NCBI GenBank assembly: GCA_026416955.1
Contig: JAOAEE010000013.1
Span: forward strand, 1-64,000
DNA from: Ignavibacteria bacterium
GTDB lineage: Bacteria > Bacteroidota > Ignavibacteria > Kapaibacteriales > UBA2268
Length of the DNA stretch: 64,000 nucleotides
Reading direction: 5' to 3'
Shown: positions 1-64,000 of the stretch, in pieces
Numbering within the stretch: the first letter of the stretch is position 1
How the letters are laid out: each line of letters begins with the position of its first letter
Position numbers and translations under genes: made by a program
Notes under the pieces: model-generated
Seen by the model: only the letters and a program-made list of their open reading frames with translations
Database searches by the model: none
What the model was told of the DNA's origin: nothing

Positions 1-35
1 AAAATAATAAAAATTATTGGTTCAACCAAAGAATT

Positions 36-52
36 GCGTCAGAATGAGACGC
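36..52. other. small inverted repeat past the TraB/GumN-like gene
   Basis: Five-base arms (GCGTC and GACGC) surround a seven-base loop. On the minus strand the repeat lies just past the stop of the TraB/GumN-like gene, but no T tract follows it in that direction. On the plus strand an A/T-rich stretch and a T run follow at 62-69. It could be a weak terminator for something left of the window. The structure is short and the assignment is uncertain. Confidence 0.25.
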
Positions 53-67
53 TTAAGTAAATTTTTT

Positions 68-940
68 TTACAAAATTCTCCTTATTGAATAACCTTTCTC
101 TTTCAATAAGTTAATAATTCCCCTTTTACCGAATAAATGGGCCGAGCCAACAACAACAAAATAACATTCTCCAGTTTTGAGAAATTCTACTATTTTTTCT
201 GTCATTTTAACATTTCTTTTGTCGTTGATAACTTCATAAAATTGATTTTCAAAAAAGTTAGTTGTATCCCTTTCTGTAATAGATTTCATAATAACAACTT
301 CATTACTTTCTAACCACGCATTAAAAAAATCCTCAACATTTTCTACCTCGTTTTTTTTCTCTACCAGAAAATACTCGAAAAAGTATTCAGGAGAAATTTC
401 ATAAAGGCTTTTGAAAACATTTAACTGGTCGACAAAAGTCTCCAATTCTAAAACTTTTTGACTTGTATCCATCCTCTTAGAAAAATAATATTCAACACCC
501 AACTCGAAATCGTTACCCGAATTCGCAACCAATTCTAAACTTGTTAAAAACATTACTGCCATCCAAGGTTGAAGCTTATTGTAAAAGAATTTCGGTATGG
601 AATGAATTTTAAACAAGCTATCCATAATCTTGAAATATTTCTTTGGAACCGAATTTTCCAATGTAGAATTGTCTTTGAATGTCCCATATTCTAATATTTC
701 AAAAGGGTCTACTTTTGTTAAATCGATTTCGAATACTATGTTCTTGCAGTTTTTAAAAGTAGTTTCCACAGAAGAGTCAAGAGGAAAGGTTTCTTTTTTG
801 ACAAGATGAATAGAACCGAATAAAAACACTTTTGAACTATTAGTTGTGACCTCGTAAAAGAAACCTTTAGGAAACAAAAATACATTGCCAGCAAACAAAA
901 AGAAGGTAATAATATTAAGTAGATTAACAATTTTTTTCAT
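68..940 (-). CDS. TraB/GumN family protein (Tiki-like hydrolase fold), secreted
   Basis: The product is about 290 residues with a hydrophobic N-terminal signal segment followed by the mature domain. It shows the two GxxH signatures of the TraB/GumN/PrgY family: GSIH with a following FPL near the N-terminus, and GSAH near the C-terminus followed by a LLKEKGY ending. Members of this family resemble Tiki metalloproteases, and bacterial members are mostly of unknown substrate. The signal peptide places it in the periplasm or envelope. I chose the ATG at 940 because it directly precedes a Lys-Lys-hydrophobic signal; an in-frame ATG at 955 would add five residues. It is divergent from the solute-binding lipoprotein at 994. 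Family assignment is solid; function is inferred only as a possible hydrolase or protease. Confidence 0.8.
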   Translation of the reverse strand: MKKIVNLLNIITFFLFAGNVFLFPKGFFYEVTTNSSKVFLFGSIHLVKKETFPLDSSVETTFKNCKNIVFEIDLTKVDPFEILEYGTFKDNSTLENSVPKKYFKIMDSLFKIHSIPKFFYNKLQPWMAVMFLTSLELVANSGNDFELGVEYYFSKRMDTSQKVLELETFVDQLNVFKSLYEISPEYFFEYFLVEKKNEVENVEDFFNAWLESNEVVIMKSITERDTTNFFENQFYEVINDKRNVKMTEKIVEFLKTGECYFVVVGSAHLFGKRGIINLLKEKGYSIRRIL

Positions 941-968
941 TGTTTCAAAACCCATATGATTAAATTTG
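939..968 (+). promoter_or_regulatory. candidate Bacteroidota-type promoter for the binding lipoprotein
   Basis: TAAATTTG at 961-968 fits the TAnnTTTG -7 element. An ATTG at 939-942, close to the TTTG -33 element, lies 18 bases upstream. The ATG follows at 994, which leaves a short leader. The -7 box is also half of a near-palindrome (TAAATTT, then AAATTTA) that might bind a regulator. AT-rich DNA produces such matches by chance, so this is tentative. Confidence 0.35.
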
Positions 969-993
969 TAAATTTAATCAATCAAGACTATTT

Positions 994-2232
994 ATGAATA
1001 GTTTTCTTAAAACAAGTCTCTCGAAAAACATTTTGATTTTGATATCGCTAACTTTTTTTAATTGGTCTTGCGTCAAAGAAGAAGTAAAAATTAGATTCTG
1101 GCATTTTTGGAGTGAACCGAAGCAAGCAAAAGTAATAAAAGAAATTGTAGCAGAGTTCGAAAAAATACACAAGTGCAAGGTAGAAATTTCCGAATTATCT
1201 TGGAATGATGGAAAAACTAAACTTATTCTCGCTTTTAACTCAAGAACTGCACCAGATGTAATAGAATTAGGTTCGGATTGGGTTTCGCAATTTTCTTCTG
1301 CACAAGTTCTGGAAGAACTTTCCGAAACTGAGTTCCAAACTGGAAAATATTTTAATTACTCACTTGAGCCGGGAAAATACAAAAACAAAATCTATGCAAT
1401 TCCATGGATTGTTGCAACAAGGGTTTTGTTCTGTAACTTGGAACTTATGGAAAAAAGTGGTATTCCCACACCACCAAAAACACTTGATGAACTCTTATTT
1501 TTTTCATCCAAGATAAACGACGACGGCTTCGGATATGGATTTGGTGCAAATGGAACAGACCCTCATAGATTATATAAAAAAATACTTCCTTTGATTTGGA
1601 CCTTTGGAGGGGAAATTGTGGATTCAAATGGAAATATCGTCATAAATAATTATTATACAATAAAATCTTTTGATTATTATTTCAAACTATCTCGCACTGG
1701 TATTATAGAAACACAAAAGCAAATCGATTTACTATTTGTTCAAGGTAAAGTTGCATTTTGTTTTTCTGGTGAATGGTTATTAGACCTTATCACTCAATCA
1801 AATGCTGATTTACACTTTACTACTTCTCTAATACCGGGAGTTGATGGCAAGCCCGGAATTTCCTTTGCTGGTGGTGAATACTTGGCAATAAACAAAAATT
1901 CTAAAAATAAAGAGTTAGCAAAAACTTTCATTAAGTTCCTACTTTCTGATAAAAACGTTATCAAACTTTGTAGAGAAATACCAAGCGCAGGTTTCCCGGC
2001 AGATACACTAAACTTCAAGAATCCAGAACTTATCATTAATAACCACAAAAAAACTTTTGCAGAACAATTGAAATATTCAAAAATGACGCCCGTTCATCCA
2101 CGATGGATAGAAATTGAGGCAATCATTGAAAAAGCGCTTGAAGAAGTAATTTACCAAAAGAAAGATATTCAGGAAGCATTAAAGGATGCCCAAAAAGAAA
2201 TTGATATCTATAACAGAAACATCTCATTTTAA
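994..2232 (+). CDS. extracellular solute-binding lipoprotein (family 1, sugar-type ABC importer)
   Basis: The product is 412 residues with an N-terminal signal ending in a relaxed lipobox (NWSC), so it is probably a lipoprotein. The mature part looks like a family 1 binding protein: an early FWHFWSE segment, an APDVIELGSDW segment near residue 90, a YAIPWI hinge-side segment near residue 130, a GEW helix and the C-terminal helices expected of the fold. Such proteins deliver sugars or oligosaccharides to an ABC permease. No permease or ATPase gene is next to it, so it is an orphan in this window and its substrate cannot be read from context. The ATG at 994 is the only good start and follows a candidate promoter at 939-968. 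Confidence 0.8.
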   Translation: MNSFLKTSLSKNILILISLTFFNWSCVKEEVKIRFWHFWSEPKQAKVIKEIVAEFEKIHKCKVEISELSWNDGKTKLILAFNSRTAPDVIELGSDWVSQFSSAQVLEELSETEFQTGKYFNYSLEPGKYKNKIYAIPWIVATRVLFCNLELMEKSGIPTPPKTLDELLFFSSKINDDGFGYGFGANGTDPHRLYKKILPLIWTFGGEIVDSNGNIVINNYYTIKSFDYYFKLSRTGIIETQKQIDLLFVQGKVAFCFSGEWLLDLITQSNADLHFTTSLIPGVDGKPGISFAGGEYLAINKNSKNKELAKTFIKFLLSDKNVIKLCREIPSAGFPADTLNFKNPELIINNHKKTFAEQLKYSKMTPVHPRWIEIEAIIEKALEEVIYQKKDIQEALKDAQKEIDIYNRNISF

Positions 2233-2325
2233 CAACAAAAATTACACAGTTTCAATTTGGTTTATTTAATTAAGTTAGTTTTTATTATTTTTGATTTTAG
2301 TTTATTCTAAATTATTTGAAATGTA

Positions 2326-2568
2326 ATGTTAGTTATGTTATTAAGTGAAGTTAATAACGAAAAAGTTGTCAAAGTTGTAGCAATAGATACAGGGAATATT
2401 GCAAAACAAAGGCTATTAGCATTAGGAATACATCCAAACGATATTCTACAAGTTGTTTCGAATCCTTCTTTTGGTCCGGTATTAATCAAAAATCTTTCGA
2501 AAGACAATGCCAGAATTGCAATTGGGCGAGGTATCGCTCAAAAAATCAAAGTCGAAAACGTCAATTAA
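2326..2568 (+). CDS. feoA: FeoA-domain protein, ferrous iron transport
   Basis: This is an 80-residue SH3-like FeoA protein with a mid-domain LALGI followed by a GP-x-L-IK segment and a C-terminal ARIAIGRGIAQKI strand, all typical of FeoA. It acts in the cytosol as an accessory to the FeoB ferrous iron transporter. Its 3' end overlaps the apparent start of feoB by 62 bases in another frame, so the two are co-transcribed and possibly translationally coupled. The DtxR-family regulator downstream of feoB suggests iron-dependent control of the block. Confidence 0.9.
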   Translation: MLVMLLSEVNNEKVVKVVAIDTGNIAKQRLLALGIHPNDILQVVSNPSFGPVLIKNLSKDNARIAIGRGIAQKIKVENVN

Positions 2569-4480
2569 ATCGATTGCATTAGTTGGACAACCTAACAGCG
2601 GAAAAAGCACACTTTTCAATGCACTTTCTGATGTTAAAGTTTCCACAGCTAACTTTGCTGGAACAACTGTTGAATATAAGGAAACAGTTATTAATTTATT
2701 TGGTTCTGATGTCCACATTATCGACCTTCCGGGCATTTATTCATTAAATCCCTCTGAACCAGCAGAATTTGTCACACTAAATTACCTTTTAGACAACTCA
2801 ATCGATTTAATAATAAATGTAATCGATTCGACATTTATTACCCGAAGTTTAGAGTTAACAATTGAGTTGACCGAATTAGGGATACCAATGTTAATCGCAT
2901 TAAATATGACTGATGAGGCCCAAAAAAAAGGAATTGATATTAACACAGAAGAACTTGAACGCCTTTTAAATGTTCCAACGGTAAAAATTTCTGCTCTTTA
3001 TCGAAAAGGTATAACAGAACTTTTAGAAAAAATAGAAACTCAACTTTTTATTTCACCAAAAACACCAACGCAACAAAAATTCACTTTTCACATAGAGCAA
3101 GTTTTGAACAGAATAAAGGAAAGTTTCGAAATTGCTTCCCAAAACCATATTGACAAAAGGTTTTACACTATAAAAGTTTTAGAAAATCCCTCTTTAATAA
3201 AAAATAAACTTGAAATAACAAATTCTAACAAAATAAAATTGGCAATTGATGAGATTATTTCTCAGCATCAAATACCCGCTTACGAAATATTTGAGTCTGA
3301 GAGGCACCATCGAAGTATGGAAATAAGCCACAAAGTAACAATTTATGCTCATTCCTCCAAACTTACATTTATCGATAAGTTAGACCTACTTTTCTTGAAG
3401 CCTTTTTCTGGTTACTTTTTTGCAATTTTTTTCTTTGCAACTTATTTTTTCCTAATCTTTTCTGCTGGTGGTTGGATAGGTAGTCTTTTTGAGCAACCTT
3501 TAAGTGAATTATCAAAATTATTTGAACCCCTTAAAGATAAAACTCTTTTGGGTTGGTTCATTGTCGATGGTATTTATCAAGGGATTTCGGGGGCTATTGG
3601 GATTGTTCTCCCCTACTTTCTTCCACTATTGTTTCTAACATCAATATTAGAAGAAACTGGTTATATGGCGAGAATTGCATATTTGATGGACACTATTTTC
3701 CATCGTATAGGCTTACACGGAAAATCGGTAGCATCTTTTGTTATGGGTTTTGGCTGTACTGTACCAGCAGTTTATGCTACCCGAATTATTGAAAGCAAAA
3801 GAGACAGACTTCTTGCATCGGTTCTAATTAACTTCATCCCTTGCTCAGCAAGGTTGACAGTAATTTTTGCTCTTACAACTGCATTAACCGGACCGCTTTG
3901 GACTATTGTTATTTTTTTGTATATTCTTATTGCTATTGCCGTTACATCGAAAATTCTTTCCACATTTTTACCAAAACCCATTGGTTTAATTATGGAGATT
4001 CCCCCTCTGAGACTTCCCTCCTTTAAAATAATATTAAAAAAAACGTATTATAAGATATTGGAATTCTTTAAGGTTGCTTTTCCATTTCTGGTTTTGGGTA
4101 GTCTTGCACTTTCTATTCTGGACTATTTTAATTTCACGAAAACAATGAATTCTTTGTTTGAACCTTTTATTTCGAACATTCTTGGATTACCCAAAGAGCT
4201 TGGAACCCCCTTGGTATTTGGTTTTCTTCGGAAAGAACTTGCTGTATTTATGACTTCCCAAGCATTTGGGGTCAACAACCTTAGCAACATTCCACTTACT
4301 ATCCCACAAGTTGTTTCTTTTTTAATATTTATAGTCTTTTATTTGCCTTGTGTTTCAACTTCTGCAGTTTTCTGGAAAGAATTTGGATGGAAACATTTAC
4401 TAACAACTGTTGTTCTTGGTTTTTTACTTTCAACCATCTCTGCTCTCTTTTTTAGGATTACTTTAACAACAATTTTTTAA
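2507..4480 (+). CDS. feoB: FeoB ferrous iron transporter
   Basis: This 657-residue inner-membrane Fe(II) transporter has an N-terminal G domain: G1 (GQPNSGKS, residues 27-34), G3 (DLPG near 73) and G4 (NMTD near 132). A helical linker follows, then the polytopic transport region with the conserved GxGC segment (VMGFGCTVPA) and an FLRKE segment. It is shorter than the Escherichia coli protein (about 770 residues) but within the range of the family. The ATG at 2507 lies inside feoA. Without it, only TTG codons a few residues downstream are available before the P-loop, so the overlap seems genuine. A DtxR-type regulator lies 91 bases downstream. Confidence 0.93.
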   Translation: MPELQLGEVSLKKSKSKTSIKSIALVGQPNSGKSTLFNALSDVKVSTANFAGTTVEYKETVINLFGSDVHIIDLPGIYSLNPSEPAEFVTLNYLLDNSIDLIINVIDSTFITRSLELTIELTELGIPMLIALNMTDEAQKKGIDINTEELERLLNVPTVKISALYRKGITELLEKIETQLFISPKTPTQQKFTFHIEQVLNRIKESFEIASQNHIDKRFYTIKVLENPSLIKNKLEITNSNKIKLAIDEIISQHQIPAYEIFESERHHRSMEISHKVTIYAHSSKLTFIDKLDLLFLKPFSGYFFAIFFFATYFFLIFSAGGWIGSLFEQPLSELSKLFEPLKDKTLLGWFIVDGIYQGISGAIGIVLPYFLPLLFLTSILEETGYMARIAYLMDTIFHRIGLHGKSVASFVMGFGCTVPAVYATRIIESKRDRLLASVLINFIPCSARLTVIFALTTALTGPLWTIVIFLYILIAIAVTSKILSTFLPKPIGLIMEIPPLRLPSFKIILKKTYYKILEFFKVAFPFLVLGSLALSILDYFNFTKTMNSLFEPFISNILGLPKELGTPLVFGFLRKELAVFMTSQAFGVNNLSNIPLTIPQVVSFLIFIVFYLPCVSTSAVFWKEFGWKHLLTTVVLGFLLSTISALFFRITLTTIF

Positions 4481-4571
4481 TATTAAAAAAATTTTTTTTG
4501 ACTATAATTTTATTTTTTTTAATTTAATTTTTTATTAATATTTATTTTGTAAAACTTATTTGGAAATAACT

Positions 4572-5231
4572 ATGCTTAGTCAAGCAGTTCAAGATTATTT
4601 AAAAGCAATTTATAAACTACAAGGCAATAAACCCGTTTCTACAACTGAACTTGCAAAAGAATTAAATGTTTCGGGCGCATCTGTAACTGGAATGCTTAAG
4701 CGTCTGTCTACAATGGGTTTAGTAAGTTACAATTCTTACCACGGAGCAAAATTGACCCCTGCTGGCGAAAAAGTTGCACTCGAAACCATACGATTCCATC
4801 GCTTATTGGAATTATATCTTAAAGAAAAGCTGAATTATCCACTCGACAAGGTCCACGAAGAAGCTTGTCGATTGGAACATTTCATATCCGAGGAATTTAT
4901 CGAAAGGGTTAATCAAATTCTTGGTGACCCAAAATTCGACCCACACGGACATCCAATTCCCACTAAGGAAGGTAAAATCGAGTCATTCGATGAACTGCCA
5001 CTAAGCGAAGCTGAAATTGGAAAAAATTACACCATCAGTCATCTTGATGATGATAATCCCGAACTTCTCGGTTACTTAGAAAGCTTAGGAATTTTGCCCG
5101 ACACTAAAATTGAACTTATCGAAAAATCACCATTTTATGGACCCATTTCGCTTAAGCTTCTCAAATCTCAAAAAATACATACAATTGGTTACGAAGTAGC
5201 AAAAAGAATTTTCCTAAGAAATACAAATTAA
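4572..5231 (+). CDS. DtxR/IdeR-family metal-dependent transcriptional regulator
   Basis: This is a 219-residue three-domain regulator. It has an N-terminal winged helix (ATTELAKELNVS region), a dimerisation and metal-binding domain with the RFHRLLE, VHEEACRLEH and FDPHGHPIPT signatures, and a C-terminal SH3/FeoA-like domain (LGILPDTKIELIEKSPFYGP region). Such proteins bind Fe(II) or Mn(II) and repress uptake genes when metal is plentiful. Sitting directly after feoA and feoB, it most likely controls them, although no clear 19-base DtxR box is visible upstream. I chose the ATG at 4572 because the upstream in-frame start is only a TTG at 4560, and the family typically begins near SQAVQDYLK. Confidence 0.9.
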   Translation: MLSQAVQDYLKAIYKLQGNKPVSTTELAKELNVSGASVTGMLKRLSTMGLVSYNSYHGAKLTPAGEKVALETIRFHRLLELYLKEKLNYPLDKVHEEACRLEHFISEEFIERVNQILGDPKFDPHGHPIPTKEGKIESFDELPLSEAEIGKNYTISHLDDDNPELLGYLESLGILPDTKIELIEKSPFYGPISLKLLKSQKIHTIGYEVAKRIFLRNTN

Positions 5232-5240
5232 TCCCAAATA

Positions 5241-7577
5241 ATGGTGGATACCCCCAAAATTTCGGTTTGTCTAATTGTAAAAAATGAAGAAAGGTTTATT
5301 GAAAATTGTCTCCGCTCGGTTGCTAGCATTGCAAGTGAAATTGTAATTGTCGACACTGGTTCTACCGATAAAACAATTCAAATTGCATCGAAATACACAG
5401 ACAAAATCTATTTTCATCCTTGGAATTACAACTTTGCCGAAGCAAGAAATTATGCTATTTCTTTGTGTAAAAGCCCTTTTATACTATCTATCGACGCTGA
5501 CGAAGAACTACAAAATCCAGAAACTGTTTTACAAACCCTTTCTAATGCAAAACCCAATATAGGTGGTTGGTTGGTAAATAATATTTCCTTTGCTTCAAGA
5601 AAATCAGGAACTGGCTTCGATACTTTTGCATCTAAATTATTAAGGATTTTTCGAAACCACTCAAATATCCGCTTCGAAGGAATTGTTCACGAGCAAATCC
5701 ACGAATCTATCCTTCAAAATAACTTCGAAATTTCAGATACGGAAATTATTTTTCTGCATTATGGTTATTCACTTTCGGAAAATGAAATGAGAAATAAGCA
5801 ACTTCGAAACTTAAGCCTTCTGCTTAAAGCTATAAACAAAGAACCTACTAATGCTTACTTGTATTTTCAAACTGCTAAAACATATTTGGCACTGGACAAA
5901 CTCGTTGATGCTGACCATTATATAGAAGAAGCATTGAAATTTGCTAAACCTGAAAGTGCAACAAGACCTCAAACATTGAATTACGGTGGAATTATCTCTT
6001 TTAAACTTGGTGATTTTCCAAAAGCAATCCAAAGAGCAAGGGAATCATTAAAATTAGTTCCAAATCAATCATTTGCGAACTTTGTTTTAGGCGAAACTTA
6101 TTCTGCATTAACCGACTACAAATCTGCTCTACTCTATTACCAAGAAATGGAAAAAGTACTAAGGAACCCCAACCCATTAGCACTTTTTGTTGGGGATTAC
6201 TTTTTACCTTTCGAAAGTCTTTACTTTCGGATAGGTAGGTGTTACATTGGATTAAATCAATACAAAGAAGCGGAAACCTATTTTCGTAAAGGATTAGCAA
6301 TAAACCCCAATGATTTTGACTGTATTCGAGGACTATCCAACGCTCTAATTTTTCAAAACATTTTCGATGAACCTTTAAAAATATTACAAGACTTTAAAGC
6401 AAGAAATCCAAACCGTTCAACAGAAGTCGATAAATTTGTGGAGGAAATAATATCTTTAAGAAATAAATTTTCTAACAATTTATCTGTTCATACTAAGTTC
6501 GCAAAAGAAGAAAGTTCCGAGAGAATTCCAAACGACTTAAACAAAACTATTAAGCCTTTCATTACATTAAGTATGATAGTAAAGAACGAAGAAAAATACC
6601 TTCCCGGGTGTTTAGAGAGCGTTAAGGATTTAGCAGATGAAATTATTATTGTCGACACTGGGTCAACAGACAATACAAAAAAAATCGCTCAAAGTTATGG
6701 TGCAAAAATTTTTGACTTTCCTTGGAAAGATGACTTTTCTATCGCAAGAAATGAGGCTCTTAAACATTCTACTGGTGAATGGATAATTTATTTAGATGCA
6801 GACGAGAGAATTGTCTATCCACCAGCAAAAGAACTCATCAACCTTTTAAAAAATGCAGATTCCTCTATTGGTGCTTTCTATTGCTTGATTGAAAGTGAAC
6901 ATTACCAAATGGACGGAAGTACAGAGCTCCATCGAGGTGGGTATCCAAGAATTTTCCGGAATTTGGGTTACCCAAGGATAAAGTTTGTTGGAAGAGTACA
7001 CGAACAAATTGCACCATCAATTTTCCAAAATGGCTTAAGTATTCAATTTTCAGATATTAAGATATTACATCTTGGATATAACGAAAGCCGTGAGGTTATG
7101 GAACGAAAGATACAACGAAATTACAAAATGCTTATTGAACACGTAAAAGAAGAGCCATTAAATGGTTATGCTTGGTTTCAATTAGGACAAACTCTAGCCC
7201 AAATGTCACTTTTTAACGAAGCTGAAAAAGCAATTAGGATGGCAATCCAAACAAAGTCTCTATCTAAATCTGTTTTCGCTAGCGCAGCCTCGACTTTGGC
7301 AAAAATGGTTGGGAACAAAGGATATTACCAAGAAGCATTGTACTGGGCTGAACAATCTCTTTCCGCAGTACCAGACCAAATATACGCTTTGCACCTGAAA
7401 GCATATGCACTCCTTTACTTAGAAAGATACGAAGAAGCAGAAAATTTGTTCTACGAGGTATTGAATAGAATAGATAAGAAAAAAGGTATTCCTTTAACTG
7501 GATTCGATATCATCATCCCCGAGCATATTGTATTGAAAGGATTAGAAATGGCAAAAAAAAGGATTAAACCAAGATGA
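5241..7577 (+). CDS. tandem GT2 glycosyltransferase with TPR repeats
   Basis: This 778-residue cytosolic protein is built from two copies of the same unit. A GT2 domain (about residues 5-200; ISVCLIVKNEE start, DTGSTD, DADEE metal-binding motif, VHEQ) is followed by TPR repeats (about 205-410). A second GT2 domain follows (about 435-650; LSMIVKNEE, DTGSTDNT, DADER, VHEQI) with further TPR-like helices to the end. This SunS/Beta4Glucosyltransferase-like branch transfers sugars from nucleotide donors. The acceptor is unknown; peptide or surface-glycan acceptors are possible. Both copies keep the DxD residues, so both may be active. It follows the DtxR gene by nine bases and is followed by a tRNA gene. 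Confidence 0.85.
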   Translation: MVDTPKISVCLIVKNEERFIENCLRSVASIASEIVIVDTGSTDKTIQIASKYTDKIYFHPWNYNFAEARNYAISLCKSPFILSIDADEELQNPETVLQTLSNAKPNIGGWLVNNISFASRKSGTGFDTFASKLLRIFRNHSNIRFEGIVHEQIHESILQNNFEISDTEIIFLHYGYSLSENEMRNKQLRNLSLLLKAINKEPTNAYLYFQTAKTYLALDKLVDADHYIEEALKFAKPESATRPQTLNYGGIISFKLGDFPKAIQRARESLKLVPNQSFANFVLGETYSALTDYKSALLYYQEMEKVLRNPNPLALFVGDYFLPFESLYFRIGRCYIGLNQYKEAETYFRKGLAINPNDFDCIRGLSNALIFQNIFDEPLKILQDFKARNPNRSTEVDKFVEEIISLRNKFSNNLSVHTKFAKEESSERIPNDLNKTIKPFITLSMIVKNEEKYLPGCLESVKDLADEIIIVDTGSTDNTKKIAQSYGAKIFDFPWKDDFSIARNEALKHSTGEWIIYLDADERIVYPPAKELINLLKNADSSIGAFYCLIESEHYQMDGSTELHRGGYPRIFRNLGYPRIKFVGRVHEQIAPSIFQNGLSIQFSDIKILHLGYNESREVMERKIQRNYKMLIEHVKEEPLNGYAWFQLGQTLAQMSLFNEAEKAIRMAIQTKSLSKSVFASAASTLAKMVGNKGYYQEALYWAEQSLSAVPDQIYALHLKAYALLYLERYEEAENLFYEVLNRIDKKKGIPLTGFDIIIPEHIVLKGLEMAKKRIKPR

Positions 7578-7622
7578 GTTGCAAAAAGAATTTACAATTT
7601 TTTTAATTTTGTATTTCACATT

Positions 7623-7695
7623 GCCAACATAGCTCAGCTGGTAGAGCAGCTCACTCGTAATGAGCAGGCCGGCGGTTCGAATCCGCCTGTTGGCT
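7623..7695 (+). tRNA. tRNA-Thr, anticodon CGT
   Basis: The cloverleaf folds cleanly. The acceptor stem is GCCAACA with TGTTGGC, the D arm begins GCTC and ends GAGC, the anticodon stem is GCTCA/TGAGC with loop CTCGTAA, and the T arm is GGCGG-TTCGAAT-CCGCC. Anticodon CGT reads ACG (Thr). The discriminator is T and the CCA is not encoded. The gene lies 45 bases after the glycosyltransferase gene. Its last base touches the stop codon of the opposite-strand porin gene. Confidence 0.96.
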
Positions 7696-8892
7696 CTAAT
7701 AGTATAAATGTAATTGAAATGCCCAACGAGTACTTTTGCTTTCCATAGACTTAAAATATCTATACTCTCCAACAAATTCTAAGTATGGAATTGGAAAATA
7801 TCGTACTCCCAAGACTATGGAATTATTCGATAACTTCCATACATTTTCGCTTGTTATTGTCAAACTTGTTGAAGCATTCTCGTACATCAGAAATGGAAGA
7901 ACACCACGGGAAGCAAAGTAAATTAGTTTAACAGAGAAATTGTTTGTTCTTCTAAGTTCTTTTAGAGAAGAAAAAGCATACTCATAAAAAAGTCCAATTG
8001 TTTCAAAAAAATTGATGCCAATGAAACTACTCGAATACAAAAAATTACCATTCACTAAAACAGAAGTTCCAAGAAAACTATAAGTTAATACATCATTGAT
8101 AACATTTGGATAGAAAACAAATTTTGAATTAAATGTAGGATTGTGTTTCAATACAATTGGTCTATCACCAAATATTGTAACTTGAGAAAGGAAACGAGAG
8201 TCGAAAATCCCAATGAAAAAATCAAAATAATCAAATTTTCTGTAAGAAAGTTCTATACCAAATTCAGAGTAATCTGGTGGAAAAAGGCTGGATGAATAAT
8301 CGACCGATGCAATTCTCCTATCAAAACGAGTCATATCGCAATCACGAATTCCAAAAGAAGGTTGGAACTTACCTAATTGAATCTCGGGAAGGAAATCTAA
8401 TATTTTTATGTTTGCAGAGGCTGTCCAATTGTCTTGACCTTGAAAAACTAAACTTCCAAGATTGTATTGACCATTAAAATTGATAAATTCATTGGGTTTA
8501 AGAAGTACATATATCGCAGCTTCCATAGGAAAAAATTTTCTCTTTGCCAACTCGGTTCGATGCGAACGAACAGACTGGAATCTAAAATCAAATCCATAAG
8601 AAAAACCTAATGAATCCTTCCCTTCTTGCTCAAAGCTCAACTTACTCCAATACTGTTCTTTGTCAAATAGTTCGTAAATCTTTTTGATTTCATCCTTACC
8701 TATAGGGAATTGAGAGGCGTCTCTTAGATATTTCCATCCAAATTCAGTTCGAATACCCCCACCCTGAGGGTTAATATGGCACTTAGAGCATTTATTTCCG
8801 GACCAAATAGAAAGTTCTGGTGTAGTATGGCAATAATTTTTGATTAGAAAAAAAATAACTATTGTAACAAATAAATATTTCATATTAATCAT
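7696..8892 (-). CDS. outer-membrane beta-barrel with an N-terminal single c-type heme motif
   Basis: This 398-residue protein starts with a signal peptide, then a single heme-attachment motif (CSKCH, residues 35-39) followed by NPQGGGIRTEFGWKY. The remainder consists of alternating amphipathic strands and ends in a Leu-His-Leu-Tyr-Tyr C-terminus, as outer-membrane barrels do. The architecture recalls Cyc2-type cytochrome-porin fusions, which carry one heme at the mouth of a barrel, but the motif context differs and I do not claim homology. Its start overlaps the stop of the upstream cytochrome gene as ATGA, so the two are translationally coupled. A role in moving electrons across the outer membrane is inference. 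An alternative is a barrel whose heme domain has another redox or sensing role. Confidence 0.7.
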   Translation of the reverse strand: MINMKYLFVTIVIFFLIKNYCHTTPELSIWSGNKCSKCHINPQGGGIRTEFGWKYLRDASQFPIGKDEIKKIYELFDKEQYWSKLSFEQEGKDSLGFSYGFDFRFQSVRSHRTELAKRKFFPMEAAIYVLLKPNEFINFNGQYNLGSLVFQGQDNWTASANIKILDFLPEIQLGKFQPSFGIRDCDMTRFDRRIASVDYSSSLFPPDYSEFGIELSYRKFDYFDFFIGIFDSRFLSQVTIFGDRPIVLKHNPTFNSKFVFYPNVINDVLTYSFLGTSVLVNGNFLYSSSFIGINFFETIGLFYEYAFSSLKELRRTNNFSVKLIYFASRGVLPFLMYENASTSLTITSENVWKLSNNSIVLGVRYFPIPYLEFVGEYRYFKSMESKSTRWAFQLHLYY

Positions 8893-9395
8893 TTATGTGG
8901 TGGTAACTTCCCTAATTTTCGTGCTCTAACAACATCTTCAGCAGTAACTTTCATATCGATACCATTTAATTCCCTATAAACATATTCCAAAATCATAGCA
9001 ATTTCATCATCTTTTAAATTTTTATCGACCTCTGTTGTCATTACTCCGTAATATACTTCCCCATTGACAATAATTTTCCCACTCCTACCAAAAAGCATAC
9101 CCCTCAATAATTCAATTTTATCCCCATTTTGAACATAATCGGAGTTCTTCAATGGTGGATAAACTCCCTTAATTCCCCGACCATCCTTACGATGGCATTT
9201 TGAACATTGTTCAACATATAATTTTTTCGCTTTTTCTTTATCATAGGAAAAGGAAACATAAAGAGAAACAGTGAAACAAAAAACCACTAAGACAAGAACA
9301 ACTAGAAAAAATCTATTTTGCTGCAATTTATTCAACAAAAGTTGATTTTCGATATTTTTTGAATATCTTTTTTGCATCTTTTTCTGCTTCTTCAT
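8889..9395 (-). CDS. membrane-anchored monoheme cytochrome c
   Basis: This 168-residue protein has one N-terminal transmembrane anchor (about residues 29-50) and a periplasmic class I cytochrome c domain. The heme motif is CSKCH (64-68), followed by DGRG and YPPL segments as in small electron-carrying cytochromes. A Met near residue 119 (GVMT) is the likely axial ligand. The C-terminal helix (DDEIAMILEYVY) fits the fold. The ATG at 9395 lies inside the upstream lipoprotein gene; a second ATG at 9377 would shorten the N-terminus by six residues. It is coupled by an ATGA overlap to the heme barrel downstream, which suggests that the two exchange electrons. Confidence 0.88.
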   Translation of the reverse strand: MKKQKKMQKRYSKNIENQLLLNKLQQNRFFLVVLVLVVFCFTVSLYVSFSYDKEKAKKLYVEQCSKCHRKDGRGIKGVYPPLKNSDYVQNGDKIELLRGMLFGRSGKIIVNGEVYYGVMTTEVDKNLKDDEIAMILEYVYRELNGIDMKVTAEDVVRARKLGKLPPHK

Positions 9396-11181
9396 ATTTT
9401 GAATAACCCCACAGAACTACTTTATACATTATTCCACTGTTTGATAAAAATCTATCGTAATATGCTCTGAATCCTTGTTTTTCCCAAAAGAGAACTTTCT
9501 TTTCTGCCAAATCTTCACTCAATGTAGTATCCACAACTATAGTAAAAGGTAGCACTTCTGGAATAAGCCATCGAATTTCAACCCTTCTGTTAAACAAGCC
9601 AGAAAATTCATCATCTTCAACTGGAAACAATGGTTTGCTAATACCAATACCTTTTGTTCTAATTTGCGAAGGGAAAACACCTCGTTCAATTAATCTATTT
9701 TTTACCGCTAATGCTCTTTCAAGAGATAGTTTTATTGGGTCTGAATATTGTTCCCCAATACCAGCAGTTCCAATCAATTCGACAACTAGATTTCTATGGT
9801 TAACCATCAAATTTGCAAGGTTATCGATGCACGGAAGAAAATTCTCGGATAAAGTAGTGTCGGCAAATTTGAATAGCGAGACTGCCTGGTAATTTGTGTA
9901 GAAATTCCTATCCTTGATTGGCAATAAATAAGAGTCAGAAAATGCAAGTTGCCCTGAACGAACAAATAATTTCAGATTTAAATCATTGCATTCGAAAGCT
10001 TTCCTTTCAATTGGAAAATTCGACTTGAAATAGTATTTGTTCGACAAAATTATTTCTGTTAACCCAAATGCAATATCATCGACTTGCCAAGGAAAATGTA
10101 CACTAGTTCCACCAGTTTTAGAGGATATATAATAGTAAGTTGAAGGCGAAACCTCGTTGCCGTAAGCAATAGTATTTATAGAAATTCCTTTTTTCAAAGC
10201 CAAGTCAATAATATCTTCTAATGTATAATTAATCGAGGAATTATCCATCTTATTTGTAATCAGAACAATAACAGATTTTGAATTTTCTTCAATTTCATTG
10301 ATTAAGTTCCATAAAGAGCGATAAATAGAACTTAATTCTATTCTTTTAGGAAATTCAAAAGTCTCTAAATCCCAGCCAAACTTGTCTGCCATTTCCAATG
10401 GAATAACATTATCCACTTTAACACCAAAAAGATACAATGCAACTTTATCGGAAACTTCAAGAAATCTAACCGCTCGTTGTATTTGCTGTTTTAACTTTGG
10501 GTTTTCATTAATAATTGAATAATCTACGAGAACAAAAAAATTCAATTTCTTTTCTATTGTTAATTCGGTTGGAAATCTCTGGGTTAAAGTAGAACTAATT
10601 TTATTGGGGCATTTTTGTTCTAATTCTACTTTCAAGTCGGTTGGGAATTTAGATACATCGTACAAAAGATTACCGAAACGGTCAAGTAAACCAAAACTGA
10701 CCTCGATACTATCTCTAAATTTGCTTGGTTTTACTCGAAAAATTCTAAGATAATTTACATTCGAAATGGAGCCCGTTGTAAATCCCAAAAAAAATTTGGA
10801 TATTGTTGAATTTTTTTCTTCAAAAATGTTTTCGATGACTTTTGGACCTCGCTGAACAGTTTGTTTTTGTTCCGACTTATTATCAAAAGTTGGATTTACA
10901 AGAATGTAAACCGATTGGAGTAGTTGTGCATTTTCTTCTCCAAATGCAACAACATCCAACCTTAAAGGATTTCGGGGCTTAACCAAAATTGAATCACTAG
11001 GTGAAAAAATCTGTTCATAACCGCTTACTTTCACATATTTCGCATTTTGGAAATCCCAGTAAACCCAAGCACTATCGCCAGCGTTAATTTCAATTAAATC
11101 AGAAATTCTTTTGACAAAGATTTTATTAGATGTACAAGATAAAAGTAAAATAAAAATAAATAAAGTAGAAAACACTCTCAT
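9328..11181 (-). CDS. lipoprotein with VWA-like, OmpA and SPOR-like domains
   Basis: This 617-residue protein has a signal peptide ending in a lipobox (LLSC, Cys at 16). A beta-rich region is followed by a VWA-like domain (about 215-385) whose MIDAS is degenerate (DYSII). Next come an OmpA/Pal-like peptidoglycan-binding domain (about 445-540; RALAVKNRL, FNRRVEI) and a SPOR-like C-terminal domain (about 550-617). This suggests an outer-membrane lipoprotein gripping peptidoglycan. The ATG at 11181 leaves one base after the ClpB-like stop; an earlier in-frame start at 11223 would destroy the signal peptide. The end overlaps the cytochrome gene by 68 bases. It could scaffold the heme proteins encoded with it, which is inference. 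Confidence 0.75.
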   Translation of the reverse strand: MRVFSTLFIFILLLSCTSNKIFVKRISDLIEINAGDSAWVYWDFQNAKYVKVSGYEQIFSPSDSILVKPRNPLRLDVVAFGEENAQLLQSVYILVNPTFDNKSEQKQTVQRGPKVIENIFEEKNSTISKFFLGFTTGSISNVNYLRIFRVKPSKFRDSIEVSFGLLDRFGNLLYDVSKFPTDLKVELEQKCPNKISSTLTQRFPTELTIEKKLNFFVLVDYSIINENPKLKQQIQRAVRFLEVSDKVALYLFGVKVDNVIPLEMADKFGWDLETFEFPKRIELSSIYRSLWNLINEIEENSKSVIVLITNKMDNSSINYTLEDIIDLALKKGISINTIAYGNEVSPSTYYYISSKTGGTSVHFPWQVDDIAFGLTEIILSNKYYFKSNFPIERKAFECNDLNLKLFVRSGQLAFSDSYLLPIKDRNFYTNYQAVSLFKFADTTLSENFLPCIDNLANLMVNHRNLVVELIGTAGIGEQYSDPIKLSLERALAVKNRLIERGVFPSQIRTKGIGISKPLFPVEDDEFSGLFNRRVEIRWLIPEVLPFTIVVDTTLSEDLAEKKVLFWEKQGFRAYYDRFLSNSGIMYKVVLWGYSKYEEAEKDAKKIFKKYRKSTFVE

Positions 11182-11182
11182 A

Positions 11183-12502
11183 TTATATCTTCGAAAATAT
11201 AAATTCACCATCTTTTGCATCAATCAATACTTTATCCCCTTGTGAAAATTTTCGTTCTAAAATTAAAAGAGCTAATTTGTCAACGATAAGTTTCTGAATT
11301 GCTCTTTTCAAAGGTCTTGCGCCAAATTGTGGGTCGAAACCAATCGCAGAAATTAAGTCCAATGCATCGTTAGTAATTTGAATATCAATCCCATTTTCTT
11401 TTAACTTTCCCTTAATCTTTTCAATTTGGAGCAAAGCAATTTTGACAATTTCATTTTTGGTTAATGGTTTAAAAACAATAATATCATCTATCCTATTTAA
11501 AAATTCTGGACGAAGTCTTTTCTTAAGTAATTCAAAAATTTCATCCTTAAGTCTCTCCATTACTTCTTCTCTGTTCGAAGAGGTCATATATTCTAATCTT
11601 TCTTGGATTAACTCAGTTCCAAGATTAGAAGTCATAATAACAATAGTATTTTTAAAATTAACAACTCTACCTTTACTGTCCGTTAATCGACCATCATCGA
11701 GGACTTGCAACAAAATATTAAATACATCTGGGTGTGCCTTTTCTATCTCGTCCAATAAAACAACAGAATAGGGACGCCTTCGAACGGCCTCTGTAAGTTG
11801 ACCACCTTCCTCATAACCAACATAACCCGGGGGTGCACCAACCAATCTGGAAACAGAAAAACGTTCCATATACTCACTCATATCAATCCGGACCATTGCA
11901 TTTTCATCGTCGAACAAAAATTCTGCAAGAGACCTTGCCAATTCAGTTTTTCCAACTCCCGTACTACCAAGAAAAATAAAAGAACCTATTGGTCTATTAA
12001 CATCTTGTAGACCAACTCGAGAGCGACGAATTGCGTTTGCAACTGCTCTTACGGCTTCCTCCTGGTCTACAAGGCGTAAATGTATTCTTTCTTCCATTTT
12101 CAGCAACTTAGAACGTTCACTTTCAAGCATTTTGTTGACTGGAATACCAGTCCATTTCGAAACAATTTCTGCTATGTCCTCTGCATCAACTTCCTCTTTC
12201 AATAACTTTCCGCTTTTCTGAATTTCTTCAAGTTTTGAACTTGCCTCGTTCAACTTCTTTTGTAATTCGTGTATCAAACCATAGCGAATTTCGGCAACCT
12301 TGGCAAGATTGCCTTGTCTTTCATATTCATCAGCTTGATACCGAAGATTCTCAATTTGAGCTTTGTAGTCGCGAATTTGTTGAATTATGCTTTTTTCCAA
12401 TTCCCATTGTGCTCGGAGTTTTTCTCTCGCTTTTCTTAATTCATCCAATTCTTTTTCGATTTCCAGAAGTCGCTCCTTTGTTGCTTTGATTGAATCATCC
12501 AT
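11183..12502 (-). CDS. ClpB-like AAA+ protein lacking the N-domain and first AAA+ domain
   Basis: This 439-residue protein matches only the second half of ClpB. It begins inside the coiled-coil middle domain (about residues 1-105) and continues through the second AAA+ domain: Walker A GSTGVGKT (179-186), pore loop GYVGYEEGG, Walker B VVLLDEIE, sensor TSNLG and the FGARPLKR C-terminal motif. Full ClpB is about 860 residues. An in-frame stop lies two codons upstream of the ATG and the 150 bases upstream are non-coding, so this is not a recent in-frame truncation or assembly break. All catalytic motifs of AAA2 are intact, so it may be a working single-ring unfoldase. It leads the operon that encodes the OmpA-like lipoprotein and two heme proteins. 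Confidence 0.85.
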   Translation of the reverse strand: MDDSIKATKERLLEIEKELDELRKAREKLRAQWELEKSIIQQIRDYKAQIENLRYQADEYERQGNLAKVAEIRYGLIHELQKKLNEASSKLEEIQKSGKLLKEEVDAEDIAEIVSKWTGIPVNKMLESERSKLLKMEERIHLRLVDQEEAVRAVANAIRRSRVGLQDVNRPIGSFIFLGSTGVGKTELARSLAEFLFDDENAMVRIDMSEYMERFSVSRLVGAPPGYVGYEEGGQLTEAVRRRPYSVVLLDEIEKAHPDVFNILLQVLDDGRLTDSKGRVVNFKNTIVIMTSNLGTELIQERLEYMTSSNREEVMERLKDEIFELLKKRLRPEFLNRIDDIIVFKPLTKNEIVKIALLQIEKIKGKLKENGIDIQITNDALDLISAIGFDPQFGARPLKRAIQKLIVDKLALLILERKFSQGDKVLIDAKDGEFIFSKI

Positions 12503-12603
12503 ATTTTAAAGATAAAATTAAAAACAAAAATATTAATAAAAAGTGAAATTAATAAAAAATATATCTTAAACAAATTACAAATACAATTCTTTTGCTTAAT
12601 AAA

Positions 12604-12630
12604 AAAGGCTGACAAAGTTGCCAGCCTTGT
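12604..12630 (-). terminator. rho-independent terminator after the small lipoprotein gene
   Basis: A seven-base stem (AAGGCTG with CAGCCTT, extended by a CAA/TTG pairing across one mismatch) encloses a short loop. On the minus strand it is followed by a run of six T. It lies about 25 bases past the stop of the 12653-13327 gene and isolates the ClpB-like operon from upstream transcription. Confidence 0.8.
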
Positions 12631-12652
12631 AAAAAAGTAAAACGGAAAGGAA

Positions 12653-13327
12653 CTATTTCTCTTCGAGATTTATTTTTTGTCCATTATCTAATTCGATATA
12701 GACTGGTCTCCAAGATACAAATATTTGATTTGGGTTTTCCTTTAATGTCTTAACAAGAAAAACTTCGTTTTGATTATTATCCTCGTGTTTGAAAGTAGAT
12801 TGGAATTGTGTAAACTGACCTGATTTAATATCTTGGTCTATATTAATCCTATATGCTCGGATAAGTTGATTATTAGCAGTAAAGAATTGTAAATAACCAT
12901 AGATTTTCTTAATGTCATTCTTTGAAATGTTAGAAATTGTGTAAGTAAAAACATTAAAGTCCGAGCCATTAATTTCAACTGGTTTCCAACCATCATATCT
13001 AAAACGGGAATAAGCAATTATAGCATTTGTAGCAAGGTTAACTTGACTTTGTTTTCTTCGAAAATTCATTTCTTGTTCAATAATTTGTTTAATAGTTTTG
13101 TTAAATAGAGAGTCGATAACATTGCTGTATCGAGCCACACCAGTACTGAAAAGATCAATTTCCTCGATTGATAAAAGAGTATCTTTTTTGATTTTCTCAA
13201 CAATATCGAAGAAATTTTGAGATGTAACTTTTTCATTAAGAAGTTTAGAGGTTTTTTTCTTTTCGCATCCAAAGGAAAAGAACATTAACGCAATCATCAA
13301 AGAAAGAATAAAATTTGAGAATTTCAT
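12653..13327 (-). CDS. predicted lipoprotein of unknown function
   Basis: This 224-residue protein begins with a signal peptide and a lipobox-like SFGC followed by Glu-Lys-rich sequence. The first half is helical and charged. The second half (about 115-224) is a beta-rich domain with features of a small Ig-like fold (NVFTYTISNISKND region, YGYLQFF, SWRPVYIEL). I do not recognise a named family beyond that. It is a single gene ending in a strong terminator. It may be an envelope protein; nothing in the context gives a role. Confidence 0.7.
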   Translation of the reverse strand: MKFSNFILSLMIALMFFSFGCEKKKTSKLLNEKVTSQNFFDIVEKIKKDTLLSIEEIDLFSTGVARYSNVIDSLFNKTIKQIIEQEMNFRRKQSQVNLATNAIIAYSRFRYDGWKPVEINGSDFNVFTYTISNISKNDIKKIYGYLQFFTANNQLIRAYRINIDQDIKSGQFTQFQSTFKHEDNNQNEVFLVKTLKENPNQIFVSWRPVYIELDNGQKINLEEK

Positions 13328-13371
13328 AACTTGCTTCCCTAAAAGTTTAACAAAAAGTACGAAAATAATAA

Positions 13372-14274
13372 TTAATTTCTAATAAATAACGCTTTAAAGA
13401 TATAACCTGCAATATCTGGATTCTCTTTTAGTCTACGTGTAGAGTACCCATACCAATCTTTCCCAAAAGGAACATAGACCCGCAGTCTGTGGCCCATTCT
13501 TAAAAGTTCGTTTCTTCTTTCTTCTCGGACACCAAGTAGCATCTGGAATTCATAGTCGTCCTTTTTTAATTTGTACTCAGAAATTAAATCAAGTGCATAG
13601 TTAATTAACACTTCGTCGTGTGTTGCAATAGCTGGATATAGTTTCAAATCAAGAATAAATTTGAGAAGTTTCTTGTAATTATTTCTAACCCCTTCTCTAT
13701 CTTGAATTGCTATGCTTGCGGGTTCACGATAAATTCCTTTACACAATCGAATCGAAGGTTTATAATCTGCGAGTGCTTTTATGTCATTCTCGCTCCTATA
13801 AAGATATGCTTGAATCACAATTCCTACATTTTGATATCCTTCTTCACGTAACTTTTTGAAAATTTGAAAAGTCTTATCGGTATATGGGGAATTTTCCATA
13901 TCTAATCGGACAAATATCCCTAACTTAGAAGCTTTGTCGACTAAATCTTTAATATTTGAATATGCAAAGTCAAAATCAATTCCAAGCCCCAAGGAGGTAG
14001 GTTTTACAGAAAGATAAGATTCAATGTCATTTTCTTTAATGGCTTCCAATACTTTGGAACACATTGATTTTTCGTGAAGGGCCATTTCTTTGTTTGTTAC
14101 AAATTCGCCAAGAACGTCGATTGTGGACATTCCACCAATTTTCATCAATTCCTTCGTTACTCTAACGGCATCTTCTAAATTCTCGCCAGCAATGTAACGT
14201 CTGGAAATCCTTTTAATTATTCCCTTGGGTACCAAGGGCATTGTTTTGATTATTAATTGATTTAACCATTCCAT
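13372..14274 (-). CDS. proline dehydrogenase (FAD-dependent)
   Basis: This 300-residue monofunctional enzyme oxidises proline to pyrroline-5-carboxylate. The TIM-barrel signatures are clear: RLDMENS, a VIQAYL strand, RLCKG, ATHD, EFQMLLG and the C-terminal VYVPFGKDWYGYSTRRLKENP region that contacts substrate and FAD. The length fits the stand-alone PRODH family rather than bifunctional PutA. A purine-rich AGGTGG ribosome-binding site precedes the ATG at 14274. No pyrroline-5-carboxylate dehydrogenase gene is adjacent. It is separated from the upstream protease gene by a strong terminator, so it has its own promoter. Confidence 0.93.
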   Translation of the reverse strand: MEWLNQLIIKTMPLVPKGIIKRISRRYIAGENLEDAVRVTKELMKIGGMSTIDVLGEFVTNKEMALHEKSMCSKVLEAIKENDIESYLSVKPTSLGLGIDFDFAYSNIKDLVDKASKLGIFVRLDMENSPYTDKTFQIFKKLREEGYQNVGIVIQAYLYRSENDIKALADYKPSIRLCKGIYREPASIAIQDREGVRNNYKKLLKFILDLKLYPAIATHDEVLINYALDLISEYKLKKDDYEFQMLLGVREERRNELLRMGHRLRVYVPFGKDWYGYSTRRLKENPDIAGYIFKALFIRN

Positions 14275-14290
14275 TGTCCCACCTTTAGAT

Positions 14291-14328
14291 TAAAAAAAGT
14301 AAAGATGCAATTTCTTGCATCTTTACTT
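14291..14328 (-). terminator. perfect-stem terminator after the metalloprotease gene
   Basis: A 14-base perfect stem (arms 14297-14310 and 14315-14328) has a four-base loop. On the minus strand it runs into seven T. It lies 27 bases past the stop of the metalloprotease gene. A weaker T run follows on the other strand. Confidence 0.88.
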
Positions 14329-14355
14329 AACATTTTTTCAACTTAATTATGCATA

Positions 14356-16845
14356 TTATTTAATAATAAATGTCGAAACTAAATTACTACCACCTTCAAA
14401 ATTCAAAATTATAAATAATAATCCTTGTGATACTTTCGAAAGTTTAATAGTTTTATTATTGTTGGTGATTGTGTTGCTATTCAACAATTCCGAATAAAGA
14501 GTTCTACCAAGTACATCAACAATAATTAGCCTTGGACTAATCAATTTCTCAATATTGGTCAATTCAAGCGATAATTCATTATCCTCTGTATTATATTCAA
14601 CATTCTTGATAAACTCATTTTTGAAGGATTTTTCATTCAATACCCCACCAATGACTTGACAAGAATCAATAGAAAATGTGGAATCTGAGGTAGAAATTAT
14701 TTGCTCAGAAAAAGTGGGCCTTATTCTAACAAGGCATTCATTTGAAATGCGATTAGGTACTTTCCAGATATAAGAACCAATTTTTGCATCCAAGTTGCCT
14801 AATGAAACTTTTCTCCAGTTCTTACCATTGTCTGTCGAATATTCCAAAATAATTTTATTAATATAAGATGTATTCCATCTAATTGTGTAAGCAGCATTAA
14901 CACAAAAAACCTCACCACCTTTAGGAAATGTTATTTCTCCTATTGGATGACCAATTTTGAAGATTGGGCTTTCCGAAACAATACGACCGTCTGATGAGGT
15001 AATTTTGAATTTACATTGGTCCGATTGAAGTTCTGGTGCAACAAATTCATAATAGAACATTGTAAAATTAGAAGCAAGAGTTGAATAAGTTTTTCCACCA
15101 TCTGATGAAAAATAGACATTAAAAGTATCGATTAGAGTTGCATTCCAAGATAAAATAATAGTTTCACCAACAGAAAATTCATCGTTATGCGAGGGTGAAA
15201 GTACTTGAATTGTCTTGGGAAGGATAGAAAAAGTTTTAATAGATGTATCGGAAACATTGGGATTACCTTTATCACGAATATAAATAAGTCCCTTAGTTGT
15301 CTTAATATTTGGAAGTTGCCAAAGAAAGATTGAATCGGTAGCTGGAACATTATCGGCAATCAAAGACCAAGTTGAACCCTTATCGGACGAGAAAAATATC
15401 ATTAAATAATTAACGTTTGCCGAAGTCCATCGAATTTGTAAATTATCACCAGCAACATAAGTCCTATCTCCCAAAGGATTAAGCAACGAAATGAAAGGAG
15501 AAGAAGCTTGTCTAACACAATTCGACCTTTCAGCAGCAGTCCGTGCTAAGGGTAATTCTCTCGGATGAAAAATAAGTTGAACTGAATGAGTTGAATTTGT
15601 CAAATGACAATAACTCATAATGGTTCCGGGTCTTGGAATTGGGCTCCCAGTTTTAATACAAGCATCCCCAACTCCGTAAGTTTCGCCAGTTACACAAGTA
15701 TCAATCATAATAGGTTGCCAATAACAATTATGGGTATGCGGGAGGGAAAAGTTGTGACCTATTTCGTGGGTGGCAACATTAATATCCCAAGTGTAATTCA
15801 GCGTTGGGAAAGATGCGTTTCCCCTAATACCTAATACACAATAGCCCCAATCTTTACTGCACAGACTTCCGTAATATGGTGTTCCCCCAAAGGAAATACC
15901 TGCAACTGTTTCGTTAGAGGGTTGATTTGCTAAGTTTGCAAAAAGAACTGTCAAAGCCCTATCGATTGATTTATTTTTCCAAACACTGGGCATTTTTTGC
16001 AATTTTTCCGACAAATTTTTTGTTCCATAATATGGGTCATCCCATTCATCTTCCCATACAACAGCATAGCCAATATATAATCTTACATTAAAAAACTCTT
16101 GATAAATTTTCGAAGAGTGGGCAACAACAGCGGAAATATAGGCTAAAGCATTTTGAGTATTATTAAATATCTTATAAAAATCCGAAGTTCCTTCGCAAGC
16201 AAGTTTGACTTCGAGAAGAGGTTTTTTGGCTAAAGGAACATCATCAAATTTGAATTTTATCAAGTCTTTAGCTTCGGATGAATTTCCAGCGTAATCTTCT
16301 GTCAAACAAGAAAAAATGTTATGTTCATCTAATACTGAAACATTTGCATTTGTTAAAATATGTTCACTAAACTTTTGAGAAAGATTAGGGGATATTGTAA
16401 AAGTTAGTCCGTTTTCTTGTTGAATTGTACCTAAAATACCAAAATCAGTAAAACTTAAAAAAACAAAAGAATTGGGTTGACCATCAATTTTCCCTGAAAG
16501 AGCCATTAAATTTGGAGCTTTGGTTTTGATTAATCCACTTTTAGTTCCTTTGTAAAATTCGGTGTTTTGGTCGAATGGAATAAATGCTCTTTCTAATGTT
16601 AGATTAACAAAATTTGAAGATAATAAAGGAAAATCCTTGATTCTAACTTTTTCATAATCAGCAGTAAAAACTTCTTTTGCAACAGAGGAATTAATCTCAA
16701 AAACTAAGCCCTCGCTATTATTTAGCACCGTAGGTCTAACGCCATTTTTTATAAGAAATTTAGAATCAATGATTAATTCGTTTGCAAATAAAACCCCTGA
16801 CAAGAAAACAACACTAAGAATAGAAATAAATCTTTTCAAAACCAT
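14356..16845 (-). CDS. secreted reprolysin-like zinc metalloprotease with Ig-like repeats and T9SS sorting domain
   Basis: This 829-residue exported protease has a signal peptide (about 1-21), a propeptide-like region and a metzincin catalytic domain with HEIGHNFSLPH (360-370) and a downstream Met-turn (MSYC, Met near 410), as in reprolysin/M12B-like enzymes. Three repeated Ig-like modules follow (about 455-735), each with the pattern IRW-x-S...STDxGxTW. The end (about 745-829) is a T9SS type A sorting domain (VDVLGRTLYSELL, then a terminal FIIK strand). It is therefore exported by T9SS and anchored to or released from the cell surface. The ATG at 16845 follows an AAGG ribosome-binding site. 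It probably degrades extracellular protein. Confidence 0.9.
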   Translation of the reverse strand: MVLKRFISILSVVFLSGVLFANELIIDSKFLIKNGVRPTVLNNSEGLVFEINSSVAKEVFTADYEKVRIKDFPLLSSNFVNLTLERAFIPFDQNTEFYKGTKSGLIKTKAPNLMALSGKIDGQPNSFVFLSFTDFGILGTIQQENGLTFTISPNLSQKFSEHILTNANVSVLDEHNIFSCLTEDYAGNSSEAKDLIKFKFDDVPLAKKPLLEVKLACEGTSDFYKIFNNTQNALAYISAVVAHSSKIYQEFFNVRLYIGYAVVWEDEWDDPYYGTKNLSEKLQKMPSVWKNKSIDRALTVLFANLANQPSNETVAGISFGGTPYYGSLCSKDWGYCVLGIRGNASFPTLNYTWDINVATHEIGHNFSLPHTHNCYWQPIMIDTCVTGETYGVGDACIKTGSPIPRPGTIMSYCHLTNSTHSVQLIFHPRELPLARTAAERSNCVRQASSPFISLLNPLGDRTYVAGDNLQIRWTSANVNYLMIFFSSDKGSTWSLIADNVPATDSIFLWQLPNIKTTKGLIYIRDKGNPNVSDTSIKTFSILPKTIQVLSPSHNDEFSVGETIILSWNATLIDTFNVYFSSDGGKTYSTLASNFTMFYYEFVAPELQSDQCKFKITSSDGRIVSESPIFKIGHPIGEITFPKGGEVFCVNAAYTIRWNTSYINKIILEYSTDNGKNWRKVSLGNLDAKIGSYIWKVPNRISNECLVRIRPTFSEQIISTSDSTFSIDSCQVIGGVLNEKSFKNEFIKNVEYNTEDNELSLELTNIEKLISPRLIIVDVLGRTLYSELLNSNTITNNNKTIKLSKVSQGLLFIILNFEGGSNLVSTFIIK

Positions 16846-16904
16846 CTTTTACCTTACATTTTAAAAAACATATTAAGACAAAATAAAACATAAAAAGTTA
16901 CAAC

Positions 16905-17585
16905 TCATTTTGGTATGACGACCGAGTTCATTCTTCCTTGTATAAAATCTACTCTTTTTTCAATGTAAGGTGTTGGATTTATTGGAGACCATCTTCTCGG
17001 ATTTGGTAAAACAGCTGCTAATAGAGCACATTCTCTTCTATTTAAATCCTTTGCATTTTTTTTGAAATAATATTCCGAAGCAGCTTGAACACCAAATATT
17101 CCTTCGCCAAACTCAATTATATTCACGTAAACTTCCAATATTCTTTTCTTCCCCCAAATAAACTCAATAAGAATTGTAAAATATGCTTCCAAAGCTTTCC
17201 TTACATAATTCCTTCCGTGCCAAAGAAAAGCATTTTTTGCTGTTTGCATTGATATCGTAGAAGCTCCTCGCAATTTTTTCCCCTTTCTTGCCTCGTTATA
17301 CCTTCTCGCTGCTTCAATTGCATCCCAATCGAAACCATTGTGGTTCATAAATCGTGAATCTTCTGCAGAAACTACTGCACGAAAGAAATTTTTCGAAACC
17401 TCTTCGTACGATACCCACTTCTTTTTTATTCCTATGTTTTTTCCTTCGAACCATCCTTCGAAAACTCTAATTATCATTATTGGAGTGATAGGTGGAGGAA
17501 TAAATTTGTAGATAATAACTATTGAGATACTCGATATAAAAAAGAAAAGGATTACCTTAGCAATAAATTTTAATAATTTAAACAT
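16905..17585 (-). CDS. mtgA: monofunctional peptidoglycan glycosyltransferase
   Basis: This 226-residue GT51 enzyme has one N-terminal membrane anchor and polymerises lipid II glycan strands in the periplasm. The family motifs are present: the catalytic AEDSRF with NHNGFDWDA, GASTISMQTAKN, KKRILEVYVNIIEFG and ECALLAAVLPNPRRWSP. The length matches MtgA, with no transpeptidase domain. It follows the nuclease gene by four bases and smc beyond that, so the three are one operon. Confidence 0.93.
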   Translation of the reverse strand: MFKLLKFIAKVILFFFISSISIVIIYKFIPPPITPIMIIRVFEGWFEGKNIGIKKKWVSYEEVSKNFFRAVVSAEDSRFMNHNGFDWDAIEAARRYNEARKGKKLRGASTISMQTAKNAFLWHGRNYVRKALEAYFTILIEFIWGKKRILEVYVNIIEFGEGIFGVQAASEYYFKKNAKDLNRRECALLAAVLPNPRRWSPINPTPYIEKRVDFIQGRMNSVVIPK

Positions 17586-17589
17586 AAAC

Positions 17590-18078
17590 TTACTCTGGAA
17601 CAGCCAAACCTAATACTTTTAAAAGAGAATCGTATCGCTTCCCTTCGATATATGTTACTCTTAATAAACGACCGTAAGTATCAAGATTTGGTTCCTTATA
17701 GTCTCTATGTAATTCGACCTTTTTATTTAGTAAAGTTTTCTTGGCAAATTCTTTTGCTTTTAATCCTAGAGCCAGGGCAGAATCAACAGAAATTCCGGCC
17801 TTTCGTGCTTGTTCGGTCAATCTATTCCCTTTACTTGTTTCAAAGCAATCTACATATAAAACCCTAACTTTCCATTTTTGATTTTTATAGTAAATCGAAA
17901 AAGTATCACCATCACTAATATCAATTGCCGTGGTTTGTAATATTGGTTCGGTAGGAGTATTTGGGTCGACAATAGGAGACGAATCCTCCCCGCAAGAGTA
18001 AAACAAGAAAGATGAAAAAACAACTAAAACAACGAAAAAAATTATTTTAATAAAAATATTACTAAAAAAGTTACCCAT
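17590..18078 (-). CDS. SNase-like nuclease lipoprotein
   Basis: This 162-residue protein has a hydrophobic signal and a lipobox-like FYSC (Cys near 29), then a staphylococcal nuclease-type domain with the DGDTF start, a VRVLYVDCFET segment, Glu and Arg-rich strands and DTYGRLLRVTY. In the canonical enzyme an Arg-Glu-Arg set and Ca2+-binding Asp residues act together. Here DGDTF, the Glu after the IDCPE-like segment (DCFET) and the YGRLLR Arg are present, so activity is plausible. It would act outside the inner membrane on DNA or RNA. It sits between smc and mtgA with gaps of two and four bases. Confidence 0.85.
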   Translation of the reverse strand: MGNFFSNIFIKIIFFVVLVVFSSFLFYSCGEDSSPIVDPNTPTEPILQTTAIDISDGDTFSIYYKNQKWKVRVLYVDCFETSKGNRLTEQARKAGISVDSALALGLKAKEFAKKTLLNKKVELHRDYKEPNLDTYGRLLRVTYIEGKRYDSLLKVLGLAVPE

Positions 18079-18080
18079 AT

Positions 18081-21000
18081 TTATTCCACCAACTTAACAG
18101 AAAGAACTTTCGAAACACCATCCTCTGCCATAGTAATTCCATACATAACGTTTGCAAATTCCATTGTTCGCTTATTGTGTGTAATAATAATAAACTGAAC
18201 ATCATCGGAAAATTTTTTCAAGAGGTTCAAAAACCTATCCACATTTGCGTCATCCAATGGAGCATCAACTTCATCGAGAATACAAAAAGGCGAAGGTTTA
18301 ACGAGATATAAAGCAAACAAAAGTGAAAGAACGGTTAATGTCTTTTCGCCTTGAGATAAGGTTTCAAGTGAGTTAATTTTTTTCCCCGATGGCTTTACTT
18401 TTATCTCAATATCCGAGTCAAGTGGATTACTATTGTCAATTATCAATTCAGCAAAACTATCGCCTCCAAAAAGTTCTTTAAATACTTTATTGAAATTTTC
18501 GTTAACTTTTTGAAAAGTTTCGAGAAATCGTTTCTCGGCAGTATCGTTAATTTCCTTTAGTGCCTCTTTCAATGATTTTTCGGACTTAACAAGGTCTTCG
18601 ATTTGATTTTTGTATAAATCCAATCGATTCTTTTGTTCCTCGTATTCTTGCAAAGCAAGAAAATTAACATTTCCAAGCGAAGCCAATGTTTTTCTTAATT
18701 CAGAGATTTTATATTCAACTTCATTTATTTTTGTATCTTCGAAAGAAGTGGATAATACATAATTATTAAGATTAACATTATAACTGTCTAATGCTTTAGA
18801 AAACAATGAATGTGCAACCTCTTTTTGCCTTGTAATCTCCAGCTCATTTTGATGAATATTGTTGACTATCTTTTCGATGCTTTTTAGAATTTGATTTTTA
18901 TATTCTTCTTGTTGAAACAATATTTCTTCTAATTCTTTCCTTTTTTGTATTAGTAGTTCTTTTCGCATTTTAATATTTTCTAACTTTTTTTCTAAATCTT
19001 CCTTATTTTTTGTCAAAGCTGCAATTCTGTAAATTTTCTTTTCCCTTTCTAAAATTAAAACTTGTAGAGCTTCTTTCAGTTTTTCAAGTTTGTTTTGATT
19101 ATTATTTTTTGAATTTTGTATCCTTTGAACTTCCTTTTCAATTGATACCAATTCTGTTTTAATCTGTACAAGATTTTTCTCTAATTCTCTTATTTTTTCT
19201 TGTTCAATATTAAAAATAGATTGAAATTCTTGCAAGTCCTTCTCTTGTTTTTCAAATAATAATTTAGTATTGTTAAGTTCAGAAAATTTATTTTCCAAAA
19301 GATTTTGCAAATTATCAATTTCTTTGTTAAACTTTTCGTACTCCTCCTCTATTTTATTAATCGAGCTTTCAAAACTAATTAATTCTTTTTTCATTTGTTC
19401 CAAAACAGCTTCCTCTCTACTAAGAGTAATATTATTTTGTTTGAGCTTGTTTTCAAGTTCTTTGGACTGGTAAACAAGTTCAGAATGCTCTTTGTCTAAA
19501 ATTTGCAACTCCGAGTTGAGCATTTTAATTTCTTCGTTCAAGGTGGTTAACTCACTAAGTAATTCCTCATATTTTTTTTCTAACTTCTTAATTCTTTCTA
19601 CTTTTCCAATCGATAGACCTTCCCTATTTAGTATTGAACCCCTTTTTTGAATAAAGCCACCCCAAATCAATTCACCAGAAAGAGTTACAATACTACGTAA
19701 GGAAAGATTAGACGCCAATTCAATAGCATCGGAATAATCTTTTACTATAACAGAATTCCCTAAAAGTATCCTTAAAATCGAGCGAATTTTGTTATCGACA
19801 TTTGGCAACTCGCTTGCAAATGCAATAATCTTTGGATGTTCGGGAAGAACATTCTCAAAACTAACTTGAGGAACTTCATTTAGACAAACAAACCAACATT
19901 TCCCTTTGTGTTCGCTTGCAAGAATTTCCTTTGCCGAAAGAATGTCCTCCTCTGTATTTACAATTACAATATTTTTAAATTCACCAAGTAGAGAATCGTA
20001 TGCAACTCTAAATTGTTCATCAATTGAAATTATTTCCCCTAAAAGAGAAAAATTTCGTTCATGCTTCCAATTAGAATCTTTTAACAGAAACCTTGTGCTT
20101 TCATCTACTTCTAATATCGACTTTAAGAACTCTAAGGATGTTTGAATTTCCTTTATTGAAATTTGAACATCGTTTTTTCGAGAAAGTAAAGCATCCAAAT
20201 TCGATTTTTTATTTTTTTTCTTTTCCTCAACATCTTGAATTCTAATTTTAGTTTCCTCGATTTTTGTTGAAATTTGTTGGTTCTCGGTAATCAATCCTTT
20301 TATGAATTCGCTTTTCGAGGCGATTTTTGAATTGAGCTCTTTAATTGAATTAATTAAGTCTTCTTTGCTTTTTAAAGATTGATTTTTGGCAAAGAGCAAT
20401 TTTTCGATATTCAATTTCTCGAACTTTGTTTCATTTTCAAGATTAATTATCTTTTCTTTAATTTCTTGCAAGGCAATTATTTTCTCTTTTAAAGAGTGTT
20501 CGTTAGCCTTATATGTCGATAAATGACTATTGAAAGTCTCTTCGGTTTTTTTATAATCAATTTCTTTTGTAGTGCGAATTTTTGCAAGTTCACTATAAGT
20601 GTTTTCAAACCTTTGATTCAACCTTTTTAATTCTTCTATCTCGTTTTTAATTCTTTTTTCCTCAGAATTGAAATTATTTATCTTTTCTTGTTCCAAATTT
20701 ATTTGGTTTTGAACATTTGAAAATTCTCTATACGTAAGACTTTCTTCATTTCTACAATTATCTATTTCACTCAAATAATTATCTATTTCTTCTTGTAATT
20801 TCAGAATTTCACCATCGACCTTTTCAAGTTCTTGGCGTTTACTTTCCCTTTCGGATATTAACCTACTATTCTCGGTTTCTAATTTTGCAACTTTCTCATT
20901 GGCTTTAACAAATTGAAATAGCCAAAGATTTAATTCCAATTCCTTTAGTTCTTGATAAATTTTGTTATATCTTTTAGTTTTAGCAGCTTGCCGAGAAAGA

Positions 21001-21611
21001 GAACGAACTTGTTGTTCTATTTCATTTACCAAATCGTAAATTCTCAGTAGATCGTTTTGCACAGTATCAAGTTTCTTAGTCGTCTCCTTTTTCCTTTGCT
21101 TATATTTGGCAATACCTGCTGCTTCTTCGAGCAAACGACGTCTTTCTTCTAAACTTCCATTTAACAAAGTCTCTATCATCTTCAATTCAATAATAGAGTA
21201 GGAGTTATGTCCAATTCCAGTATCAGTAAATAAATCTGCAATATCTTTCAGCCTACATTGAGTATTATTGATTAAATATTCGCTTTTACCATCCCGAAAC
21301 AATCTTCTCGTTATTGTTAATTCAGAAAAATTCGTGGGTAAAATTCCTTTATCGTTTTGAAATGTAATAGAAACTTCTGCCATACCTAATGGCTTTCGAG
21401 AACTTGAGCCATTGAAAATTACATTTTCCATTAATTCGCTACGAAGAAGCGAGGTTTTCTGTTCTCCAAGAACCCAACGGACCGCATCGACAACATTTGT
21501 TTTACCACAACCATTTGGACCAACTATTGCGGTAATTCCGCCATTAAAAATTAATGTTGTTTTATTTGCAAAGGATTTAAACCCCAATAATTCTATTTTT
21601 GTTAAAAACAT
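18081..21611 (-). CDS. smc: chromosome segregation ATPase SMC
   Basis: This is a 1176-residue condensin. The N-terminal ATPase half begins with a LLGFKSFANKT segment and has Walker A GPNGCGKT (31-38). Two long coiled coils flank a hinge near residues 510-670, and the C-terminal half carries the ABC signature LSQGEKT and Walker B with CILDEVDAPLDD. The length is normal for bacterial SMC. I chose the ATG at 21611 because the upstream in-frame start at 21623 is a TTG and the family starts at this Met. It compacts and segregates the chromosome with ScpA and ScpB, which are not in this window. It leads an operon with a nuclease lipoprotein and mtgA. Confidence 0.97.
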   Translation of the reverse strand: MFLTKIELLGFKSFANKTTLIFNGGITAIVGPNGCGKTNVVDAVRWVLGEQKTSLLRSELMENVIFNGSSSRKPLGMAEVSITFQNDKGILPTNFSELTITRRLFRDGKSEYLINNTQCRLKDIADLFTDTGIGHNSYSIIELKMIETLLNGSLEERRRLLEEAAGIAKYKQRKKETTKKLDTVQNDLLRIYDLVNEIEQQVRSLSRQAAKTKRYNKIYQELKELELNLWLFQFVKANEKVAKLETENSRLISERESKRQELEKVDGEILKLQEEIDNYLSEIDNCRNEESLTYREFSNVQNQINLEQEKINNFNSEEKRIKNEIEELKRLNQRFENTYSELAKIRTTKEIDYKKTEETFNSHLSTYKANEHSLKEKIIALQEIKEKIINLENETKFEKLNIEKLLFAKNQSLKSKEDLINSIKELNSKIASKSEFIKGLITENQQISTKIEETKIRIQDVEEKKKNKKSNLDALLSRKNDVQISIKEIQTSLEFLKSILEVDESTRFLLKDSNWKHERNFSLLGEIISIDEQFRVAYDSLLGEFKNIVIVNTEEDILSAKEILASEHKGKCWFVCLNEVPQVSFENVLPEHPKIIAFASELPNVDNKIRSILRILLGNSVIVKDYSDAIELASNLSLRSIVTLSGELIWGGFIQKRGSILNREGLSIGKVERIKKLEKKYEELLSELTTLNEEIKMLNSELQILDKEHSELVYQSKELENKLKQNNITLSREEAVLEQMKKELISFESSINKIEEEYEKFNKEIDNLQNLLENKFSELNNTKLLFEKQEKDLQEFQSIFNIEQEKIRELEKNLVQIKTELVSIEKEVQRIQNSKNNNQNKLEKLKEALQVLILEREKKIYRIAALTKNKEDLEKKLENIKMRKELLIQKRKELEEILFQQEEYKNQILKSIEKIVNNIHQNELEITRQKEVAHSLFSKALDSYNVNLNNYVLSTSFEDTKINEVEYKISELRKTLASLGNVNFLALQEYEEQKNRLDLYKNQIEDLVKSEKSLKEALKEINDTAEKRFLETFQKVNENFNKVFKELFGGDSFAELIIDNSNPLDSDIEIKVKPSGKKINSLETLSQGEKTLTVLSLLFALYLVKPSPFCILDEVDAPLDDANVDRFLNLLKKFSDDVQFIIITHNKRTMEFANVMYGITMAEDGVSKVLSVKLVE

Positions 21612-21754
21612 TATCCAAATCAATAAAGAAAATACAAAATTACAATTGAATTACCAATTTAAAGATTAGGGAAAACGAAGAAATGCAATAGCTTTTATAG
21701 AAGTATAATAAATACAAATATCTACCCCCTTTTTTCGTCAAGTAGTTTTCAATA

Positions 21755-21762
21755 TAAGGAGG
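21755..21762 (+). promoter_or_regulatory. strong Shine-Dalgarno site for htrA
   Basis: TAAGGAGG, complementary to the 16S rRNA tail, lies four bases before the ATG at 21767. Many genes in this window lack such a site, so htrA is probably efficiently translated. Its promoter must lie in the 155-base gap to smc. I see a TATAAT at 21704-21709 there, but no convincing partner element. Confidence 0.7.
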
Positions 21763-21766
21763 AATT

Positions 21767-23305
21767 ATGAAAAATAAGAATTTGAAAATTGCTGCCATAA
21801 CAAGCGGTAGCATCGTTTTGATACTTGTGCTTTATTTTACTGTGTTCAAAGGGATTATTCTTGCCCAACCAGAAATAGGGCTTTCAAAGCCACCTGTCGA
21901 AATGAACGCTACTGTAAAAGCTTTGAATGATGCATACAAAAACGCTGCTAATGCAGTGATTGAAAGTGTTGTAAATATTAGAGTAAAAATAAAGTCGAAA
22001 AGGAATTTAGACAAATTTGATATTTTCCCTTTTCAAGATGAAAATCCTTTCTTCAAAGACTGGGAAGACTTTTTAAAACGACATTTTGAAGATGTCGACC
22101 CTGAAATGACATCTGCTGGTAGTGGTGTATTTGTCACTTCGGATGGATACATTGTTACAAATAACCACGTCATCGAAAATGCTGATGAAATCAAAGTAAC
22201 AACTTTCAACAAAAAAGAATACAAAGCGAAAATAATTGGTTCGGACAAATGGACTGACCTTGCAGTTATTAAAATAGAAGGCGAAAATTTCAAACCAGTT
22301 CATTTTGCCAATATGGACGAAATAAAGGTTGGAGAGTTAGTTATTGCCGTTGGAAATCCCTTAGGATTGAGTTCAACTGTAACATCTGGTATAATTAGTG
22401 CTTTAGGTAGAGGAGGTCTAAATCTAATTAGACCCGAAGATGGTGGAAAAGTCAACTACGCCATCGAAAACTTTATACAAACAGATGCTCCAATTAACCC
22501 CGGAAATAGTGGAGGTGGTTTATTCAATTTAAACGGTAGTTTAGTGGGAATAAATACTGCAATCGCTACAAGAACTGGTACCTATATAGGTTACGGTTTT
22601 GCAATCCCGGCTGACCTTGTAAAAACTGTAGTTACAGAAATTATTCGAACTGGAAAATTCGACCGTGCATATCTTGGTGTTTATATTCGTACAGTTGACG
22701 AAACCTATGCAAAAGCATTCGGACTTAAAGAAGTCAAAGGTGCTTTTGTTAACGAAGTTGAAAAAGGAAGTCCTGCAGACAAAGCTGGAGTAAAAATAGA
22801 AGATGTAATTCTTGCAGTTGATGGGAAAACAATCAATTCCAGCAATGAGTTGCAAACAGAAATTGCAAAAAGAAAACCCGGAGAAACAGTTGAGCTAACT
22901 ATCTGGCGCCAAAAGAAGGAAATAAAGATTAAAGTAAAATTGGGAACCAAAGATGGTACTTTTGCCGAAAATGAGCAACAATCCGAAATTGAAGAACCAA
23001 AGCCCGGTCAAGAAGTCAAATTAGATAAACTTGGTTTGGTTGTGACCCCTCTTGATGAAAAAACTAAAGAAGCTTTCGATGTTAAAAATGGTGTTTATAT
23101 TAAAGATGTAAAAAATTCGTATTTAAGAAGGGAAAGAGGCTTAATTCCAGGAGGTGTAATCTTAAAGGTTGATGAACAAGAGATTACATCCGTTAACCAA
23201 TTGAAAAAAATTATCGAAGCCAAAAAACCCGGTGAAGCTGTTTTGTTAAGAATTAAGTATAAAGACACTTCAACAATTGTGGCGATTGAAGTTCCTGAAA
23301 GTTAA
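21767..23305 (+). CDS. HtrA/DegP-family periplasmic serine protease with two PDZ domains
   Basis: This 512-residue protein has an N-terminal membrane segment (about 10-32), then a trypsin-like domain with the triad His134 (TNNHVI), Asp164 (TDLAVIKI) and Ser248 (GNSGGGLF). Two PDZ domains follow (about 300-390 and 415-508). It degrades or refolds misfolded envelope proteins. The long acidic insert after the first strand (about 80-115) is the LA-loop region. The gene stands alone, divergent from smc, with a strong ribosome-binding site and a strong terminator at 23332-23367. I cannot tell DegP from DegQ or DegS by sequence alone, so I leave the symbol empty. Confidence 0.94.
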   Translation: MKNKNLKIAAITSGSIVLILVLYFTVFKGIILAQPEIGLSKPPVEMNATVKALNDAYKNAANAVIESVVNIRVKIKSKRNLDKFDIFPFQDENPFFKDWEDFLKRHFEDVDPEMTSAGSGVFVTSDGYIVTNNHVIENADEIKVTTFNKKEYKAKIIGSDKWTDLAVIKIEGENFKPVHFANMDEIKVGELVIAVGNPLGLSSTVTSGIISALGRGGLNLIRPEDGGKVNYAIENFIQTDAPINPGNSGGGLFNLNGSLVGINTAIATRTGTYIGYGFAIPADLVKTVVTEIIRTGKFDRAYLGVYIRTVDETYAKAFGLKEVKGAFVNEVEKGSPADKAGVKIEDVILAVDGKTINSSNELQTEIAKRKPGETVELTIWRQKKEIKIKVKLGTKDGTFAENEQQSEIEEPKPGQEVKLDKLGLVVTPLDEKTKEAFDVKNGVYIKDVKNSYLRRERGLIPGGVILKVDEQEITSVNQLKKIIEAKKPGEAVLLRIKYKDTSTIVAIEVPES

Positions 23306-23331
23306 TATAAACAGTTAATTATTATAATTAT

Positions 23332-23367
23332 AAAGCAATGGTTAGTTTTCTAACCATTGCTTTTTTT
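23332..23367 (+). terminator. rho-independent terminator after htrA
   Basis: Thirteen-base perfect arms (AAGCAATGGTTAG and its complement, 23333-23345 and 23350-23362) enclose a TTTT loop, followed by a run of T. It lies 28 bases past the htrA stop and also separates htrA from the convergent OsmC gene. Confidence 0.9.
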
Positions 23368-23399
23368 AAAAAAAAATAAATAAATGAATTTCTTTGAAA

Positions 23400-23819
23400 T
23401 TATGGTTTAATTACTCTTGCTTCCCAAGTAACTTCACAACCAGCAAGTTTGAACATTGCCGAGGCACTACAGTACTTGGTTTGAGATAGTTCTATCGAAC
23501 GGTTCAGATCTTCAATTGTCGCATCTGGACTAACAAGTTCATATATTAAATGGCTTTTTACAAAAACTTTTGGGTGTTCAGATGCTCTTTTAGCTTCTAT
23601 TTTAATTGTCATTGAAGTTATAGTTTTTCTCTTTTTACGTAAGATGCTTACTACATCCATAAAAGTACAAGCACCCATTGCCATAAGCATCGTTTCCATA
23701 GGTGATGGAGCAGAATGTTCTCCTCCAAATTCTGGACTTGTGTCGAAATGAGTTTCTAAGCCCAACCGGTTAGTACCTATAATACGCATATTCTTATCTA
23801 AACGCAAATTTACTTCCAT
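23400..23819 (-). CDS. OsmC-family peroxiredoxin-like protein
   Basis: This 139-residue OsmC/Ohr-type protein has the two family cysteines: one in the central helix (MGACTFMDVVSIL) and one in the C-terminal part (TKYCSASAMF). These would reduce organic hydroperoxides using thiols. The APSPMETMLMAMG segment is characteristic of the YhfA/OsmC branch. It is cytosolic with no signal peptide. It is the last gene of a minus-strand operon that starts with prolyl oligopeptidase and ligA, and follows a small unknown gene by seven bases. Confidence 0.92.
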   Translation of the reverse strand: MEVNLRLDKNMRIIGTNRLGLETHFDTSPEFGGEHSAPSPMETMLMAMGACTFMDVVSILRKKRKTITSMTIKIEAKRASEHPKVFVKSHLIYELVSPDATIEDLNRSIELSQTKYCSASAMFKLAGCEVTWEARVIKP

Positions 23820-23826
23820 AAGGCCT

Positions 23827-24114
23827 TTATGGTTTGTTAATAATAATTTCTATAAGTGGAGAAACCTTTTGTCTTTCTTGCTCAATAAAATCCCTCACTC
23901 TTGGTTGAATAAAAATTTCGCTTTGGTGGTTCGAAAGTACGTTTGCTAAAATACTTAAGTGAACTTCGAGAGGTAAATTCCTATTCAATACAACAATTTT
24001 TTCGTCTTGTAAAACGCAAGCACCACCTCCAAAAGAACCACTATCCTTACGAATCTTATAACCCAAAGATTTTAAAATATTAACCATCTCTTCAAACAGT
24101 TGTTTATCTTTCAT
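23827..24114 (-). CDS. small conserved-looking protein of unknown function
   Basis: This 95-residue protein has no signal peptide. It has an N-terminal helix, a glycine-rich loop (SGSFGGGACVL) followed by a beta hairpin (DEKIVVLNRNLP), and further helices with PRVRDF near the end. I do not recognise the family. The start overlaps the stop of the membrane protein gene by 11 bases, so the two are co-translated. Codon use and the operon position support it as a real gene. Confidence 0.6.
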   Translation of the reverse strand: MKDKQLFEEMVNILKSLGYKIRKDSGSFGGGACVLQDEKIVVLNRNLPLEVHLSILANVLSNHQSEIFIQPRVRDFIEQERQKVSPLIEIIINKP

Positions 24115-24634
24115 TTTTCTTTAGAGGTTTAAACAATAAAAAGAAAATAATCGTAAAAATTGCAAGCCAATTGTAAACCATCAGAAAATTATAATTAACA
24201 AATCTTCTAAAGAAAAAAGTTTGAATTTCATTAGAAAAGTAGGAGATATTTGACTGAAAAAACACATAAAGTCCCAGTCGCAAATCAAAATACAAAAGTA
24301 TAAGTTCCGAAATTACAGAAAGTATATATAGAATAACAGACATAAGTAGCCAGCCATCGGTTTTGAATCGAGTTTTTATCCAAGAAAACAGATTGAGAAA
24401 CGAAATAAAAGTTAAAAGAAAACCAAAAGCAGTATACAAAGCACCAATGGAAAAATGCCTCACTGTCATTAAAGCAATTTTTTCGTCGACCCAATATCGA
24501 AACTTCAAAGATTTTTCATATGGTTCGTAAATATCATAAACAATGGCTGTTCTAATTATTGAACCACCAATCCAAATAATGCATCCAATAAAAAAAAGTG
24601 CTACGAATAATTTCTTTGTTTTTGTTACTTCCAT
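24104..24634 (-). CDS. four-helix integral membrane protein of unknown function
   Basis: This 176-residue inner-membrane protein has four hydrophobic segments, at roughly residues 9-28, 62-86, 97-118 and 150-170. A charged loop after helix 1 (YEKSLKFRYWVDEK) probably faces the periplasm. No family motif is recognised. It lies between ligA (51-base gap) and a small unknown gene that it overlaps. Confidence 0.6.
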   Translation of the reverse strand: MEVTKTKKLFVALFFIGCIIWIGGSIIRTAIVYDIYEPYEKSLKFRYWVDEKIALMTVRHFSIGALYTAFGFLLTFISFLNLFSWIKTRFKTDGWLLMSVILYILSVISELILLYFDLRLGLYVFFQSNISYFSNEIQTFFFRRFVNYNFLMVYNWLAIFTIIFFLLFKPLKKNER

Positions 24635-24685
24635 TCTCTACTCTTTTAATAATACATTCTAATTTTTTTGTAGGGGTTTTGTTCT

Positions 24686-26743
<2,058 letters not shown>

Positions 26744-26746
26744 TTA

Positions 26747-28822
26747 TCAATAAATTTCAAGAATATTCATTAACCATTGATATTCTATTTCTATATTCTT
26801 GATTTGTTGTTCAATAGATTGACCAGAGCCGTGACCACTTTCGAAATCAACAAACAAAAGAATTGGATTTTTTTGCCAAGGCAAGTTCTGAAGCAAAGCA
26901 GCAAATTTTTTTGCGTGTAAAGGGTCTACACGTGTATCGTTTTCCCCAGCTTTAATAAACATCGAAGGTAAATTCACACCAAATTTTACATTATGATATG
27001 GAGAATATTTCAACAAATTTCTGAAATCTTCCTCTTTTTCGGGGTCCCCGTATTCTGGTATCCAATACCTTGCTATTAAGAATTTATGATACCTAATCAT
27101 ATCAATTAATGGAACACCACAAATTACTGCTTTGAATAAGTCGGGTCTTTGTGTTGCAACCGCAGCAACTAACAATCCACCATTACTTGCCCCTTTAATT
27201 GCAAGTTTAGAAGGGTTAGTATATTTTTCTTTAATCAAGTATTCAGCAGCGGAGATGAAGTCATCAAAAACATTTTGTTTTTTGTCGAGCATACCTTGTT
27301 TATGCCATTCTTCTCCATATTCACTACCACCGCGAATACAAGCAATAGCATAAACCCCACCTCGGTTTACAAATGAAGCGTTTACTCCAAGATAATGTGG
27401 TGTCATACTAACATTGAAACCACCATAACCATAAAGTAAAGTTGGATTATTTCCATCCAATTTCAAACCTTTACGATAACAAAGAAACATTGGAACTCTT
27501 GTTCCATCTTTAGAATAGTAAAAAACCTGTTTTGTTTCTATATTTTTGGTATCAATTGGTGATTTGTCTTCGAAAATCAATGTCCATTCCAAGGTTTTTC
27601 CATCCAATCGATACAACTTGCTTGGAGTTGTAAAGCTCATGATAGAGATATAAACAGAATTAGAATATTCATCATAATACATTCCAGAAATATTTGCAAA
27701 TTCTGGTGGTTCAATCTCTTTGATAAAGTTACCTTGCAAATCATAAAGTAACAATTTGGAAAGAACATCCCTTTTTTCCCTAACAACAACATAGTCGGTA
27801 GTTAAAACAAACCCTTCCTTTGGATATTGGGTTTCGGGAATAAATACTTTCCAAAATTTATAATTAGGATGTTCAACATCTGTAACCATAATTTTTCCAT
27901 TTGGAGCATTTTCGTTTGTTTCGAAATAAATCTTACCTTCTTTTACTAATAGGGGATAAGCACGAAACTCTTTACTGCTAAAAATGACCAAAGAATCTGC
28001 AATATTCGATGGATTCACAATTTTTAATGTATTAGAGAAGAAATCACCTTCTGAAATAAAAGTTAAATTACTTTTTTCATCATCCCAAATGCTTGCAAAA
28101 TTTTTTGCATCTTTAGAATCGAACAAGAAAATGTCGTCTTTACTTTCCCCAGAAAGTTTATGAATATAAGTCTTTAGTGGCTTTTGGAACTGTATATCTT
28201 CGATCGAACGATAAGTAATATAAACATAATTTTCATTTCTGCACCATCGAATAGAGTACACATTATCAAGGGGTGGAGCTATTTCCCTTCCAGTTTTTGT
28301 ATCTAGAAAATAGTATCGAGCAATTTCATTTCCGCGTGTTTGAAGACCAATAGCCACTTTGTCGGCATTTTTACTCAAAACATAATTAACAATTGAAGTT
28401 TGTCCAGTAGTATCGATTCTGGTTGGGTCAAGCAGTAAAATATTCTTATTTTTTAACCGAGTGTAGAACTTATTTTGCTTTTCGCCTTGTTTTCTTGCAA
28501 AAAAGAATTCCCTCCCAGACTTAAAAAAAGGACTTGAAGTATAATCTCTATCTAAGAATAATCTAATCTCATTGCTCAATCCGGGAATTTTCTTAGTATT
28601 CCGCTCAAGCCATTTTTCTGTGAACCGATTTTGTTCAAGAGACCATTTTTGAACTTCTGGGTCGTTTTTGTTTTCAAGCCAACGATAATAATCGGTTATT
28701 ATGCAACCAAAAATAGTATCAACAACAGGAACTTGTTTTGAAATCGGATGTTTTAAATCATTTTGAGAAAACAGATAAACGAAAGGAAAAAACAAAAACA
28801 AAAATTGATACAGCCTATTCAT
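26747..28822 (-). CDS. prolyl oligopeptidase (S9A), exported
   Basis: This 691-residue enzyme has an N-terminal signal-like segment, a seven-bladed propeller (about 90-440) and an alpha/beta hydrolase domain with the triad Ser546 (GASNGG), Asp629 (GENDTRVDP) and His664 (ESGHGSG). It cleaves short peptides after proline. The signal suggests periplasmic location, where it would process peptides released by the secreted proteases encoded nearby; the proline dehydrogenase at 13372 could use the product. I chose the ATG at 28822, because the upstream in-frame start at 28852 is TTG and would bury the signal. Confidence 0.95.
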   Translation of the reverse strand: MNRLYQFLFLFFPFVYLFSQNDLKHPISKQVPVVDTIFGCIITDYYRWLENKNDPEVQKWSLEQNRFTEKWLERNTKKIPGLSNEIRLFLDRDYTSSPFFKSGREFFFARKQGEKQNKFYTRLKNKNILLLDPTRIDTTGQTSIVNYVLSKNADKVAIGLQTRGNEIARYYFLDTKTGREIAPPLDNVYSIRWCRNENYVYITYRSIEDIQFQKPLKTYIHKLSGESKDDIFLFDSKDAKNFASIWDDEKSNLTFISEGDFFSNTLKIVNPSNIADSLVIFSSKEFRAYPLLVKEGKIYFETNENAPNGKIMVTDVEHPNYKFWKVFIPETQYPKEGFVLTTDYVVVREKRDVLSKLLLYDLQGNFIKEIEPPEFANISGMYYDEYSNSVYISIMSFTTPSKLYRLDGKTLEWTLIFEDKSPIDTKNIETKQVFYYSKDGTRVPMFLCYRKGLKLDGNNPTLLYGYGGFNVSMTPHYLGVNASFVNRGGVYAIACIRGGSEYGEEWHKQGMLDKKQNVFDDFISAAEYLIKEKYTNPSKLAIKGASNGGLLVAAVATQRPDLFKAVICGVPLIDMIRYHKFLIARYWIPEYGDPEKEEDFRNLLKYSPYHNVKFGVNLPSMFIKAGENDTRVDPLHAKKFAALLQNLPWQKNPILLFVDFESGHGSGQSIEQQIKNIEIEYQWLMNILEIY

Positions 28823-28862
28823 ATCCCAGAAAGTTTTCTTTACAAAATTCAAATTAAGAAAA

Positions 28863-28895
28863 TTTGTAATTTCCTTTTACAAATCCTTAAATTTG
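28863..28895 (+). promoter_or_regulatory. candidate Bacteroidota-type promoter for the propeller protein
   Basis: TTTG at 28863-28866 and TAAATTTG at 28888-28895 are 21 bases apart. They match the -33 TTTG and -7 TAnnTTTG pattern known for Bacteroidota. The ATG follows at 28916. Confidence 0.45.
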
Positions 28896-28915
28896 AAAAT
28901 TATTATTAAATCAAA

Positions 28916-30589
28916 ATGAAAATTAGTTTTTTTACATTAATAATTGTTTTGTTTTCTTTTGCCCAAATTTTTTGTGGTGAAATTGAAGTTATAAAACTTC
29001 CAAACAACGTAAATTCACATTTCGACGAATTTCCTTGTTTTTTCAAGGATGAGAAACTTTTCTTTATAAGGAAGGAAAAAAATGTTTTTTCTACTTTGTA
29101 TTCTAAGTCTCCTAACTTTGACGAAACAGAAAATTTTAGGATAACAAAAAAATATTTCAAGCTTTCTGGCAATTTCTTTTCATCAACCGACGCAGAAAAT
29201 TCTGAATTTTTCATATTTTCTGGGAAGTTACCCAACCGAAACGACAATGATATTTTTTGTTTCAAAAGAAACAAAAAAAACAATGAAATTCTTCAAATAT
29301 ATTTTCCTTACAATACTGATGGCTTTGAATCCCATCCTCAATTCATTTCAAAAGGTAACAAGATTGTTTTCGTTTCGGAAGTTACTTCCGAAACTAATCG
29401 AAACACCGATATTTTTATATCCGACTTTACTAATGAAAAGTTTGAAAAGCCTATTGATATTAAAGAAGTTAATACTGAACTTAACGAAATCACTCCTTTT
29501 ATAGATGAACAAGGTAATTTATACTTTTCTCGTTTTGATACAACTAATTACAATTTATATAAAGCAGAAAAAATTTCTGACAATATTTGGTCTAAACCTA
29601 GACGATTGCCATTTCCAATTAATACTGAATACAACGAACTTTGCCCAATTGTGATAAATAATAAAATTTTCTTCGCAAGCGATAGAGAAAAGAATATATC
29701 TGGTTTTGATATCTACTCGGCTAATCTATGCCTTCCAGTCTTTCTTGAAATAAGTTTTTACGAAAACCCACGACTTTTTTCTTCTTTCGACAAAATGCTT
29801 CTACTTGATTCTAATGAAAATATTATCGAGGGCAAATATTTGGGCGATAACACAGTTTTATCCTTAGATTTATTACCGAATAAGATTTATCTTGTTAAAA
29901 TTTATAATGAATGTACCAAAGAAACATATTTCAAAAAGCAATTTAAAACACTTTGTTTGGATACATCTTATGTAAAGTATGTAATAAGATACAACTTTCC
30001 TAGTAATTTGACACAAGAAGTAAACTTACCTTTCTTTTTGTCTGGATACTACAAACCAATAACTCGATACAATTTAGAACAAATAAAAAAATTATTTGAT
30101 TTGAATATCATCGGTACAAATGATACTACAAACTATATAGAATTCCCTTCCCCAACCTATTTCGATATTGGTCTCAAAGTCGAGGAAACTCTTTCAAATA
30201 TTGTCCAGCAAATTTCTTACTTTACAAAGATGTTCCAAAAAGGTTGCATTCCCCAGAGCAAAATTCTAAAAATTGAGATTACTGGCTACGCAGACCCTCG
30301 TGCACTTAGCCCTAAAGCAAAGTTTTTCGAAGAAAGTATTTTTGACGACAAAATGAACTTTTTTTTGGAAAAAGGAACTATACTTAGTAATGATATTCTT
30401 TCAAAATTAAGAGCATATTTCACAGCAAGAGAAATTAAGAATCAACTTGTTAAAAACTTTGGTTATTCTCTAATAGATAAATTTATCGATTGGGAAATCA
30501 AGGGTGGTGGGATAATTAAAGAAGAAGAAGATTACCTCTTGTTAAGAAAAGTTAACATCAAAATATATTTCGAGAACAGAGGATTGTAA
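28916..30589 (+). CDS. exported protein with PD40/TolB-like propeller repeats and an OmpA-like end
   Basis: This 557-residue protein has a signal peptide (about 1-21) and TolB/PD40-type repeats (for example the GNKIVFVSE, GNLYFSRFD and NKIFFASDRE strands). A middle beta region follows, and the end has a weakly OmpA-like segment (KIEITGYADPRA, then REIKNQLVKNFGY). The arrangement resembles PD40-OmpA envelope proteins of Bacteroidota, but the OmpA signature is too weak to be sure. It converges on the penicillin acylase gene with one base between the stops and no terminator. Location is periplasm or outer membrane. Confidence 0.7.
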   Translation: MKISFFTLIIVLFSFAQIFCGEIEVIKLPNNVNSHFDEFPCFFKDEKLFFIRKEKNVFSTLYSKSPNFDETENFRITKKYFKLSGNFFSSTDAENSEFFIFSGKLPNRNDNDIFCFKRNKKNNEILQIYFPYNTDGFESHPQFISKGNKIVFVSEVTSETNRNTDIFISDFTNEKFEKPIDIKEVNTELNEITPFIDEQGNLYFSRFDTTNYNLYKAEKISDNIWSKPRRLPFPINTEYNELCPIVINNKIFFASDREKNISGFDIYSANLCLPVFLEISFYENPRLFSSFDKMLLLDSNENIIEGKYLGDNTVLSLDLLPNKIYLVKIYNECTKETYFKKQFKTLCLDTSYVKYVIRYNFPSNLTQEVNLPFFLSGYYKPITRYNLEQIKKLFDLNIIGTNDTTNYIEFPSPTYFDIGLKVEETLSNIVQQISYFTKMFQKGCIPQSKILKIEITGYADPRALSPKAKFFEESIFDDKMNFFLEKGTILSNDILSKLRAYFTAREIKNQLVKNFGYSLIDKFIDWEIKGGGIIKEEEDYLLLRKVNIKIYFENRGL

Positions 30590-30590
30590 A

Positions 30591-33077
30591 TTATTCTTTC
30601 TTTGAATTTACAACAGCAAATAATTTAAATCGACTATCTGGAAACTTGGACATAGAAAAAGAAATGTATCCACCACTAATCCAAAGTTGAAACTGGTCGG
30701 AGTAATTTTTGCTCATATTCTGTCCAGAGTTTCCGCCGGGTAAGACAAAATACACAACTGAATCGCTCATATCTGCAATAAAGCGTGCAGAAGGACCAAC
30801 TTCGACTTTTCCCGGGGTAAACAATTTAGTACCGGAATAATTAATAGTCGAATTATTTCCTCCAATAGGAATTTCATTTAAGGAAAAACTAGGTTCTAAA
30901 AATATCATAGCCGAGAAAGGATGCTCCAATTTTAATTTGTGCCACTTTCCATAATTCCATTCGTTAATATTATCTGAAATTTCTTTTTTCAAGTAATCAA
31001 TAGCATCTTTGAAACTCTTTAAAATAATTTCTTCCTTTGTTTCTATCCAATTTGTTGAGCTATTATCAAAAAAAATTGAGGAAGTATCGGCAATTAGTTC
31101 CAAAAACTTACGAGTAGCTATAAAATCAAGATAAAGAAATTGGTTGAATAAAGTTTCTCCAATATCGTCTTTCAAAGTGTTCTCTAAAAATTTAATCATA
31201 AAGATTTGGTAAATCGAAGGAGAAACATAATTTTCCGAAAAAATATAATCCCACTTTTTCAACTTTTCCAATGCCCTCTTTTCCAATGAGTTTAGCTTAG
31301 TAAAATTGTTGTCGCTTTCCAAAATTGGCAAAATTTTACCAAGAACGAACCTTGCTTGTTCGGAAAATTTGTCATTTTGAATAACCTCAATGTTTAAAAC
31401 TTCTTCGGGTTTGCTTTTGGACAAAAGATTGAAAATTCTAAAGGCACGCGAAGGGTCGCCCCAATAGTTACTTAAATAATAAGGACCATTAAAAGTTTTA
31501 TTATTTGCGTTAAATAAGAAACCTTCCGATGGATTGTAGATACTAAATTCATTACCCAACTTATGGTATCCCACCCAAGATGCTGAATGATGAAATGCAG
31601 GAAAATTTGGATGTATATTATTTCTAATTGGAATGTTGCCAGCAAGCATCAGTCCGATATTTCCTTTTGCGTCTGCATATGAAATGTTCAAAGCAGGAAC
31701 GCCCCAATACTTTTTTGCTTCTAAAAACTGGTTCCAATTCTCTGCGGTACAAATCAGAAATAGTGCTTTTACTTCATTGCTAACGGTTCTACCAGTCCAT
31801 TTAAAAGTCAAAGCAAAGGTATCGGGATAAATTGGAGAGTTTTTAATTCCATAAAAAGAAGTTGATACTGAACTATCCTTTAAAAGTAAAAAATCCGAGA
31901 TAATGATATCTTTTCCAATAAATCTTTGATAGTAAACAAAATCAGTTGAGTTTTTTACTCTAATAGTATCTGTTTTAAAAGTAATTCTAATTTTTTGAAG
32001 TGAATCTAGTACATACTTCCCACTTAAATCTACTTTGTGAAAAAAAAAGTCGCAATCGTCAATCATTCCATTTGTTATTCCCCAAGAAATATAATCATTT
32101 CTGCCAATTAATGGCAAAGGAATTCCCGGAATACATAGTCCGACAATGTTTATTTTCGAACTAGTAATATGCAATTGGTACCAAATAGGGGGTAAAGACA
32201 GTTTCAAGTGTGGGTCTGATGCAAGAATTGCTTTCTTCCCTTGGTTAGATTCGCTTTGAACAACCCAAGTGTTACTTCCAACAAAGCTGTTTAGAAATGG
32301 ATAATACTTTTGAAAATAAAAAATTGAGTGAGAGAAGTAATTTTTGGAAAATATCTTATCAAGTCTTCGAGAGTTTTCATTTACAAAATTTTGAGAAACT
32401 GTATCGGAAAGAAAGAAATGAACATTATCAACCTTATTTGGTAATAAGTTAATTGCTTTATCTATTCCAACATTATTCGCAATATCGAAATATGTTAAAT
32501 CCATCCAAAAAGAAAAATTCATAGTAAAAGCCATAAGTCTGCCAATTAGAATACAATCCAAAGGGGTCCAAGGTTTTGGTTTGTATCCAAGAGTTTGAAA
32601 TTCAATTGGAAGTCTATTCGAATTTTTTTCAATGTAATAATTGACCCCGTTAGAGAAAGCATTTAGCAAAGATAATGAAAAGGAATCTAGGTTATTAATA
32701 ACAAGTTCAGAAGTTTCTTTCAACTGTAAGGAACGAAAATATTGATCAAACTTAACTGTTTCTATACCAAAAATCTCCGAAAGTTCACCTTTTGCAACTC
32801 TCCGCAAATAATCCATTTGCCACAATCTATCGGAAGCTTGGGCAAAACCCACCCCAAAAATTGCGTCTAAAAACTTATCGGCAATAATATGTGGTATCCC
32901 ATACTGGTTTTTATATACTTCTACTTTTTGTATGACCTTTTCGCTTTCTCCAAATATTGGTTCCTCAACAACCGAAACACTTGCAATATTAATTGAAAAA
33001 ATAATAAATAATGAAATTGCAAACAAAACAACTAAAAAAACAAAGAAAAAATTAACTTTGTTTAAAGGGAATTTCAT
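30591..33077 (-). CDS. penicillin acylase family N-terminal nucleophile hydrolase
   Basis: This 828-residue S45-family precursor has an N-terminal membrane or signal segment. The alpha-subunit region contains YGIPHI and ASDRLWQMD. The autocatalytic boundary before Ser268 (GSNTWVV) would free the beta-subunit nucleophile, and downstream DPHLKLSLPPIWYQ is typical. Family members cleave penicillins, N-acyl homoserine lactones or other acyl amides; the substrate cannot be read here. I chose the ATG at 33077, because the upstream in-frame start is TTG and overlaps the epimerase gene. It is the last gene of a five-gene minus-strand run. Confidence 0.9.
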   Translation of the reverse strand: MKFPLNKVNFFFVFLVVLFAISLFIIFSINIASVSVVEEPIFGESEKVIQKVEVYKNQYGIPHIIADKFLDAIFGVGFAQASDRLWQMDYLRRVAKGELSEIFGIETVKFDQYFRSLQLKETSELVINNLDSFSLSLLNAFSNGVNYYIEKNSNRLPIEFQTLGYKPKPWTPLDCILIGRLMAFTMNFSFWMDLTYFDIANNVGIDKAINLLPNKVDNVHFFLSDTVSQNFVNENSRRLDKIFSKNYFSHSIFYFQKYYPFLNSFVGSNTWVVQSESNQGKKAILASDPHLKLSLPPIWYQLHITSSKINIVGLCIPGIPLPLIGRNDYISWGITNGMIDDCDFFFHKVDLSGKYVLDSLQKIRITFKTDTIRVKNSTDFVYYQRFIGKDIIISDFLLLKDSSVSTSFYGIKNSPIYPDTFALTFKWTGRTVSNEVKALFLICTAENWNQFLEAKKYWGVPALNISYADAKGNIGLMLAGNIPIRNNIHPNFPAFHHSASWVGYHKLGNEFSIYNPSEGFLFNANNKTFNGPYYLSNYWGDPSRAFRIFNLLSKSKPEEVLNIEVIQNDKFSEQARFVLGKILPILESDNNFTKLNSLEKRALEKLKKWDYIFSENYVSPSIYQIFMIKFLENTLKDDIGETLFNQFLYLDFIATRKFLELIADTSSIFFDNSSTNWIETKEEIILKSFKDAIDYLKKEISDNINEWNYGKWHKLKLEHPFSAMIFLEPSFSLNEIPIGGNNSTINYSGTKLFTPGKVEVGPSARFIADMSDSVVYFVLPGGNSGQNMSKNYSDQFQLWISGGYISFSMSKFPDSRFKLFAVVNSKKE

Positions 33078-33091
33078 AAATGTATTTAATT

Positions 33092-34075
33092 TCAAATCCA
33101 GTTATTTTCTAAATACCATTTATATGTCGAAGGGAAACCTTCTTCTGGCTTGACTTTTTGCTGAAAACCCAACAATCTTTCTGCCTTTTTCCCCGAACAA
33201 ACCCAATATTTTTGGACAAAATCCCGTGCCTTTTCAAGATTAAACACTGGGGTTTTCCCCAAAAATGCACCTACAAGCTCAGAAACATAACCTGCAGCAA
33301 GTACTAACGAATTCGGTATTCTAATTTTGATTGTCTTTTTCCCCGTTGCTCGAACTAAGCATTCTATCAAATATGCCCAAGAATAAGGTTTTTCGGATGA
33401 AAGAAAGAAAATCTCCCCAGTAGATTTTTCGGACAGAGTAGCAAGGAATAATCCCTCGACAGCATCATTGCAATGAAGTAAACTCAAATACTTGTCGTTG
33501 GAACCAATATAAGGGGCAATTCCTTTGTGCACTAAACGAAACATATCTACCAAAGCAGTATCTCTTGGTCCATAAATAGCTGGAAGTCTTACTATTGTAA
33601 TTGGAAACAAGTCTTTAAAATTAAGGACTTCTTTCTCTCCTTCTAATTTACTTTGACCATAACTTGTAATTGGTTTACATTCGGTAGTTTCGTCAACAGG
33701 TTCTTCCAATGATTTTGCAGGTCCAACAACAGTTTGGCTACTACAATAAACAAATTTTTTAATATTCGGATTATATTTTTCGATTGCTTTCAACAAATAA
33801 AAAGTCGAATCCCTATTACCCTTCAAATATCCATTATAGTCTTTAGCAGCAATTGTTCCAGCGACGTGAACTACATAATCCACACCTTCGATAGCATTTT
33901 GAAGACTTTCAGGCGACTCAAATTCCGACAAGAATAACTGATAACCACGGTCTTTTACCCATCGTAAGTTACTTGTTTTCCGTACAGTACAACGAACTTT
34001 AAAACCTTGGGATTGAAAATATTCTGCAACGAAACTACCTATGAAACCAGTAGCCCCAGTAACTAAAACTTCCAT
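33092..34075 (-). CDS. NAD-dependent epimerase/dehydratase (extended SDR)
   Basis: This 327-residue protein has an N-terminal Rossmann motif (GATGFIGS) and the active-site pair YxxxK (YGQSKLEGE) with an upstream Ser-rich strand (YCSSQTVVG). The architecture is that of extended short-chain dehydrogenases such as sugar epimerases, dihydroflavonol-reductase-like enzymes or 3-beta-HSD-like enzymes. It is cytosolic. It lies two bases after the subtilase stop and 14 bases before penicillin acylase, among surface-protein genes. Substrate unknown. Confidence 0.87.
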   Translation of the reverse strand: MEVLVTGATGFIGSFVAEYFQSQGFKVRCTVRKTSNLRWVKDRGYQLFLSEFESPESLQNAIEGVDYVVHVAGTIAAKDYNGYLKGNRDSTFYLLKAIEKYNPNIKKFVYCSSQTVVGPAKSLEEPVDETTECKPITSYGQSKLEGEKEVLNFKDLFPITIVRLPAIYGPRDTALVDMFRLVHKGIAPYIGSNDKYLSLLHCNDAVEGLFLATLSEKSTGEIFFLSSEKPYSWAYLIECLVRATGKKTIKIRIPNSLVLAAGYVSELVGAFLGKTPVFNLEKARDFVQKYWVCSGKKAERLLGFQQKVKPEEGFPSTYKWYLENNWI

Positions 34076-34077
34076 TT

Positions 34078-37000
34078 TTACATCTTAATAAATTTACTTG
34101 ATATTACATTAGATTTCGAAATAATTCTTACAAAGTAAATTCCAGAGTTAATACCTTCTAGATTAACAAAATATTTACCAGACACAAAGTCAAGCTCTGA
34201 TAACTTTTTCCTAAGAAATTCATTCCCAAAAGCATCGACAATGGTTAATTCTGGATCTTCATCAAAATTAGGAATATTGACAAACAAGAAATTGTTTGCT
34301 GGATTTGGAAATAAATTAAAATTATGTTTTTGACTCTCAACAGTTGAAATTTGTTTTTTCCCATAACCAATCAAGTCGATTTGAATTTGATTTGGCTCTG
34401 CATCACTTTCTATGATTAGTTTCGCAGTTCGTAAACCTTCTTGCTTCGGAATGAACCTCACTCGAACTTGTATTTCTTCCCCGGGAGGAATGCTATTTGC
34501 TACACTGCCAAAGAGTTTAAATTCATCTGCATTTGATACAATAGTATCTATCCTAGCAGACAACATTGCAGAAGTATTTCCAGTATTTTTAATGCTTACA
34601 TATTTCAGTTTGTTCGACCCAATACTTACAGTGTCGTAGTTTAAGCTTGATTCAGAAGTTAACTGAATCTCCTTTTTCACAGTTAAAGGCTCAAGAGCAA
34701 AATCTAAATAACTCACACTCAAACCTACTTGCCATAATCTAACCAGAGACTTGTTAATTACTACATTTGTACCAGTTTCTACAACACCTGTAAATTCATT
34801 CAAAATTGAATTCCAGGTATTTCCAAGGTCAGAAGTTCCAAATATTTGTCCCCCAGCACACAATACATACATAACCTTTGAGTTTTCTGGGGTAAAAAGA
34901 TAAATTGGAACATACCCATTTTGAGTGAAGTTATATTGTCTTGTTTTCCAACTTTTTCCACCATCGGTTGTTATTGCTAAATAAGCAGGAGCAGTTGCGT
35001 CGTTTGTTTCACGATATATAGCCATTCCGTAAAGGCTGTCTCTAAAAGTAATGTAGGAAACAATTGTTGCATTCGAAATAGTGGAAAAACTCCAGTTTTT
35101 TCCTCGGTTACTTGAATAGAAAATTCTACCAGAATTTGTACCGAACCAAAGATAATCATTCCATCGAGCTGTTGAGTTCACAAAGCCTGTTTCGCCACTG
35201 TTAGGTAAAGGAACACCCAGAACTGGTTGCCAAGTTGCTCCTCCATCCGTTGTGCGACCAATTCCCCAGTTCCCATTTTTGGGGTCACCTAAGAAAATGC
35301 CTTCGTTTTGGTCGAAAAAGTAAATAGCATTAATAAATCCGGTAATGCTGGAAACATTTAATGAAGTCCATGTCTGCCCAGAATTAATAGTTTTGTATAT
35401 ATATGCCGTCGTTTGATTTTGGGAGCCGCTCCCAGCAATTGCAGTCGTAGAATTAAATCCATATATACAATAAATTGATTGCGAGGATATGTAATTTGCC
35501 GAAGTAGTTCCAGAACGAACAAGAACAAACCCACTATAAGTGCCGAACATACCACCTTGCCCAACAGCCCATAAACAATCTGATTGAGGTGATGAAGCTC
35601 CAAACCAAGTTGGCTTATAAGCATCTGGCAAAGTAAAAACTTTTGTGAGTTTGTTTTCCGAATTCATCTTGATAGGGATTGAAAGTATCTGATAATCGAC
35701 ATATTCAGAAGATTCAAAAGTACATAACAAAAAAGCATTTCCAGAATACCAAGGGTTATTTTCTAAAAGTGCTACTGTCAAATTCACATCTTTTTCTGCC
35801 AATGTTGTTAAACTTCCAAGGGAAAACTCACTTTGGCTTAAAGTGAGAAAATTATTCATTGGCCGAATTTTTAATACAACATTTCCCGATGGCCCAAGGA
35901 AGTTTTTAACCTTTAATTGCAATACCTTCGGTGAGTAATCTGTTATTGCTGTACCCTGAGCAAATTTATATTCAATAATTTCAACACCTGGAACGTTTGG
36001 TCGGCTTGGTGCGTTATAATAAACAGCTTTGTAGGCATTTATTTTGCCATAGTAATAAGGTCTTCTATTGGGATCAGAAGTTAATACATTATCTGAGGTT
36101 GAGCGAATTTGATGCAAAATCTGCTTCGGGGTCCATTCTTTATGAAGGGACGCAACTAAACCAGCAACCCCAGATACTATTGGCGATGCCATAGATGTCC
36201 CATTCTGACTTGAATAGGAATTATTTGGCATTGTGGAGTAAATGCTTTGACCCGGAGCGTAAACGGTTACCTTTACACCCCAATTCGAAAAACTCGCAAC
36301 TTGATTGGAGCTATTTGAAGCCCCTACACACAAAACATTATCGTAACCAGCAGGATATTGTCCACCATAATCAATGAATGCTCCATCATTTCCAGCAGCA
36401 ACGACTACAAGACTCCCTTTTTCTAAAGCAAAGTTTATAATATCTTGTTCTGCTGGACTAAAGCCGGGTCCCCCCCAACTACAATTTATTACTTTTGCTC
36501 CCAACTTTGATGCATAGACAATTGCTTCGTAGCCACGGAAAATGCCCATACCACCTTGGTCGGGAGAACATTTTATCGGTAAAATAGAACAACTAAAGCC
36601 CGGAGAAGCAATCCCAACATTATTATTAGTTACTGCCGAAGCCAAACCAGCAACGTGAGTCCCGTGGTACCCCTGAATGTTTGTTGGATTGTTATCTTCA
36701 CGATAATTACCACTCATTAAGTCTTGCGAAGTTACATTTCCTACAAAATCCCAACCTCTAATGTCGTCCACCTTACCATTGCCATCGTCGTCAATATTAT
36801 TGTCAGGAATTTCTTTGGGATTAGTCCAAATGTTTGCATTTAAATCGGGATGTTGCCAATCAACTCCACTATCGATAATAGCAATTACAATACTCTTATC
36901 TCCTTTAGTATAATCCCAAGCCTTAGGTAATTGAATATTATTTATGTACCACTGAGAACCAATACTCGGGTCGTTAGGTGTGAAATCGAAAATTTGTCGT

Positions 37001-37473
37001 ATATAAATTGGAGTTGCATATTCAACATCTGGGGAATTCATCAATTCTTTGCAAACTTCGTACGGGTCTATTTCATTTGCAAAGTAAACTTCAAATATCC
37101 GTTCAATTCCAATATTATCGGAATTCAGTGGAGAATCTTGTATATTTTCCAAAAAAGGTGCTCTAATTTTCGAAACATTATATTTGGACAAAATTTCTGA
37201 AACACTACCCAAGTGAATTCTTGAAAAGAGTTTGTCGAAACTAACTAAATTTTTTGTCTTAATGTGTATCGCTTGTTTTAGCAAGAATTCTTCTGGCACC
37301 CTATAAATTGGAAAAATTTTGGAAATTCCATTTCCATCATTTGGCTCAATTGTTACATAATATTCTGGCTGAATTGCCTTTTTGCTATTTTGCAAATTGG
37401 GATTATAAACAGCTGATTGGCTTACATAAGTTACAATGCAAGCAATAACGAAAAGCAAAACCAATTTCTTCAT
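34078..37473 (-). CDS. T9SS-exported subtilisin-like protease with BNR-type repeats
   Basis: This 1131-residue secreted S8 protease has a signal peptide, a propeptide and a catalytic domain with Asp201 (IIDSGVD), His270 (YHGTHVAG), oxyanion Asn362 (AAGND) and Ser427 (NGTSMASP). A beta-propeller region of Ycf48/BNR-type repeats follows (about 640-900; TINSGQTW, TTDGGATW, SSNRGKNW, TSDLGNTW). Then come a choice-of-anchor D module (about 940-1030) and a T9SS type A sorting domain (about 1050-1131; NLFPNPA, NSGIYFVRI, terminal SSKFIKM). It is exported by T9SS to the surface and likely degrades protein. The 5' end is 25 bases past the DUF4397-like gene. Confidence 0.93.
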   Translation of the reverse strand: MKKLVLLFVIACIVTYVSQSAVYNPNLQNSKKAIQPEYYVTIEPNDGNGISKIFPIYRVPEEFLLKQAIHIKTKNLVSFDKLFSRIHLGSVSEILSKYNVSKIRAPFLENIQDSPLNSDNIGIERIFEVYFANEIDPYEVCKELMNSPDVEYATPIYIRQIFDFTPNDPSIGSQWYINNIQLPKAWDYTKGDKSIVIAIIDSGVDWQHPDLNANIWTNPKEIPDNNIDDDGNGKVDDIRGWDFVGNVTSQDLMSGNYREDNNPTNIQGYHGTHVAGLASAVTNNNVGIASPGFSCSILPIKCSPDQGGMGIFRGYEAIVYASKLGAKVINCSWGGPGFSPAEQDIINFALEKGSLVVVAAGNDGAFIDYGGQYPAGYDNVLCVGASNSSNQVASFSNWGVKVTVYAPGQSIYSTMPNNSYSSQNGTSMASPIVSGVAGLVASLHKEWTPKQILHQIRSTSDNVLTSDPNRRPYYYGKINAYKAVYYNAPSRPNVPGVEIIEYKFAQGTAITDYSPKVLQLKVKNFLGPSGNVVLKIRPMNNFLTLSQSEFSLGSLTTLAEKDVNLTVALLENNPWYSGNAFLLCTFESSEYVDYQILSIPIKMNSENKLTKVFTLPDAYKPTWFGASSPQSDCLWAVGQGGMFGTYSGFVLVRSGTTSANYISSQSIYCIYGFNSTTAIAGSGSQNQTTAYIYKTINSGQTWTSLNVSSITGFINAIYFFDQNEGIFLGDPKNGNWGIGRTTDGGATWQPVLGVPLPNSGETGFVNSTARWNDYLWFGTNSGRIFYSSNRGKNWSFSTISNATIVSYITFRDSLYGMAIYRETNDATAPAYLAITTDGGKSWKTRQYNFTQNGYVPIYLFTPENSKVMYVLCAGGQIFGTSDLGNTWNSILNEFTGVVETGTNVVINKSLVRLWQVGLSVSYLDFALEPLTVKKEIQLTSESSLNYDTVSIGSNKLKYVSIKNTGNTSAMLSARIDTIVSNADEFKLFGSVANSIPPGEEIQVRVRFIPKQEGLRTAKLIIESDAEPNQIQIDLIGYGKKQISTVESQKHNFNLFPNPANNFLFVNIPNFDEDPELTIVDAFGNEFLRKKLSELDFVSGKYFVNLEGINSGIYFVRIISKSNVISSKFIKM

Positions 37474-37498
37474 AACACTCTAATTTTTATCCAACAAA

Positions 37499-39436
37499 CT
37501 AATATTCTTGCAAAACAATTAGCGAGAAACCTTTTTTCCCTGTTCCCAAAAATACCAATGAATAATTTTTTCCAAAGGACAAAAAAATATCGTTGAACTG
37601 TGCAAGCATTTTATTTTTCACATTGTCGTAAAAAACTAAGGAAAACTTTCTTTCTAAGAAGACTTTTTCCACATTGCTAACTTCCCCGTAATTAAGTTCT
37701 TTAACAACCACTTTTTGTTTAGCGCTATCATAAAAAATGCCTACATTTTCTATTTCTTTCGATGCGTTAAAAAAACGTCTTCTATAAGAACCCATCTCAT
37801 TTCCCATAGAAGGAATGGAAATATCAAAAAAATCGAAATCCTGTCCATAACCTGCAATAACAAACAACCCAGTTTTATTTACATCGAGGGTAATTTCCTT
37901 TTCAACTTTATTAATCAAAATTTTTCTAATACTTTTAGGCAGAACTGTAGCAAAACTTTCCTTAGAGTCAATCTTAATGTTTTGTAAATAATTTGGAAAA
38001 GATATACTAAGGTTTGGCAAATCCAAAAAACCATTTAGAACTTGTACAAAACACCCAGTTTCGAGTTCTTCTATATATGAATCCTCTTGTTCATCTAAAA
38101 GCAATGATAAATCAATTTTTCCACTAGAATTTTTGTGAATAACAATCAAATAAGATTTATCGGGATAAATTGTTGTAAATGAAGACTTTATCAAAAAAGC
38201 TGGTTCGGTCGAAGAAAACAAAGTTAATGGAAGATAACCAGGTTCAATCAAGATTGGGTTGCTAACCCTATTACTTTTTAATCCAGTGGCAAGAATCTCC
38301 CCAGATTTATATCCTATAGGATTATTTATGTTTCGTGTTCCCAACGATAACGTAAAGGCAAAATTTGTATCGACCGAATTCAAAACTCTAATAATTGAAC
38401 GACCAACTGTCGGTTCTTTAATAATAACTGGCGGAACAATTAATAACTTTTTATTATTGTATACACTATCAAAAACGAAAAGAGAATATTTTTTAAAAAT
38501 ATCGAAAGAATAACCAATAAAATTATCTGAAGTGTTAGAAATTACCCTAATACTATCAAGATTGGAACTTTGGCACGCAGAAATATTAACATACTTAGAT
38601 ATTTTTTTCGGTTCTAAATTTTCGACTAAAACTTGTGTAGGAACCCTTTGCAATGAAATGTTTTCAGAAGAAAAGTTAACGACCCTTAAATGGGAAACTC
38701 TTTCCTCTTTTGGTATAAGTTCAATTAAGCTTGTTTGTGTAGTATCGTAGTCATCATAAAGAAAAAGACCGTAGGAACCATTCTTTTTGGGAGCAAAGAA
38801 CAGCGTATATTCTCTATCTTCCAAAAATGTCAAGGAGTACGTGTTATAAAAGTTGGAAATATTTCCATCATTCAAAACAATAGAAATAGTGTAGGAACCA
38901 TAAGGTATTGTTTTTAAATAGGGATAATTAAAATAAGAGACACTGGAAACAAGTGGTTTACCGTTTGGGCAACCTTCAATAATTGAAACTTTTAAATTAG
39001 AATCTCGAACAAGATTGACAAACTTAAAATGAGACATTCCTAATTTTTTTGGCAAACCGTAAGTTGTAGATAAAATAAGAAAGGTATCTATATCGCTCCC
39101 CTCTTTAAGGGATTTACCAGAAATAATTAAATAGCGAGTTTCCCGAACAAGCCGAATTTTCCGAGGAGTAGTATACACCTTTCGATTATTTTGATAAAAT
39201 TCAATATTAATTGAATCAAATGGGGGTGGCATAATGGCGTTTGATATTTCAAGATAACCAAGTTTATTTGACAATTGTGAACCATTGTACCCCCAGGAAA
39301 CAAAATCATTGCTATTATAAGCATTCAAAAGCCTAATCCTTATGCTCTTGTAAGGCGGTGGTGGATTTACTAAATTCGGGTCCTCTTTTGCACAAGAAAA
39401 TAGTATTAATAAAGCAAAAAAATATATTTTTTTCAT
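37499..39436 (-). CDS. lipoprotein of tandem DUF4397-like domains
   Basis: This 645-residue lipoprotein has a signal ending in LFSC (Cys near 15). It contains about five degenerate beta-sandwich modules, each opening with an R-x-x-N motif (SIRIRLLN, SHFKFVN, SHLRVVN, SIIRVLN, CFVQVLN). DUF4397 domains characteristically begin this way. The repeats are poorly conserved, so the exact number is uncertain. Function is unknown; the modules are usually found in envelope proteins. I chose the ATG at 39436 because the in-frame start at 39445 is TTG. It sits between the VWA-ASH protein gene (49-base gap) and the subtilase gene. Confidence 0.7.
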   Translation of the reverse strand: MKKIYFFALLILFSCAKEDPNLVNPPPPYKSIRIRLLNAYNSNDFVSWGYNGSQLSNKLGYLEISNAIMPPPFDSINIEFYQNNRKVYTTPRKIRLVRETRYLIISGKSLKEGSDIDTFLILSTTYGLPKKLGMSHFKFVNLVRDSNLKVSIIEGCPNGKPLVSSVSYFNYPYLKTIPYGSYTISIVLNDGNISNFYNTYSLTFLEDREYTLFFAPKKNGSYGLFLYDDYDTTQTSLIELIPKEERVSHLRVVNFSSENISLQRVPTQVLVENLEPKKISKYVNISACQSSNLDSIRVISNTSDNFIGYSFDIFKKYSLFVFDSVYNNKKLLIVPPVIIKEPTVGRSIIRVLNSVDTNFAFTLSLGTRNINNPIGYKSGEILATGLKSNRVSNPILIEPGYLPLTLFSSTEPAFLIKSSFTTIYPDKSYLIVIHKNSSGKIDLSLLLDEQEDSYIEELETGCFVQVLNGFLDLPNLSISFPNYLQNIKIDSKESFATVLPKSIRKILINKVEKEITLDVNKTGLFVIAGYGQDFDFFDISIPSMGNEMGSYRRRFFNASKEIENVGIFYDSAKQKVVVKELNYGEVSNVEKVFLERKFSLVFYDNVKNKMLAQFNDIFLSFGKNYSLVFLGTGKKGFSLIVLQEY

Positions 39437-39485
39437 TACTTCCAACTTAAAACAAATTCAAAAATATCAAGAACCCTTCAACATC

Positions 39486-42400
39486 TTATTTTACCAACAC
39501 AAAGCTTTTCACAAAATAAAACCCATTGGTTTTCATTTGTACAAAATAAATGCCTTCTGCAAATTCAACAGTGTTAATGTAAAATGAGTATGAACCAGCT
39601 CTCAAATGTGAAGAAACAACTTCCTTTATTCTTTCACCAAAAGAATTATAAATTGAAACATTAACAAAGTCGTCGAAAGCAATCTCGAAGGAAATATCAA
39701 AATCCCCACTCACTGGATTTGGTTGTATTTCAATTAGCTTATAATTTTTTTCCGAAACTTCGACAAGTCTGCCCTCGGTAAAACAGGTTATTAGATTAAC
39801 CAATTGTGATTTTTCTGTTGGGATAAGGCAAGATTGAGCCTCGGGGAAAATTGGCTTTATTTTGATTTCAGGCTTAGATTCACTCGAAAGATATGTTTCA
39901 AAAGTCAAAGTGTTTTGAAATTGAGCTGGAGTTGAAAAGGGCGTCCCACTACCAGAAATCAAATATCCATTATCAGTGGAAGTAATATTCCAGTTCCACC
40001 CAACCAATTTAGAAGAAAAATTAGTAAGTACAAAACTCTTTTTGGGTAAGTTTACTTCTAAGTCCATCCTTCCAATTTTAATATTATGGTCTCGGGTAAT
40101 ATTAACTTCAAATGGCAATTGCAATTCTTTTGAAACTTGTAATTTATTTTGATTTACTTTATAATCGACTGCAACATTTTCAGTAAATACTTTCCCAATA
40201 AGTGGAACTTTTCTTTCTCCAAAATTAGTCAACAAGTCCAAATAAGCGGAGAAATAGGTTTTGCCTGATGTTGGGTTAAATGAAACAATTACTACACCCT
40301 TATCTTTTCGTTTAATTGATGTAGGATAACTTACTATTCTAAAATTACTTGCATCAGTTCCTTGTATGCTTAAACTATTTATTTGAAGGTCCGAATCAAA
40401 AGGAGAATTGTCGATTTCGACGTTTATTTCTTTTGTAGTACAAGAAGAAACTTCACCAAAATCTATAGGGTCGGGATTTAAAATTAATCCTTCTCCTATT
40501 CCAAAAATAATAACAGTGTCGTTTACTAAGGGATTTCTACTTGGTCCGGGTGCTGCATCGGACTTAACTATGGCAAAAATTTTACGGGTTCCAGGAGCAG
40601 ATGGTGTAAAATCTATTGGAATAGTAAATGTTCCACCGTTTTTGCCTACAATGATATTGGTAGTTTTGGCTCCATTTCCAAACTTAAATTCGGATGAAGG
40701 TTGAAGAACTACATCGCTAATAAATAAATCCATTGTTTGGCTTGAATTCGTTATCACAAGATTTCCAGTAACTGTATTACCAACTTTGGCTTTTCCACAA
40801 TCAACATCGTGAACTTCAATCCAAGGAAGTCCACCAGTCCCGAATACTTGAACTTTTGCTGGTTCAGGAAAATCTTTTACATTTAAAACTATCTGATTTT
40901 CGAGGTAACCTTCCAAATGTGGGTAGAAACGCACACTTAAATCAAAAGTGTCTTTCGATGGCACTATAATAGGTAAATTAGAAGGTGGAATAATAGTGAA
41001 ATTAACATCTGTCTTATCGTACAAGTCAATTCCTTGTATCTCTATTGCGTTAGGGGAATTATTGGTTATTTTTATGGTCGAGTCATTAATTGTTAAAATT
41101 CTTTTAACACCAAAATCTATTGGTGGAATCGGTAAATTAGAGGGTATGCCTTCCCCAGATAAATTTGTAAAGAATTCCCCACAATAATTTGGAATATAGA
41201 ATTTTAACCTTGCCGACTTAACGCCAATAGTCTGTGGTTTAAACTGAACTGTAATGCTTAAACATTCGTTAGGATTAAGAGTGTAAGGACCTGTTCCGTT
41301 GATTATTGTAAATTCATTTGCATCAACTCCTTCGATGCCTAATGTAAATACCAAAGGAATTGCAGTCGTATTCCTAAAAATACAATTTTGTGCAACATTT
41401 TTGGTTGTTTGGATAGGAACTTTGCCAAAATCAATTTTCGAAACTACATCACCCCCGCAGGGTGCAATTAGTTTGACCGCAGGTGGTGTACACGGAGAAG
41501 CATTTATTTGAAAGTTAGTTTCGGACGAAGCACCTACTGGAGTTTCTATATAACTTATTTCAATAGTATGAGTTTGCCCTTTTGACAAAGTAAAGGGTGG
41601 GTTCTTACCTTTCCAATCCACAGAAAATTTTCCAATTGTAGAAAGATTGAAGGAATTAACAACAAAATCGCTGTTTACTGCCTTCAACGTCAATTGGCGA
41701 AGTGTGGTACCAATACCTGGTGCACCGAAAAGAAGCAAAGTATCAGAGAATTCGAGTTTTGCTATGCTTTTTTCTGGAGCATAATAGCTAGTAGAAACGG
41801 AATCTGGTATTCTTTTAAAAAAAGCTTTTATATTCCTATTTCTACTTGCCTCGTTGCAACCAAAAGGTGAAACCCAAGTTAGGTAACAAACATTTCTGCT
41901 TTGGATATCACCAACAATTTGTCTAAAAGCATTAATCAATTGCTGTTTTGTATAAACAGAGAAACTTTTGCCAGCGGTGGCTTGGCATATAAAATCAATT
42001 TGGGAGTATAAAGGCATAGTAATGAAAATTGAATAAACTTGGGCTTTTATCCTCTTAGCATAACTAATAATAGTGTCTCGTTTCCAATCTGGGAAAGGTC
42101 TTTCGGGTTGTCCATCGGTAAGAAAAATTACCACCCTTCGAAGGTCTTTGGGTGCAGTTTCCAATAATGGCAAAGCACCAAGAGGAGGCCAGGGTTTAAC
42201 AAAAGGTGGATAAAAGTCTGTCGACCCCGCAGCAATTGTCAAATTTATGTTCAACCAATCGTAAAGAGGCTGTTTTGTATCATATAATGGACTTGTTTTA
42301 TAAACGTCCCCAGCAAATAAAACAAATCCAATTACAGATGGTGGGTCAAGTTTTATTGAATCCAGAAAAGCAAAAGCACCTTGCTTAACCCAATCTATTC

Positions 42401-42719
42401 TTCGCTCGCCATTCCCTGCGTCCTCATTCATCGATGTAGAAACATCAAGAACGAGAACAACAGCAAGTTGAGGATAAAAGTCCACCTTTTTACAATCAAC
42501 CCCAAGGGTAGTATTCAAGTTTACACCATTTTCATAGAAATCAAAATCCGTGGGCAAAATATTTGGATAGTCGGCTCCCATTTGTGTTCTAGCATAAAAT
42601 AATGCTTTCATATTTGGAAAGCCGCTTGTATCTATCGAGTATAAGTTAAACGATTGAGAAAATAAGTCGTGAAAATTAATAATTACTAAAAAAAATAACA
42701 AAATAAACATTTTTTTCAT
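39486..42719 (-). CDS. T9SS-exported VWA protein with ASH/choice-of-anchor repeats
   Basis: This 1077-residue surface protein has a signal peptide followed by a VWA domain (about 88-280) with an intact MIDAS (DVSTS near residue 92) and a FLTDGQ segment. Several immunoglobulin-like ASH/SPD-2 (choice-of-anchor D) modules follow (for example VDFGKVPIQTT, IDFGVKRI, VDCGKAKVGN, IDFGEVSSC). The end is a T9SS type A sorting domain (about 990-1077; IQPNPVSG, EGIYFVQM, terminal SFVLVK). It probably binds a ligand or matrix outside the cell. I chose the ATG at 42719, which has a GGAGGAG ribosome-binding site inside an upstream ATG at 42731. It is the first gene of the minus-strand run ending in penicillin acylase. 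Confidence 0.9.
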   Translation of the reverse strand: MKKMFILLFFLVIINFHDLFSQSFNLYSIDTSGFPNMKALFYARTQMGADYPNILPTDFDFYENGVNLNTTLGVDCKKVDFYPQLAVVLVLDVSTSMNEDAGNGERRIDWVKQGAFAFLDSIKLDPPSVIGFVLFAGDVYKTSPLYDTKQPLYDWLNINLTIAAGSTDFYPPFVKPWPPLGALPLLETAPKDLRRVVIFLTDGQPERPFPDWKRDTIISYAKRIKAQVYSIFITMPLYSQIDFICQATAGKSFSVYTKQQLINAFRQIVGDIQSRNVCYLTWVSPFGCNEASRNRNIKAFFKRIPDSVSTSYYAPEKSIAKLEFSDTLLLFGAPGIGTTLRQLTLKAVNSDFVVNSFNLSTIGKFSVDWKGKNPPFTLSKGQTHTIEISYIETPVGASSETNFQINASPCTPPAVKLIAPCGGDVVSKIDFGKVPIQTTKNVAQNCIFRNTTAIPLVFTLGIEGVDANEFTIINGTGPYTLNPNECLSITVQFKPQTIGVKSARLKFYIPNYCGEFFTNLSGEGIPSNLPIPPIDFGVKRILTINDSTIKITNNSPNAIEIQGIDLYDKTDVNFTIIPPSNLPIIVPSKDTFDLSVRFYPHLEGYLENQIVLNVKDFPEPAKVQVFGTGGLPWIEVHDVDCGKAKVGNTVTGNLVITNSSQTMDLFISDVVLQPSSEFKFGNGAKTTNIIVGKNGGTFTIPIDFTPSAPGTRKIFAIVKSDAAPGPSRNPLVNDTVIIFGIGEGLILNPDPIDFGEVSSCTTKEINVEIDNSPFDSDLQINSLSIQGTDASNFRIVSYPTSIKRKDKGVVIVSFNPTSGKTYFSAYLDLLTNFGERKVPLIGKVFTENVAVDYKVNQNKLQVSKELQLPFEVNITRDHNIKIGRMDLEVNLPKKSFVLTNFSSKLVGWNWNITSTDNGYLISGSGTPFSTPAQFQNTLTFETYLSSESKPEIKIKPIFPEAQSCLIPTEKSQLVNLITCFTEGRLVEVSEKNYKLIEIQPNPVSGDFDISFEIAFDDFVNVSIYNSFGERIKEVVSSHLRAGSYSFYINTVEFAEGIYFVQMKTNGFYFVKSFVLVK

Positions 42720-42893
42720 TTTCTCCTCCATTTATTAAACTGTTTTATAACAATTTCCTATTCAAAAAAGTTACATTTTTCACCAAATACAAAAATAATT
42801 TTCCCCTATGTAAATCAAAATAAATAATATTATTATTTTTTTGTAAACATTACAAATCTTATTTTGTAATATTAGACACTACAAATTTTGAAA

Positions 42894-44132
42894 ATGTATC
42901 AAAAAGTCATTATTACTACTATACTATTGTTCGTTAGTTCATTTTATTATCTTTCGTCCCAAAAATGCAAGGATTTTCTAATTTTCGATGGCGGAGAAGA
43001 AGTATATTCATTTGGAATAGATACAACTGGAAATTGGTGGATATTTACAAAACCCTACCAAAACGAATTTAGGTTAATAATAAATGGACAAAGAACAGAA
43101 AGTTACAAGGAAATCAAGAACTTAAAATTTTCACCCGACGGTACTCGTTGGGCTTTTTTTGGAAAAAATTCAGTAAATTGGAATGTTGTTACCTCTGATA
43201 CTATCATCCCAATTTTTGCAGAAGATATTGTTTCTCTTGGTTTTAGTCTAAATTCAGAAAATTTATTCTTCGCATACAGAAACGGCTTGGAAACCACTAT
43301 TCAACTACTCGATAAAAAGTTCAACATTACAAATTTTAGCGGAAAAATATATATCAATTACTCAGGAACAAAAATAGCATTTACAATGTCTTTTGGCAAA
43401 TTCCTTAAGCTTGTTGTTCCGAATTATTTCGAAAGTGAAAGGTTCGATGCAATATTACCCTTGGGATTTTGGTCGGACGATGAATTCATTTATGCTGGTA
43501 AAAAAGGGAACTTTTGGCAAATCTATAAAAACCGAAACCCTATAAGTGAAGAATTCCTCCAAGTGATTGATATGAAAATTAATTATGATGGTACAAATGC
43601 TGCATTTGTCGCTAAAAGGTTTAATAATGATGTGGTTGTAGTTTTATTTTCAGAAAAATATATAGAACCAATTGTTTCGAAACCTTATGATTTTATTAAA
43701 AGTGTTAAACTTCACCCCAAAGAACCTTTAGTTGTATTTTTTGCTACAAAAGATGTCAATAATTACATTGTGTATGGGAATGTTGAATATCCACTTGGAA
43801 ATTTCGATGCAGACCCTTTTTTTACTCACGATGGTTCAGAAATTTTCTACTGTTTTTGCAATATCGAGTGCTATTTTTTCGTTGACGGCAAAAGATACAC
43901 ACTTCCTGGTGGAACATCTTGTAGAACTGAAATTGCACGAAAACCATCAACAAATACAATTGCTTTTTCGAATTATACCTCTTTAGTCCTTTTAGATTTC
44001 TTTCTAAATGTTCAATACTCTGGTATGATGGTCGACAAAGTGGTTCCACCTATTTACAATTGGAAAAAAAGAAGATACGAGGCGTTGGGCGAAATTAATA
44101 ATAAAATTTACCTACTAACTTGCGAGCCATAG
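42894..44132 (+). CDS. exported beta-propeller-like protein of unknown function
   Basis: This 412-residue protein has a signal peptide (about 1-23) and repeated short beta strands with SPDGTRWAFFG, NSENLFFAYRN, YSGTKIAFT and NYDGTNAAF patterns, as in WD40- or TolB-type propellers that report cell state. No enzyme motif is visible. I chose the ATG at 42894 because the in-frame start six bases earlier is TTG. It is divergent from the VWA-ASH gene across about 170 bases and convergent on the outer-membrane protein gene with nine bases between them. Confidence 0.65.
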   Translation: MYQKVIITTILLFVSSFYYLSSQKCKDFLIFDGGEEVYSFGIDTTGNWWIFTKPYQNEFRLIINGQRTESYKEIKNLKFSPDGTRWAFFGKNSVNWNVVTSDTIIPIFAEDIVSLGFSLNSENLFFAYRNGLETTIQLLDKKFNITNFSGKIYINYSGTKIAFTMSFGKFLKLVVPNYFESERFDAILPLGFWSDDEFIYAGKKGNFWQIYKNRNPISEEFLQVIDMKINYDGTNAAFVAKRFNNDVVVVLFSEKYIEPIVSKPYDFIKSVKLHPKEPLVVFFATKDVNNYIVYGNVEYPLGNFDADPFFTHDGSEIFYCFCNIECYFFVDGKRYTLPGGTSCRTEIARKPSTNTIAFSNYTSLVLLDFFLNVQYSGMMVDKVVPPIYNWKKRRYEALGEINNKIYLLTCEP

Positions 44133-44141
44133 AATAGCATT

Positions 44142-44954
44142 TTAATTAAGCCACTTACGAAGTTGGAGAGCATATCTTATATCCAAAGAAACTAGCCAAT
44201 GGTTTAATCTAAAATTTCTTCCCCTTTCCGAAAAGTTGTTTAATGGAAGATGATAAGAAAATGAAAGCCCTGTAAAAATATTTCCAGTAAGACGAAAGTA
44301 AACCCTAATTGAAGGAACCAAATAAAAAATAATAGAATTTACCCTTTCAATTTTACCCTCTTCTATGTTTGGATTACTTATGCTTAACTCAATCGTTTCA
44401 CCATTATCTAATCGAATCCGGTTATCCAATAATTCCTTGGTATGTTTGATATGAGTATGAAATGGAATTCCTCCTTTCAAACCAAGACCAAAGTTTATAA
44501 ACTCAAAAGGAGAAAATACTAAATAGGGCATTAATTCAATGAAACTAAAATCAAAAATTGATTTTTGTCGAAAAAGCACTGGTATGTTTGTAAAAATATC
44601 CCCAGACTGACTCTCGAATGTTAATAGCTCTCTTTCCTTGTACGAGGAAGTAGCATTTTGAAAAGATAATCCAGAAGCAACTCCCCATTGCAATAATGAG
44701 GAAAAATCTCTTTGATAAATAATACCTGTTGAGAGCACTAATCCATTTCCATCCTTAAAATTAGGACAATTGCAACTGGCAAAAAATTCACCACTTTGCC
44801 AATTTGGACCAATACCAACAAAAAAGCCAACTTCGGATTGCTTCCTTCCCCTACCAGGACCAAGGGGCGAAGGTTGTTCTTCTATTTGAGTGAAAGCTTC
44901 AAAGGGCGAAAACAATAAACACAAAAAAATGATTATTTTTGAAATTTTATTCAT
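44142..44954 (-). CDS. outer-membrane beta-barrel protein (PorT-like)
   Basis: This 270-residue protein has a signal peptide (about 1-21) followed by a proline- and glycine-rich linker. Alternating strands of the kind seen in small outer-membrane barrels follow (VGFFVGIGPNW, GLVLSTGIIYQRDF, LQWGVASGLSF, FTGLSFSYHLPL). The C-terminal strand is YALQLRKWLN. It resembles the PorT-like barrel family of Bacteroidota, but I have not verified homology. The ATG at 44954 is chosen over a TTG at 44975. It lies 23 bases from the apparent rsmB start on the opposite strand. Confidence 0.65.
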   Translation of the reverse strand: MNKISKIIIFLCLLFSPFEAFTQIEEQPSPLGPGRGRKQSEVGFFVGIGPNWQSGEFFASCNCPNFKDGNGLVLSTGIIYQRDFSSLLQWGVASGLSFQNATSSYKERELLTFESQSGDIFTNIPVLFRQKSIFDFSFIELMPYLVFSPFEFINFGLGLKGGIPFHTHIKHTKELLDNRIRLDNGETIELSISNPNIEEGKIERVNSIIFYLVPSIRVYFRLTGNIFTGLSFSYHLPLNNFSERGRNFRLNHWLVSLDIRYALQLRKWLN

Positions 44955-44977
44955 AAAATCTTTATTAATTAACAAAA

Positions 44978-46399
44978 ATGGAAAATAACAATTTAGACGA
45001 AAAAGTTACAAACTCGAACGACAAATGTAATGATATTTCTGAAAATAACAAAGAAAACCCCGATTTTATGACTGGTGTTCGCGCAACTGCTATTAAAATC
45101 CTTAATCGTTTTGAACGAAGCGACTCATATTTAGAAAAACTTATCGACAAAGCAATAAAAGATAGTAAATTCAACGAAATGGATACAGCATTACTTACCG
45201 AGATTGTCTATGGGGTAATTCGTTGGAAAGCAAAATTAGATTACGTCCTTGTTGGTTTCTATTTCGGAGACTATTTGAAATGTTTGAATGTTGTAAAAAA
45301 TGCTATGCGCATTGCTCTTTATCAGATAATGTTTCTCGACCGTATTCCCCTCTACGCCGCTGTAAACGAATCTGTTGAATATGTAAAAAGAATTCAAGGA
45401 GAAAAAACAGCTGGAATAGTAAATGCTGTTTTAAGAAATATTGCCAGAAACATTGACAACATTCGCTACCCCGAAAGGGAAGAAGACCTTGTTTACCACC
45501 TTGCCGTTATGTATTCCTATCCAAGATGGATTGTTAAAAGATGGTTAGATTACTTCGGAGAAACAAATGCCGAAAAAATGTTGTTCACCAGTAATAGAAA
45601 GCCTTATATTACTCTTAGAGTAAACACATTTAAAACTACAACTGAAATTGTTGTTTCGGAATTAAAAAAACTTAATGTGCCCTTTTTTATTTCTCCATAC
45701 TATCCTAATTCATTAGTAATAAGGAAGCCAAGATTAAACATTTCTTCGCTTCCTTTGTTCACCGACGGATTAGTAACTATCCAAGATACAAGTGCAACTT
45801 TGGCAGCCTTGCTTGCAAATCCTCAACCCGGACAATTAATTTATGATATGTGTGCTGCACCCGGTGGAAAAAGTTTCGTTTTAGCAGAAATAATGAAAAA
45901 TACTGGAAAAGTTGTTGCGATAGATAAATACAATTCGAAATTGCGCTTCATTGAAGAAGGTGCAAAAAGACTTGGTCTTGAAAACATTGAAATTCGTAGT
46001 GGAGACGCAACAAACTTGATATTTGAAGTTCCCGGTGATATTGTCTTTTTAGATGTGCCTTGCTCTGGCTTAGGAACTATTGCAAAAAATCCAGATATCA
46101 AGTGGAAAAGGGAACGCGAAGACATTTACAAATTAGCGGAAATTCAAAAAACAATTCTAAAAAACGCAACAAAAAATGTTAAAGTAGGAGGTGCAATTGT
46201 TTATTCTACTTGTACAACAGAACCAGAAGAAAACGAAGAAAACATTGAATGGTTCTTAAAAAACTTCCCAAATTTCAAACTAGACCCAGCGGAAAACTAT
46301 ATTTCAGATAAATTGTGTGAAAATGGTTTTTTAAAAACCTTGCCCTTTAAGCACTACATTGATGGTGCTTTTGCAGCGAGATTAATCAGAATTGAATAA
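44978..46399 (+). CDS. rsmB: 16S rRNA (cytosine(967)-C5)-methyltransferase RsmB
   Basis: This 473-residue methyltransferase has an N-terminal NusB-like RNA-binding domain (about 31-160) and a Rossmann methyltransferase domain with MCAAPGGKSF, a DVPCSGLGT catalytic segment and YSTCTTEPEENEE, which holds the second catalytic Cys. It methylates C967 in 16S rRNA. The first 30 residues are an Asn-Glu-rich extension before the conserved MTGVRATAIKIL segment, so the ATG at 45068 is another possible start. Its 3' end overlaps the convergent DUF1848 gene by 14 bases. Confidence 0.93.
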   Translation: MENNNLDEKVTNSNDKCNDISENNKENPDFMTGVRATAIKILNRFERSDSYLEKLIDKAIKDSKFNEMDTALLTEIVYGVIRWKAKLDYVLVGFYFGDYLKCLNVVKNAMRIALYQIMFLDRIPLYAAVNESVEYVKRIQGEKTAGIVNAVLRNIARNIDNIRYPEREEDLVYHLAVMYSYPRWIVKRWLDYFGETNAEKMLFTSNRKPYITLRVNTFKTTTEIVVSELKKLNVPFFISPYYPNSLVIRKPRLNISSLPLFTDGLVTIQDTSATLAALLANPQPGQLIYDMCAAPGGKSFVLAEIMKNTGKVVAIDKYNSKLRFIEEGAKRLGLENIEIRSGDATNLIFEVPGDIVFLDVPCSGLGTIAKNPDIKWKREREDIYKLAEIQKTILKNATKNVKVGGAIVYSTCTTEPEENEENIEWFLKNFPNFKLDPAENYISDKLCENGFLKTLPFKHYIDGAFAARLIRIE

Positions 46400-47291
46400 A
46401 ATTTGCTTTGCTTGCTAAAATTTTCTTATAATTCTTTAAAGAATTAGAGTAACTTTTGATGCTATAACAATATAGACAACCACTCAAACAAGTATTATAA
46501 AAGCCTATATCTACACTTTTATAGCAAGTACAATCCTTTCGAGTTGGAGCAACCCTTAGTTCCTCAAAGGAATCGAGCTCAAATTGAAAAGGGTTGACAC
46601 AACTGGCTGTCGGAATTGTAAGTTCCTTCGCAATTTTATTTTCACAACAAAGTCTTAATTCAATTCCGTGCTCGTTTGCAATAATTCTTAATTTATCAAT
46701 TATTATCCTCTTCTCCTCAAAGTCTAAGTCGTCAAGTATTATTCGATTTTGTAGCATTCTTCTTTTTACTTTCGAGTAAAGGTCGACAAAGCTTGTAATG
46801 CAGACTTTCGTTTTCCTTTCTAACTTCTTACAAAGTTTAAGAAATTTTTCCAAAATATATTCCTTTGGGGTAATATTACTTACAATTATAGGGTCAAATC
46901 TCCACTTAATATAGTTTTCACCATATTTGTCGAATAATATACTAACCAGGTCGAACACTTTTTCGAGTTTAGGTTTCCTTGGCTCCAACCGCTCCGGGTA
47001 ATCATTAATTGTAAAATTGATGTAATGATTCGGTCCAAATTTATTATCGATAAAATCAAGTATTTGGATTAAGCCTTTGGGATATCTGCTCCAAAAAACA
47101 AAACCTTTAACGTCTTGAGGTTTGAGCGAAACGTTGAATTTATACCCATTAAACGGGTTTTCAACAACAACAAATCCCTTTTCTAAAGAATGTCTAAACC
47201 AACTTGAATAGAAACAAGGAATATCTGTTCTTCGACTGACAGAAATAATATTTTTTCCAATTGTCTTAGACCCAGTTACCAAACTGGTCAA
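46386..47291 (-). CDS. DUF1848 protein with C-terminal Cys cluster, last gene of the SUF operon
   Basis: This 301-residue cytosolic protein matches the DUF1848 family: an N-terminal ISVSRRTDIP segment, a KGFVFWSRYPK strand, a KWRFDPI segment and a Cys-rich C-terminus (CTCY, then CLSGCLYCY) that looks like a radical-SAM-type Fe-S binding site. Family function is unknown. It starts with a TTG, two bases after the superoxide dismutase stop, so it is translationally coupled to the SUF run. No ATG is available upstream of the conserved start. The context supports an Fe-S protein that needs SUF. Its 3' end overlaps rsmB by 14 bases in convergent orientation. Confidence 0.85.
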   Translation of the reverse strand: MTSLVTGSKTIGKNIISVSRRTDIPCFYSSWFRHSLEKGFVVVENPFNGYKFNVSLKPQDVKGFVFWSRYPKGLIQILDFIDNKFGPNHYINFTINDYPERLEPRKPKLEKVFDLVSILFDKYGENYIKWRFDPIIVSNITPKEYILEKFLKLCKKLERKTKVCITSFVDLYSKVKRRMLQNRIILDDLDFEEKRIIIDKLRIIANEHGIELRLCCENKIAKELTIPTASCVNPFQFELDSFEELRVAPTRKDCTCYKSVDIGFYNTCLSGCLYCYSIKSYSNSLKNYKKILASKANFIQF

Positions 47292-47293
47292 AA

Positions 47294-47869
47294 TTATAAA
47301 TTTTTAGATACAAAATCCCAATTGACTATTTCCCAGAAAGCTTCGACAAATTTGGGTCTAGCATTTCTATAATCAATGTAATAAGCGTGTTCCCATACAT
47401 CAATAGTTAGCAAAGGTTTCTTACCATCAGTCAAAGGATTACCAGCATTACTGGTTTGTACAATTTCGAGATTTCCACTTGGACTTTTAACTAACCAAGC
47501 CCAACCAGAACCAAACAAAGTAATTGCAGCGTTCGAAAACTGTTTTTTAAACTCTTCGAAACTACCAAAGTTGCTTTCAATCTCGGTCAAAAGTTGGCCA
47601 GTAGGTTTTCCTCCACCATTTGGAGAAAGACAACACCAAAAGAAAGTGTGGTTCCAGGTTTGTGCAGCGTTATTAAAAATTCCACCTTGCGACTTCAAGA
47701 TAATATCTTCCAAGGACATATTTTCGAATTCAGTGCCGACAATTAAGTTGTTTAAATTGTTGACATAAGTTTGGTGGTGTTTCCCATAATGATATTCGAT
47801 AGTTTCCTCGGAAATATAAGGAACAAGAGAATCCTTTTGAAAAGGAAGTTCAATTAATTGAAAAGCCAT
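47294..47869 (-). CDS. sodB: iron superoxide dismutase
   Basis: This 191-residue enzyme has the four metal ligands His27, His74 (TWNHTFFW), Asp157 and His161 (DVWEHAYY). The Gln in the helix AAQTWNH is the mark of Fe-type rather than Mn-type enzymes, though cambialistic members exist. It removes superoxide, which damages exposed Fe-S clusters. It lies 27 bases downstream of the A-type Fe-S carrier gene and two bases before the DUF1848 gene, so it is part of the SUF operon. There is no signal peptide; it is cytosolic. Confidence 0.95.
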
Positions 47870-47896
47870 AACTTACCGAAAATTTATAAAACAAAA

Positions 47897-48292
47897 TTAA
47901 CCTTGGCAACCACAAGTAGGTAAGTTATTTGGGTTCGAAAAAATAAAACCTCGACCTTGGGGAGTGTCTACAAAATCCAATGTAATACCCATTAAATAGA
48001 ACAAGCTTCTTCTATCGACAACGATTCGTGTGTCTCGAACAAAAAATTCAATATCATTTAAAGCATCTAATTCAGAATCGAAACCCAAAGCATAATTAAA
48101 ACCAGAGCAACCACCTCCTTGAACACCCATTCTTAAAAAGTAATTATCTGGCACATTATTTTGCCTTCGAATTTCATTAATCATCTCCAAAGCACGAGTC
48201 GAAATAAAAATATCATCTGCTTCGGTTGCTCCTTCTATTCCAGTGGGTATTCTTTCCACTGTAATCTCAATTTCTTGACTTGTATTATTCAT
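47897..48292 (-). CDS. A-type iron-sulfur carrier (IscA/SufA/ErpA family)
   Basis: This 131-residue protein has the three conserved Cys: Cys62 (GGGCSGF) and Cys127/Cys129 (CGC near the C-terminus). It receives Fe-S clusters from the SUF scaffold and hands them on. The ATG is preceded by an exceptional ribosome-binding site (48294-48304). It sits after the ferredoxin gene and 27 bases before sodB. Confidence 0.93.
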   Translation of the reverse strand: MNNTSQEIEITVERIPTGIEGATEADDIFISTRALEMINEIRRQNNVPDNYFLRMGVQGGGCSGFNYALGFDSELDALNDIEFFVRDTRIVVDRRSLFYLMGITLDFVDTPQGRGFIFSNPNNLPTCGCQG

Positions 48293-48293
48293 A

Positions 48294-48304
48294 TCACCTC
48301 CTTA
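48294..48304 (-). promoter_or_regulatory. perfect 11-base Shine-Dalgarno site before the A-type carrier gene
   Basis: On the minus strand TAAGGAGGTGA is an exact complement of the conserved 16S rRNA 3' tail, and the ATG follows with one base between (GGAGG is four bases from the ATG). Genes of this lineage usually rely little on Shine-Dalgarno pairing, so this marks unusually strong translation of the carrier within the operon. Confidence 0.75.
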
Positions 48305-48315
48305 AAATTACAAAA

Positions 48316-48603
48316 TTAATAATCATAATTGATAAAACAATCATCAGTTCTTGGATGGGACTGACAAGTAAGAACAAAACCATTTTCAATTTCATCATCT
48401 GTAAGAGCATCTCTTTCATCCATATCTACTTTTCCCGAGATCAATTTTGCCATACAGCTACCACACACTCCAACTTGACAACTAAACGGTGGGTCAAGTC
48501 CAGCGCGAAACGCAGCTTGAAGTATGCTTTCGTCCTCTTCTACCTCAATAATGTGTTCTTCACCATACAGTTTTACTTTGACCTTATAAGTATTATTATT
48601 CAT
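48316..48603 (-). CDS. 2Fe-2S ferredoxin (plant-type)
   Basis: This 95-residue ferredoxin binds one 2Fe-2S cluster through Cys42, Cys47, Cys50 and Cys80 in the pattern CxxxxCxxC...C. It may supply electrons to the SUF pathway or accept clusters from it. I chose the ATG at 48603 because the longer in-frame start at 48654 runs into SufT and adds a segment without ferredoxin character. It sits between sufT and the A-type carrier gene. Confidence 0.92.
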   Translation of the reverse strand: MNNNTYKVKVKLYGEEHIIEVEEDESILQAAFRAGLDPPFSCQVGVCGSCMAKLISGKVDMDERDALTDDEIENGFVLTCQSHPRTDDCFINYDY

Positions 48604-48625
48604 AACTCCCAAATAAAAAATAAAA

Positions 48626-48979
48626 TTAGAATAAACCCAATTCAAAACGTGCAATATCGCTCATCCGACTTCTATCCCACGGTGGGTCGAATGTGATAAA
48701 AACCTTTGCATCTTTAACCTCTGGAACGCTCTTTATTGCTTCTTCAACCTCGCCGGGCAAACCTCCAGCCTCGGGACAATTTGGGGCAGTTAAAGTCATT
48801 AATACAACTACTTCATTTTCTTTTGTTATTTGTATATCGTAAATTAAACCTAATTCCCAAATATCTACGGGAATTTCTGGGTCATAAACGGTTTTTATGG
48901 CTTTTACAATTTTGTCGTAAAGTTCTTGCTTTTCTGGTGGAATAGGACCTGATATTGGATTAAACTCGTTCTGTTCCAT
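48626..48979 (-). CDS. sufT: SufT-like MIP18/DUF59 Fe-S assembly protein
   Basis: This 117-residue MIP18-family protein has the family segments VYDPEIPVDIWELGLIYD, the conserved Cys in TAPNCPEAG and DPPWDRSRMS near the end. It assists maturation of Fe-S proteins, most likely in cluster transfer. It starts three bases after the sufU stop. Confidence 0.92.
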   Translation of the reverse strand: MEQNEFNPISGPIPPEKQELYDKIVKAIKTVYDPEIPVDIWELGLIYDIQITKENEVVVLMTLTAPNCPEAGGLPGEVEEAIKSVPEVKDAKVFITFDPPWDRSRMSDIARFELGLF

Positions 48980-48982
48980 TAA

Positions 48983-49435
48983 TTACTCCATTTTTAAAAC
49001 GGAATCCTTCTTTTCTAGTGCTTCCATTAAAGTATGCCAAGGTAGAGTAGCACATTTAACTCGCACTGGAAATTCCCTTACACCAGCGAAAACAGCAAGT
49101 TTTCCTAAATTCGAGACATCAACTGGTTCATCGGGTTTAGAGGTTAACACAGTATGATATCTTTCGAACAAATCCTTCACTTCCTCAATTTTTTTCCCTT
49201 TCAAAACGGTTGTCATAATAGAAGCAGAGGCTTTGGAAATTGCACAACCAACGCCTTTGAATTTTACATCTTTGATTGTATCTCCATCGATAAACAAAAA
49301 AATCTCGACATAATCTCCACACAAAGGGTTATGTCCAACAGCTTTGTGAGTAAAAGGGTCCAGAGTTCCAAAATTTCTTGGATTCTTATTGTGGTCTAAT
49401 ATTACTTCTTGATAGAGAACATCAAATTCGTCCAC
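48983..49435 (-). CDS. sufU: SufU Fe-S assembly protein
   Basis: This 150-residue SufU carries the zinc and sulfur-transfer ligands Cys39, Asp41, Cys64 and Cys128 (NPLCGDY, GVGCAIS, VKCATLPW). In Gram-positive bacteria SufU accepts persulfide from SufS. Here it lies eight bases after sufS, which suggests the same job. It starts with GTG behind an AAAGGGAAA ribosome-binding site. A SufE-like protein is absent from the window. Confidence 0.94.
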   Translation of the reverse strand: MDEFDVLYQEVILDHNKNPRNFGTLDPFTHKAVGHNPLCGDYVEIFLFIDGDTIKDVKFKGVGCAISKASASIMTTVLKGKKIEEVKDLFERYHTVLTSKPDEPVDVSNLGKLAVFAGVREFPVRVKCATLPWHTLMEALEKKDSVLKME

Positions 49436-49443
49436 GTTTCCCT

Positions 49444-50709
49444 TTATTTAAATTTTACAATGATCTTTTTTAAGGAATTAATAAAAACATCTATTTCTTC
49501 GAAAGTATTATAAAACGCAAAAGAAGCACGGGAAGTGGCTGGGATCCCAAACCTTCGCATAACAGGTTCTGTACAATGATGTCCAGTACGCACTGCAATC
49601 CCATCCCTATCCAAAAGGGTACCAATATCGTGCGGATGAACGTTTTCAACTACAAAAGAGATAAGACTTGCCTTATTTTTGGAATTACCAATAATTTTTA
49701 CTTCGGGTATTTGCTTAATTTTCTCGGTGGCATAATTCAAAAGCTCCATTTCATAATCGTAAATGACATCCAAACCAATATTTTGAACATACCTTATTGC
49801 TGATGCAAGACCAATTGCACCTTCGATATTTGGAGTACCAGCTTCGAATTTATGAGGGATTACATTATAAATTGTCTTTTCGAATGAGACCGAAAGTATC
49901 ATATCGCCACCACCTTGGTATGGTGGCATCTTTTCGAGCAAGTCCTTCTTCCCATAAAGAACACCAATACCAGTCGGTCCGTATATTTTATGGCCAGAGA
50001 AAACAAAAAAGTCGCAATCTAACCTTTGTACATCTATAGGGACATGCTGTATCGATTGGGAACCATCAACTAATACTATTGCACCAACTTTATGTGCCTT
50101 TTCAATAATATATTCTATTGGATTAATTGTACCAAGAGAATTCGAAATATGAACAATAGAAACTATCTTTGTCCTTTCCGAAAGTAACTTATCGAATTCA
50201 TCTAGGATTAACTCCCCCTTATCATCAATAGGAATAACTTTTAGTTTTGCTCCAGTTTTTTCACATATGATTTGCCAGGGAACAATATTAGAATGGTGTT
50301 CCATATGGGAAATAAGCACTTCATCATCTTCGCTTAAAAATGCTTCACCATAAGAAAAAGCAACAAGATTAATTGCTTCGGTTGCACCACGGGTGTAAAT
50401 TATTTCCTCTTCGTGTTTTGCATTAATAAAAGTTTTAATTATTCTTCTTGCACATTCATATTCTGTTGTAGCAGCTTGGCTTAGATAATGAACACCACGG
50501 TGAATATTGCTATTCAAATTTGTATAATAATTTACCAATGCATCAATGACAATCTTTGGCTTTTGAGTAGTTGCAGCATTATCAAAGTAAATAAGCGGTT
50601 TATCTCTTACTGTTCTGTGGAGAATTGGAAAATCTTGTCGTACAAGGTAGACATCAAATTCTTTCTTCTTTTCAACTTTAATACCTAAAGCTTTTAAATC
50701 TTTTTCCAT
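49444..50709 (-). CDS. sufS: cysteine desulfurase SufS
   Basis: This 421-residue class II cysteine desulfurase has the PLP-binding Lys in FSGHKIYGPTG, the substrate-side HHSNIVPW and the catalytic Cys in RTGHHCTEP. It releases sulfur from cysteine for cluster assembly and passes it to SufU. It starts immediately after the sufD stop. Confidence 0.96.
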   Translation of the reverse strand: MEKDLKALGIKVEKKKEFDVYLVRQDFPILHRTVRDKPLIYFDNAATTQKPKIVIDALVNYYTNLNSNIHRGVHYLSQAATTEYECARRIIKTFINAKHEEEIIYTRGATEAINLVAFSYGEAFLSEDDEVLISHMEHHSNIVPWQIICEKTGAKLKVIPIDDKGELILDEFDKLLSERTKIVSIVHISNSLGTINPIEYIIEKAHKVGAIVLVDGSQSIQHVPIDVQRLDCDFFVFSGHKIYGPTGIGVLYGKKDLLEKMPPYQGGGDMILSVSFEKTIYNVIPHKFEAGTPNIEGAIGLASAIRYVQNIGLDVIYDYEMELLNYATEKIKQIPEVKIIGNSKNKASLISFVVENVHPHDIGTLLDRDGIAVRTGHHCTEPVMRRFGIPATSRASFAFYNTFEEIDVFINSLKKIIVKFK

Positions 50710-52047
50710 TTATAAAGATGCATTTGTTAATTCATCGATGGCGGAACAGAAAAAGATATCTTCAAGGTTTAATTTCTTAGCTACAAGTTCTTTAACAAAA
50801 TTCCTTAGGTCTGGTTGCTCAACTTTTTCTAAATTTTCCGAAACAAAAGAGTTTAGCAACAAGGACTTGGCTTTTTCTTTACTAATGCCTCGGGAAACAA
50901 TATAAAATAACATTTCTTGGTCGAGATAACCAGCGGTAGCACCGTGAGTACATCGAACGTCATCAGCGTAAATTTCTAATTGGGGTCTTGTATTTATTCG
51001 AGCATCGTTCGAAAGCAAAAGATTTTTATTGGATTGATACGCATTTGTTTTTTGCGCATCCCTTGCAACATATATTTTTCCGTTGAATACTGCTCTTCCC
51101 GTTCCGTCGAGAATACCACGAAAGTTTTCATCACTTATGCAATTTGGTTGATTATGAAGAACAAGAGTATGATTATCAACAAATTCATCGTCGGCAGTAA
51201 AATAAATTCCATTTAAAAAAGCAGTTCCATAGGGTTCATTGAACAAAACATTTAAGTTATTTCGGACAAAGTAGTTATTCAAGGAAAATGTGTTAATTTT
51301 TAATGTTGCTCCACTCTCCAAAATAAAGTTAAAATTGTCGATAAGCACTAAATTGTCTATGTTAAATTGGAGAATATTAACTTCGACATTTGAATTTCTT
51401 TTAAGATGGAAATTAATTATTTCGTTTGCAAAGACCTTGTCCCTAGATCTGTTGATGAAAATCGCTATGATATTTATTTTTGCATCCTCTTCTACTTCTA
51501 CGAAACTAAGGGTATTTGAAAGTGTGTTTATTTCAAAATCATATAGATAGAATAAGATAATCGGTATCTCGTTTTCAAAACCATTATTGACATTTAAATA
51601 AGCACTATCTGTGCTAAATGCAAGGGTTAAAAAATTAAAAGGATTTGAAGAATCAAAAAAATTACTAAACTTACTAATAAGTTTCGTATTAGCGAAAAAT
51701 GAGCCATTGCGTAATATTTTATAATCAAATGAACTTAACGGTTTGACAAAACTTTCATCAATTGAATTATTTATATATGGTACAACTATTTTATCATTTC
51801 CGTTCAGGAAACTTAGATACTTCTCAACCAAACCAGTGTCTATCGCTTTCGTACAAGATGATAATTGAAAGTTTATTTCATTCAAAAAAGCAAGATTAGT
51901 GTATTTCCAATCCTCATTTTTAATTGTTGGCAAGCCTAATTCTTTAAATTTTTCAAAAAAAACTAGTCTTTCGGAATCTTCATCTCTGCAAATTTGTTTA
52001 GAAAATTTTTTTTCAAATAATGCGCTTACATTATCAATGAAACCCAT
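50710..52047 (-). CDS. sufD: Fe-S assembly scaffold subunit SufD
   Basis: This 445-residue SufD has the N-terminal WKYTNLAF segment and the right-handed beta-helix core ending in DVRCTHGATAGYLDQEMLFYIVSRGISKEKA, which are the family marks. It pairs with SufB and SufC to build clusters. A GGGAGGA ribosome-binding site overlaps the sufC stop codon region and precedes the ATG at 52047. Confidence 0.95.
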   Translation of the reverse strand: MGFIDNVSALFEKKFSKQICRDEDSERLVFFEKFKELGLPTIKNEDWKYTNLAFLNEINFQLSSCTKAIDTGLVEKYLSFLNGNDKIVVPYINNSIDESFVKPLSSFDYKILRNGSFFANTKLISKFSNFFDSSNPFNFLTLAFSTDSAYLNVNNGFENEIPIILFYLYDFEINTLSNTLSFVEVEEDAKINIIAIFINRSRDKVFANEIINFHLKRNSNVEVNILQFNIDNLVLIDNFNFILESGATLKINTFSLNNYFVRNNLNVLFNEPYGTAFLNGIYFTADDEFVDNHTLVLHNQPNCISDENFRGILDGTGRAVFNGKIYVARDAQKTNAYQSNKNLLLSNDARINTRPQLEIYADDVRCTHGATAGYLDQEMLFYIVSRGISKEKAKSLLLNSFVSENLEKVEQPDLRNFVKELVAKKLNLEDIFFCSAIDELTNASL

Positions 52048-52056
52048 TGCTCCTCC

Positions 52057-52821
52057 CTACTTTAGTCCGTTATTACCATTTTTTAGCCAATCATATCCTT
52101 TTGCTTCTAATTCATAAGCAAGTTCTTTTCCGCCAGAGATTACAATTTTTCCATCATACATAACGTGGACAAAATCTGGGGTAAGATAGTTCAACAATCT
52201 TTGGTAATGAGTAATAACAAGAAACGAACGGTCGGGTTTACGCAAACTATTCACACCGTTTGCTACAATTTTCAATGCATCAATATCGAGTCCAGAATCA
52301 GTTTCATCAAGTACAGCAAGAATTGGTTCCAACATTGCCAACTGAAAAATTTCGTTTCTTTTCTTTTCGCCCCCAGAAAAACCTTCGTTTACATTACGAT
52401 TAAGATATGAAGAATCCAATCCAACCAAGGCAGCCCTTTCTTTCAAAGTTTGAAGGAAATCGAAAGCATCCAAGGGTTCAAGGTTTCGATACTTACGAAC
52501 CTCGTTTACTGCAGTTTTCATAAAATTCGCATTTGTTACCCCTGGGATTTCAACGGGATACTGAAAAGCCAAGAATAAACCTTCCTTTGCCCTTTCTTCT
52601 GGTTCCAATTCCAAAATGTTTTTACCAAGAAAAGTAATTTCACCTTCCACTACTTCGTAACCCGGCTTTCCAGCTAGCACATAAGCAAGGGTACTTTTCC
52701 CAGTTCCATTTGGACCCATTATTGCGTGGACCTCGCCAGAGTTAATTGTCAAGTTCAACCCTTTGATGATGAGTTTCCCATCAATAGCTACCTTTAAATT
52801 TTCAATCTTTAAAATTTCCAT
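52057..52821 (-). CDS. sufC: Fe-S assembly ATPase SufC
   Basis: This 254-residue ABC-type ATPase has Walker A GPNGTGKST, the signature FSGGEKKRNE and Walker B ILAVLDETDSGLD. It drives cluster assembly on the SufBCD complex. I chose the ATG at 52821 because the in-frame start at 52833 is GTG and the family starts at MEILKIENL; a GGAAGGA site precedes it. The gap from sufB is 15 bases. Confidence 0.96.
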   Translation of the reverse strand: MEILKIENLKVAIDGKLIIKGLNLTINSGEVHAIMGPNGTGKSTLAYVLAGKPGYEVVEGEITFLGKNILELEPEERAKEGLFLAFQYPVEIPGVTNANFMKTAVNEVRKYRNLEPLDAFDFLQTLKERAALVGLDSSYLNRNVNEGFSGGEKKRNEIFQLAMLEPILAVLDETDSGLDIDALKIVANGVNSLRKPDRSFLVITHYQRLLNYLTPDFVHVMYDGKIVISGGKELAYELEAKGYDWLKNGNNGLK

Positions 52822-52836
52822 TTTTCCTTCCACAAA

Positions 52837-54282
52837 TTATCCAACACTACCTTCAAGACTTACAGACAAAAGTTTTTGTGCTTCGACAGCAAATTCCATT
52901 GGAAGTTGATTAAGAACTTCCCTACTGAATCCATTTACAATCAATCCTATTGCATCTTCTTTGGAAATACCTCTTTGATTGCAATAGAACAAAATCTCGT
53001 CACTTATCTTGGATGTCGTCGCTTCGTGCTCAACAATTGAACTACTATTATTAACCTCAATGTAAGGAAAGGTGTGTGCACCACATTTATCCCCAAGCAA
53101 CAATGAATCGCATTGAGAAAAATTCCTTGCACCAACAGCCTTTTTCGAAATTTGCACTAACCCACGATAACTGTTATTACTAAAACCAGCAGCAATACCT
53201 TTCGAAACAATTCTACTTCGAGTATTTTTCCCCAAATGTATCATTTTTGTACCAGTATCTGCTTGTTGATAGTTATTTGTCAAAGCTATCGAATAAAATT
53301 CTCCAACAGAATTATCGCCCTTTAAAATACAAGAGGGGTATTTCCAAGTAATAGCCGAACCAGTTTCAACTTGCGTCCAAGATATTTTAGAATTTTCGCC
53401 AAGGCAGATTCCTCGCTTTGTAACAAAATTATAAATGCCACCCTTACCTTCCTTGTCGCCTGGATACCAATTTTGGACAGTTGAATATTTTATTTCAGCA
53501 TCTTTAAGTGCAATCAATTCAACAACAGCAGCATGGAGTTGATTTTCATCTCTTATTGGAGCAGTACATCCTTCCAAATAACTAACATAACTCCCCTCAT
53601 CGGCTATTATGAGAGTCCTTTCAAACTGACCGGTTTCAGAAGCGTTAATTCTAAAATAAGTCGAAAGTTCCATTGGGCAACGAACCCCTTTTGGAACATA
53701 AACGAAAGAGCCATCACTAAATACCGCAGAATTAAGGGCGGCGAAGAAATTATCTGTATATGGAACTACCGAACCAAGATACTTTTGGACAAGGTCGGGA
53801 TAATTTCGAATTGCCTCATTAATCGAACAAAAGATAATCCCCAACTCTTCAAGTTTCTCTTTAAATGTTGTTGCAACGGAAACACTATCCAACACAGCAT
53901 CCACTGCAACACCAGCAAGTCGTTCTCTTTCACGCAATGGAATTCCCAATTTTTCGAAAGTTCGAAGGATTTCGGGGTCGACTTCTTCTAAGGATTTTGG
54001 TTTATCTTTGAAACTTTTTGGTGCAGCATAATAGTGTATATCTTGGTAATCTATCGGTGGATATTCAACTTTTGCCCAATGAGGCTCCTTCATAGACTGC
54101 CAATAACGGAATGCTCTCAATCTCCATTCCAACATAAAAGGCGGTTCTTTTTTCTTTTCCCAAATAAATCTAATGATGTCCTCGTTCAAACCTTTAGGAG
54201 CATATTCTTGTTCAATTAGAGAAACAAAGCCATATTTGTATTCTCTTTCCGTAATTTCTTTTAAGATATCATTCTCAGCCAT
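52837..54282 (-). CDS. sufB: Fe-S assembly scaffold SufB
   Basis: This 481-residue SufB has a conserved core ([33 protein letters not shown] and [18 protein letters not shown]). The Cys in GDKCGAH and surrounding residues are implicated in cluster assembly. It starts two bases after the Rrf2 regulator stop. Confidence 0.97.
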
Positions 54283-54284
54283 AA

Positions 54285-54749
54285 TTAACCTAACACTTGT
54301 TTTACTTTTTGTTCAGAATTTTGAATTGTGGATTTATCTGCGAAATTCAACAAATCTTCTAATGTTGTCGAGCTAATTAGTTCGTTTATCTTAGATTGCA
54401 ATTGAAACATAGGCGTTTTTATCATACATATGCTACTTCTTTCGCAAATATCTTCATCACCATAAACACATTCAACAACATTAATTGGTTCGTCCAACGC
54501 ACTTAATATTTGAGAAAATTTTAATTCTTTAGGATTCACAGAAAGTTGGTAACCGCCTTTAGTCCCAAAATTCGAGTTAAGTATTTTAGATTTAGCAAGT
54601 TTGGCAAGTGTTTTCGAAAGAAACTCGTAGGGAATATTAAGTATTTCTGAAAGTTCTCGAGCAGAATAAAACTCGTTTGGGTTCATACCCAGAAATTGAA
54701 GTGTACCAAGTGCATATTCTATTTTTTTCGAAAACCTTACCATTGTCAT
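54285..54749 (-). CDS. Rrf2-family regulator of the SUF operon
   Basis: This 154-residue Rrf2-type regulator has an N-terminal winged helix ([25 protein letters not shown]) and a C-terminal Cys cluster (Cys94, Cys102, Cys108) that can hold an Fe-S cluster, as in IscR. It most likely represses the SUF operon when Fe-S supply is sufficient. It is the first gene of the operon, and the candidate operator at 54782-54800 lies upstream of it. The ATG could be at 54749 or 54743. Naming it SufR or IscR is not justified from sequence alone. Confidence 0.9.
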
Positions 54750-54781
54750 TCAAATATTAAAATAAGAAAACGAATTGAAAT

Positions 54782-54800
54782 TCCGATTATTTTAATCGGA
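54782..54800. promoter_or_regulatory. candidate operator for the Rrf2 regulator (or terminator of the OmpA-like gene)
   Basis: This 19-base perfect inverted repeat has eight-base arms (TCCGATTA and TAATCGGA) and a three-base centre. It lies 32 bases upstream of the Rrf2 start and two bases past the stop of the OmpA-like gene. The minus-strand side lacks a T run, which argues against a terminator. Rrf2 proteins bind AT-rich palindromes, so autoregulation is the simpler reading, but neither role is proven. Confidence 0.4.
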
Positions 54801-54802
54801 TT

Positions 54803-56881
54803 TTATTTAACATTTATTGGTGTTTCTATCGTGATTCTAACAGTTCGACAATAAAATCTACCTTCAGGTAAAGAATTATCATACAAAAGATAACTTTCGC
54901 CGACACCAACAGTTTTTGCATTTTTCAATCCTAACCACTTGGCAACTTCTATTGCCCTTTTTTCGGATATTTTTTTGTTAATTTTTTCATCACCTATATT
55001 ATCGGTAAATCCTTCAATAGTTACTTGGGAGTTGCTTGTAACTCTTTTATAAAGAAATTCGAGAACATTTTTATGTTCACGTTCTAATTTAGACTTTCCA
55101 AAATCAAAAAGAATTAAACTATAAAATTCATATTCCCTATCGGTTACCCCTTCCATTCTTTTCTTGTCAACTGTTATCTTGTTTATCATTAATGGCTCTG
55201 CTTTGGCACGACCAGTTTGGTCAATGTAGTCAACTACAAAAAAGTCAACATCTAATTTCCCTCCAAAGACGATTTTATCGAAGCCTCGGTCGTCTATTTC
55301 CCAAATTAAACTATCTGGTGGCTTTCCATTGCCTTCGAATAGTTTCACTGTTTCCCCATTTTGCTTCACCGAAATTGTCCATTTTTTTAAATCAACCCCA
55401 GATTGATAAACTGGATAAAAAACAACTCTCATTTTTTCAACTTTTCTAAGTGTATCCACCGAAAAAACTGGTTCAAGAATTCTTAAATCATCTGTTATTA
55501 TCTCGACCCTACGATTTTCTTCGTCCCCTTGAGGGTCATCTGGATTAGAAGGCTCTTTGGGCAAATTTCTTGATTCAATATCAATGCGGTGTTCTTCAAT
55601 TCCCCAAACGTTAATCAAATAATCTTTGATGGCTTTCGCCCTTCGGTAGGATAAATCCAAATTATTTTTTTCTTCACCTTTACCTGAATTTGTCCCTACC
55701 AACAAAACCTTGCTTTCTTTCGATTGTTGAAGTTTCTTCCCTATTATATTCAATACATAATAATATGTTTGCAAAACATCAAGTGATGAGAGTTCCGATA
55801 GAGAAAAATTCCTTGCTTTCTCAGGAGAAAACTTTATATATCTATTGGGGATAATATCGGAATTATGGTCGAAAAAAATGTAATTCAGAAGGGGTTTCAT
55901 ATTATACGAAACAAAATCTTCTACGCGTATGGGAACATTTTTTCTTTCGTAGCCGCTTGAATCATAAACCCTATAACTAATTTTAGCCATAATAGTAGGT
56001 GGTTCAATTGGAGCAGGAAATTCATAGATTGGAGGCTCTTTTGGTGGTGGTGGCGGCGGGGGTGGTGGTATTGGTTCACGAAATTTAACTGCAAGTCCCA
56101 ATCTTAGGACAATACTGTTCCAACTTACCCCTCTTATTGGACTTATGAAATAATATTTTGCATATATTTCTGGGTAAAGAAAAAACAAATTTCGCTTATG
56201 TGCCGGTAGTTCAGCACTCACTCCAAAAGATAAAAAAGGGATAATTCCCCTAACATCTTTAATATTACCAGCATACTCATTTCTAACACGAAGGCCATTG
56301 TTGAATGTACCCCTATCTTCTGGTTTAACAATTACTTCCTTTTGATGAAAAGAATATTTTAAGGGGAAACTTAAACCCAATCCACCAGAATACCAAATAA
56401 AATAATTACTTGAATAATTAGCACTAAACTCTAAATTCAAATAATTGAACCAAGTATCCAATCGATGTTCGAAAACTCCCTCTTGGGAGACTCCATCAAT
56501 TATCACAGTTGTGGGCTCTTCTTTCGAAAAGTAAGCATTGTTTTGAAGAATTGATACCTTACCTGAAAGAAAAATAAAATCCTTCAAGTAATAGTCACCT
56601 ACTCCACCAAATTCCCAACCAAAACTTGAACCAAAAGGAAATTTTGGGGAACAACAAGGAATTTCGGGGAGTTGTTTAAAATTAGTCAAATGCAAGTTCA
56701 ATCCCAAACTTCCAAATGCTCCAAATTTTGGTTTCGTAGAAAAAACTTCTATTAAACTATCAAGATTATATTCTGTTTCGTTTTGAGAAAATACATAAGA
56801 AATACTCGAAAAATAACATAATATAGCAAGAATGAACCTTATACATTTTGCCTTATATAGAAGAAAAAAATTGTCGACCAT
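54803..56881 (-). CDS. outer-membrane barrel protein with two OmpA-like domains
   Basis: This 692-residue protein has a signal peptide, a barrel-like N-terminal half (about 30-270) and a proline run of nine in a row near residue 275. A central OmpA-like domain follows (RAKAIKDYLINVWGI, then EENRRVEI, about 350-470). After a beta region comes a second OmpA domain at the C-terminus (GFTDNIG, about 590-692). Two OmpA-like domains in one chain are unusual, and both could bind peptidoglycan. It ends the murI-to-ompA run and lies four bases past holA. Confidence 0.82.
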   Translation of the reverse strand: MVDNFFLLYKAKCIRFILAILCYFSSISYVFSQNETEYNLDSLIEVFSTKPKFGAFGSLGLNLHLTNFKQLPEIPCCSPKFPFGSSFGWEFGGVGDYYLKDFIFLSGKVSILQNNAYFSKEEPTTVIIDGVSQEGVFEHRLDTWFNYLNLEFSANYSSNYFIWYSGGLGLSFPLKYSFHQKEVIVKPEDRGTFNNGLRVRNEYAGNIKDVRGIIPFLSFGVSAELPAHKRNLFFLYPEIYAKYYFISPIRGVSWNSIVLRLGLAVKFREPIPPPPPPPPPKEPPIYEFPAPIEPPTIMAKISYRVYDSSGYERKNVPIRVEDFVSYNMKPLLNYIFFDHNSDIIPNRYIKFSPEKARNFSLSELSSLDVLQTYYYVLNIIGKKLQQSKESKVLLVGTNSGKGEEKNNLDLSYRRAKAIKDYLINVWGIEEHRIDIESRNLPKEPSNPDDPQGDEENRRVEIITDDLRILEPVFSVDTLRKVEKMRVVFYPVYQSGVDLKKWTISVKQNGETVKLFEGNGKPPDSLIWEIDDRGFDKIVFGGKLDVDFFVVDYIDQTGRAKAEPLMINKITVDKKRMEGVTDREYEFYSLILFDFGKSKLEREHKNVLEFLYKRVTSNSQVTIEGFTDNIGDEKINKKISEKRAIEVAKWLGLKNAKTVGVGESYLLYDNSLPEGRFYCRTVRITIETPINVK

Positions 56882-56885
56882 TTTC

Positions 56886-57968
56886 CTACGAAACCTTCTT
56901 ATTCATAATATCCCACAATAAATTATAAAAAAGATATTTTGTATCGATAGCACTCGATTTCAATTTATGGTCTACGTGTGCTATAGATTTTAAAGCATTT
57001 TCAACATCATTTTTTGAATAATTTCTTAAACCTATTAAGTAATCCTCAAAAAAATAATAACTTACGCCTATCGACTTTGCTAAAAGGTTTTTATCGTTGC
57101 TTTCTTTGCTAGTCTCAAAAAGTACGAGAAGATTCTTAAAATACTTATATATCAAATTCAATAATAGCAATTCTTGTCTGGAAAAACTCAAAACTTGTTC
57201 AATAAAATTAATACTTCCAGAAAAATCTCTTTTAGAAATTAAGGAAGTAATTTCAAAAATGTTAATCTCTTTGTTTACACTTAAAACAGACTTCAAGATC
57301 GATAATGTAACTTTTTTCTGATTGCCCAAAAAAGAGGTAATCTTTTCCAACTCATTATTTAATTCCCAAAGACTTAAGTTTGTATTTTCGAAAAAAAAGT
57401 CCAAAGCGTCGTTGTCCCAAAATAGCCCAATTTCTTTTGCTCGTTGAATAAACCAGTTTCTAATTTGATTTTCATACATTTTAGGAAATTCAAGCCAATA
57501 ATGAAGTTTCAATAGTAAATCGAACGGGAACTTTAACCCTTCAATAATATTTTTATCCTTTTGATACTTCTTAGAAATCCCAAATAAATTTTCATCAAAA
57601 GAAATAAAGATAATGAATACATTCTCTGGTGGGTCTAAAATAATTCTTTTTAGAAGAAATTCGTGGGTATCTAACTTATCTTTTTTTGACTTTTTTGAAA
57701 AGATTTTTTCAATATTTTTGAAAACTATCAATTTTTCAGCAAAAAAAAATGAAGAAGCAAGAACTTTATCAAGAATTTCAACAAACTCCTCCTTTTCAGA
57801 AAGTTCTTCAACATCGTAAATTTCAACTTGAGCCTCAGGGTGAGTTTCGGTAAACTTCGTTACAATTTTTCTGTATGCTTCAAGAACAAGAAAATCCTCT
57901 TCGCCAAACAATGTGATGATATTCGGAAGTTTTTTTTGGGACAACAAATCTTGAAGGCTTCCATTCAT
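56886..57968 (-). CDS. holA: DNA polymerase III delta subunit
   Basis: This 360-residue protein has the clamp-loader delta-subunit pattern: the N-terminal ITLFGEEDFLVLEAYRKI segment, AEKLIVFKN near residue 100, the lid-domain region and the C-terminal collar with AKSIGVSYYFFEDYL. It opens the sliding clamp for loading. The start overlaps the response-regulator stop as ATGA, so the two are translationally coupled. Confidence 0.9.
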   Translation of the reverse strand: MNGSLQDLLSQKKLPNIITLFGEEDFLVLEAYRKIVTKFTETHPEAQVEIYDVEELSEKEEFVEILDKVLASSFFFAEKLIVFKNIEKIFSKKSKKDKLDTHEFLLKRIILDPPENVFIIFISFDENLFGISKKYQKDKNIIEGLKFPFDLLLKLHYWLEFPKMYENQIRNWFIQRAKEIGLFWDNDALDFFFENTNLSLWELNNELEKITSFLGNQKKVTLSILKSVLSVNKEINIFEITSLISKRDFSGSINFIEQVLSFSRQELLLLNLIYKYFKNLLVLFETSKESNDKNLLAKSIGVSYYFFEDYLIGLRNYSKNDVENALKSIAHVDHKLKSSAIDTKYLFYNLLWDIMNKKVS

Positions 57969-58414
57969 TTTTCTACACTATTCGGTGAATTTTTATCTGG
58001 GGCACCAGAAGAATCGATGTCCTTCTTTGAAACAAAATCAACCACCCTTTTAACTTTCGAAACCAAAACCTTGTCTGTTGGAGGTTTTAAGATGTAATCA
58101 TCAATACCAAGTTTTAGGAGCGAAGCGAATAAATCCTTCGAAGCAATTGCGGTACAAGGAATTACGCGAATTTTATCAAATCTTGTATCCATTCTCAATT
58201 TCCTAAGGAAACTATAACCATCCATAACTGGCATTTCCATATCAAGAAGAATAAGGTCTGGTATTCGCTTTTCAAGGAATGCAAATCCTTCGTCTGGGGT
58301 TTTAATACCAACAACTTCAACTCCAAGATATTTCTCGATGACATATTTAGCAAATTGCCGAAAAAGGTCATCATCGTCTAAGATAAGAACCAAAAAATTT
58401 TTAGTTTCTTCCAT
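57965..58414 (-). CDS. single-domain response regulator (receiver only)
   Basis: This 149-residue receiver has the acidic cluster DDDD near residue 13, the phosphoacceptor Asp58 (LILLDMEMPVMDGY), the Thr switch (PCTAIAS) and the Lys of LKPP. There is no output domain. It overlaps holA by four bases and lies eight bases after the HD-GYP gene, so it probably signals through HD-GYP or a kinase elsewhere; no histidine kinase is present in the window. Confidence 0.92.
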   Translation of the reverse strand: MEETKNFLVLILDDDDLFRQFAKYVIEKYLGVEVVGIKTPDEGFAFLEKRIPDLILLDMEMPVMDGYSFLRKLRMDTRFDKIRVIPCTAIASKDLFASLLKLGIDDYILKPPTDKVLVSKVKRVVDFVSKKDIDSSGAPDKNSPNSVEK

Positions 58415-58422
58415 AAACTTTT

Positions 58423-59388
58423 CTATTTTAAGACTAAAATATTTGCTGGTAGGACCCCATATTCAGCAAACCGGATTAAAGCTCGTTTCGAGTCTTCATC
58501 GATTACATCACCACTCGAAGCTATTAATAAGCCAGATGGAGTATAATAATTCTGATAAATTACCATCCCGGGTTCCAATTTATGTACCGGAACCCTTGAA
58601 ATAATCTTTTGTCCTAAAAGCCTCCGTTCCTCCTCCATCAGCTGAACAAAAACTTCTACATATTTTTTTTCGAAATGCAAACCTGCTCTTTCGTGTAAAT
58701 ACTTAATTGCAGACAAAAAGCGGTTACCACCAATGTCTGCCTTGCTCGGAGGTAATGTCGTTTGTGTCACATAAGCCATTGTTCTTGGGTCGCTTTCTTT
58801 CCTTACTTTGTAAACAAGATTATGAAATGTATTAACAATAGCAATAATTTTTGCCTCGGGATGTATTTGCTTATCTCTTAAACCTTGGGGAAACCCAGAA
58901 CCATCTAAATTTTCGTGGTGTTGGTAAACTATATCGGCAATAATATTAAATTCAGAAAATTTCTTCAAAATATCGCGACCCAATTCACAATGGGTATTGT
59001 AATATATTCTTTCTTTTTCGTTCAATTCTTGGGGAAATTTAATAAGAATGCTATCCTTAAAACCAACCTTACCAATATCGTGAAGTAATCCAGCTATTTG
59101 ACAATTCAGAACCGCTTCTTCGCTCAATCCTAATTCTTTAGCCAAAAGCATCGAATACTTGGATACAAATCTTGAATGAGAAGATTCATAAAACTTCTCT
59201 TGGAATGTAACTATTGCAGAAAGAATTTCGACAAATTGAAAAATACTATTGGCAAATTTTGTCGAAATTGTATCCAAAAGTGTTTCTAATTCATCAATTC
59301 TTTCAAGTTTCTCTTTCAACTGAAAGTTTAATTGTTTGTTTAATTCTATCAAGTCATCTACTTTTTGAATTTCTTCTTCTTGGTTCAT
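58423..59388 (-). CDS. HD-GYP domain c-di-GMP phosphodiesterase
   Basis: This 321-residue protein has an N-terminal coiled-coil region (about 1-60) and an HD-GYP domain with HD in LLHDIGK (103-104) and the extended HHENLDGSGFPQG (157-169). The third residue of GYP is replaced by Phe (GFP), which occurs in family members; activity is likely. Such enzymes degrade cyclic di-GMP and so affect attachment and motility. The gene is packed between murI (one base) and the receiver gene. Confidence 0.9.
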   Translation of the reverse strand: MNQEEEIQKVDDLIELNKQLNFQLKEKLERIDELETLLDTISTKFANSIFQFVEILSAIVTFQEKFYESSHSRFVSKYSMLLAKELGLSEEAVLNCQIAGLLHDIGKVGFKDSILIKFPQELNEKERIYYNTHCELGRDILKKFSEFNIIADIVYQHHENLDGSGFPQGLRDKQIHPEAKIIAIVNTFHNLVYKVRKESDPRTMAYVTQTTLPPSKADIGGNRFLSAIKYLHERAGLHFEKKYVEVFVQLMEEERRLLGQKIISRVPVHKLEPGMVIYQNYYTPSGLLIASSGDVIDEDSKRALIRFAEYGVLPANILVLK

Positions 59389-60216
59389 TTACTTACCAGA
59401 TAAATTTACAATTTCAATTTTATCCACTTCAAAGCCCAAAAAGGTTTTTGCAATTTCTTTAAAATTCATAGGCATATCAGTTAGATAGAACTCTACATTG
59501 GGGGATGGCAAAAAATTATCTTTTTCCTCTTGAAGTAATTTATTTTCGGCAAGTAGTCTTAAAGAAAATATTGCAGCTTGCTCCCCAGCATCAATTAATT
59601 CAACATCGGGTAAAATCTCCTTTATTACCTTTGTTAAAAGAGGATAATGCGTGCAACCAAGAATCAAAGTATCAATATTCATTTCAAGAAAATCAGAAAG
59701 ATACTCGTTTGCAACTAGCTTAGTTGCTGAATGATTGATAAACCCTTCTTCAACAAGTGGAACAAAAAGTGGACAAGGTTTTGCAAAAACTCTAAGTTCC
59801 GAGTTGTATGAATTTTGGGTAATGTAATCCTGGTAAGCATTGCTTGCAATTGTTGCTCTTGTCCCAATGACCCCAATTCTTTTGTTCCTACTTGCAATCA
59901 AAGCAGACTTTGTTGCAGGGCGAATCATTCCAACAACTGGTACCGCAGAAACTTTCTCAACTTCTTCAAGGGCAACCGAAGAAACTGTGTGACAAGCGAC
60001 AACGATTAATTTTACATTTTTAGAAAGAAGAAATTCTGTACATTCTTTTGCGTATTTTTTAATAGTTTCGGAGGATTTGTTTCCATAGGGAACTCTGGCA
60101 GTATCTCCAAGATAAATGTAACTTTCAAATGGAAGATATTTTATAAATTGTTTTAAAACGCTTAATCCTCCAACCCCTGAATCAAAGATACCTATTTTAC
60201 TTTTTTCCTCTTTCAC
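59389..60216 (-). CDS. murI: glutamate racemase
   Basis: This 275-residue enzyme makes D-glutamate for peptidoglycan. The catalytic Asp (FDSGVGG, Asp12), Cys75 (VVACHT) and Cys188 (GCTHYP) are present. The segment usually ACNTAS reads ACHTVS here, with His and Val substitutions near the catalytic Cys. It starts with GTG and no ATG is available upstream. It is divergent from dnaJ across 90 bases and begins the run to the OmpA-like gene. Confidence 0.94.
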   Translation of the reverse strand: MKEEKSKIGIFDSGVGGLSVLKQFIKYLPFESYIYLGDTARVPYGNKSSETIKKYAKECTEFLLSKNVKLIVVACHTVSSVALEEVEKVSAVPVVGMIRPATKSALIASRNKRIGVIGTRATIASNAYQDYITQNSYNSELRVFAKPCPLFVPLVEEGFINHSATKLVANEYLSDFLEMNIDTLILGCTHYPLLTKVIKEILPDVELIDAGEQAAIFSLRLLAENKLLQEEKDNFLPSPNVEFYLTDMPMNFKEIAKTFLGFEVDKIEIVNLSGK

Positions 60217-60306
60217 AAAGAAACTTTAAATAAATTTCAAAAATATAAAAATTCAAAGAAATTTAGTTAAATTTCGTTTTTAATATTGCAAATAGATATT
60301 GAATTT

Positions 60307-61251
60307 ATGGAATTTAAGGACTATTACAAAATATTAGGTGTAAATAAAAATGCTTCTCAAGAAGAAATAAAAAAGGCATACAGGAAACTTGCCCAAAAAT
60401 ATCATCCAGATAAGAATCCGGGAAATAAAGACGCAGAAGAAAAATTCAAAGAAATCAATGAAGCATACGAGGTGCTTTCGGACCCAGAAAAAAGACGAAA
60501 ATACGACAACCTTGAAACTTCTTGGTTTAATTTTCAACAACAAGGTGGCAGAGCAGACCAGTTCAACTGGTCCGATTGGTTTGCAAGTGAACCAGTTGGT
60601 ACAAGAAGGAACAGAAGGACTGGTTTTTCTTACCTTGATGAAATACTTGGTGGTGGCGGAAACTTTTCCGATTTCTTTGAAAAGATTTTTGGTTTCGACT
60701 TTGGCACTTTTACCCGACAAAAGGGAAGTAAAACTGAAACTCACACAAAAGACATTCATTATGAATTGTCTATTACTTTGGAGGAAGCCTTTAAAGGAAC
60801 AAATAAGATAATTGAAGTTGAAGGGAAAAAAATTGAAATCAAGATAAAACCCGGTATTGTTGACGGGCAAATTCTTAGAGTACCACTTAGAAGTGTTTTA
60901 GGGAAAACATCTAATTCAGATTTACTTGTAACTGTTAGAATTCTTCCCCATAAAAAAGTAGAAAGGAAAGGTGACGACCTATACGTAGATGTACCAATCG
61001 ACATTTTTAAACTTATTCTTGGAGGGGAATCAAAGATTAGAACTTTTGGTGGTTTGATAAAATTTAAAATTCCCCCTCGTTCCCAAAATGGTACAATCCT
61101 TCGGCTTAAGGGCCAGGGTATGCCAAAATACCACAACCCAAACGAACGCGGAGATTTATATCTTAAACTAATAGCAAAAATCCCAGAAAACCTTTCGGAT
61201 AAGGAGCTTGAAATTATTAAAGAATTGCAACAAACTCGTGAAAAAAATTAA
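60307..61251 (+). CDS. CbpA-type DnaJ co-chaperone
   Basis: This 314-residue protein has a J domain with HPD (33-35) followed by a Gly/Phe-poor linker and two C-terminal substrate-binding beta domains ([34 protein letters not shown]). The zinc finger of true DnaJ is missing, so it is CbpA-like. It delivers substrates to DnaK. The ATG at 60307 is preferred over a TTG at 60286. It is followed after 55 bases by the large surface protein gene. Confidence 0.93.
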
Positions 61252-61297
61252 TGAGAATTTTTTCCAAAAATAAATTAATTTTGTTTTTTGGTCTTCT

Positions 61298-61304
61298 GGG
61301 GGGG
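61298..61304 (+). repeat. G7 homopolymer at the start of the surface protein gene
   Basis: Seven G in a row, rare in this AT-rich DNA, lie two bases before the GTG start at 61307 and act as a Shine-Dalgarno-like site. They also lie inside a 19-codon frame beginning at an ATG at 61251 that overlaps the dnaJ stop. Adding one G would fuse that small frame to the large gene. Confidence 0.5.
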
Positions 61305-61306
61305 AA

Positions 61307-64000
61307 GTGAAACGTCTTTTGTTTCTTCTTTTTACTATTTTTTATTCTTCTCATATTATCATTGCTAGAATTATCAGTTTAGACTTCTTCACACAAAACG
61401 AAACAACTTTTGCAAAATTTATAGTAGTCAATCAACTTTCCAACATAATCTCTCCTATCGAGAAAAACGACTTACAAGTTTTTGAAAACGGAACATTAAT
61501 ACAAAATTTTAACTTAACGAATATTGAACCACCTACAAATAACACTTCTACATTGCTTTTCCTTTTTGACCTTTCTATTGGAAATATCGATACTTCAAAT
61601 AAATCATTAGCGATTAAAATATTGGACACTTTATTTAAAGAATTCCCAAATTGCAACAAAGGATTTTTAGGTTTCGATTTCGAAAATTATCTTTTCTGCA
61701 ATTTCACAAATGATGTACAAAAACTTACAAATTCAATTCAATACTTAAACAACCCTCCAAGTTCAAGTTCTAATTTCGATACTGCATTAATTGGAGTAAA
61801 TCTTGGTGCAATAAATCTTATCAAAAATAATTCAACCCCAAAAACAATAGTACTTATTACAGATAAAAATAAGGATTTTGATTTCCAAAAAGTCGAAAAA
61901 CTCTCAATAGAATTCGGAATAAAGTTCATCATAATACTTATTAATAACGAATCCAATGAGAAATTCCTCCGCTTTGCAAGAAATATTAATTCATATATAT
62001 TTTCCATAAATAAATATGATGAGCTACTCGATAAACTTTCGGCTTTAAGATTACTTGCTTACGATGGTAAACCAATATCAATTGAATGGAAAAACTTACC
62101 AATTTGTAACCAATTAAGGAATATAAAGATTATTTTTAAGAAAACGGATACTTTATTCTTTTTCACAACAGTGCAAAATTCAAGTTTGCCAATTTTAAAC
62201 GCTTATCCACCATTTTTAAGATATAGTTCAGTAATACCAGGTCAAAGTAAAGATTTAGAACTTACACTGGTCGCTCGAAATTTCAATATCAAAATAGATA
62301 GTTTTAAATTACACAATCCTCACTTCAAAATTATTTCTGGGAACATTTCATCACCATTTATTCTTTTAAAGGATTCTTCTCATAAACTAACAATTAGATT
62401 TACGCCTTCTGATTCTTCTATTGTTTTCGACAGCCTAGTTATTTATTCCGAGGCTTGTCAAGTAAAAAAAATAAACATCACTGGTGGTTTCCCCAACAAA
62501 AAACCCAAAGAAAGAACACTTTCAATACTCCATCCAGCGTGTGGAGACCAATTCTTTATTGGTGATACAATACATATTCGCTGGGAAGGTTTACTCCCAA
62601 CCGATGTCGTCCAACTTCAATACTCTACAAATGGTGGCGAAAGTTGGGATACACTTGCTATAAATGTTTTAGGTCTGGATTATAAATTCTACCTCGACCC
62701 AAATAAATTCCAAGAAACCGATTCGTTTTTAATCCGTGTAATCCAAATTTGGCCTAATAATGCTGGGGAGACAATTGAGTTGCGCCATTTAAGTGCTATC
62801 AACTCTGCCAATTTCAATAGAGATGCATCACTAATTGTAACATCAAGTAGCCACCCCGATGAATTTGCTTTAGTTTGGAATCCCGGTACTGGAAGCAAAA
62901 TATTTAACCTTAAAGGGCATACAAAGCAAGTCAATTGGTCTTGCTTCGACAACCAAGATAGGTATGTTATTACTGCATCCGACGATTCGACTTCAATCCT
63001 TTACGATATCAAAAGCGGAGACTCTCTTTTCACTTTCAAAGGTCACAAAAGTAAAGTAACTTCAGCAAATTTTAGCCCAGACGGAAACTATGTCGTAACT
63101 TCTGGCACTGATGGAAAATGTATCGTTTGGGACCTTAACAGTAAAAAGTCGGTCTATACTTTATCTACAGGAATAAACCCAATTTATTTTGCAAGTTTTA
63201 CACCCGATACAAATTTCATTGCATACGCTTCCTACGATGGAAATATATATTTATTTGACATAAAAAAACTTAAAGTTACTAAAACCTTCATTACTAAATT
63301 TGGTAACAACCATATCCACCATTTTTCATTTCATCAAGGAAATAAGAAACTCGCTGCTGCATCGCACCTTGGCTTGATTTTCATTTTTGATTACAATCCA
63401 GACGACACTACGACGAAAGTCTTCCCAAATTTCATACTTTCGCACGATACTATAAGTTATCCAGCAATAAATTCTGCATACTTTAACTCCAATGGTAATT
63501 GGTTAATTACCTCGGGCAGCGATTCAAGAATATTAAGATGGAATCCATTCACTGGTGAACTCATTGATTCTATTGCAATTGGAGAACACTCAAACTCTGT
63601 AACTTCTGCTTCTTTTAGTTTCGACGATGCTATGTTATTGACTTCAAGTTGGGACAGTACCGCAAAAATTTTCAACAGAACAAAACTTGGCTTGCAAATT
63701 GATACTACAGATTGTCTTTTTTCTATTGTGAAACCTAAGGTTTTATCCTATGATATCAATTTTGGAAAGGTATTCCTTGGAAAAGCAAAAGATACTTTAG
63801 TAAATCCAATTATCATTAATAATTCGAAAATTCCTTTGGTGATTGAAGAAATTTTGCAAAAAGGAGCAAATGAAAAAGAGTTTTCAATATTAACTCCCTA
63901 CCCCAAAACTATACTCAATCCAAATGATACCCTAAGCCTTGTTCTTAAATTTTCACCATTTGATGTAGGAACCCGAATCTCCAAGTTGGTTTTCAAATTC
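61307..64000 (+). CDS. large surface protein with VWA-like, Ig-like, WD40 and ASH modules (partial, runs off the right edge)
   Basis: The gene is open to the window edge (898 codons, no stop). From a GTG start, a signal segment (about 1-24) is followed by a VWA-like region with a degenerate MIDAS (LFDLSIG near 85). An ASH-like segment comes next, then an Ig-like module related to those of the metalloprotease (IRWEGL...STNGGESW), and WD40 repeats from about residue 500 (for example GHTKQVNWSC, GHKSKVTSANFSPDG). It ends in a choice-of-anchor D segment (INFGKVFLGKAKD). The C-terminus, where a T9SS sorting domain is likely, is outside the window. The start is supported by the purine-rich site and signal-like sequence, but no ATG is available. 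Confidence 0.8.
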   Translation, partial: MKRLLFLLFTIFYSSHIIIARIISLDFFTQNETTFAKFIVVNQLSNIISPIEKNDLQVFENGTLIQNFNLTNIEPPTNNTSTLLFLFDLSIGNIDTSNKSLAIKILDTLFKEFPNCNKGFLGFDFENYLFCNFTNDVQKLTNSIQYLNNPPSSSSNFDTALIGVNLGAINLIKNNSTPKTIVLITDKNKDFDFQKVEKLSIEFGIKFIIILINNESNEKFLRFARNINSYIFSINKYDELLDKLSALRLLAYDGKPISIEWKNLPICNQLRNIKIIFKKTDTLFFFTTVQNSSLPILNAYPPFLRYSSVIPGQSKDLELTLVARNFNIKIDSFKLHNPHFKIISGNISSPFILLKDSSHKLTIRFTPSDSSIVFDSLVIYSEACQVKKINITGGFPNKKPKERTLSILHPACGDQFFIGDTIHIRWEGLLPTDVVQLQYSTNGGESWDTLAINVLGLDYKFYLDPNKFQETDSFLIRVIQIWPNNAGETIELRHLSAINSANFNRDASLIVTSSSHPDEFALVWNPGTGSKIFNLKGHTKQVNWSCFDNQDRYVITASDDSTSILYDIKSGDSLFTFKGHKSKVTSANFSPDGNYVVTSGTDGKCIVWDLNSKKSVYTLSTGINPIYFASFTPDTNFIAYASYDGNIYLFDIKKLKVTKTFITKFGNNHIHHFSFHQGNKKLAAASHLGLIFIFDYNPDDTTTKVFPNFILSHDTISYPAINSAYFNSNGNWLITSGSDSRILRWNPFTGELIDSIAIGEHSNSVTSASFSFDDAMLLTSSWDSTAKIFNRTKLGLQIDTTDCLFSIVKPKVLSYDINFGKVFLGKAKDTLVNPIIINNSKIPLVIEEILQKGANEKEFSILTPYPKTILNPNDTLSLVLKFSPFDVGTRISKLVFKF

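Follow-up and report, generated by a model that had tools for sequence, protein, structure and literature searches.

A predicted single-heme outer-membrane cytochrome-porin of Kapaibacteriales, likely from a sister family of Cyc2

Does an outer-membrane protein of the Kapaibacteriales with one heme site and a porin-like barrel belong to Cyc2, the fused cytochrome-porin that acts as Fe(II) oxidase (PMC8406198), or to another family? An earlier note on the DNA stretch in question (64,000 nucleotides, hereafter the window) had suggested a separate family of heme porins. Our results support that suggestion, which neither the comparison of profiles with Cyc2 nor the predicted barrel contradicted. 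We consider it fairly likely that the protein represents a family of single-heme outer-membrane cytochrome-porins that is sister to Cyc2 and not part of it, and the family probably passes electrons across the outer membrane as Cyc2 does. Single-heme cytochrome-porins are already known (Cyc2, Cyc572), and what is new here is the family, its heme loop and its partners. Open-access literature on electron transfer in Kapabacteria and on fused heme porins (most subscription papers lie outside it) did not describe the family, Pfam and NCBIfam gave no match for the window protein at E<=1, and a sequence search of the PDB returned chance matches only. We rate the family as new because it is without a description in that literature and without a Pfam or NCBIfam model, and because its heme loop and partners differ. 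The features of the locus are the following.

7696-8892 (stop codon 7696-7698), minus strand: single-heme cytochrome-porin gene, 398 aa; open reading frame with ATG start, family in related genomes, AlphaFold2 barrel
8827-8892, minus strand: putative signal peptide, residues 1 to about 22; Lys and a hydrophobic stretch, model helix 4-16, cleavage before TPEL by reading
8776-8790, minus strand: heme c motif CSKCH, residues 35-39; Cys/Cys/His invariant in 46/46 Kapabacteria-type rows and in all 16 others
8728-8772, minus strand: NPQGGGIRTEFGWKY loop, residues 41-55; G44, R48 and G52 invariant, likeness to the Temptin_C-type heme loop
7702-8610, minus strand: predicted 16-stranded barrel, residues 95-397; AlphaFold2 pLDDT 81, pTM 0.81, OprP/OprO Z 24.4-23.6
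7708-7710, minus strand: His395 on the last strand, lumen side, at the predicted periplasmic mouth; candidate distal heme ligand by conservation and strand parity
8889-9395, minus strand: cytochrome c of 168 aa with one heme site, by reading membrane-anchored at its N-terminus; Pfam PF00034 E=1.1e-8
9328-11223, minus strand: protein with an OmpA domain, encoded upstream of the cytochrome c gene and of uncertain start; PF00691 E=6.8e-9

CSKCH is the sole CXXCH of the window protein, and translation of the reading frame confirmed the earlier reading of the site and of the segment that follows it (NPQGGGIRTEFGWKY, residues 41-55). C35, C38, H39, G44, R48 and G52 are invariant in all 46 aligned relatives, with identities down to 26%, as are D102, R104, M123, G174, R378, Q393 and H395 (the 16 other rows with an invariant CXXCH are paralogous, Ignavibacteria-type and gammaproteobacterial). 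Judged on sequence, the pattern is far beyond chance, because these first six residues never vary among the relatives and 80 of the 100 related genomes, from Kapaibacteriales and kin, have a homologue; attachment of heme c to the protein is predicted. By profile, members were also detected in 78 of 395 genomes sampled from the phylum, the great majority of them in the window's own class. In named records, scanned with an 11-row alignment, the family occurs in Candidatus Kapaibacterium, Ignavibacteria-type bins, Latescibacterota, a Chromatiales bin and Microbulbifer rhizosphaerae, the nearest relative being that of Candidatus Kapaibacterium isolate Ch6 (CP058732.1, 68% identity). The Microbulbifer member does not suggest an iron oxidiser, because the genus is generally one of aerobic heterotrophs. 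The paralogue group, which includes a second copy in the window's genome, and a group of about 370 aa from Ignavibacteria-type genomes both matched the window group in hhalign at 100%, and two gammaproteobacterial proteins did so at 99.3%. We treat the Kapabacteria-type, paralogous, Ignavibacteria-type and gammaproteobacterial groups as one family because heme segment and barrel align.

Structure prediction, named in the earlier note as a check, returned a barrel of 16 strands (AlphaFold2, with the 46-row alignment as input). The barrel of about 340 residues with an aromatic end that had been proposed thus holds as to fold but not as to length, as it covers about 300 residues (95-397); the C-terminus reads RWAFQLHLYY. 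The best structural matches were the phosphate porins OprP (2O4V, Z 24.4) and OprO (4RJX, Z 24.1; 4RJW, Z 23.6), which share the fold over 288-291 residues but have 13% identity to the window protein and carry no heme, and the first fifty Foldseek matches were all porins. In the model the heme segment (residues 25-76) is mostly helical and separate from the barrel, and confidence there is low (pLDDT about 44-66 over residues 21-60). When the faces of the strands were assigned by hydrophobicity, 22 of the 89 lumen-facing positions proved conserved, against 3 of the 92 that face lipid (p=4e-7, Mann-Whitney test), and the conserved lumen is polar, including D102, R104, Q106, E214, E338, E372, E376, R378, R389, Q393 and H395. 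His395, close to the C-terminal end of the last strand on the predicted periplasmic side, is kept outside the gammaproteobacterial pair in 59 of 60 rows (50/50 Kapabacteria-type and paralogous, 9/10 Ignavibacteria-type), and we propose it as a candidate for the distal heme ligand. Met123, invariant in Kapabacteria-type and Ignavibacteria-type rows, was rejected for this role, as it faces lipid by strand parity and is replaced by Gln in the gammaproteobacterial rows.

The cytochrome c gene directly upstream, absent from the earlier note, overlaps the porin gene by ATGA (8889-8892), and its homologue adjoins the barrel gene in 8/8 named relatives of the window's clade. The order with the OmpA-domain gene is kept in the genus only (present in L060-L063, not in L064-L067), and a tRNA-Thr gene (7623-7696) is convergent with the porin gene. 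Near the locus, on the plus strand at 2326-5231, lie by reading FeoA, FeoB and a DtxR/MntR-type regulator; the order of FeoB, regulator and a glycosyltransferase is kept in L060, L062 and L063. These genes give only a hint of a link between the porin locus and iron.

Coupling to redox genes extends across the family. Within 3.5 kb on the same strand, 34 of the 51 named barrel loci have a Rieske gene and 8 more a cytochrome c gene; some members (Latescibacterota and several Ignavibacteria-type) have no recognised redox gene alongside the barrel. The Rieske partners show in alignment RR-F TAT signals followed, by reading, by a lipobox-like cysteine, and may be lipoproteins. Many Rieske operons also hold YceI (PF04264 E=4.6e-21) and a protein of about 100 aa with two hydrophobic helices. 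The latter lies between the barrel and Rieske genes (L102 2938-3261 and homologues), has the conserved motif FGTE....W...F.LGLLP and gave no Pfam match above cut-off. In the tree, all nine cytochrome c-partnered rows, that of the window among them, group in a single clade (support 100/100), and most surrounding rows have Rieske. Because of this single clade, it seems that the partner was swapped once, from Rieske to cytochrome c, with the pairing to a single-electron carrier kept.

For the sister family we propose an inward route, in which we infer the position of the plug, the electron transfer, its direction and the donor. The exported protein would form a 16-stranded OprP-like barrel, with the N-terminal segment and its one heme c as a plug at the periplasmic mouth, where His395 on the last strand would probably serve as second heme ligand. 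Fe(II), or another small and dissolved donor of single electrons, would enter the barrel from outside and give one electron to the heme. From there it would pass to a periplasmic carrier encoded by the neighbouring gene, here the membrane-anchored mono-heme cytochrome c and in most relatives the TAT-exported Rieske protein, and from the carrier to a terminal oxidase. Carriers of the class I cytochrome c and Rieske types usually have a high potential, which favours electron uptake. The window's genome encodes a heme-copper oxidase. In the related hot-spring Ca. Thermonerobacter, alternative complex III and aa3 and bd oxidases have been reported (PMC6338057).

The opposite direction has to be weighed for the paralogue of the same genome (G000:C38, 32% identity to the window protein). 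It lies in a cluster of six electron-transfer genes (L142 5289-12388) that encode a 5-heme lipoprotein with MtrC/MtrF-like domain, the barrel, a Rieske protein, a mono-heme c, a 13-heme cytochrome and a 735-aa protein in which a thiosulfate-reductase-type (quinone-type) cytochrome b is joined to an NrfH-like multiheme part. The cluster recurs in G001 (L143), and no description of it was found in the literature consulted. It looks like a complete extracellular electron route, and that copy looks able to export electrons from quinol. G012 has tandem repeats of the genes for 5-heme lipoprotein, barrel and Rieske-like protein (L144 1080-10055). If the window copy worked in the same way, electrons would run from quinol through periplasmic carriers and leave by the heme porin for a surface cytochrome or an acceptor outside the cell. 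We find this unlikely, as the window copy is adjoined only by a class I cytochrome c, a type that usually serves oxidases, there is no multiheme protein within the window, and one heme would have little reach to an insoluble acceptor.

Whether the proposed uptake family falls inside Cyc2 was addressed by motifs and profiles. Cyc2 is identified in the literature by two motifs, AXPXFAR[Q/K][T/Y], which precedes the heme site, and PXL, which lies four residues after CXXCH (PMC8406198). Both are absent. In place of the first, the window reads TTPELSIWS (TTPELSIWSGNKCSKCHINPQGGG) and the family consensus A.PQFSLLT, with FAR[QK] in none of the family rows compared, and PXL is lacking in the window (CHINPQGGGIR) and at that place in the family alignments. 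The protein shares with Cyc2 the single N-terminal CXXCH after a signal peptide (by reading) and the fused 16-stranded OprP/OprO-like barrel of a chain of at least 365 aa (398 aa here). Counted from the first heme cysteine, the family consensus and Cyc2 also have in common A (-12), P (-10), F (-8) and G (-3), and because A.P.F....G..C..CH aligns in exact register the two look like sister families and not a case of convergence. The claim that the surroundings of the heme are unlike those of Cyc2 thus applies to the motifs, but the common register means that they are not unrelated.

Cyc2-type sequences were gathered by a DNA pattern of the published motif, presumably from Chlorobiaceae and Ignavibacteria-type relatives, and heme-segment profiles were compared with signal peptides removed. 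The family matched the Cyc2-like pool at 95.8% (score 43.8) and Cyc2 alone at 92.4%, versus 97.7-99.3% for Cyc2-type groups among themselves and at most 87.8% (score 31.7) for the family against eight sets of unrelated CXXCH segments. The Kapabacteria group alone reached 85-89% against Cyc2, which is within the control level (one unrelated CXXCH segment reached 90.9%) and was set aside as stand-alone evidence of kinship; kinship to Cyc2 rests on the pooled family because only the pooled profile exceeds the controls. With barrel-only profiles the family matched Cyc2 at most at 1.9%, which is no evidence either way because two Cyc2 subgroups likewise gave no match to one another (0.8%). A structure model of Cyc2 from a 10-row alignment was poor (pLDDT 51.5). 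Taken with the missing motifs, these comparisons do not place the family inside Cyc2, the similarity found being limited to the heme segment.

By profile, the heme segment of the family resembles the heme loop of bacterial Temptin_C (PF24784) even more than that of Cyc2 (98.4%, score 70.3, 44 columns). The loops are alike, with CxNCHxxPxGGGxRNxFG in bacterial Temptin_C and a match by profile to the pattern CxxCHxxPxGGGxRNxFG on the side of the window family, and the NPxGGGxRxxFG loop, which also occurs in T9SS-tailed Temptin_C proteins, is not unique to barrels. The Temptin_C proteins differ in being secreted and without a barrel, and in Pfam the window protein did not match PF24784 at E<=1, while partner proteins of its relatives do match it. 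Temptin_C genes adjoin barrel relatives in four Ignavibacteria-type loci (L145, L146, L150, L160). Temptin_C proteins with CXXCH in the conserved loop were observed at L145 3065-3769, L146 5728-6399, L150 6188-6913, L160 5767-6438 and L154 4779-6339; those scanned have a T9SS sorting tail, and they may be secreted mono-heme cytochromes.

That the window protein is a diverged but genuine Cyc2, with Fe(II) oxidase function and a drifted motif, would fit its architecture and closest fold templates, OprP and OprO being the published structural homologues of Cyc2 (PMC8406198), as well as the exact register and a heme-segment score above that of the unrelated controls. We regard it as improbable, since both identifying motifs are absent, the heme segment is closer to Temptin_C-type proteins, and a Cyc2 profile matched nothing in the window's genome. 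Moreover, two Ignavibacteria-type genomes (G177 and G262) carry Cyc2-motif proteins and the window family as separate genes. From sequence comparison, the family is a distant relative that lies outside Cyc2 as defined, and it is unlike Cyc2 in the NPxGGGxRxxFG after the heme site, in His395 on the last strand, in its coupling to cytochrome c or Rieske genes and in barrel sequences that cannot be aligned. That it is mainly a solute porin, with the heme in a side role (gating, sensing or peroxide removal) and no through-current, is very doubtful, for although the barrel has an ordinary 16-stranded porin fold and many operons hold YceI and the small two-helix protein, which have no known link to electron conduits, two things speak against it, the paralogue's multiheme cluster and the lasting linkage to carriers of single electrons, in which one clade has cytochrome c in place of Rieske.

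Among other known systems, MtrAB/PioAB/MtoAB resemble the sister family as an outer-membrane barrel with heme and a likely electron conduit, but they have a separate decaheme subunit in a 26-stranded barrel, whereas the window protein is one polypeptide with one heme and 16 strands. Cyc572 of Leptospirillum, compared by description only, likewise fuses cytochrome and porin, with an N-terminal CXXCH and a barrel predicted to have 16 strands (PMC10654088). A third group of heme barrels was observed in L114-L122 and L130 (PAFARKYGTSCYTCHSGFPARNAFGEAF), probably in Chlorobiaceae; it has a FARK motif without PXL and is kin to Cyc2 by heme segment (97.7-98.6%). Another genome of the window's class (G251; L161, L152) has two FARK-type heme barrels amid cytochrome and Rieske genes, and also a member of the window family adjoining a TAT-signal gene.

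We put at about even the chance that a second, undescribed branch of single-heme outer-membrane electron conduits is spread widely among Kapaibacteriales and Ignavibacteria-type bacteria, with interchangeable Rieske and cytochrome c partners in the periplasm and the heme held between the CXXCH His and a last-strand His. Cyc2 is the marker by which microbial iron oxidation is inferred from sequence, and a sister family with the same build and another heme loop would escape Cyc2 motifs and profiles. Through it, outer-membrane electron exchange would be known from further lineages, of which scarcely any members are in culture. With the conserved lumen and His395, the heme arrangement of cytochrome-porins can be put to the test, and the swap from Rieske to cytochrome c offers a natural comparison of how electrons are handed over from such a conduit.
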